From positions 1-22,914 of IMG/VR virus record IMGVR_UViG_3300044729_000354: a DNA stretch of 22,914 nucleotides; one strand, 5' to 3'. Of the stretch, positions 1 to 22,914 are shown in pieces. The position numbers and the translations under genes are program-made. Within the stretch, counting starts at the first letter, position 1, and each line of letters begins with the position of its first letter. The notes beneath the pieces are model-generated. The model did no database searches. It was not told the origin of the DNA and saw only the letters and a list, made by a program, of their open reading frames with translations. This stretch comes from a virus.

Positions 1-1706
1 CCAGCCAAGCCTGTCTGAGCCTGTGTTGTATAACCCTGAGCCGCTGGTTGAGCGAACAAACCAGCTGCACTGATCCTGCCTTGTTGTGCTAGCTGACCTA
101 ACTGACCAGACAACTGAGCCTGTGCCATCTCTTGCTGTGTTAACTGTTGTATAGGTGCTAGTGCAGCAGTGCCTTGGCTGAGTAGCGTACCACGTTCTCC
201 TAAAGCAGCCTGTCTGGACTGTAATTCTCTTTCTAGTTGTTGTCTAGCAATGGCTTGTTCCTGTGCTAACAGCTCTGGTGAAGAACCACCAAAAGCTGAC
301 CCACTTACACCCAATCTTCCTTGAGCACGTAACCTAGACTCTGTAGCAAGTCGCTGACGCTCTTGTTCAGGTGCTGACAAAACAGCTAGTTTATTGTAGT
401 AATCTGTACTTAGTTTATCAACATCAGTCATTAATGCTGCGTTAGCAGACTGTTGAGCTACCTGAGCAAAAGGATTATACATCTGACGAGCATCTTCAGT
501 CAATGCTGTCTTTAATTGCCCTGTTGTAGGATCTACTGTTGTACCAAACAGCGAACCAGACACACCATAAGGTGTAAACTGACCAACCATGTTAGCAGCG
601 GTTTGTCCGACATTCATCAAACCTTGCTGTGCTGTTGATCCTAGTGCTTGTGTATAAGGAAGAACACCTTCGGCAATCTGTGTTTGCCCTAGTCTTGCTG
701 CTTGGCCGGCTGACGTATATTGAGAACTTAAAGAATTAGATAAGTTGGTGTATTCTGTTTGTGTTAGCTGGCCTTGTGCTCTTAACTTATCAGCAGCATC
801 CTGAATCATTGCTAGGTTAGCACCAGAGCTAATCAAACCACCTAAGATATTCTGTGCATTAGTGCTCGTTAATCCTGTGAGAGCACCACCTATGACACTA
901 CCTATGGTATTTCCTACTCCAGACAATAAACCACTAGCAAGTGTACCACCTACAGTACCTCCACCTAATGTACTTGCTAAAGTACCACCTCCGCCTACTG
1001 TACTTGCTAAAGTACCACCTCCGCCTACTGTACTTGCTAAAGTACCACCTCCGGCAGCAGCACCTGCGCCGCTAAACAAACCACCAGCGGCTTCTAATAA
1101 AGCAGGGCCACCGATAACAGTAGCAGCACCAAGAGCAATATTTGGAAGATCTCGAAGAAAGTTCTGCCACATACTCCTATCTTCAGATACTACTTGAGAA
1201 ACTTTTCCTGTAATAGGATCTAAGATATCGTATCGCTTATTATTACCTGTCAACCCTGTTTGATCAGTTGACATAGTAACTAAATTATTACCTGACGGTC
1301 CTACAAGCCAATCACGTCCATCAAAGTTTACAGGGTTGTACCGTGTTTCATTACCACCTTCTAAGTTAACAACTTCTCTAGCACCTTCAATGGCTCTCTG
1401 TGCTGGTGTTAAAGTAGCTTGTCTAGCCTGTTCGAACAACCAATCAAGTTGTTGTTCTTTTTCTGTTTTTACAACAGTTCCACTATCTTCTTGAAAACCC
1501 ATGATAGGCGAAAAAGATGGTGTGGTTGTCTTCTCAGCAACGCCTTTACCAGTAAACCAAGACACATCTTCTGGAGCAATAACACCAATGTTAACTAAGT
1601 TCTCAGACGATATACCAACATCTTTAAAGAACTTTACCCTATCATCTTCAAGCATCTTATCCCAGTTAGGTGGGAGTATATTCCTGAGTTCCTCTTCTGT
1701 AAACAT
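1..1706 (-). CDS. Putative internal virion / DNA-ejection protein (3' end outside window)
   Basis: The minus-strand frame is open from an ATG at 1706 to the left edge, giving about 568 residues with no stop. The start is supported by TAAGGA nine bases upstream, overlapping the stop of the nozzle gene. The N-terminal ~190 residues are mixed and acidic. Then comes a Gly/Ala-rich hydrophobic stretch (about residues 195-290) that includes a threefold 10-residue repeat, GGGTLASTVG. The rest is Gln/Ala-rich and probably helical, with few cysteines. Its place directly after the tail adaptor and nozzle genes, its size and a membrane-active-looking segment followed by long Gln-rich helices fit podovirus internal or ejection proteins. 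No sequence-specific family motif was recognised, so the role is inferred from composition and position. Confidence 0.6.
   Translation of the reverse strand, partial: MFTEEELRNILPPNWDKMLEDDRVKFFKDVGISSENLVNIGVIAPEDVSWFTGKGVAEKTTTPSFSPIMGFQEDSGTVVKTEKEQQLDWLFEQARQATLTPAQRAIEGAREVVNLEGGNETRYNPVNFDGRDWLVGPSGNNLVTMSTDQTGLTGNNKRYDILDPITGKVSQVVSEDRSMWQNFLRDLPNIALGAATVIGGPALLEAAGGLFSGAGAAAGGGTLASTVGGGGTLASTVGGGGTLASTLGGGTVGGTLASGLLSGVGNTIGSVIGGALTGLTSTNAQNILGGLISSGANLAMIQDAADKLRAQGQLTQTEYTNLSNSLSSQYTSAGQAARLGQTQIAEGVLPYTQALGSTAQQGLMNVGQTAANMVGQFTPYGVSGSLFGTTVDPTTGQLKTALTEDARQMYNPFAQVAQQSANAALMTDVDKLSTDYYNKLAVLSAPEQERQRLATESRLRAQGRLGVSGSAFGGSSPELLAQEQAIARQQLERELQSRQAALGERGTLLSQGTAALAPIQQLTQQEMAQAQLSGQLGQLAQQGRISAAGLFAQPAAQGYTTQAQTGLA
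961..1050. repeat. Three 30-bp tandem repeats inside the ejection-protein gene
   Basis: Units start at 961, 991 and 1021. The second and third are identical and the first differs at a few bases. The period is 10 codons, so the reading frame is kept and the minus strand encodes GGGTLASTVG three times. Near-identity at DNA level points to recent slippage or unequal recombination. Confidence 0.9.
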
Positions 1707-1718
1707 TATTCGTTGTCC

Positions 1719-3245
1719 TTAGGCGATTCTACCAGTTTTGAAAAAGGCATCGATTTGTTGAATAGACAATACATCAGCACTAATGTTGGCTTCAATACCA
1801 ATCTGAAACACTCTACCAGAACCGCTTACTTGTTGTCTTAGTTGATTGATGATTGTTCCTGAATTGTATTCTGCTATGTTGTACTCAGATATGTTGTACT
1901 CTGCTCTTGGCTGTCTTGATGGTAAAGACACCTGAGCTGATATATAGTTACCTGAGTAGTCTGTACTCCAACTTAAAAAGATCTCAGTATTAGAGCCACC
2001 AATAACAAGCATAGCAAACTTCTTTAAGATCTTTAAGATAGAGGCATTACCAGCATCAATGTGTGATGTGTAATAAGCAAACCTGAATGAACTGCCATTG
2101 TCAGAGTACAGAGCACCATATTCACCAATATATCCTACACGGCTGATGTATAGTTTCCTGTCTCTGGTGGACAATAACGACTTAGGAGCTATAGTCCAGG
2201 TAGTTGCTTTACAGCTACCATCTTGTAGTCGTTGTTTAAGATCAAAGCAATAGGTGTAGATCCTTGACGGTAAACTAAGTAGATAGAATCCGTTACGTTC
2301 ATCGAACACAGATTTGATGTCATCAGTAGTTGCATTAGTGATCACATCAACAATCAAGTCATCACGGACATTCCTTGATACATCGAACAATGGTCCTGAT
2401 TTCTCTTGAATAGTTCTACCTAGGCTACGTACACCTGTATCAGACAAGAAGAAGATATCACTACCTACATCTTGTACAGAATCTCTAGCAATACATCCTA
2501 CACCATCAATCACCTCTACTAACTGAAGGTTTGATGTAGGATCACTTTCAGCACCAGAATAGATGATAGTGCTTTTCTTACAGAATATGATCAACAAGCC
2601 GTTAAAGGCTGCTAAGGCTGTGATACTGTCAGAGCCATTAGTTAAGACAGATTCAATGCTGATAGAACCGTGAGTACCACCATTCCATTTATAACCAATC
2701 AATGAATCTGACCAAGTAACTGTCTTCTTATCTGTGGTGGTGTCCGCAACCCATAGACGACCGTAAGCTGCTAACACTTCATTGGCTAATGGTACAGTAC
2801 CTGAATAGGAAGCATGTGCTGACATCTTCTGCCATACGTTACCAACATGATCATACAACAATGGATCATGACCACGTTGAAAGAAGTAAGTATGACTATT
2901 AAAGTTTACTGCTTTCCAGTTCTGTGCTGTCCAGGTAGCATCAGAGTAAACCTGAGTAAGTGTTGTTGTACCAGTGAAGATCTTCTTATCACCGATAGAA
3001 CCGATAACTGTAGTACCATCAGACTTAACAATCTCAAAGATCAATGATGGTTCTTCACCGTTAAAACCTAACGTAGTGTTAACGTTATCCCAACCTTTTC
3101 TAGCTGCAATACGACCATATTGGTCAATAACAGCATTTTCAGCACGAAGTGCAAACTCTTTAGGTAAAGCTACAGAAGAGTCTTGAGTATTGAGACCAGC
3201 AAAGCCTGGGGCAACAATACTTACTGACCTCAGTTCAGCAGCCAT
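1719..3245 (-). CDS. Tail nozzle / tail tubular protein B-like
   Basis: About 508 residues. The frame extends upstream to a GTG at 3254, but the ATG at 3245 sits in a TAATG overlap with the stop of the adaptor gene, typical of coupled translation. The N terminus has the look of podovirus nozzle proteins: a stretch on genes/objects to be listed (LNTQDSSVALP, then AENAVIDQYGRIAARKGW), followed by all-beta sequence with repeated short strands that could form a propeller, such as YGRLWVADT and GLLIIFCKKSTIIYSG. The position right after the ~217-aa adaptor matches the gp11-gp12 (T7) or gp4-gp10 (P22) order. The predicted role is the distal tail tube that conducts DNA. The family is assigned from memory. 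Confidence 0.72.
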   Translation of the reverse strand: MAAELRSVSIVAPGFAGLNTQDSSVALPKEFALRAENAVIDQYGRIAARKGWDNVNTTLGFNGEEPSLIFEIVKSDGTTVIGSIGDKKIFTGTTTLTQVYSDATWTAQNWKAVNFNSHTYFFQRGHDPLLYDHVGNVWQKMSAHASYSGTVPLANEVLAAYGRLWVADTTTDKKTVTWSDSLIGYKWNGGTHGSISIESVLTNGSDSITALAAFNGLLIIFCKKSTIIYSGAESDPTSNLQLVEVIDGVGCIARDSVQDVGSDIFFLSDTGVRSLGRTIQEKSGPLFDVSRNVRDDLIVDVITNATTDDIKSVFDERNGFYLLSLPSRIYTYCFDLKQRLQDGSCKATTWTIAPKSLLSTRDRKLYISRVGYIGEYGALYSDNGSSFRFAYYTSHIDAGNASILKILKKFAMLVIGGSNTEIFLSWSTDYSGNYISAQVSLPSRQPRAEYNISEYNIAEYNSGTIINQLRQQVSGSGRVFQIGIEANISADVLSIQQIDAFFKTGRIA

Positions 3246-3898
3246 TATGACCACTCCCAGGTTGTTTCATCACCGTAACGCTCTGCTTCAATAGAGATAT
3301 AAGAAGCCACTGCTTTACGATATAGATCAGCTTGTTGTTCGCTTAAACGTCCACCATCTTCACCACGTTCATTGATAGCACGAAGATAAGCACCTTGGAT
3401 AACTAACTCTGAAGGGACATAAACAACATCAGTACCAGCGGACAAATCAGCCTGTGGTATAACACAGTCTACCTTTACCGTTAGCACTGACGATGGGACA
3501 GGCCATAGATCAAGAGTAATAACACCAGTAGATGATGTGCTGTTACCAATAGAAAAATAAAAAGGATCTCCATTCACTGAACCTTGAAGATTATTCCATT
3601 CATGCATTTGATTCTGTGTAGCTTGCTGAAGATCTCTCTTCAGCGATGGTATGTAAACCACTAACAATCTTGCTCTTGGGTTAGTGGTAGGTATTTCGTA
3701 GTTCTGTGTACCGTTAGCAGTGGTGATTGTCTTTGTTGTACGAAGCACAGACCAGTTCCAAGCGTCTTCAACTTCTCTCTTAGCTTCATTAACAAAATCA
3801 CCAATTAACTTAACATAGGCTGTATCAGTTGGCGTGATAGCCTCTGTCTCTCGTATACGGCGTAGAACACCATTGATGCAGTCTAAGAATGTAGCCAT
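3245..3898 (-). CDS. Head-tail adaptor / tail tubular protein A-like
   Basis: About 217 residues starting MATFLDCINGVLRRI. Two in-frame ATGs exist, at 3904 and 3898. AAGGTG lies 8 bases from the second but only 2 from the first, so 3898 is preferred. The helical N terminus (FVNEAKREVEDAWNW) followed by beta-rich sequence and a helical C terminus with SEQQADLYRKAVASYISIEAERYG is the pattern of podovirus tail tubular A or gp4-like adaptors that join portal to nozzle. Its stop overlaps the nozzle start (TAATG), consistent with a shared assembly step. Confidence 0.72.
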   Translation of the reverse strand: MATFLDCINGVLRRIRETEAITPTDTAYVKLIGDFVNEAKREVEDAWNWSVLRTTKTITTANGTQNYEIPTTNPRARLLVVYIPSLKRDLQQATQNQMHEWNNLQGSVNGDPFYFSIGNSTSSTGVITLDLWPVPSSVLTVKVDCVIPQADLSAGTDVVYVPSELVIQGAYLRAINERGEDGGRLSEQQADLYRKAVASYISIEAERYGDETTWEWS

Positions 3899-3936
3899 TA
3901 CCATTTCACCTTAATTGTTTCTGCACTAACATAATT

Positions 3937-4197
3937 CTACCATTTAGTACGGTTGGCCCAGTACGCAGCAGACATCTTACCTTTAGCAATGTTCTTAGCG
4001 TGGCGAGCCTTGAATGATTTATTTCTAGCAGAACCTTCTGGAGAACCTGAAACACCTTGTTGACCGAACCGAATCGTCTTAACTTGATCACCGTCCTTTG
4101 CTACAACAATGTGAGATTTAGTAGGATGTGTTGGGGTTTTTTTAGGGCGATTATATCCAGACACTCCTGCTCTTTCCAGCCTAGAATCCTTTTTCAT
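3937..4197 (-). CDS. Conserved basic phage protein, 86 aa
   Basis: The start MKKDSRLERAGVSGYN and the C-terminal part with KSFKARHAKNIAKGKMSAAYW recall a widespread aquatic-phage protein of unknown function. It is rich in Lys and Arg and lacks a signal peptide or membrane segment. The ATG at 4197 overlaps the TGA of the preceding 48-aa gene as ATGA. It is the last of four tiny basic genes between holin and tail adaptor, so it may be a minor virion or DNA-binding protein. That function is inferred only from charge and context. Confidence 0.75.
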   Translation of the reverse strand: MKKDSRLERAGVSGYNRPKKTPTHPTKSHIVVAKDGDQVKTIRFGQQGVSGSPEGSARNKSFKARHAKNIAKGKMSAAYWANRTKW

Positions 4198-4340
4198 TTC
4201 TTCTTAGCAGTTTTTGCTGCCTCCTTAAATGCTTTTGCTGTAGGAGCACCTTTAGTGCCAGGTTTTCTCATCTTCTCACCAGAGCCTTCAGCGATACGCT
4301 TACGCTTGGCTTGGATGTTAGCGTATAGTCCTTCTTTCAT
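4194..4340 (-). CDS. Small Lys-rich protein, 48 aa
   Basis: ORF from ATG 4340 to TGA 4196-4194. It begins MKEGLYANIQAKRKRIAEGS and ends in a Lys/Ala-rich tail (AFKEAAKTAKKK). About a third of the residues are basic. Both ends show ATGA overlaps with neighbouring small genes, which strongly supports that it is translated. It resembles short conserved proteins seen beside tail genes in aquatic phages. The function is unknown, and charge suggests nucleic-acid contact or a packaged accessory protein. Confidence 0.72.
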   Translation of the reverse strand: MKEGLYANIQAKRKRIAEGSGEKMRKPGTKGAPTAKAFKEAAKTAKKK

Positions 4341-4495
4341 TTCTTTTTCTTTGGCTTAGACATACCAGCTTCAGACAAAGCAATAGCAACTGCTTGCTTA
4401 CGAGACTTAACCACAGGACCACCTTTACCACTGTGTAGAGTACCTTCTTTATACTCTCTCATAACTTTACGTACTTTAGCTGGTTTCTGTTTCAT
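4337..4495 (-). CDS. Small basic protein, DUF6496-like, 52 aa
   Basis: ORF from ATG 4495 to TGA 4339-4337. The core KVMREYKEGTLHSGKGG followed by SRKQAVAIALSEAG matches my memory of the DUF6496 family, short basic proteins of phages and bacteria with unknown function. It ends in a run of lysines. It overlaps the upstream 50-aa gene and the downstream 48-aa gene by ATGA at each junction. The translation signal is probably coupling rather than an independent ribosome binding site. Confidence 0.75.
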   Translation of the reverse strand: MKQKPAKVRKVMREYKEGTLHSGKGGPVVKSRKQAVAIALSEAGMSKPKKKK

Positions 4496-4644
4496 GTTGG
4501 ATAACCCATCTTCTTCTCTTTAGCCTTCATAGCCTTAGATTCTTTCTTCTCATGCATCTTCTTTGCTTTCTTTGATGCATACTCTTCAGCAGCTTTTTTA
4601 CCTTTAGCTGTGTAAGGAAACTTCTTATTCGCTACCATCGGCAT
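4492..4644 (-). CDS. Small Lys-rich protein, 50 aa
   Basis: The frame is open further upstream, but the ATG at 4644 is preceded by AAGGGGA at 7 bases, giving MPMVANKKFPYTAKGKKAAE. The second half alternates Lys, Glu and Ala (a charged helix) and ends KMGYPT. The first 20 bases overlap the holin gene in another frame, and the stop overlaps the next gene as ATGA. It is the first of four basic micro-genes. The function is unknown. Confidence 0.72.
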   Translation of the reverse strand: MPMVANKKFPYTAKGKKAAEEYASKKAKKMHEKKESKAMKAKEKKMGYPT

Positions 4645-4831
4645 TTTTATTCCCCTTGTTACGTCTAAACATACATTGAACGGTATCTGTTTCCCATATA
4701 CGAATAGCAGTCCAAACAATTGTTAAGATTGCAGCTATTGCTGGTAGCAGTTCAGCCAAAGTCCCCACCACAGTGAGGATTGAGATAGCATCTCCAACTT
4801 GTTTGACATGTTCATCAGCTTGGAGAGCCAT
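4625..4831 (-). CDS. Putative holin, 68 aa
   Basis: Small protein with a short polar N terminus (MALQADEHVKQVGD), a hydrophobic stretch over about residues 15-46 that can form one or two membrane helices, and a basic polar C-terminal tail (RRNKGNK). The size, topology and charged tail fit podovirus holins that time lysis by permeabilising the inner membrane. The start is supported by AAGGACAAC upstream. No endolysin is visible next to it in this window. A membrane structural protein is the main alternative. Confidence 0.7.
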   Translation of the reverse strand: MALQADEHVKQVGDAISILTVVGTLAELLPAIAAILTIVWTAIRIWETDTVQCMFRRNKGNKNADGSE

Positions 4832-4854
4832 GTTTGTTGTCCTTAGGTCTCATG

Positions 4855-5118
4855 TTAAGGATTTGGTTGTACTGCCAACTGCGCTGCCAACTGCGCTGCT
4901 TCATAGGCTGCAATCACTTCAGGTGTCCAAGCCGTATTACAGATCGCTACCACCTTCTCAGGCTGGCCTGTGAGGTCTTGCCCCGGTGTTAGGCTTGAGC
5001 GGTGGTAGGTCTTGGTCAGTTCTTTACCGTCTTCAATAAGCCGAGTGGCTTCACGGTAGAGAACGATGCCGTTTTCGGTTACGGTGATTTGGTCTACTAC
5101 GGTTTGTTTGGTAATCAT
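4855..5118 (-). CDS. Conserved hypothetical phage protein, 87 aa
   Basis: Starts MITKQTVVDQITVTENGIVL with AAGGAA upstream of ATG 5118. The middle segment VLYREATRLIEDGKELTKTYHRSSL and the TPGQDLTGQP stretch recall a small protein found beside tail fibres in phages and prophages of freshwater proteobacteria. It ends in an Ala/Gln repeat encoded by two adjacent 12-bp copies (4872-4895). Base composition is richer in G+C than the genes downstream and similar to the 3' end of the fibre gene upstream, so the two may have been acquired together. The function is unknown, with a fibre-associated role possible. Confidence 0.65.
   Translation of the reverse strand: MITKQTVVDQITVTENGIVLYREATRLIEDGKELTKTYHRSSLTPGQDLTGQPEKVVAICNTAWTPEVIAAYEAAQLAAQLAVQPNP
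4872..4895. repeat. Two adjacent 12-bp repeats in the 87-aa gene
   Basis: CTGCCAACTGCG occurs twice in a row. It is in frame and encodes the Ala-Gln-Leu-Ala duplication near the C terminus of the 87-aa protein. Confidence 0.85.
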
Positions 5119-5139
5119 TTAAGTTCCTTTCGTTGGTCC

Positions 5140-5162
5140 AATCACACTAATCCGGTGTGATT
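5140..5162 (-). other. Perfect 8-bp inverted repeat at the 3' end of the long fibre gene
   Basis: AATCACAC (5140-5147) and GTGTGATT (5155-5162) are exact reverse complements around a 7-base loop, and the structure overlaps the fibre stop codon. On the minus strand no T-run follows, so it is more likely an RNA-stability or coupling element than an intrinsic terminator. Confidence 0.55.
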
Positions 5163-6636
5163 AAGTTTCTGCTTCATATGTATAAGAAAATTGAATATCA
5201 AAAGATGAATTATCTGCTTTTGTTACCTGAGAGGCAGGAGCGCCAAAAGCTGCTTTGTCAGCGGCAGCGCCCGTCTCATCAGCAATGAATCCGATCCCCG
5301 CATTAGCTGTTGCAGTAGCGGTGTGATAAGCCAATCCAGTACTGGGGCATAGATTTGCGCCCTGAGTAAAAGGCAAAGTAAAAATTATTGAAATGGCGGT
5401 ATTTGTTGTGGTTAATGTTGCGGATATTTTCCCTGAAAGCGTTACCAAGCGACCAACTTTTGTGTATGTTGCGGCACTTAATGTTGCCGCAGACGCATTT
5501 GAATAGGTAAACGAAGTGGTCCAAGTCCCCTCCTCATAATCATCCAGCGTATTAGCGTTTGAGGATGCAGATTGCGTGGCAGGAAAGGTAATGCCTGCGC
5601 CGGAGGTTGATGGGGTTGCGCCACCAACGGAGATTGTTCCTGCCGTTTTAATGGTGCTATCGCCATTTACAAGAAGAACATCTGTTGAGTTAGCGTTCAC
5701 CCGAAACAAAGGCCATGAACGTGTACCACCCGATTTGAGTTCCAATAATCGTCCGTCACCACCCGTCCCATCAACAATAATTGCTGGATTAGCCCCATCA
5801 CTCCATGAGTTTATAAATCTGGCTATACCAGAAGCGGACGCTCCAGATACATCCAATTTATAACTAGGTGAACTCGTCCCAATCCCTACGTTGCCTGCGG
5901 AGGTGATACGCATACGCTCGGTGCCATCAGTCTGCACAGTAACAATACCATTTGATCCTGTATCGCTAACAGTGACGTTGGAATCACCAGCAGAGATTGA
6001 TGCTCCACCAGACGTTGAAAGTGTACCAGCGGACAAAGATAGCCCACTACCAACAGTTACGTTACTGAAACCACCACTACCATTGTTAGCTAATAACTGT
6101 GCTGAAGTACCTGTTGTAGCAGCGGCATAGTCTGTTCCAGCAGCAGCATTGCTAAAGCCTCCTGTACCGTTTCCTTTTAGGATTGCTGTACCAGATGTTG
6201 CTGGTGCATAATCAGTACCGGAAGCAGCATTAGAGAAACCACCACTACCATTACCTTTAAGAATACTTGTACCACTAGTCGCTGGTGCATAATCAGTACC
6301 AGCAGTTGCTGTAGTGATTGCGGACGTACCAGCACCTTTCAACAAAGCACCTGCACTAAAGGTAGTAGCACCAGTACCACCATTAGCAACTGGAAGCGTA
6401 CCTGTAACACCTGTCGTTAATGGTAATCCAGTCGCATTAGTCAACACTGCTGCTGATGGTGTACCTAAGTTAGGTGTAACCAGTGTAGGAGAGTTTAGAT
6501 CTGCTTTTGATGTAATAGCCGTAGCTATGTTATCAAACTCTGTGTTGATCTCAGTGCCTTTTACAACCTTATTCGCATTACCACTTGGTAAGGAGTCTTT
6601 AGCAGCAAAGTTGGTGCTTTTGGTATAGTTAGACAC
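5161..6636 (-). CDS. Tail fibre, mosaic with phage-head-domain motifs
   Basis: About 491 residues. The frame reaches a TTG at 6642, but AAAGAGGA lies 6 bases before the GTG at 6636, giving (M)SNYTKSTNFAAKDSLPSGN, an N terminus common in aquatic-phage fibres. It contains TGTLPVANGGTG near residue 80, then three ~28-residue repeats (GTDYAPATSGT, ILKGNGSGGFSN), then ERMRITSAGNVGIGTSSP, LDDYEEGTWT and a beta-rich C-terminal receptor-binding-like domain (YTKVGRLVTLSGKI). The motifs are typical of trimeric fibres. The 5' half is AT-rich like its neighbours, while the 3' half (about 5161-6000) is richer in G+C, suggesting acquisition of a new tip. Confidence 0.82.
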   Translation of the reverse strand: MSNYTKSTNFAAKDSLPSGNANKVVKGTEINTEFDNIATAITSKADLNSPTLVTPNLGTPSAAVLTNATGLPLTTGVTGTLPVANGGTGATTFSAGALLKGAGTSAITTATAGTDYAPATSGTSILKGNGSGGFSNAASGTDYAPATSGTAILKGNGTGGFSNAAAGTDYAAATTGTSAQLLANNGSGGFSNVTVGSGLSLSAGTLSTSGGASISAGDSNVTVSDTGSNGIVTVQTDGTERMRITSAGNVGIGTSSPSYKLDVSGASASGIARFINSWSDGANPAIIVDGTGGDGRLLELKSGGTRSWPLFRVNANSTDVLLVNGDSTIKTAGTISVGGATPSTSGAGITFPATQSASSNANTLDDYEEGTWTTSFTYSNASAATLSAATYTKVGRLVTLSGKISATLTTTNTAISIIFTLPFTQGANLCPSTGLAYHTATATANAGIGFIADETGAAADKAAFGAPASQVTKADNSSFDIQFSYTYEAET

Positions 6637-6638
6637 AA

Positions 6639-6800
6639 TCAATCCTCTTTAGTTGACTTTGTGACCTTAACTTTACTTTCTTGTTTTTTATCTTCTTCTT
6701 TTACTTCTTCATAATCTGGATGCCTACGCATCTCAGCAATATCAAACTCATACTGCACATCAAGTAAGTTGTTAGACCAAATACATCTGAATATTGCCAT
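6639..6800 (-). CDS. Small hypothetical protein, 53 aa
   Basis: ORF from ATG 6800 to TGA 6641-6639, with AGAGG upstream of the start. The sequence begins MAIFRCIWSNNLLDVQYEFD and ends in a Glu/Lys-rich charged tail. It lies between the capsid-unit terminator and the long fibre gene. The AAAGAGGA encoded in its last codons serves as the ribosome binding site of the fibre gene, so the two are probably coupled. No family is recognised. Confidence 0.65.
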   Translation of the reverse strand: MAIFRCIWSNNLLDVQYEFDIAEMRRHPDYEEVKEEDKKQESKVKVTKSTKED

Positions 6801-6820
6801 AGTAACCTCTTATGATGAAA

Positions 6821-6838
6821 GAGCCTCCGAAGAGGCTC
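6821..6838 (-). terminator. Intrinsic terminator with UUCG tetraloop
   Basis: On the minus strand GAGCCTC, loop TTCG, GAGGCTC form a perfect 7-bp GC-rich stem closed by C(UUCG)G, followed by TTT. It lies just after the stop of the 106-aa gene (6845) and before the 53-aa gene, where a capsid-unit transcript would end. Confidence 0.75.
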
Positions 6839-6844
6839 AATCGT

Positions 6845-7165
6845 TTATACCAACCTAGCTATTACTAGTCGGATGGTGGTAGATGCTAAATCAACAGCAC
6901 CACCAGTATTGTTATTAGCAGCAATCGTCACAACATCAGCAGCAGATACATAAGCAGTAATACTTAGACCAGCAGCATCAACACCGAACGAACAAGCCAA
7001 TACCATATCGCCTAAAGCAACACCAGGAACAGCAACCGTATCAACTTGAGTTTCTGCATCAGCAACTGAAGCAAGATTCAAAGTAGCGGTTACAGACCAA
7101 GTATCATTAAATACACCACGAAACTGGTCATTTCCACGACGAACAACAACAGCAGAAGCAGCCAT
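6845..7165 (-). CDS. Putative head decoration / virion protein, 106 aa
   Basis: Starts MAASAVVVRRGNDQFRGVFN with TAAGGAGATA before the ATG. It is all-beta in appearance, with the pattern GVALGDMVLACSFGVDAAG, then ITAYVSAADVVTIAANNNTGG, then a hydrophobic final strand (TIRLVIARLV). This pattern recurs in small proteins coded just after phage capsid genes. It has no cysteine pair or membrane segment. Its place between the capsid gene and a terminator suggests a capsid-decorating or stabilising protein. The exact role is inferred. Confidence 0.6.
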   Translation of the reverse strand: MAASAVVVRRGNDQFRGVFNDTWSVTATLNLASVADAETQVDTVAVPGVALGDMVLACSFGVDAAGLSITAYVSAADVVTIAANNNTGGAVDLASTTIRLVIARLV

Positions 7166-7183
7166 GATTATCTCCTTAGTTAG

Positions 7184-7202
7184 AGGGGCTGGTTAGGCCC
7201 CT
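7184..7202 (-). promoter_or_regulatory. GC-rich hairpin between capsid gene and 106-aa gene
   Basis: AGGGGC (7184-7189) and GCCCCT (7197-7202) form a 6-bp stem with a 7-base loop, located after the capsid stop and before the AAGGAG ribosome binding site of the next gene. No T-run follows. A role in mRNA stability or partial termination that sets the ratio of the two proteins is plausible. Confidence 0.5.
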
Positions 7203-7210
7203 AATGATTA

Positions 7211-8185
7211 TTAACCAGGGATGATCAGAGCAATACCAGCATCGTTACGAAGCTCTGCAACACCGTACAGCGTGTCAGCAGTGTACAGCGTAGCAAGGTA
7301 CTCTTGCTTGTACTGAGCCTGTGAGCGAACAGCCATTTGCTCTGCAAGAACCATTGCATCCTTGTGGAACATCAAGCAAGCACGAGGAGCAGTACCGGAC
7401 GAAGCATAAGCAGTGTCAGCGTTGCTGCTAACAAACACTTTAACACCGTACACATCACCGATCTGACCGTTACGGATGGTGTTATTACCACCTTGCTCAC
7501 CAACAAAGGCTTGTTCAGTGAAACGAGCAAGGCCCATTAGGGTGTTACGAGCAACAGGAGGAATAACCAAGTAACGACCATCTTGAGGTACGTTAGCATC
7601 ATCAAGACGCTGAATGGTACGACGAATAGCAGCATCAGTTAGTGCAGTTGCGTTACCAGCACCAGCACCACCAACGAAAGCTGTAGTACCATCACCACCG
7701 ATGTAGGCAGTGGTTGTACCGGATACACTGTAGTCACCGGTAGCGCCAGCGGCATGAGAGCCGTTGAAGAGACGACCGATCTGGATTAGATCAGAGTCAA
7801 CCTGCGTAGCCAATGCATAACCAGCATCTTCAGTGTAGAAACGACGAAGCGAAGCAAGTGCTTGAACTTCGACGATGTCCTCAATCAAACGTGAGTATTC
7901 GTAGTGCTTGTTAATGGTAACCTGCACTTCAGACTCAACGTTCGCCTGAATCGTAACAGCAGTGTTAGCTGCTTTAGCGAATGCTGCGCCACGAGTGGGG
8001 CTAGGAATATGAAGCGTATCACCTTTCTTACCACGCATCGTCATCTTGTTGACGAGGTTCGCCATAACAAGTGATTTCTTGTAAGAAGCGATGATTTCAT
8101 CAGACCAAATCTCAGGGATAAATTTATCTGCGTTGGTCTTGTTAACAATGGAGGAACTACCTCCAGGATAAGCTGCTGTAGCCAT
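7211..8185 (-). CDS. Major capsid protein
   Basis: 324 residues starting MATAAYPGGSSSIVNKTNAD, with TAAGGA 10 bases before the ATG. The region KFIPEIWSDEIIASYKKSLV, then a segment with GDTLHIPSP and VTINKHYEYSRLIEDIVEVQ, is typical of the HK97-fold capsid proteins of many aquatic podoviruses and siphoviruses. Length (about 35 kDa) and position straight after the scaffold gene agree. It probably forms the icosahedral shell with the 106-aa protein as accessory. No protease gene is seen, so maturation cleavage is not expected to depend on a protease encoded here. Confidence 0.88.
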   Translation of the reverse strand: MATAAYPGGSSSIVNKTNADKFIPEIWSDEIIASYKKSLVMANLVNKMTMRGKKGDTLHIPSPTRGAAFAKAANTAVTIQANVESEVQVTINKHYEYSRLIEDIVEVQALASLRRFYTEDAGYALATQVDSDLIQIGRLFNGSHAAGATGDYSVSGTTTAYIGGDGTTAFVGGAGAGNATALTDAAIRRTIQRLDDANVPQDGRYLVIPPVARNTLMGLARFTEQAFVGEQGGNNTIRNGQIGDVYGVKVFVSSNADTAYASSGTAPRACLMFHKDAMVLAEQMAVRSQAQYKQEYLATLYTADTLYGVAELRNDAGIALIIPG

Positions 8186-8208
8186 TTTTAAAGTCCTTAA
8201 AGTTTAGG

Positions 8209-8982
8209 TTATCGGACCCTACCTTCGTTATAGGCTGAGATAATGTCATCTTGTAATGCCATATAACGCTCAGGGTCAGTCATTTGAAGTCGAATAAGAT
8301 CTGCTCGACGATAAATTTTCTTGCTCGTCTCACCAGTAGCACCATCAACTGCTACAGTAGCTGCTTTGAGTGTTTGATTACGTTGTTCCTGAAGCTGCTG
8401 TGCTGCTTGCTGAACAGTGTCCTGTTTAGCTTTCTTCAATGCTTTGAAGTTAGACAACAACTCATTAGCGGAATCGAAATCAAACTGTTTGTCTGCTGCT
8501 ACGTACAATCTTTGACGTACAGGTGACTCATTTACCCATGAAGCAAACTCAGGATCAGTAATGACTTGAGTATAATCAGGGTGTGATTGAGCTAGCCTGT
8601 TTGCAGTTTGCATCCTAGCCATCTGTGTTGCAGCCTGTTGAGCCTGAACAACTGCTGGGTGGGATTCAACTGCTTTGTTAACTGCCTTAACAGGATCGGC
8701 AAAAAAGTCAGTATCATCTTCGATAGCTTTATCTTGTGGTGTGATTTGCCTCTTGATGAGTTCATCAGCTAACTTACGAACTTCTCCAACTTCTTGTGCT
8801 TGACGACCAATTAGCTTTTCAGCCTCTTGGTGCATCCTTATGATGTCATCTAACGATTTACCCTTATACTTCTCAGGGATCGTAGGTTCTTCCTGAGTTG
8901 GTGCTGCTTCAGCCTTAGCCTCTACAGCTTGAAATTCATCGTTACCTACTTCATCATCTAAAGATTCTACAAATTCAGCCAT
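8209..8982 (-). CDS. Capsid assembly scaffolding protein
   Basis: 257 residues, acidic at the N terminus and Gln/Ala-rich, helical and coiled-coil-like in the middle. The segment IPEKYKGKSLDDIIRMHQ followed by EKLIGRQAQEVGEVRKLADEL is characteristic of phage scaffolds. The last residues are basic (YNEGRVR), as expected for the capsid-binding helix-turn-helix of scaffolds. AGGAG lies 6 bases before ATG 8982. It sits immediately upstream of the major capsid gene with a 23-bp gap, the usual order. Confidence 0.85.
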   Translation of the reverse strand: MAEFVESLDDEVGNDEFQAVEAKAEAAPTQEEPTIPEKYKGKSLDDIIRMHQEAEKLIGRQAQEVGEVRKLADELIKRQITPQDKAIEDDTDFFADPVKAVNKAVESHPAVVQAQQAATQMARMQTANRLAQSHPDYTQVITDPEFASWVNESPVRQRLYVAADKQFDFDSANELLSNFKALKKAKQDTVQQAAQQLQEQRNQTLKAATVAVDGATGETSKKIYRRADLIRLQMTDPERYMALQDDIISAYNEGRVR

Positions 8983-9037
8983 CTGCTTCTCCTAGTCGGG
9001 TATAACCCAATTGTTAGGAATTAAAAAGGAATCTAAG

Positions 9038-9277
9038 TTATCCCTCGTAATAGGACTTAGACTTTGCTACGTTTACTGCTTGTTCATGCATCGTTGCCCA
9101 TCTATCAGAAGCTGTTGGAAAAGCACCAGTGATGCCTTCTAGTTTGCTTCTAGGAGATGCTAATTGTCTTTGTGCTAACAAGTCACAGTGTGGGCACTGT
9201 ATTGCTTTAACATAGTGATCTGTGTACCTTTCAGTAACATGTCCGTTAGCACACTCAAAATCATTCAGTATCCTCAT
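9038..9277 (-). CDS. Zinc-ribbon protein, 79 aa
   Basis: The N-terminal part has a metal-binding pattern, ECANGH (residues ~8-13) and CPHC (residues ~28-31), as in FmdB-like putative regulatory zinc ribbons. The remainder is polar and ends KSKSYYEG. The ATG at 9277 overlaps the end of the 81-aa gene by 17 bases, with GAGG nine bases upstream. It is the second gene after the internal promoter and precedes the scaffold gene. Similar small proteins occur at this place in other phages. The function is unproven, with DNA or protein contact via zinc possible. Confidence 0.72.
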   Translation of the reverse strand: MRILNDFECANGHVTERYTDHYVKAIQCPHCDLLAQRQLASPRSKLEGITGAFPTASDRWATMHEQAVNVAKSKSYYEG

Positions 9278-9506
9278 TGACTAAATCCTCATAGGCTTTT
9301 TCCCAAACTTCATGCATCGTTAGGAGCCAATCTAAAGCTTTTAGTTGACCTTTACGTTCTTGTAGTTCTTCACCACTAGATATAGTGGTTATGTCCGCTA
9401 CTGCGTCTCTGTATTCTTTAGCGTCTTCTAACAGAGTTTTCCATCCTGGATGACTCATAAGGTCGAATCGCTCTTCGTAGTACTTTAGTAACTTAGTAGT
9501 ATCCAT
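9261..9506 (-). CDS. Conserved phage protein, 81 aa
   Basis: Begins MDTTKLLKYYEERFDLMSHPGWK, a helical N terminus that I recall from small proteins upstream of phage scaffold genes. The rest is charged and helical. There is no clear ribosome binding site before ATG 9506, and the predicted transcription start of the promoter at 9542-9514 falls at about 9507, so the message may be leaderless. An internal ATG at 9458 would lose the conserved YYEERF segment and is less likely. The function is unknown. Confidence 0.72.
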   Translation of the reverse strand: MDTTKLLKYYEERFDLMSHPGWKTLLEDAKEYRDAVADITTISSGEELQERKGQLKALDWLLTMHEVWEKAYEDLVNEDTE

Positions 9507-9513
9507 TGTTGTT

Positions 9514-9542
9514 ATTTTACCACGTTTTTATGTTTTTGTCAA
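9514..9542 (-). promoter_or_regulatory. Consensus sigma70 promoter for the scaffold-capsid unit
   Basis: On the minus strand TTGACA (9542-9537), a 17-base spacer and TAAAAT (9519-9514). The spacer holds an A-tract (TAAAAA). The expected transcription start is about 9507, directly at the start codon of the 81-aa gene. It lies between two late genes and would boost capsid and scaffold expression using host RNA polymerase. Confidence 0.8.
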
Positions 9543-9565
9543 GCATGTTTTTATGTATTTGTCAA
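9520..9565. repeat. Tandem 23-bp repeat of the -35/spacer segment
   Basis: The minus strand reads TTGACAAATACATAAAAACA and then, 23 bases on, TTGACAAAAACATAAAAACG, so the -35 box and A-tract spacer are duplicated. Only the downstream copy is followed by a good -10. The upstream copy reaches into the last codons of the 119-aa gene. Confidence 0.85.
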
Positions 9566-9910
9566 GATCCAGTTAATATTTTCTTCATCCCATGTGTACA
9601 GCTGACCATCAGTGGGCATCGCTACAGGAGATTCCCATTGAGCGTCTGCATTAAGTAACCACGATGGGAATGGTTTAGGTGGAACAAAAGCATCAATATC
9701 TGCTCTGTACATATAACCAATACCAGCATAGTTCTTACGCATGTTGCCGTTGTAGGAAGTTTGTTTCCAAGTACCTCCTAAAATCTTCTCTAAATGTGCT
9801 GCTCCAATGTGTTCTTTCTCAACACCTTCAGCATCAGAAGTATCTTTGTTATCAACAACCACTACTTGAGTAACAATATTGTTCTCATCAATCTTTGCGA
9901 AGTGAGCCAT
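9551..9910 (-). CDS. Conserved aquatic-phage protein, 119 aa
   Basis: Starts MAHFAKIDENNIVTQVVVVD and contains GGTWKQTSYNGNMRKNYAG and IGYMYRADIDAFVPPKPFPS, the layout of a protein widespread in cyanophages and other aquatic phages, usually near tail-fibre genes. The ATG at 9910 overlaps the stop of the oxygenase-like gene as TAATG, with GGAGG upstream. It has no catalytic motif. It may be a fibre-associated or chaperone protein, which is inference from its recurring neighbourhood. Confidence 0.75.
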   Translation of the reverse strand: MAHFAKIDENNIVTQVVVVDNKDTSDAEGVEKEHIGAAHLEKILGGTWKQTSYNGNMRKNYAGIGYMYRADIDAFVPPKPFPSWLLNADAQWESPVAMPTDGQLYTWDEENINWILTNT

Positions 9911-10512
9911 TACGCCTCCAGCCTAAGTCCAGTTAAGTCCATTTCTTCCCCGACAACACCGACTGGGAAGGTATTAAACGATAGTGAAATCCGAGTGTCA
10001 TCGCCTTTGACTTCAGGAACCATATGCGTCAGTGACGATGGAAACAGAATCAGCCTGCCTGCATAAGCCTCAAACCACCAAGACTCTGAGTTGTATGCGT
10101 TCCACTCTGACGGTGGAAACTTAATCTGTTGCCACCCATCTTTGTAAAAGAAAATCTTGTCGTCAGCGTTGGTCTGCACATAAAACACGCCTGAGATGTA
10201 GCTGTTGGGATGTGCGTGTTTGTGATGGTATTGCCCTGGCTCCGAGTAATTACACCAGCTTTGAGTCACTCGTAGGCTTACGTTGTGCTTGGGATTGACT
10301 GTGCTTTTGAAGTAATCCGACACCGCATCTTCTATGAACGAACGCAGCGACGTTAGCGCAGGATCACGCAGCACAAAGTTGTTGGTAGACGTTGTGTTAC
10401 CCATGTTGGGTCTTGTTGGCAGTTCACGGATGAAGAACAGCTCCTCATCGCTCAAAGGTCTACCAAGCTCTGCAAAGCCTACAGGGATGGGGAATAAGTT
10501 ATGCAACTGCAC
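9910..10512 (-). CDS. 2OG-Fe(II) oxygenase-like protein
   Basis: About 200 residues. The frame extends to a TTG at 10518, but AGAGGA lies about 8 bases from the GTG at 10512, giving (M)QLHNLFPIPVGFAELG. The motif block WCNYSEPGQYHHKHAHPNS followed by YISGVFYV (about residues 86-112), the later H163 in LTHMVPEV and R174 in TRISLSFN match the jelly-roll 2OG-Fe(II) oxygenase family often found in phages (2OG-FeII_Oxy_5 type). H99 or H101 with H163 are likely iron ligands and R174 would bind 2-oxoglutarate. It sits among fibre genes and may hydroxylate a virion or host protein. The substrate is unknown. It overlaps the 84-aa gene by 14 bases. Confidence 0.78.
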   Translation of the reverse strand: MQLHNLFPIPVGFAELGRPLSDEELFFIRELPTRPNMGNTTSTNNFVLRDPALTSLRSFIEDAVSDYFKSTVNPKHNVSLRVTQSWCNYSEPGQYHHKHAHPNSYISGVFYVQTNADDKIFFYKDGWQQIKFPPSEWNAYNSESWWFEAYAGRLILFPSSLTHMVPEVKGDDTRISLSFNTFPVGVVGEEMDLTGLRLEA

Positions 10513-10753
10513 GTTCAAATTCCTCTTTGGCTATGCCCATCTCTTTCAGTTGCTCGTCGGTGTAGATCGTTGGGATGCTGTCCTCAAACTCTCTGATCTT
10601 GTCAATAACCCAATACACTTCTTCAATGCTTGGACATGGCCGTGGATCATCCCACCGAGTGAAGACGTTGTTACTGATTTCCCATTTCGCACCGGGACGA
10701 AGCAGGTGCATGGCTGTGTCAATTCCTAGGAACTTATAAACTTTTGTAGTCAT
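10499..10753 (-). CDS. Hypothetical protein, 84 aa, possible fibre-associated
   Basis: Begins MTTKVYKFLGIDTAMHLLRPG and contains AKWEISNNVFTRWDDPRPCPS, then a helical C terminus. The segment with tryptophan followed by DDPRPCPSIEEV resembles small phage proteins coded after tail fibres (XkdW-like or fibre-assembly-like), though this is only a weak resemblance. No ribosome binding site is visible: the ATG lies one base after the stop of the glycine-rich gene, so translation probably depends on reinitiation. Confidence 0.62.
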   Translation of the reverse strand: MTTKVYKFLGIDTAMHLLRPGAKWEISNNVFTRWDDPRPCPSIEEVYWVIDKIREFEDSIPTIYTDEQLKEMGIAKEEFERAVA

Positions 10754-10754
10754 A

Positions 10755-12494
10755 TTATTGATTGATTTTGATGATTACGATGCCGGAGCCGCCTTGCCTT
10801 CCTGCAAACTCATTTGGAGCAGCTCCTGGGCTACCGCCGCCGCCACCAGTATTAGCCGCTCCATCGTTAGCAAGAGCCGCACCTCCTGTATTACCCTTTC
10901 CGCCGCCACCCGTTCCTCCTGTCCCAGCAGTGCCGCCGTTATAGGTTCCGCCACCCCCGCCGCCAGCAAAATAATTTCCTGCGCTAGAAGCCGAATCTCC
11001 ACTTTTCCCATAACCATATGCAAAAGACGGGCCTAAAATACCTGTACCACCATTTCCTCCTGCTGTTGATGTGCCAGTACCTCCAGTACCGCTAGGTCCA
11101 GCACCACCACCGCCACCTCCTGCGTAATTAGGAGGAGACCCGTTACTTCCACCACCTGCGTTTCCTTGACCTGATGGAGTTGTTGAAGCTGGACCACCTG
11201 CTCCACCACGCCCCCCACCACCTCCTGAACCACCCGCTCCACCTTGCGTAGCAGAACCAGATAAAGCTCCGTACCCACCACCTTCTGACGTAATAGAATA
11301 TGAAGGAGCCGGACTAGAAGACGGTGCAGATAGAACAGAATCTGATCCTTTAGTTCCGCTAGAACTTCCAGGCCCAGCCGCTCCACCTGGACCACCTTGC
11401 CCAATAGTGATAGTAAAAACTTGCCCAGTATTTACAGTTTGAGAGCTTGCGACTCTGTAACCACCAGCACCACCACCACCAGCATGTCCACTGGCACCAC
11501 CGCCACCACCACCAACTACTAAGTAATCAATACTCGTCACACCCGTTGGTACTGTCCATTGTGTAGTGCCTTTGAACACAAATACAGTTTGTGATGGTAC
11601 GGTGTACTTGAGGATAACAATGCCGGAGCCGCCATTACCGCCAGCGTAAAAAGTGTTTGGAGAAACAGTAAATCCACCACCACCGCCGCCACCACCACTA
11701 TTTGTTGCTCCTGCTGTGCCGACACTTGTTTTTGATCCAGCACCGCCGCCACCGATTCCACCACCGCCTGCGACTCCAGGAGCACGATTGTCTACGCCGC
11801 CACCGCCTCCACCAGCAAAATAATTACCAGAACCAGACGTAGCGTCACCGGATTTTCCATACCCGTTTGCAAATGTTGGCCCTACAGAACCAGGGCCGCC
11901 AGCCCCGCTTCCTGTTGCACTAACTCCATTACCGCCAATTCCACCTGCACCACCTCCACCACCTCCTGGTTTTCCATAAGCGCCAGGGTCAGCAGGTGCT
12001 CCTGCCCCACCATTACTTCCTTGCGATGGCGACGTAGAAGGCGTGTTTCCTAAGCCACCAGGGGAATATTCACCGCCGCTTCCCCCGCCAGAACCCCCAG
12101 GGCCACCTTGCGACAATGGATTGACACCAGCCCCAAAACCACCACCTGTTGAAGTAATGGTACTAAAAATTGAATCGTTACCTTTTGCCCCAGATGCTTG
12201 CGTACCTGTTGATCCAAGACCACCTGATCCAACTGTTACAGTGTAATTACCACTTCCATCACCGCCGGTAGTAGAAACTGCCAATCCTGTTCCGTAACGA
12301 AACCCACCGCCACCGCCACCGCCACCGCCGTTTCCAGAAGATCCACCACCACCACCAGCCACAACCAAATACTCAACCTCTGTAACACCAGCAGGGCAAG
12401 TCCAAGTAGATGTAGCGGTAAAGGTTTGGACGACGGTGTATCCAGCCGAGCCTCTAAAGGCAGCGGCAATCATTGCCGATAATGCGCCAGTCAT
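10755..12494 (-). CDS. Duplicated glycine-rich tail adhesin-like protein
   Basis: About 579 residues. The frame reaches further, but ATG 12494 overlaps the upstream stop (TGATG). It has two homologous halves, about residues 15-300 and 300-579. Each starts with a short beta segment (FTATSTWTCPAGVTEVEYLV and FKGTTQWTVPTGVTSIDYLV), runs through long Gly-rich stretches broken by YGKSGD, GNYFAGGGGGG and similar, and ends GSGIVILK or GSGIVIIK. This is the layout of glycine-rich domains in phage adhesins that may fold as packed polyglycine helices. It is likely a receptor-contact protein at the fibre tip. Long Pro-rich frames on the other strand are its shadow. Confidence 0.75.
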   Translation of the reverse strand: MTGALSAMIAAAFRGSAGYTVVQTFTATSTWTCPAGVTEVEYLVVAGGGGGSSGNGGGGGGGGGFRYGTGLAVSTTGGDGSGNYTVTVGSGGLGSTGTQASGAKGNDSIFSTITSTGGGFGAGVNPLSQGGPGGSGGGSGGEYSPGGLGNTPSTSPSQGSNGGAGAPADPGAYGKPGGGGGGAGGIGGNGVSATGSGAGGPGSVGPTFANGYGKSGDATSGSGNYFAGGGGGGVDNRAPGVAGGGGIGGGGAGSKTSVGTAGATNSGGGGGGGGFTVSPNTFYAGGNGGSGIVILKYTVPSQTVFVFKGTTQWTVPTGVTSIDYLVVGGGGGGASGHAGGGGAGGYRVASSQTVNTGQVFTITIGQGGPGGAAGPGSSSGTKGSDSVLSAPSSSPAPSYSITSEGGGYGALSGSATQGGAGGSGGGGGRGGAGGPASTTPSGQGNAGGGSNGSPPNYAGGGGGGAGPSGTGGTGTSTAGGNGGTGILGPSFAYGYGKSGDSASSAGNYFAGGGGGGTYNGGTAGTGGTGGGGKGNTGGAALANDGAANTGGGGGSPGAAPNEFAGRQGGSGIVIIKINQ

Positions 12495-13372
12495 CAGGTT
12501 ACTCCCGCACCAGAAACATACCAAGTATCAGTAGCTACTTTTAACAATGTAGCCATACCTTTTGTTGCTACCGTCCTATTACCTGTTGCACCGTTAGCTA
12601 ACTGAAACGTTACACCAGCACCAGAAATCGTTAGGTTACCAGAGTTATTATTAACAACAAGAATAGTTGTACCAATATCAATTGCTGTTGTTGCGTTAGT
12701 ATTAACTGTAAGTGTTGCTGTAGATCCGCCAGTAATGTAGATATGTTTACCAGCATCGCTTGCAGCAACTGTTGTATTTGTACTTTGCGGAGCACCAATA
12801 TAACCAACTTTGTTAGTACCGTCTACCGTACAGTTACTTAGTGTTCCTGAAGCAGGTGTACCAAGTACAGGTGTTGTTAAGGTTGGTGATGTCGATAACA
12901 CCACTGAACCTGATCCTGTAGAAGTTGTTACACCCGTACCACCATTAGCAACTGGTAAAGTTCCTGTTACCTGTGTAGCAAGGTTAACGGAGCCAATAAC
13001 AGTCTTCATGTTACCACTACTGTCAAACGTACCGTCTGTAGTCCAGGTATCGTTAGGCTGTAGTGTAACTTTAGCGATCTGTCTTGTTGTTGGTCCTGTT
13101 GAGTTGTTAAAGGTAACAGTAACAGTCACTGCTGCTGTGTCTTTGTTTTGTACGGTTATCCACTTAACAACTCTACGTGTTGATGCTGATGGAGCAGAAA
13201 CTAAAGTCACTGCTGTTGTTCCATTTAAAGCACCATCATTAGATCCTTCAGTTAAGGATGAAGAAGTGCTATCAGCATAAGCAACAGTAAAGTCTGGGTT
13301 GCTTGTCGCAGCAGCACCAGACATCACTGCCTGTATTGTTTTGGTTGTACCGTCTAATACTAATGTTGCCAT
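12494..13372 (-). CDS. Tail fibre protein, 292 aa
   Basis: Starts MATLVLDGTTKTIQAVMSGA with AAGGAT before ATG 13372. It is beta-rich, with the fibre repeat motif TGTLPVANGGTGVTT near residue 137 followed by LSTSPTLTTPVLGTPASGTL, which also occurs in the long fibre at 5161-6636. The N-terminal ~120 residues look like a separate jelly-roll domain (VVKWITVQNKDTAAVTVTVT). It is followed directly by the glycine-rich gene, which suggests a shaft plus tip arrangement. Confidence 0.75.
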   Translation of the reverse strand: MATLVLDGTTKTIQAVMSGAAATSNPDFTVAYADSTSSSLTEGSNDGALNGTTAVTLVSAPSASTRRVVKWITVQNKDTAAVTVTVTFNNSTGPTTRQIAKVTLQPNDTWTTDGTFDSSGNMKTVIGSVNLATQVTGTLPVANGGTGVTTSTGSGSVVLSTSPTLTTPVLGTPASGTLSNCTVDGTNKVGYIGAPQSTNTTVAASDAGKHIYITGGSTATLTVNTNATTAIDIGTTILVVNNNSGNLTISGAGVTFQLANGATGNRTVATKGMATLLKVATDTWYVSGAGVT

Positions 13373-13381
13373 ATCTTATCC

Positions 13382-13918
13382 TTAAGATATAAACCAAGCG
13401 TAATTGTTTGAACCTGATCCACCACCGCCTCCACCACCTGTACCGTTAGCTGCTGATGTGATACGACCTTGTGCATCAACAGTAATGTTAGCGTTGGTAT
13501 ACGAACCTGCTGTAACTGCTGTATCCGCTAAGTTAATGGTTCTGTTAGCGGACAAATCACCACCACCAGATAAACCAGTACCAGCAGTAATCGTTGTTGT
13601 TCCTGCCGCATAGCCAGCAGAGGCATGATTACCCCAACTATAAGCAGTATCCCAATCAGTTTGCTTTGATGTGGTAGGAATCGCATAACCAGCCGTGTAC
13701 GATACTGCTAACGTACCTGCTGATGTTACTGGTGATCCTGTTACAGTTAAGCCAGTAGGCACTGACATAGCTACTGAAGTTACTGTACCGTTTCCAGACA
13801 AAGCAGCGATGTTACTGAGCGTTGTCTTTACAGTGTTACCACCTTGTACGATAGGTACAACTTCAGTACCAGCCAATGCTGATGCATTTGATAGTGCTGA
13901 TATCTTTACGTCAGCCAT
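13382..13918 (-). CDS. Short tail fibre protein, 178 aa
   Basis: Begins [20 protein letters not shown], a common fibre-start pattern ([17 protein letters not shown]) and contains [14 protein letters not shown], a motif repeated in aquatic-phage fibres, then [20 protein letters not shown]. It ends in a glycine run ([11 protein letters not shown]) followed by NNYAWFIS. It may form a short trimeric connector between collagen-like and longer fibres. GGAG lies 5 bases before ATG 13918. Confidence 0.72.
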
Positions 13919-13920
13919 GT

Positions 13921-14481
13921 CTACTCCATGATAATGTAATCACCAGCTTCTGTGGTGAGGAAATCACCGTTTTCAGTAGCCAGGATGTTCGCAACACTAA
14001 GCCAACCAAGTAAGTAAGTAAATGATGCTTTCTTCCATTGTCCGTCTTGTCTAACAAGAAAGTATTCTGGTACAGGATCTTCCGTAGCATCAGGTAAACC
14101 ATCTAAGGCAAACTGCTGTGTATTCTGAATGTATATGTTGTCTTTGGACTTAGAAGTCTGTGGTAACTCACCAGCACTGACTTCAATACCATTAGACAAC
14201 TTAAGTACCAGTGAGTTGTCAATGTCAATGTAAGCATCAACAACTGATACACCATCTTTACCTGGCTTACCGTCTATACCATCTTTACCATCAACACCAT
14301 CTCTACCATCTTTTCCTGGTAGTCCATCTTTACCAGGATTACCTTTGTCACCTTTAGGGCCTTGTTTACCTTGTGGTCCTTCTAGTTTACTGACGGTATC
14401 TGCTTTAGAGTCTAGCTCACTTACTTTCTTCTTTAACTTACCAACAACAGCAGCTAGCTGTAGTAGTTTTTCCTCATCCAT
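13921..14481 (-). CDS. Collagen-like tail fibre protein, 186 aa
   Basis: A Lys/Asp-rich coiled-coil-like N terminus (about residues 1-33) leads into 14 Gly-X-Y triplets from [13 protein letters not shown] to GKPGKDG (about residues 35-77), then a beta-rich globular C terminus ending [15 protein letters not shown]. Collagen-like triplets in phages form trimeric rods in fibres or portal-vertex appendages. The gene directly follows the portal gene and opens a block of four fibre-like genes, so it may be the first part of a fibre complex. Confidence 0.78.
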
Positions 14482-14483
14482 GA

Positions 14484-16460
14484 TTACTCACCAAGAGCAT
14501 CGGTAAACTGCTTATCTACCTGCTTTTTAGTCTCCATTTGCATCTTGGCTATGTTTTCATTGCTTTTGATATCTTCTTCCTTCAACATTAACTCAGCAAT
14601 CTTAATTCTACGTTGGAATTCACGCTCTGCTGAGTCATCGTTGTTAGGAAGGTTCTGAGTGGCTGCATTAACGATCTTAGCTCTTACCTCTTCAGGCATT
14701 AACTGAGCCTCTATAGACGCTTTCTGAGCCTCTGCTGCTGCTTTCTGTGCTCTGGCTTGCTTTTCCTGTACGGTAGCCTGTGCATCAGCTAATTGAAGCT
14801 GTGTAGCTTGCTGTTGAGCCTGTTGTTGCTCAGGGTTTGGTTGTGTTAGCTGCTGAAGTTGCTGTAGCAAGCTCTCACGGTTAGGTAATGATGAGTATTC
14901 AACGATGCCTTGCAGTAATAACGGTACGATAGGACTGTTTGGACCTAACGTAGACATCATTGCCATCATTTGAGCCTGTTCAAACTCTCTAGCAACCATC
15001 CCTAACGTACCTGTTGGGATAAATTCAAAGTCTTTTACAGGATAACGGTCAGGAGCAAACTGCATATACCGCCATGCAGCCTTCTGTACGAACGGAATAA
15101 GGAAATCTTCTTGGAAATTCACCAAAGAACGCTTGTTCTTCTTGATAATACCGCTAACAGCCATCGCTAAACCAGCCGCTGCTGCATCACCACCGCTGAC
15201 TTGAGCAGGTAAATTAGCTGTATCTAACGTACCTGTAGCCTGTAGCATCATTCTTTCAAAGATTTGAGCTGTTTCGATGTTCGATTTGTCCGTAACACCG
15301 AACTTAAAGGGTTGTAGGATCTCTGATGGGTTACCATTAACAAGGATATTCTTCCCTGGTTTGATCTCAAACTTCTGTCCACGAGGTAATCTAGAGGCAT
15401 CTATAGCCATCATAGGAGCTGCTGTAAGCCCTAAAGAGTCTACATGGCTACGAATCTGTGCATCAACAGCCTTTTGCATGTTGTATGCCTTCTCAGCCGT
15501 TCCACGACCCCAGAAACGACCAGGAACGCTATCAGCTTGGTAGGCAACAACAGGTCTGTCCTGCATCATGAAGGGGTTTTCTTCAGCTTTGAGTAGATCT
15601 TCTCCGTTAGCAATAACGATCAAAGCCTCTACCATATCTGAATACAACTCATCATCTTCAAAAGATAAGTCATCAGGGTTATCTAACAACTTCTTAGGTA
15701 CTAAACCATAGTAACGAAGTAGTAATACCTTATCTGATTGATAGTAAGTTAAGTCTTGATTAGGCTCTAGGTCAGTGTCTAAGGATGCTTCACCAATAGC
15801 AACCTTTTTATAAACACCATCTTCCATGCCTTTAATGACTGCATGTCTACCTACATACTCTTCGATAGCACAACCCATTGCATCATCAATGGTGGTTGCG
15901 TTAGGATCAACAAGGAAGTTACGTGGATTGATTGGTTTTAAGTCTACCGATACTCTATAGTTAGTGTTAACACCAATCATAGCCAATCCAGGCTGTGCTG
16001 TAGGTTGTGTTGCTGGTGTTAGACTCTTCTTTTGTTTGACAATGATCTCACCGATACCAGTACCGTAGATCTCTGCTAAGGTCATAATCTGACCAATGTT
16101 CTTACGTACTTTATCTTTCTTGAAATCTTCGGACAACAAAGACTTCATCTTCTCAACATCAGTCTTATCCTGATCACTGATGTCATCGCTGATGTCAAAG
16201 AATACACCTTTAGCGAACACAGCTTCTTCAAGATCAGCTTGTTTGTTATCTACTGCTTGCTGTAGGGCAGGACTAATAAGCCTTGAACGCTCAGAATCCC
16301 TTGTTTTATCCTCATCAGCATAAAGACCTCGCCAGAGACGCTCATACTCATCCCAGCGATCCATGTAGTTCTCATCCCTGTAGTTACGCCAATCGTTACA
16401 ACGATCCATGACGAAGGCTACTAAGGCATTCTGAGGTGTGATTTCAGATTCAAATTTCAT
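14484..16460 (-). CDS. Portal protein
   Basis: About 658 residues. The frame extends to TTG 16469, but ATG 16460, preceded by GGTGA, lies just past the TerL stop and gives MKFESEITPQNALVAFV. Typical portal features: an N-terminal DRWDEYERLWRGLYAD segment and SRLISPALQQAVDNKQADLE, a central segment with YGTGIGEIIVK, the long stretch GRFWGRGTAEKAYNMQKAVDAQIRS (the sequence around residues 345-370), and a Gln/Ala-rich coiled-coil C terminus (about residues 535-600). The role is the twelve-fold DNA entry ring at the capsid vertex. It lies directly downstream of TerL. Confidence 0.88.
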   Translation of the reverse strand: MKFESEITPQNALVAFVMDRCNDWRNYRDENYMDRWDEYERLWRGLYADEDKTRDSERSRLISPALQQAVDNKQADLEEAVFAKGVFFDISDDISDQDKTDVEKMKSLLSEDFKKDKVRKNIGQIMTLAEIYGTGIGEIIVKQKKSLTPATQPTAQPGLAMIGVNTNYRVSVDLKPINPRNFLVDPNATTIDDAMGCAIEEYVGRHAVIKGMEDGVYKKVAIGEASLDTDLEPNQDLTYYQSDKVLLLRYYGLVPKKLLDNPDDLSFEDDELYSDMVEALIVIANGEDLLKAEENPFMMQDRPVVAYQADSVPGRFWGRGTAEKAYNMQKAVDAQIRSHVDSLGLTAAPMMAIDASRLPRGQKFEIKPGKNILVNGNPSEILQPFKFGVTDKSNIETAQIFERMMLQATGTLDTANLPAQVSGGDAAAAGLAMAVSGIIKKNKRSLVNFQEDFLIPFVQKAAWRYMQFAPDRYPVKDFEFIPTGTLGMVAREFEQAQMMAMMSTLGPNSPIVPLLLQGIVEYSSLPNRESLLQQLQQLTQPNPEQQQAQQQATQLQLADAQATVQEKQARAQKAAAEAQKASIEAQLMPEEVRAKIVNAATQNLPNNDDSAEREFQRRIKIAELMLKEEDIKSNENIAKMQMETKKQVDKQFTDALGE

Positions 16461-16462
16461 TG

Positions 16463-17716
16463 TCACCAACCTATTGTTGTGTCTAGGACTTCGTACTCTT
16501 CTTCATTCAAGTTCTGATTCCAATCTGCTACCTGTATTTGATCAATGTAACTAACAGCATCTATTAAGTCATCATGAGTCTTGCTATCAGGAAACTGCAT
16601 CAGTTGGTCTATAAACTTGTTATTCCAATCAGCTTCTTTCAGTACAATCCTACCATGTTCAAATCGTCCTTGTAGTGACCAAACAATCCTATCTGTCTTC
16701 TTCTTATTACCATGTGTTAACTCTTCAATACGAGGATAGTAGTTCAATCTCCTCATCAGATCATTCATGTAAGGCATTACTGCATTCTTCAATGCACCTT
16801 TCTCAATCCCTACAGCATTGACTCTGTAGTCTTTAGCAGCCTTTAATATCCTCACTGCTGTTTCTCGGACATCCCATCTACCATACTGTATGTCAGCAAC
16901 CCACCAGCCTTTAGTGTTAACCTTAACAATGGCTATCGCTGTTTCATCCAACTTAGAGTTTTTCGTCTTGTTCGCCTGAGATGAATCCGTAAAACCACAA
17001 AGATCCACCGCAATGAAGTAGTTACCATCTTCAGGTTCTTCGTCAGTAATTTTAATCCATTCATCTTTGAAGATCTCCGACTGTGCAGCCTCAAACGATG
17101 CCATGAACTCTTGTCTGAAAGCAAAGCTAGACATTGATCCTCTAGCAGCTTCAATCTCTTCAGGGTCTAACAATGGATTATCAAAGCTAGTGAAGTGCCA
17201 TGCCTTGTAATGTTGATCCTTACCACTATCACCTAGTTTATACAGTTCATAGAAATGATTTCTACCCATTGGTGTTCCGATGAACATTGCTCTACCCTTC
17301 TGATCCGCTAATGCAGGTCTAAGGATTTGTTCGAACACCTGTGGTTTCATGTCTGCATACTCATCCATCACTAAGTATTTAAGACTAACACCACGCATTG
17401 TCTCTGGTCTATCAGCACCCTTTAGCGATATCATTGCTCCATTCACTAACGTAATCTGCATGTTATTTACATGACTACCTTTGATGACTGGGTGTCCTAG
17501 CTCTAACAGCGTAGTCCACATAATATCTCTAGCTTGTCCCTGCGTTGGTGCTACATACCAGACATGGCCTTTATCAGTCTGTAGAGCCTCTATGATCAGT
17601 GTCCAAGCTGCTAACCTTGATTTACCTGTACGTCTACCAGCAGCGATGATCTTAAACCTTACAGGGTCTTTGAAGACCTCTTGCTGCCACGGTAGTAACT
17701 TAACTTGTAGATCCAT
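16463..17716 (-). CDS. terL: Terminase large subunit
   Basis: 417 residues. Walker A is GRRTGKS at 27-33, Walker B is LVMDE at about 115-119, and the motif III-like FIGTP lies at about 145-149. The nuclease domain shows AVDLCG (D238) and the C-terminal HDDLIDAV (residues 381-388) with the paired Asp residues that bind metal. This is the packaging motor that cuts concatemers and pumps DNA through the portal. The start overlaps the TerS candidate by 17 bases. The length is on the short side for the family but all key motifs are present. Confidence 0.93.
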   Translation of the reverse strand: MDLQVKLLPWQQEVFKDPVRFKIIAAGRRTGKSRLAAWTLIIEALQTDKGHVWYVAPTQGQARDIMWTTLLELGHPVIKGSHVNNMQITLVNGAMISLKGADRPETMRGVSLKYLVMDEYADMKPQVFEQILRPALADQKGRAMFIGTPMGRNHFYELYKLGDSGKDQHYKAWHFTSFDNPLLDPEEIEAARGSMSSFAFRQEFMASFEAAQSEIFKDEWIKITDEEPEDGNYFIAVDLCGFTDSSQANKTKNSKLDETAIAIVKVNTKGWWVADIQYGRWDVRETAVRILKAAKDYRVNAVGIEKGALKNAVMPYMNDLMRRLNYYPRIEELTHGNKKKTDRIVWSLQGRFEHGRIVLKEADWNNKFIDQLMQFPDSKTHDDLIDAVSYIDQIQVADWNQNLNEEEYEVLDTTIGW

Positions 17717-18197
17717 CGTCTTCTTCTTCTTCGTAGTCTATCAAGGTAGTTTCTACTTCAACAGGTTCATGTTCAATCATCTCTACTGGGGTATCATTTA
17801 CTCCAGTTATGTTGATGGTAATGGCTCTAGAGCCTCCACCAGCACCTTTATCCTCAAAGTAACTTACTGGCAACATCCTATCAACACATAGCTTTAGCGC
17901 TGCCATCTGATCCTTATCCTCATCATTAAGAGCCTTATGCACTATCTTTCTGATGATAGCCTGTGAGTGTGTCAGCAACAGTGAAGCTGTTAGTTCTTTA
18001 ATCCTTGCTGCTTCACCAGGAGGTCTACCTCTTTTAGGTCTCTTAATGTACTTCTGTACTTCTTCCTTCTTAGGTCTTCCTCTTTTTCTTTTTTTCGCAG
18101 GCACTTTCTTTTCTTCATTGACTGCCACAACATCCTGGCTGACTGATGAAGGTAGCGAACAAAGATCAGATATAACTTCAGTTTTAATTTCGGACAT
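17700..18197 (-). CDS. Putative small terminase subunit with two AT-hooks
   Basis: 165 residues. The frame includes a GTG at 18200, but GAGG is well placed for ATG 18197. Two AT-hook cores, KRGRPKK (about residues 38-44) and KRGRPPG (about 55-61), lie in a very basic segment. A helical region with MAALKLCVDRMLPVSYFE and an acidic C terminus (DYEEEEDDG) follow. The position right before TerL, with overlap, is that of TerS, which recognises the packaging site. Similar positions in aquatic phages hold such proteins. Without a recognised TerS domain, a packaging-associated DNA-binding protein is the alternative. Confidence 0.68.
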   Translation of the reverse strand: MSEIKTEVISDLCSLPSSVSQDVVAVNEEKKVPAKKRKRGRPKKEEVQKYIKRPKRGRPPGEAARIKELTASLLLTHSQAIIRKIVHKALNDEDKDQMAALKLCVDRMLPVSYFEDKGAGGGSRAITINITGVNDTPVEMIEHEPVEVETTLIDYEEEEDDGSTS

Positions 18198-18328
18198 CAC
18201 TACCTCTATATAGTTTCTCTGCCGGAAGGCAGGACTGTAAGGTGTATATAATTTTATGTATCTACAATGTAGTGTATGACGATAAGTTATATGTCTACTA
18301 TTATTTAGTTTTTATACGATGTTTTGTT

Positions 18329-18337
18329 CATAGCCTA
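18329..18337 (-). promoter_or_regulatory. TAGGCTATG motif just downstream of the late start site
   Basis: The minus strand reads TAGGCTATG here, about 7 bases past the predicted late transcription start (about 18344). Exact copies also lie at 18452-18460, 21126-21134 and 21144-21152, all non-coding. It may be an operator. The protein that would bind it is not known. Confidence 0.5.
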
Positions 18338-18350
18338 CATAGAAGTATCT

Positions 18351-18379
18351 ATTCTAGCATATTTTTAAGAGTTTGTCAA
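18351..18379 (-). promoter_or_regulatory. Consensus sigma70 late promoter
   Basis: On the minus strand TTGACA (18379-18374), a 17-base spacer and TAGAAT (18356-18351), with TGC before the -10 (extended -10). The expected start is about 18344, giving a leader of about 147 bases before TerS. It shares CTTGACAAA and a TAAAAA spacer tract with the promoter at 9542-9514, suggesting one promoter class for the structural genes. Confidence 0.8.
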
Positions 18380-18396
18380 GTTATTTCTTCATATTC

Positions 18397-18427
18397 AGTG
18401 CAGAATCTGTGCTTTAACCAGTGCAGA
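18397..18427. repeat. AGTGCAGA direct repeats upstream of the late promoter
   Basis: AGTGCAGA occurs at 18397-18404 and 18420-18427, 23 bp apart. Related TGTGCAG or AGTGCAG units recur at 18748, 18757, 18819 and 18828, the last two pairs each 9 bp apart. They may be binding sites for a regulator. Confidence 0.45.
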
Positions 18428-18451
18428 TTACATGCAAGAATCATGCCAACA

Positions 18452-18460
18452 TAGGCTATG
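18452..18460 (+). promoter_or_regulatory. TAGGCTATG motif upstream of the late promoter
   Basis: An exact copy of the 9-mer seen near other promoters. A weak rightward extended -10 (TGCAAGAAT ending 18441) lies 11 bases before it, the same kind of spacing as at the other sites, but its -35 is poor. Confidence 0.4.
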
Positions 18461-18522
18461 GCGGGACTCCATTAACATGGTGTCATAGGCTCCGCAGAGG
18501 CTTTATTACTAAGCTATTGATT

Positions 18523-18542
18523 TTATTAGATATTATTAGATA
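18523..18542. repeat. AT-rich 10-bp tandem repeat, candidate unwinding element
   Basis: TTATTAGATA occurs twice in direct succession in an AT-rich stretch about 130 bp from the DnaA-box array. Tandem AT-rich repeats near DnaA boxes are typical of DNA unwinding elements. Confidence 0.5.
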
Positions 18543-18565
18543 GACTGTTTAGGCTTTAGAGACTT

Positions 18566-18630
18566 CCATTTTAGCTTTTTTTTGAGGCTAGGTAGTGTTT
18601 TCCTTTTTAGCTTTTTTTAAGGCTAGGTAG
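18566..18630. repeat. Two 36-bp-spaced repeats with T-tracts
   Basis: Each copy runs from a CC, through TTTTAGC and a 7-8 base T-tract, to GGCTAGGTAG. Copies begin at 18566 and 18602. They lie between the AT-rich repeat and the iteron array. Phased T-tracts could bend DNA. Confidence 0.75.
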
Positions 18631-18670
18631 CACCACAACATTTACACTACAACACAGACCCCTCCCCCTA

Positions 18671-18747
18671 TGTTGATAACCTGTTGATAACTATGATGTT
18701 ATCTGTGGATAACTTGTTAGTAACCTGTGGATAACTATGATGGTAAC
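18671..18747. repeat. Seven 11-bp iterons carrying four DnaA boxes
   Basis: Units start at 18671, 18682, 18693, 18704, 18715, 18726 and 18737, all exactly 11 bp apart, with consensus TGTNGATAACY. Units 4 and 6 contain TGTGGATAA, the reverse complement of the perfect DnaA box TTATCCACA. Units 1 and 2 contain TGTTGATAA (TTATCAACA), and unit 5 is close (TTACTAACA). All boxes share one orientation and one helical face. A role as replication origin or DnaA-responsive switch is likely. Confidence 0.8.
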
Positions 18748-18834
18748 TGTGCAGGCTGTGCAGGTAAAGTGTGTGACTGTGTAGCACCACATAGAGATAC
18801 CTTATCACCGCCTAAGACTGTGCAGCCAGTGCAG

Positions 18835-18850
18835 TGTTCCACGTGAAACT
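18835..18850. promoter_or_regulatory. parS-like site (ParB binding)
   Basis: TGTTCCACGTGAAACT matches the bacterial chromosomal parS consensus TGTTNCACGTGAAACA at every defined position but the last. ParB/Spo0J binds this 16-bp site to load onto chromosomes. No ParA or ParB gene is seen in the window, so host ParB would be the partner. Function is inferred from the match. Confidence 0.7.
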
Positions 18851-18867
18851 GTTGTATTCGAACAACA
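18850..18867. promoter_or_regulatory. Perfect-arm inverted repeat next to the parS-like site
   Basis: TGTTGT (18850-18855) and ACAACA (18862-18867) are exact reverse complements around a 6-base spacer, ATTCGA. This is the shape of an operator for a dimeric regulator. It begins on the last base of the parS-like site and lies about 50 bp before the early promoter. Confidence 0.55.
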
Positions 18868-18919
18868 CTACCGTTCATCATTGGATATTGTCCGCTCGTC
18901 GGATAGACCTGAAATGCCA

Positions 18920-18948
18920 TTGACAACGCAAAATCACCTAGTTAGTAT
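18920..18948 (+). promoter_or_regulatory. Consensus sigma70 early promoter
   Basis: TTGACA (18920-18925), a 17-base spacer and TAGTAT (18943-18948). The expected start is about 18955, some 27 bases before the first early gene. Host RNA polymerase could transcribe the right arm from here straight after DNA entry. Confidence 0.8.
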
Positions 18949-18981
18949 GAACACATCGACAACAAACAAGGAGTAAATCAA

Positions 18982-19101
18982 ATGAGCATACTAAAACAAA
19001 TCGAAATAGCAGCTGCAGTAGCACTAACAGTTTTCATCGCTGGCACTGCTATCGGTTTAATGGTACTGTGCACAGTAGCAAAACTTAGCGGTGCACTGTA
19101 A
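18982..19101 (+). CDS. Small membrane protein, 39 aa
   Basis: The first gene after the early promoter, with AAGGAG eight bases before the ATG. It starts MSILKQIEIAAAVALTVFIA and continues hydrophobic to residue ~34, so it is essentially one membrane helix with a short basic start. No family is recognised. Being expressed first, it could act on the host membrane, for example in superinfection exclusion or host takeover. That is inference. Confidence 0.65.
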   Translation: MSILKQIEIAAAVALTVFIAGTAIGLMVLCTVAKLSGAL

Positions 19102-19109
19102 TATCAACA

Positions 19110-19127
19110 AAGGGTCTTTCGACCCTT
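19110..19127 (+). terminator. 7-bp hairpin after the first early gene, possible attenuator
   Basis: AAGGGTC (19110-19116), loop TTTC and GACCCTT (19121-19127) form a perfect stem. No T-run follows (CAATC), so full intrinsic termination is doubtful. Partial termination or protection of the short upstream message is more likely. Confidence 0.5.
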
Positions 19128-19155
19128 CAATCAACCACCACAAAGGTTATCTATC

Positions 19156-19797
19156 ATGTCAGTAAAAATCAGCGTCACATCAAAGCTTGATGGCATTCGA
19201 TCATGGTCCTTGCAGGCATTGGATACATGTCCGGGTTCGAAGGCTAGCGATGGTTCGCTTGTTGATGCGTGCAAAGGGTGTTATGCAACGGCAGGTAATT
19301 ATTATCGCCCTAATGTCAAAGCACCAAGGATTCACAATCGTGAAGATTGGCAGCGTGATAGTTGGGTTGATGATATGGTCAAAGCTTTAGACTCGGATCG
19401 TTACTTTCGCTGGTTTGATAGCGGCGACATGTACGCTTTAGGGTTAGCAGAGAAAATGCTTCAGGTAATGCAGCGTACACCATGGGTTAAACACTGGTTA
19501 CCAACTAGGATGTACAAATTCACCAAGTTTCAATCAATCATTGACCAGATGGATGCATTGGACAATGTAGTCGTGCGTCGATCATCGGATTCTATTGTCG
19601 GCGAAGTATTGGACGCACCATGGTCTAGCACCATTGCAACAAGCTTCGATGCTGTCAATGTCAAAGTCTGCGAAGCATACCAGCATGAGGGTAAGTGTAA
19701 TGGTTGCCGTGCATGTTGGGATAAATCAGTTAGCACTATTGGCTACATTGCCCATGGTGTTAAAATGTCCAAGGTAATCAAACTAAAGGTAATGTAA
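19156..19797 (+). CDS. GP88-like cysteine-rich phage protein
   Basis: 213 residues. The N-terminal block RSWSLQALDTCPGS and DACKGCYATAGNYY (C25, C39, C42) and a C-terminal cluster C172, C181, C184, C187 (KCNGCRACW) match the layout of the 'gene product 88' family of phages. Seven cysteines in two clusters suggest a zinc or iron-sulphur site. The region between has RWFDSGDMYALGLAEKMLQV and LPTRMYKFTKF, also conserved in the family. The function is unknown. It overlaps the next gene as TAATG. AAAGG lies about 10 bases upstream. Confidence 0.8.
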   Translation: MSVKISVTSKLDGIRSWSLQALDTCPGSKASDGSLVDACKGCYATAGNYYRPNVKAPRIHNREDWQRDSWVDDMVKALDSDRYFRWFDSGDMYALGLAEKMLQVMQRTPWVKHWLPTRMYKFTKFQSIIDQMDALDNVVVRRSSDSIVGEVLDAPWSSTIATSFDAVNVKVCEAYQHEGKCNGCRACWDKSVSTIGYIAHGVKMSKVIKLKVM

Positions 19798-19964
19798 TGG
19801 AAAACTTTAAGATTGTAGGCTATCTGGTAACCTATAGACTATTTGCTGACGGTTTAACCCATATTGATCGATTCCATACGTTAGACTCTGCAGAAGACTT
19901 TGTTGATACTAGCGATCTTGCAGAGTACGTTATCAACCCTATCGTAGACTTATCCGGAGAATAG
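19797..19964 (+). CDS. Hypothetical protein, 55 aa
   Basis: The ATG overlaps the stop of the GP88-like gene (TAATG). It begins MENFKIVGYLVTYRLFADGL and ends VINPIVDLSGE. It is acidic and probably alpha/beta, with no signal peptide. No family is recognised. The last codons (TCC GGA GAA) form the ribosome binding site of the next micro-gene, which supports translation of both. Confidence 0.6.
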   Translation: MENFKIVGYLVTYRLFADGLTHIDRFHTLDSAEDFVDTSDLAEYVINPIVDLSGE

Positions 19965-19967
19965 ACT

Positions 19968-20051
19968 ATGCAATCTAATGACCTTGTATTGTATCTTGGT
20001 GGCAGTGCTTTCGGTGTATTGTTCGCTGTACTTATCTTTTTAGGGGTTTAA
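19968..20051 (+). CDS. Membrane micro-protein, 27 aa
   Basis: MQSNDLVLYLGGSAFGVLFA continues hydrophobic to the end, giving one membrane helix. GGAG is 8 bases before the ATG, inside the end of the upstream gene, and the stop is one base from the next start. The size is near the limit for prediction. Packing, ribosome binding site and hydrophobic pattern together support it. Confidence 0.5.
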   Translation: MQSNDLVLYLGGSAFGVLFAVLIFLGV

Positions 20052-20052
20052 C

Positions 20053-20325
20053 ATGTATTGGTGCGATTCTTATGGACTCATTGAGCTTAATATCACTAAA
20101 AAACAAGCTCATATAGGTTATCATCAAGGTCACTGTGATAACGACATTAAAGATCTTAAGGATGTTCCTGTTATCAAAAGACAATTGTATAAGCTTAAGC
20201 CTGATGTTGTGGTCCGTGTCTTAAAAGACTATGGCGCATGGGATGACGATGATTTGTCTAATCATGATGATAACCTTGATCGCCTATTGTGGATTGCTTG
20301 TGGTGATATCGTTGAGAACCTATGA
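20053..20325 (+). CDS. Hypothetical protein, 90 aa
   Basis: Begins MYWCDSYGLIELNITKKQAH; AGGGG lies 6 bases upstream. It is acidic in the second half (YGAWDDDDLSNHDDNLDRLL), with a helical C terminus (LWIACGDIVENL). Similar short proteins occur in early regions of aquatic phages, but no function is known. The stop overlaps the next ATG as ATGA. Confidence 0.65.
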   Translation: MYWCDSYGLIELNITKKQAHIGYHQGHCDNDIKDLKDVPVIKRQLYKLKPDVVVRVLKDYGAWDDDDLSNHDDNLDRLLWIACGDIVENL

Positions 20326-20417
20326 TATGCGGTACTTATGACACTATCTTGTTAGCCTTGGTGGTATTGTTCCTAATAGGCTTTCCAATCTTAACCCTTA
20401 TAGGACTATGTATATGA
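20322..20417 (+). CDS. Membrane micro-protein, 31 aa
   Basis: MICGTYDTILLALVVLFLIG is followed by PILTLIGLCI, a single strongly hydrophobic helix. Both ends show ATGA overlaps with neighbours (start 20322, stop 20415-20417), a strong sign of coupled translation. It is the third hydrophobic micro-protein of the early arm. No family is recognised. Confidence 0.55.
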   Translation: MICGTYDTILLALVVLFLIGFPILTLIGLCI

Positions 20418-20617
20418 TTCAGTTATACTTCAATGGTAAACCATGTGAGATAGTTAGCAGGGACTCTGCAGACGGTACAGTCTGTATACGTTACGCTGCT
20501 GATCATCCGAATTGGCCTTTCCCTAATTATAGTTGGGTGGATCCTAGCGTATTGTCTAAGCTTAGACAGTCACAAAAACAAAAAGCCTTAGAAGGCATCG
20601 AGGAGGCTCCATTTTAA
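20414..20617 (+). CDS. Hypothetical protein, 67 aa
   Basis: An ATG at 20408 is also in frame, but AGGA lies eight bases from ATG 20414, which overlaps the preceding stop as ATGA. It starts MIQLYFNGKPCEIVSRDSAD, is beta-rich, and contains a Pro/Trp stretch (HPNWPFPNYSWVDP). The end is polar and Gln/Lys-rich. It may be a small SH3-like or regulator fold, but this is a guess. Confidence 0.6.
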   Translation: MIQLYFNGKPCEIVSRDSADGTVCIRYAADHPNWPFPNYSWVDPSVLSKLRQSQKQKALEGIEEAPF

Positions 20618-20646
20618 CCTCGGTACAGTGCGAAGGTCAACCTAAA

Positions 20647-20656
20647 CACGATCGTG
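20647..20656. promoter_or_regulatory. 10-bp palindrome CACGATCGTG between small early genes
   Basis: A perfect palindrome in the 80-bp gap between the 67-aa and 57-aa genes. It may be a protein-binding site. There is no further support. Confidence 0.3.
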
Positions 20657-20697
20657 CCTTCTAGGCCCCTTAAAACACGTTTAAAAGGTATTCCTGA

Positions 20698-20871
20698 ATG
20701 ACTAAAGAGATGTTAGATGAATTGCTGTACTTAATCGAGCTCCAAATCAAGGCTAACATTGCCATTGCATTAGGTCATGCTGATGCTGCTGACAAAGAAG
20801 CAGAAAGGGAGCATGTTCAGTATTACAGACTTGTTTCGTTGATTGACTCTATGAAGGATGATCTTAAATAG
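20698..20871 (+). CDS. Hypothetical helical protein, 57 aa
   Basis: AAAAGG lies nine bases before the ATG. The sequence MTKEMLDELLYLIELQIKAN, then GHADAADKEAEREHVQYYRL, is predicted all-helical and acidic, perhaps a helical hairpin. No membrane segment or cysteine is present. It lies between the 67-aa gene and the zinc-ribbon gene with the unusual start. The function is unknown. Confidence 0.6.
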   Translation: MTKEMLDELLYLIELQIKANIAIALGHADAADKEAEREHVQYYRLVSLIDSMKDDLK

Positions 20872-20888
20872 AAAGGTAGGGACGGAAG

Positions 20889-21086
20889 ATTAGATGTTTA
20901 TCATGCAATGAAGCCTTAAGCGATTACGAAGCCTCCAGGCGTAGTGTTCGAACACACCAGTACATTGACTTATGCAATGGATGTTTTAAGTATGTCCGAG
21001 ATGAGATTGCTGCTGTTGGTAATGTACGATTAATCAATGAAGGGGATGATGACATTGTAAGCAAACGTAACATTGATGAAGAATGA
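20889..21086 (+). CDS. Zinc-ribbon protein, 65 aa, apparent AUU start
   Basis: The open frame encodes IRCLSCNEALSDYEASRRS and YIDLCNGCFKYVRDEI, a CXXC...CXXC zinc ribbon closely resembling a small aquatic-phage protein that usually begins MKCLSC or similar. In frame, between a TAG at 20877-20879 and the first cysteine, there is no ATG, GTG or TTG. The codon at the expected start is ATT, preceded by AAAGG and GGGACGG. AUU is a rare start used by E. coli infC. It may also be a broken start. An out-of-frame ATG at 20894 gives only MFIMQ. Confidence 0.6.
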   Translation: MRCLSCNEALSDYEASRRSVRTHQYIDLCNGCFKYVRDEIAAVGNVRLINEGDDDIVSKRNIDEE

Positions 21087-21087
21087 C

Positions 21088-21116
21088 TTGACAACTTTGT
21101 TTTTCTCTGATACCCT
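21088..21116 (+). promoter_or_regulatory. Possible rightward promoter in the second regulatory patch
   Basis: TTGACA (21088-21093), a 17-base spacer and TACCCT (21111-21116) preceded by TGA (extended -10). The -35 is perfect and the -10 weak, as for an activated or repressible promoter. The expected start is about 21123, just before three TAGGCTA iterons. Confidence 0.5.
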
Positions 21117-21125
21117 AAATCTATA

Positions 21126-21152
21126 TAGGCTATGTAGGCTACTTAGGCTATG
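21126..21152 (+). repeat. Three 9-bp TAGGCTA iterons
   Basis: TAGGCTATG (21126-21134), TAGGCTACT (21135-21143) and TAGGCTATG (21144-21152), directly repeated with 9-bp period. The inverted core TAGCCTA lies at 21207-21213. They are probably operator units just after the possible start site. Confidence 0.75.
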
Positions 21153-21196
21153 TACTAAGTATATACTATGTATAATATTTAATATATACTTAGTAC
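21152..21196. repeat. Perfect 14-bp AT-rich inverted repeat
   Basis: GTACTAAGTATATA (21152-21165) and TATATACTTAGTAC (21183-21196) are exact reverse complements around 17 AT-rich bases. It is too AT-rich and too far from a T-run to be a convincing terminator. A cruciform, operator or secondary origin is possible. Confidence 0.75.
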
Positions 21197-21247
21197 TTAG
21201 ACTATTTAGCCTATGTACAGTAGGGCTTAACATAAGGATTGTTCGAA

Positions 21248-21439
21248 ATGTACCCTGATGATGAGTTTTTACCTGATGAAGCCTTTGACTACACTAAAGG
21301 TGAGTATGATGATATGCACGAAGATCACAACATCAATGATGTACTGAATCGTTTTGTTCGCTTATGTCAAGAGTATGGGTTTTACTTTATGATGAGGCAA
21401 TTAACTAAGGCTTTGAACGCTAAAGGGTTCAACGTATGA
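21248..21439 (+). CDS. Acidic hypothetical protein, 63 aa
   Basis: The frame extends to a TTG at 21239, but ATG 21248 has AAGGA nine bases before it, giving MYPDDEFLPDEAFDYTKGEY. The N-terminal half is strongly acidic and could mimic DNA. The C-terminal half is helical (NRFVRLCQEYGFYFMMRQLT). It is the first gene after the second regulatory patch. The stop overlaps the next start as ATGA. The function is unknown. Confidence 0.65.
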   Translation: MYPDDEFLPDEAFDYTKGEYDDMHEDHNINDVLNRFVRLCQEYGFYFMMRQLTKALNAKGFNV

Positions 21440-21621
21440 GCAAAGACACAGGAGGACCAGCGTTTCCAAGGACGCAGTGGCCTAATGAAACTGGAATGAC
21501 CCTTCGCGATTACTTTGCAGCGAGGGCTATGCAGATGCTGGTGAATGAAAATTATTTTGATGTGTCAGCAACCCTGGCTTACAAGATGGCAGACGCTATG
21601 CTGAAAGCGAGAGAGCAATGA
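21436..21621 (+). CDS. Conserved phage protein with GGPAFP motif, 61 aa
   Basis: MSKDTGGPAFPRTQWPNETG and MTLRDYFAARAMQMLVNE form a pattern common in small proteins of phages and prophages of proteobacteria. The rest (YKMADAMLKAREQ) is helical. ATGA overlaps link it to the 63-aa gene before and the 95-aa gene after. The function is unknown, but conservation supports the call. Confidence 0.75.
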   Translation: MSKDTGGPAFPRTQWPNETGMTLRDYFAARAMQMLVNENYFDVSATLAYKMADAMLKAREQ

Positions 21622-21905
21622 GAAAGCGTATACAGCCACGTAAACGCAAGGTTAATCCTTACATAACCTACCTAGAGAATCATGGCCGTCATGCCACCTT
21701 AGAAGACCTTCTAGAGGCATTCCCTGGCAAGACCTCTAAGCAGATAAGAGACTCTATGTCTAAGTTAGTTGATAACTACACTGTTGATAGGGATATTAGG
21801 AAGGATGATCATCAATACTTGATATCGTACTCACTAGGTGGATACAACACCAGAGACAACACTGGTATTTGTTGGCATAACCCTTTTAACTTGAGGACAA
21901 CATGA
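21618..21905 (+). CDS. Putative small DNA-binding (winged-helix-like) protein, 95 aa
   Basis: A very basic N terminus (MRKRIQPRKRKVNPYITYLE), then helices in the order of a winged helix (ATLEDLLEAFPGKTSKQIRD, SMSKLVDNYTVDRDIRKDD). ATLEDLLEAFPG...QIRDSMSKL recalls HTH segments. The fold is proposed from pattern, not from a recognised family. ATGA overlaps on both sides. It could be an early regulator, and is a candidate to bind the TAGGCTATG sites. Confidence 0.6.
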   Translation: MRKRIQPRKRKVNPYITYLENHGRHATLEDLLEAFPGKTSKQIRDSMSKLVDNYTVDRDIRKDDHQYLISYSLGGYNTRDNTGICWHNPFNLRTT

Positions 21906-22216
21906 GCAGAGAAGCTATGAAACAACCCGAAGCCTTGCGGCTGGCTGATGCGCTGGACGCTGAGTTTGTGCAAGGGCGAATAAGCAATAGCACGGGCAGG
22001 GAAGCAGCCGTCGAACTGCGCCGATTGCATGTATGGGAAAAGGCTTACGAAGCCGTATGCGATGAGCGAGATGCGATCATAAGGGATTCAGATAAAGCCC
22101 ATGCGCTTCTGCGATGGGTTGAGAAAGAGATGCGCTACGCCGGGTGGGACATACGCTTAAACGACCAGCACGGACGCACGGATGTGTACGAGGCCATCAA
22201 GGAGTTCTTAGCATGA
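21902..22216 (+). CDS. Conserved phage protein, 104 aa
   Basis: Starts MSREAMKQPEALRLADALDA with GAGGACAAC before the ATG. MKQPEALRLADAL plus AAVELRRLH recalls short coiled-coil proteins common in phages and prophages of Burkholderiales. The mid-region is helical (ELRRLHVWEKAYEAVCDERD). G+C is visibly higher than in the genes on its left, so it may be a recent import. The stop overlaps the next ATG. The function is unknown. Confidence 0.7.
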   Translation: MSREAMKQPEALRLADALDAEFVQGRISNSTGREAAVELRRLHVWEKAYEAVCDERDAIIRDSDKAHALLRWVEKEMRYAGWDIRLNDQHGRTDVYEAIKEFLA

Positions 22217-22449
22217 GCGAAAACAAAAACGCAAAGACACCAGCAGACGGGCCTGTGGCATGGAGTTGCCAGTGTGGCAGGCCTTATACGGTTACCTGTA
22301 TTTCAAGCAAACCACAAAAGAAGCAATGGGTTGGGCTGACTGATGAGGAGATTGCGCAAGGCTTAAAAGAATCTTGGGTCACTGAGCAAGCATGGCAATC
22401 AGCGGTCTGGTGGGCAGAAGCCAAGCTAAAGGAGAAGAACAAGTGGTAG
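22213..22449 (+). CDS. Hypothetical phage protein with LTDEE motif, 78 aa
   Basis: The frame is open upstream, but ATG 22213 overlaps the preceding stop as ATGA. It has WSCQCGRPYTVTC (three cysteines, possible zinc binding) and KKQWVGLTDEEIAQGLKESW. The 'W.GLTDEEI' pattern is widespread in proteobacterial phages. It ends in EAKLKEKNKW, coded by the first copy of an 18-bp repeat. The function is unknown. Confidence 0.65.
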   Translation: MSENKNAKTPADGPVAWSCQCGRPYTVTCISSKPQKKQWVGLTDEEIAQGLKESWVTEQAWQSAVWWAEAKLKEKNKW

Positions 22450-22489
22450 ATATCGTAGTAGGACTACGACTCAAGCTAAAGGAGAAGAA
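22422..22489. repeat. 18-bp direct repeat flanking a hairpin
   Basis: CAAGCTAAAGGAGAAGAA occurs at 22422-22439 (end of the 78-aa gene) and 22472-22489 (ribosome binding site of the primase gene), 50 bp apart. Between them TCGTAGT (22453-22459) and ACTACGA (22463-22469) form a 7-bp stem with a 3-base loop. Confidence 0.85.
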
Positions 22490-22492
22490 TCA

Positions 22493-22914
22493 GTGAACTA
22501 CTTAGCCACGCATGTTGGCTGTGATGATTGTGGATCTAGTGATGCATTGTCCGTATCTGTTAATGACAAAGGAGAGACTTGGTCACATTGTTTTGCTTGT
22601 GGTACGAATACGAAAATGTATGAACATGATGACATTCTACGACAAAAGCACGACATTCTACGACAAAATCCTACAAAGCCTGCTAAGGTGATTCCAATGC
22701 TAGATGGTAAGTATCAGTCTATACCGCTAAGAAACCTCTCCAGAGATGCCTTAAAAGCCTTTGGTGTGATGATCACTGATGAGGGTGGTGTGGCTTTTCC
22801 CTACTGTGATGCTGATGGTAAGGTCACTGCATACAAGGTAAGACATGATGCAATGAAGACTGATTGCGCCATCAAAGGTGACTGGTCTAAGGCTACTTTG
22901 TTCGGACAGCATTT
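22493..22914 (+). CDS. T7 gp4-like primase/helicase, N-terminal part (cut by right edge)
   Basis: GTG start with GGAG eight bases upstream. The first ~40 residues form the zinc-binding primase domain: HVGCDDCGSS (C10, C13) and WSHCFACG (C33, C36), as in T7 gp4. Then comes a linker with a tandem 7-residue duplication (DILRQKH, DILRQNP), and the start of the RNA polymerase domain (LDGKYQSIPLRNLSRDALKA, then VAFPYCDADGKVTAYKVR). About 140 residues are visible. The full protein would prime and unwind DNA at the phage replisome. Its presence with the origin-like region supports self-directed replication. Confidence 0.88.
   Translation, partial: MNYLATHVGCDDCGSSDALSVSVNDKGETWSHCFACGTNTKMYEHDDILRQKHDILRQNPTKPAKVIPMLDGKYQSIPLRNLSRDALKAFGVMITDEGGVAFPYCDADGKVTAYKVRHDAMKTDCAIKGDWSKATLFGQH
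22631..22668. repeat. 21-bp in-frame tandem repeat in the primase gene
   Basis: GACATTCTACGACAAAA occurs at 22631-22647 and 22652-22668, period 21 bp. It doubles the seven residues DILRQ.. in the linker after the zinc domain, which should be tolerated there. Confidence 0.85.

Follow-up and report, generated by a model that had tools for sequence, protein, structure and literature searches.

What is the role of the phased DnaA boxes that lie between the diverging operons of this virus genome? The window, by which we mean the whole 22.9-kb virus record analyzed here, encodes a terminase and a primase/helicase. The genome is of podovirus type, with a divergent intergenic region at 18201-19155. 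Genes for the terminase, portal and structural proteins run leftward from this region, and those for a GP88 family protein and the primase/helicase run rightward. The large subunit of the terminase was identified on the minus strand (16463-17716; phrog_2, E 1.4e-43), along with a 166-aa ORF with an AT-hook (17700-18200, minus strand) that occupies the place of the small terminase subunit, an assignment based on position only. The first sizeable gene of the early side encodes the GP88 family protein (19156-19797, plus strand; PF17338, E 1.8e-28), and this gene adjoins the slot described below in the window and in many relatives. The N-terminal part of the primase/helicase (22493-22914, plus strand) runs off the window end.

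The DnaA-box array is at 18671-18734 on the minus strand. Two of its boxes (18704-18712 and 18726-18734) are TTATCCACA, perfect DnaA boxes, and two (18671-18679 and 18682-18690) are TTATCAACA, with one mismatch. All four read TTATCMACA on the minus strand and fall in exact 11-bp register. Counting boxes with at most one mismatch that are in phase across seven 11-bp slots gives four here and two in the rest of the window. Dinucleotide shuffling of the whole window (300 shuffles) gave one phased box 299 times and two once, and two was also the maximum among 2000 shuffles of the intergenic region. The four phased boxes are not a chance occurrence, and the original prediction was right that they are genuine and share a single orientation. 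It also described seven units at 11-bp spacing, of which only units 1, 2, 4 and 6 are boxes. Unit 3 (ATGATGTTATC, 18693-18703), an in-register spacer, and unit 7 (ATGATGGTAAC) mismatch the DnaA box at seven to eight of nine positions. Unit 5 (TGTTAGTAACC, 18715-18725) is in register and degenerate, with three mismatches. In alignments, unit 3 shows at most one base change in four relatives and unit 5 is kept in four. The supposed eighth unit, TGTGCAGGCTG, is part of a different repeat of 9 bp, CTGTGCAGG, present in two copies at 18747-18764.

Given 9-bp boxes, the 11-bp pitch leaves 2-bp gaps between boxes, and the window boxes look like a putative cooperative DnaA-binding array. Gaps of 2 bp likewise separate the low-affinity sites of E. 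coli oriC, where they allow cooperative binding of DnaA (PMC6727663). A general spacing scan found DnaA-box pairs at 11, 12, 13 and 20-24 bp in unrelated phages as well, thus phased pairs are not unique to the window family.

The array sits in a slot with recognizable borders. To its left is an AT-rich tandem repeat (18557-18626, period 36, two copies), as originally noted, but the same flank is kept in relatives without DnaA boxes. Copies of TAGCACCACA in direct orientation (18628-18637 and 18782-18791) bracket the slot. Directly ahead of the variable cassette is CCCCTCCCCC (18659-18668), a left border conserved in close relatives, some of which have CCCCGCCCC in its place. On the opposite strand this border reads GGGGGAGGGG and contains GGGNAGGG, the KOPS motif of FtsK. 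The two CTGTGCAGG copies form the right border, and their number varies among relatives.

Searches of viral contigs with TerL and GP88 yielded at least 160 related loci. In four of these (L202, L203, L210 and L211) the array of the window recurs: boxes occupy grid positions 1, 2, 4 and 6, and the non-box units between them are likewise shared. DnaA boxes are absent from the slot in most close relatives (TerL 86-100%), including L121, whose TerL protein is 100% identical to that of the window, and most other relatives carry other site arrays or no recognized site. The left flank (T-rich repeats, TAGCACCACAAC and CCCCTCCCCC) and the right flank are kept by most of the others; it is the insert that differs. 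Phasing is thus preserved in four relatives, but most are boxless, an outcome that the original prediction itself had counted against an origin. The boxes of L017, L135 and L213 are reversed relative to those of the window, and across the family 12 loci have forward boxes only, nine reverse only, and 12 both. Of 60 spacings between neighboring same-strand boxes, 30 are multiples of 11, and there are up to ten boxes in L012.

Exchange of the inserts was examined by comparing left-flank and cassette identity among 43 close relatives. In the pairs L129/L017 and L124/L212 the left flanks are 98% identical and the cassettes 60-61%, a value close to that of shuffled cassettes (58%). The reverse is seen in L126 and L226, whose cassettes are 100% identical and whose flanks are 76% identical. 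The TAGCACCACA direct repeats that bracket the slot may help this exchange.

By eye, the alternative inserts contain consensus sites for LexA (TACTGTATATCTGTACAGTA), Fur (AATGAGAATCATTATC, TGAGAATGATTCTCA), NrdR (CACTATATATAGTG), NtrC (TGCACCAAAGTGGTGCA) and parS (TGTTCCACGTGAAACA), as well as tandem sets of two or three sigma-54 sites (TTGGCACG-N4-TTGCA). We measured enrichment in 94 non-redundant intergenic regions of the family, none retrieved by a DnaA pattern, with a motif list that was compiled after some loci had been read. Each motif was compared with 60 permuted versions that preserve its composition and symmetry (only 11 for LexA, due to its short core). Sites were found for DnaA in 33 regions, LexA in 14, Fur in 24, NrdR in six, parS in 23, sigma-54 in 24 and NtrC in 12, counts that are not independent events because the sequences are related. 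All seven site types exceed every permuted motif. Such enrichment was lacking for the 12 control regulators (CRP, PurR, FNR, MetJ, PhoB, Rex, CIRCE, TyrR, ArgR, IscR, Zur and dif). At least one of the seven types occurs in 76 of the 94 regions and at least two in 44; 18 regions have none, and some cassettes carry just one or two recognized sites. Among 43 held-out loci, sigma-54 (18 loci), NtrC (five) and LexA (three) sites recurred at counts that none of 25 permuted motifs equaled. The result for Fur (seven loci, matched by one of 25 permuted motifs) is weak, and NrdR and parS sites did not recur in these 43 loci. In five loci NrdR boxes are paired in tandem 31-32 bp apart, as genuine NrdR box pairs would be.

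The parS-like site of the window (TGTTCCACGTGAAACT, 18835-18850) is one mismatch from the chromosomal parS site of ParB. Such a site is present in 32 of 45 close-clade regions and absent from 137 kb of flanking sequence. No gene or domain for ParB_N was identified in the 10 relatives searched, so a parS site would need the ParB of the host as its reader, and we rejected both a phage-encoded ParB and a ParABS partition locus. Iterons for a phage-encoded initiator were also rejected, because the alternative arrays match consensus sites of host regulators. Further cassettes were noted: a palindromic ATTGTCGCTAGGATGACAAT (TTGTC-N8-GACAA) with a period of ~38 bp in L126, L129, L207, L208 and L226; GTAAG-N5-GTAAG direct repeats, resembling an OmpR-type response-regulator site, in L124, L128, L133, L142, L199 and L218; and CTAATGTTTAG repeats in L175. 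The LexA sites have the CTGT-N8-ACAG form, which suggests a beta- or gammaproteobacterial host. A search of bacterial genomes for the host gave two weak MAG contigs from unrelated phyla (62-64% TerL) and was uninformative.

The slot lies apart from the predicted sigma-70 promoters. These are TTGACA-N17-TAGAAT in the late direction (18351-18379, minus strand) and TTGACA-N17-TAGTAT in the early direction (18920-18948, plus strand), ~290 bp and ~185 bp from the array, respectively. None of the DnaA (0/82), LexA (0/18), Fur (0/30) or NtrC (0/17) sites is found 20 bp or less from a strong sigma-70 promoter, compared to 10% of random positions, and median distances for these four site types are 208-290 bp. 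A promoter-proximal operator of the cyanophage type was set aside, as these sites neither overlap nor abut a strong sigma-70 promoter. The sigma-54 sites are directional and may be real promoters: in most cassettes they face right, and in the window clade they face left, to the late genes. The window has one of the -24/-12 type, TGTTGGCATGATTCTTGCATGT (18430-18451, minus strand), facing the late genes, and a sigma-54-driven late operon is possible. The site recurs near the same position in several close relatives. Four loci contain NtrC and sigma-54 sites together.

A similar alternation was found in cultured T7-like phages, reached through a blast match of the ladder. The terminal repeats of Berlinviruses have a conserved block of ~72 bp that ends in a C-run and is followed by a cassette. 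This is a DnaA ladder in Shigella phage A7 (MK685668) and E. coli phages P483 (KP090453) and nasanit. In BA14 (EU734171), P151, BSP161, WW1, D226 and others the same place holds an NrdR-like pair, 32-33 bp apart, identified tentatively because of two to four mismatches. The terminal repeats of T7 and T3 have neither the ladder nor the NrdR-like pair. T7-like phages begin replication at their own site inside the genome, thus the ladder is not the Berlinvirus origin. Enterobacter phage phiEap-1 and Klebsiella phage ZK1 have DnaA arrays at one genome end; that of vB_KpnP_ZK1 (L530; OK625527, 60-160; Molineuxvirinae) consists of tandem 21-bp units, each of which contains a perfect DnaA box. A DnaA-box cluster was also seen in a 1.6-kb annotation-free stretch of the 125-kb genome of Lactococcus phage AM1 (L525; KY554768, 14822-14867). 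A synthetic TGTGGATAAC ladder had no blast match among cultured phages, probably due to low-complexity filtering.

We suggest that the slot is a swappable DNA decoy, or sponge, for host regulators, a reading to which we give about even odds. On this reading, a fixed slot separates the divergent late and early units and accepts interchangeable cassettes, of which the ladder would be one. Each cassette would be an array of sites for a conserved host protein (DnaA, LexA, Fur, NrdR, NtrC, sigma-54 polymerase or ParB) and would probably titrate that protein as copies of the phage genome accumulate. In the DnaA version, cooperative binding along one helical face could lower the amount of free DnaA, which would curb initiation by the host and release DnaA-controlled genes. 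NrdR, Fur and LexA versions could derepress genes for nucleotide synthesis, iron uptake or repair. Titration would explain why near-consensus sites are in multiple copies, distant from promoters, interchangeable, and located on DNA that multiplies. We observed the array and its phasing directly, and likewise that site types alternate, that they are swapped between flanks that are nearly identical, and that they lie away from promoters; protein binding, titration and a benefit to the phage are what we infer. Several points count against the sponge: the sigma-54 sites are oriented as real promoters would be, recognized sites are few in some cassettes and missing from 18 of the 94 regions, Berlinvirus NrdR-like boxes are imperfect, the held-out Fur test is weak, and there is no evident reason for titrating parS. 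A broader claim, slightly less probable than even, is that a dedicated slot with rapid turnover exists in at least two unrelated groups of phages, filled with a decoy array for one or more global regulators of the host. Such phages would change the regulator that they neutralize by exchanging ~100 bp of non-coding DNA, with no protein involved.

The original prediction was instead a DnaA-dependent origin, in which DnaA on the array would open the AT-rich repeats and recruit the replisome. The boxes are indeed phased and of one orientation, with gaps like those of oriC arrays, and AT-rich repeats are beside them. A GC-skew minimum is found at the region, but it stays near the slot regardless of which cassette is present, and transcription also diverges there. 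In seven long relatives the cumulative minimum is 0.4-0.8 kb from the slot (the distance in G001 being reckoned across contig ends). Only one of the seven, G007, has a DnaA cassette, so the skew marks either transcription divergence or a replication start that is independent of the boxes. G003 and G007 are near-complete relatives with direct end repeats; the gene families of G003 include primase/helicase, DNA polymerase, exonuclease, thymidylate synthase and ribonucleotide reductase, and matching ORFs are present in G007. DnaA boxes are missing from most relatives with shared flanks and replication genes, and where boxes occur their orientation is not constant. DnaA ladders are also found in the terminal repeats of T7-like phages, away from the origin of those phages. 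The AT-rich repeats are equally present where boxes are lacking, and no DnaA-trio run was seen by eye beside the boxes. What survives of the proposed architecture is the resemblance to a cooperative DnaA-binding array. We rejected an origin as the main explanation and consider it improbable for the window; in view of the boxless relatives, the cassette-independent skew and the Berlinvirus alternation, DnaA-dependent initiation is unlikely to be a trait of the family.

The main rival to the sponge is cis-regulation, with the cassettes as swappable inputs that tie the divergent operons to the state of the host (DnaA-ATP level, SOS, iron, nitrogen or dNTP demand) through looping or sigma-54 promoters. 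We regard this as rather unlikely. It fits the location between divergent promoters, the sigma-54 sites that face genes and co-occur with NtrC sites, and the cyanophage precedents of NtcA sites (PMC3037559) and PhoB sites in S-PM2d (PMC10976474). It fits poorly with sites for repressors and activators in one slot far from sigma-70 promoters, with the free orientation of DnaA boxes, and with the Berlinvirus slot, which is in a terminal repeat away from early promoters. Alternatively, the slot could be a landing pad for recombination or packaging that holds captured host intergenic DNA without function in the phage. Direct repeats bracket the slot, cassettes are freely exchanged, and in Berlinviruses the slot is part of the terminal repeat, all as expected for such a pad. 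However, random host DNA would yield neither clean multi-copy arrays for seven conserved regulators, nor canonically spaced tandem NrdR pairs, nor 11-bp phasing that is kept in relatives, and we consider this explanation very improbable.

If the sponge reading is correct, phages reprogram host physiology by non-coding DNA sponges as well as by proteins, the choice of target regulator evolves through cassette exchange, and non-coding phage DNA records which host regulators repay disabling. A sponge could explain phased DnaA boxes in lytic phages, boxes that annotation tools of the Ori-Finder type may call replication origins. We found no precedent for phage decoy or titration loci in the open-access literature.

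The closest bacterial counterparts are datA and the other clusters for DnaA titration or inactivation in E. coli, where boxes away from oriC bind many DnaA molecules and restrain initiation. Like datA, the window array has several high-affinity boxes (two perfect and two near-perfect), in a slot that is probably not an origin. It differs in being on a phage, on an 11-bp grid, and interchangeable with sites of other regulators. The window array also resembles the low-affinity DnaA sites in oriC of E. coli (PMC6727663), which are 9 bp long with 2-bp gaps that favor cooperative filament growth. In contrast to oriC, the phage sites are strong, near-consensus boxes, relatives replicate without them, and the boxes do not appear to be linked to a conserved unwinding element. 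Cyanophage genomes also bear sites of host nutrient regulators, NtcA (PMC3037559) and, in S-PM2d, PhoB (PMC10976474). Those sites are upstream of individual phage genes, whereas the slot described here is promoter-free and its arrays alternate among many regulators. The Berlinvirus terminal repeats are alike in that a DnaA ladder or an NrdR-like pair alternates after a conserved block and C-run. Berlinviruses are an unrelated phage group, however, and their slot is in the terminal repeat, while that of the window family is between divergent operons.

Follow-up and report, generated by a model that had tools for sequence, protein, structure and literature searches.

What does a parS site of the bacterial chromosomal type do in the control region of a phage? 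The DNA analysed here (the window) is a 22.9-kb fragment of an uncultured tailed phage. At 18835-18850 it carries the 16-mer TGTTCCACGTGAAACT, which agrees with the parS consensus TGTTNCACGTGAAACA at 15 of 16 positions and with its core at 12 of 12. Like the parS sites of bacterial chromosomes, it is a 16-base palindrome with the same core, GTTNCACGTGNAAC. A preliminary description of this DNA had reported a 15 of 16 match, unlikely by chance in 23 kb and lying beside DnaA boxes, and we can support all three points: the site is one mismatch away from the consensus, base composition predicts 1.2e-3 exact 12-position cores per window and 4e-5 per 783-base intergenic region, and two perfect and two one-mismatch boxes are found around 100-165 bases off. 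Regarding looser matches, a scan allowing up to 3 mismatches gave a single 3-mismatch place, at 9671, as the second-best match in the window. Shuffled sequences gave a mean of 0.85 matches at this setting, with 7 of 100 reaching 3, so the loose count is uninformative.

The site lies in a 0.78-kb (783-base) intergenic region that separates the terminase genes (minus strand) from the early genes (plus strand). Its neighbours are an early promoter on one side and a cassette of DnaA boxes on the other. The cumulative GC skew has its minimum near this region. The features are as follows, with G003 denoting a longer relative.

16463..17716, minus strand: large terminase subunit (phrog_2)
17700..18200, minus strand: small terminase subunit (terS), named by its position before the large subunit, with no PHROG match
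18351..18379, minus strand: sigma70-type promoter TTGACA-N17-TAGAAT towards the terminase genes, 11 of 12 letters
18434..18449, minus strand: sigma54-like -24/-12 element TTGGCATGATTCTTGC, by what we take to be the consensus
18569..18630, no strand: two A-tract repeats (18569-18595 and 18605-18630)
18659..18672, minus strand: G-rich anchor CATAGGGGGAGGGG, the boundary of the exchangeable cassette
18671..18734, minus strand: DnaA-box cassette, with perfect boxes at 18704-18712 and 18726-18734 and one-mismatch boxes at 18671-18679 and 18682-18690
18835..18850, no strand: parS-like site TGTTCCACGTGAAACT (core 18836-18849), its core exact in 46 of 72 loci including the window
18851..18866, no strand: imperfect palindrome GTTGTATTCGAACAAC adjoining parS, which served as a parS-blind anchor
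18871..18900, minus strand: two GAYGARCGG repeats (18871-18879 and 18892-18900), common to relatives
18920..18948, plus strand: early sigma70-type promoter TTGACA-N17-TAGTAT, 10 of 12 letters, 70 bases from the parS core
19156..19797, plus strand: first large early gene, whose G003 homologue matches phrog_1392, of unknown function
22493..22912, plus strand: start of a primase/helicase gene, cut by the window end, resembling a G003 gene (phrog_239) by eye

The two perfect DnaA boxes of the cassette are the only ones in the whole window. A promoter scan of the window returned 4 promoter-like sites versus 2.9 in shuffles; since this total is near the shuffle level, the early promoter call rests on its 10 of 12 match and its recurrence in relatives, where the distance from the parS core to the early -35 is 62-92 bases in 44 of 48 loci. 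The promoter towards the terminase genes, with its 11 of 12 letters, is subject to the same reservation. The sigma54-like element is the one match in the window, against 0.06 expected, and 6 of 100 shuffles have one. By eye, sigma54-like TTGGCA-N-TTGC elements are also repeated upstream of terS in some marine relatives (L386, L388 and L030).

Who could read this site? The preliminary description had spoken of a phage without par genes, which cannot be judged from a 22.9-kb fragment, and a search taken beyond the window to records of the phage family agrees with it. No ParB_N profile match was detected in 13 records (window included, several of them fragments), and none of seven records gave a match to the ParA-type AAA_31 or to PF00589, the tyrosine integrase that would mark a temperate phage. 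The cognate parA and parB genes that distinguish a bacterial chromosomal parS were thus not found in these 7 and 13 records, respectively, and the reader would have to be the ParB of the host. A phage-encoded ParB or ParA was rejected as the reader on the same counts, as was a phage-plasmid with its own partition system. Phage-plasmids such as P1 and N15 have a centromere-like site in a phage genome too, but their ParA and ParB are phage-encoded and their sites differ in sequence.

Regarding the phage itself, the relative G003 (39,963 bases) seems complete, since its end repeats its start, with 30 bases found again at 39,837. Its genes include those for a primase/helicase, a Pol I-type polymerase, exonucleases and a thymidylate synthase. 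Judged by sequence likeness, the cultured relatives are distant: the portal protein resembles that of HMO-2011-type podoviruses (22-26% identity), the capsid protein has its best matches in cyanophages (30-35%), the G003 polymerase is nearest to that of HTVC103P among cultured phages (49%), and the only likeness at the DNA level is a 170-base match to CRP-4. A terL search of genome contigs gave L169 and L170, at 62-64% identity, in bins assigned to Sphingobacteriales and Verrucomicrobiales. Both are probably binned phage contigs, and with two such matches in unlike bins we dropped the naming of a host by this route. LexA-like CTGT-N8-ACAG sites, as we assume them to be, weakly suggest a beta- or gammaproteobacterium.

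To follow the site through the phage group we used terS as the anchor for finding relatives. The samples of relatives in this work are the nearest and not random ones (the best 80 of at least 600, of 277 and of at least 593). From 150 loci with a terS match we kept the window and 71 relatives, dropping loci with fewer than 900 bases upstream, with less than 78% terS identity or with an identical 900-base upstream stretch. Among these 72 unique loci the parS core was exact in 46, had one mismatch in 2 and was absent in 24, while 2,000 randomly drawn palindromes built the same way matched a mean of 0.004 loci and a maximum of 4. Together with the expectation of about 0.001 cores per window, this rules out a chance match. 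The preliminary description had proposed to look for the site at the same place in related phages: the core is exact in 45 of the 71 close relatives, and hence it is not absent or degraded in all of them. Of the 80 loci found through terS, 47 carry the core at 576-781 bases before this gene, in 45 of them exactly and in 2 with one mismatch, and no second copy with up to one mismatch was detected elsewhere in any of the 80; of the 33 loci without a core, 10 have fewer than 800 bases upstream. With the neighbouring TTCGAA palindrome as the selecting feature, regardless of parS, we obtained 51 loci: 44 with the core, 2 with one mismatch and 5 lacking it. A different set, of 51 rows selected by the motif itself, includes the window region twice (L081), and our counts are therefore taken from the 72 loci.

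The exact copies comprise six 16-mers that vary at the outer letters and two free positions, as the definition of the core requires, and the left element adjoining parS takes 37 distinct forms among 46 loci. Exactly one site was found in five of six long genomes and none in the sixth, G001. Its absence there and in 24 of the 72 loci indicates that parS is dispensable, and on a tree of the 72 loci its state changes at least 17 times, the tree being weakly resolved (29 of 68 inner branches below 80% support).

The trait reaches beyond the close group. A search of IMG/VR for a GTTYCACGTGRAAC site preceded by a DnaA box no more than 30 bases away gave 26 stretches, and 17 of them, some near-copies of each other, encode relatives of the terminases of this phage (in 2 of the 17 only the small subunit is in view). 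Large terminases matched over most of their length are 53-69% identical, with one partial match at 77%. In L044 the perfect palindrome stands amid five DnaA boxes. The L044-like marine sample consists of 64 loci, those of the best 80 of at least 593 with at least 900 bases upstream; parS is present in 4 of them and two or more DnaA boxes in 29, and without duplicates 53 loci are left, 3 with parS. The trait is recurrent but not universal, as diverged lineages carry parS, yet only 4 of 64 marine loci do.

Our preferred reading, to which we give a probability of about 0.5, is that host ParB recognises the site as a true parS, and that the phage thereby senses the state of its host while the host ParABS system holds and partitions a waiting genome. 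Host ParB-CTP clamps would load at parS and slide over the divergent control region, and the early promoter, around 70 bases away, would lie within the stretch that they cover. Through parS and the neighbouring host-regulator sites (here the DnaA boxes), an injected genome could sense the host state and wait, being held and partitioned by ParABS as reported for phi29 with its Spo0A sites and Spo0J. An effect of the clamp on the early promoter, 62-92 bases from parS, is possible as well. What the data show are the sequence and its place, how far it is conserved and recurs, the lack of any match to par genes or a tyrosine integrase in the records searched, and the swapping of the cassette around it; that host ParB binds, that the genome is partitioned, that lysis is deferred and that the phage is virulent are what we infer from them. 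The recruitment of host ParB had been suggested in the preliminary description, and this part of it stands as a prediction from a site that exceeds chance, occupies the same place in 45 of 71 relatives and comes with no par genes found. Besides, only 2 of the 72 loci have one mismatch although one was allowed. Against it count the 24 loci without parS, among them all 10 of the T6 type described below, as well as G001, the low marine figure (4 of 64), the at least 17 state changes and the distant cultured kin, recognised as such by their portal, polymerase or a short DNA match: in the stretches searched of HMO-2011 and HTVC103P (both 50 kb) and of CRP-4, the best cores have two mismatches.

The closest precedent is phi29, a virulent podovirus whose capture by host ParB is already reported (PMC9437464, in excerpt). 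The excerpt, citing Meijer 2005, states that the lytic cycle of phi29 is suspended through Spo0A sites and the phage chromosome captured by Spo0J in the spore. In the phi29 genome (L401) we found four exact parS cores, starting at 10446, 15904, 17244 and 18761 and all within the 16-mer TGTTTCACGTGGAACA, plus a fifth core with one mismatch. Three of the four lie inside annotated genes, the remaining one directly after gene 16, and no ParB is named in the phi29 annotation. The statement of the preliminary description that no lytic podovirus was known with this arrangement must accordingly be withdrawn, given these four cores and the Spo0J capture related in the excerpt (PMC9437464). Both phages have exact parS cores with no phage ParB found, and TGTTTCACGTGGAACA also occurs in the present family (L148). 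Host-regulator sites near promoters are reported for phi29, and the candidate sites here, recognised by motif only and with consensus sequences that we partly presume, may correspond to them. Unlike phi29, with its four sites, this phage has one, in its main intergenic region. It belongs to another virus family, G003 has a primase/helicase and a Pol I-type polymerase in place of protein-primed replication, and a sporulating host is not indicated. The site suggests, by analogy, that host DNA-sorting machinery is borrowed here as reported for virulent phi29.

Two other systems invite comparison. The CtrA-controlled phages of Alphaproteobacteria, for which the excerpted text of PMC9437464 speaks of ‘lytic deferment’, likewise gather host-regulator sites in large intergenic regions, some of them between divergent gene blocks; according to the same excerpt, the distribution of DnaA sites was not skewed in the phages of that study. 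The regulators differ from those proposed here, where the sites form exchangeable cassettes together with parS. Host-regulator sites beside parS would fit a deferral of lysis such as that of phi29 or of the CtrA-controlled phages. SGI1, with its parS mimics of an IncC plasmid, is a mobile element whose ParB is encoded elsewhere, and for it ParB binding and stability were demonstrated experimentally (PMC10954446, in excerpt); unlike our case it is not a phage and uses a plasmid ParB. A short-query search of cultured phages for parS gave nothing, which says little for so short a query, and a literature search covering mostly titles and the starts of abstracts, with few subscription papers, found no report of parS in a phage of this kind.

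The stretch beside parS is less constant. Between the parS side and the G-rich anchor, sister phages carry differing operator-like arrays in one slot, which we grouped into classes after inspection of the sequences. The parS core is exact in 16 of 19 loci with CTTAC-type cassettes, in 6 of 15 with the DnaA type (one more with a mismatch), in 0 of 10 with the T6 type, in 8 of 9 with TTGTC-N8-GACAA, in 5 of 5 with TTCTCA, in 3 of 4 with the Fur-like type (the fourth with a mismatch), in 5 of 5 with the NrdR-like type and in 3 of 5 other loci. The DnaA type thus makes up 6 of the 46 exact-core loci and 15 of 72 overall, window included. For the names of the Fur-, LexA- and sigma54-like motifs we used what we take to be the consensus sequences. 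Judged against first-order resampling of the 72 loci, the Fur-like 15-mer TGAGAATCATTCTCA occurs in 4 loci versus none of 20 resampled sets, TTGTC-N8-GACAA in 10 versus 0.1, DnaA boxes in 15 versus 1.15, the NrdR-like CWATATNTWGTG in 5 versus 0.55, and the LexA-like CTGT-N8-ACAG in 19 versus a mean of 2.45 (3 of 72 in a stricter 12-letter form). The NrdR-like pairs are 31 bases apart in L093 and L155, with one box only in L137 by the same scan; an excerpt of PMC2892513 gives 31-32 for NrdR boxes. In the 53 unique marine loci we detected DnaA boxes in 25, Fur-like forms in 2 and no NrdR-like, LexA-like or TTGTC forms, so that the cassette variety recognised so far is a feature of the close group.

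We compared 54 near-identical pairs (less than 2% divergence across terS and the beginning of terL), which overlap and are not independent: 38 have unlike cassettes, and 13 differ in exact-core state. On the 72-row tree the cassette changes at least 40 times versus at least 17 for parS. The cassette behaves as an element swapped between near-identical phages, and parS as a separate, more stable one. Such swaps are seen in the slot at 18671-18734 of the window and in L008, L016, L026, L093, L148, L151, L155 and L156. TTGTC-N8-GACAA arrays are present in L106, L110 and L113, and CTTAC repeats in L088 and L091. A phage-encoded regulator tracking the cassette was sought as well, in 59 loci and 40 families of early proteins (360 tests), and was rejected as far as these tests reach. 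The strong associations were with the T6 cassette (p down to 1e-7), whose linked genes go with parS absence (p 0.002-0.013). No early family clearly tracked the DnaA, Fur, NrdR, TTGTC or CTTAC types (best p for NrdR 0.013, uncorrected), in tests that have low power for rare cassettes and cover part of the early region.

These observations allow a wider, tentative reading, possible in our view though we would not bet on it, in which the control region offers a slot for exchangeable host-regulator arrays, swapped by recombination beside a more constant parS. Arrays for DnaA, Fur, NrdR, possibly LexA and others would then pass between near-identical virulent phages, and each would let the phage defer or start lysis on a further host signal, or else be a sponge that derepresses host nucleotide supply, given the DnaA, Fur and NrdR sites at nrd promoters. 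Swapped operator cassettes would show phages exchanging the host signals to which they listen. Meanwhile, parS would keep waiting genomes in the dividing host, and ParB capture would be common in virulent phages.

A narrower reading, in which host ParB at parS is only a local regulator of the early promoter, by road-block or sliding-clamp repression and with no partitioning, seems to us rather doubtful. The constant 62-92 bases to the early -35 in 44 of 48 loci and the likeness of neighbouring cassettes to repressor arrays would suit it, but in the six L044-type loci parS stands among DnaA boxes with no such promoter found within 260 bases on that side.

It is unlikely that replicating phage copies serve to titrate host DNA-binding proteins, with parS stripping ParB from the chromosome, DnaA boxes stopping host initiation, and Fur and NrdR arrays derepressing iron uptake and ribonucleotide reductase. 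One slot does hold several like sites, and DnaA, Fur and NrdR sites are present at Salmonella nrd promoters (excerpt of PMC2892513); however, parS is single-copy in all five long genomes that have it, and its constant position within the promoter region speaks for action in cis.

We regard as very unlikely that DnaA boxes and parS form a borrowed bacterial origin and centromere that starts replication, the pairing implied by the preliminary description. The five boxes around parS in L044, the 29 of 64 marine relatives with two or more boxes and the skew minimum nearby agree with it, and the boxes of the window are clustered as in a DnaA origin. Their retention in close relatives is poor (15 of 72), with the DnaA type in 6 of the 46 exact-core loci, and near-identical phages carry other arrays instead, so the boxes are unlikely to be an essential initiator in the close group. 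For this group, cassette swapping rules out the two elements as one inseparable origin. That the motif is bound by a protein other than ParB, or is a neutral relic, we find hardly credible: parS is absent in 24 of 72 loci and ParB binding is deduced from the motif, but the core letters are kept while the adjoining element varies (37 left elements among 46), and parS recurs in diverged lineages.

If host ParB binds, as in our preferred reading of a waiting genome docked on ParABS, the chromosome-sorting system would be used also by phages with no sign of a sporulating host, and pseudolysogeny and carrier states would gain a concrete, testable genetic basis. Finally, the perfect parS palindrome is enriched in viral contigs generally, which hints that ParB capture is common: TGTTTCACGTGAAACA was found in at least 120 stretches (L171-L290), versus 7 and 1 for two control palindromes. 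Some of these contigs may include host DNA. Two DnaA boxes within 600 bases of the perfect site were found in none of the 120 listed stretches; the site lies outside ORFs of at least 60 codons in 56 of them, and 17 have several parS sites. The ParB search covered the 39 listed contigs longer than 25 kb, and 35 of these had no ParB_N match; with the enrichment, this suggests that the trait may be common and overlooked. A phrog_2 terminase was detected in 17 of the same 39 contigs.
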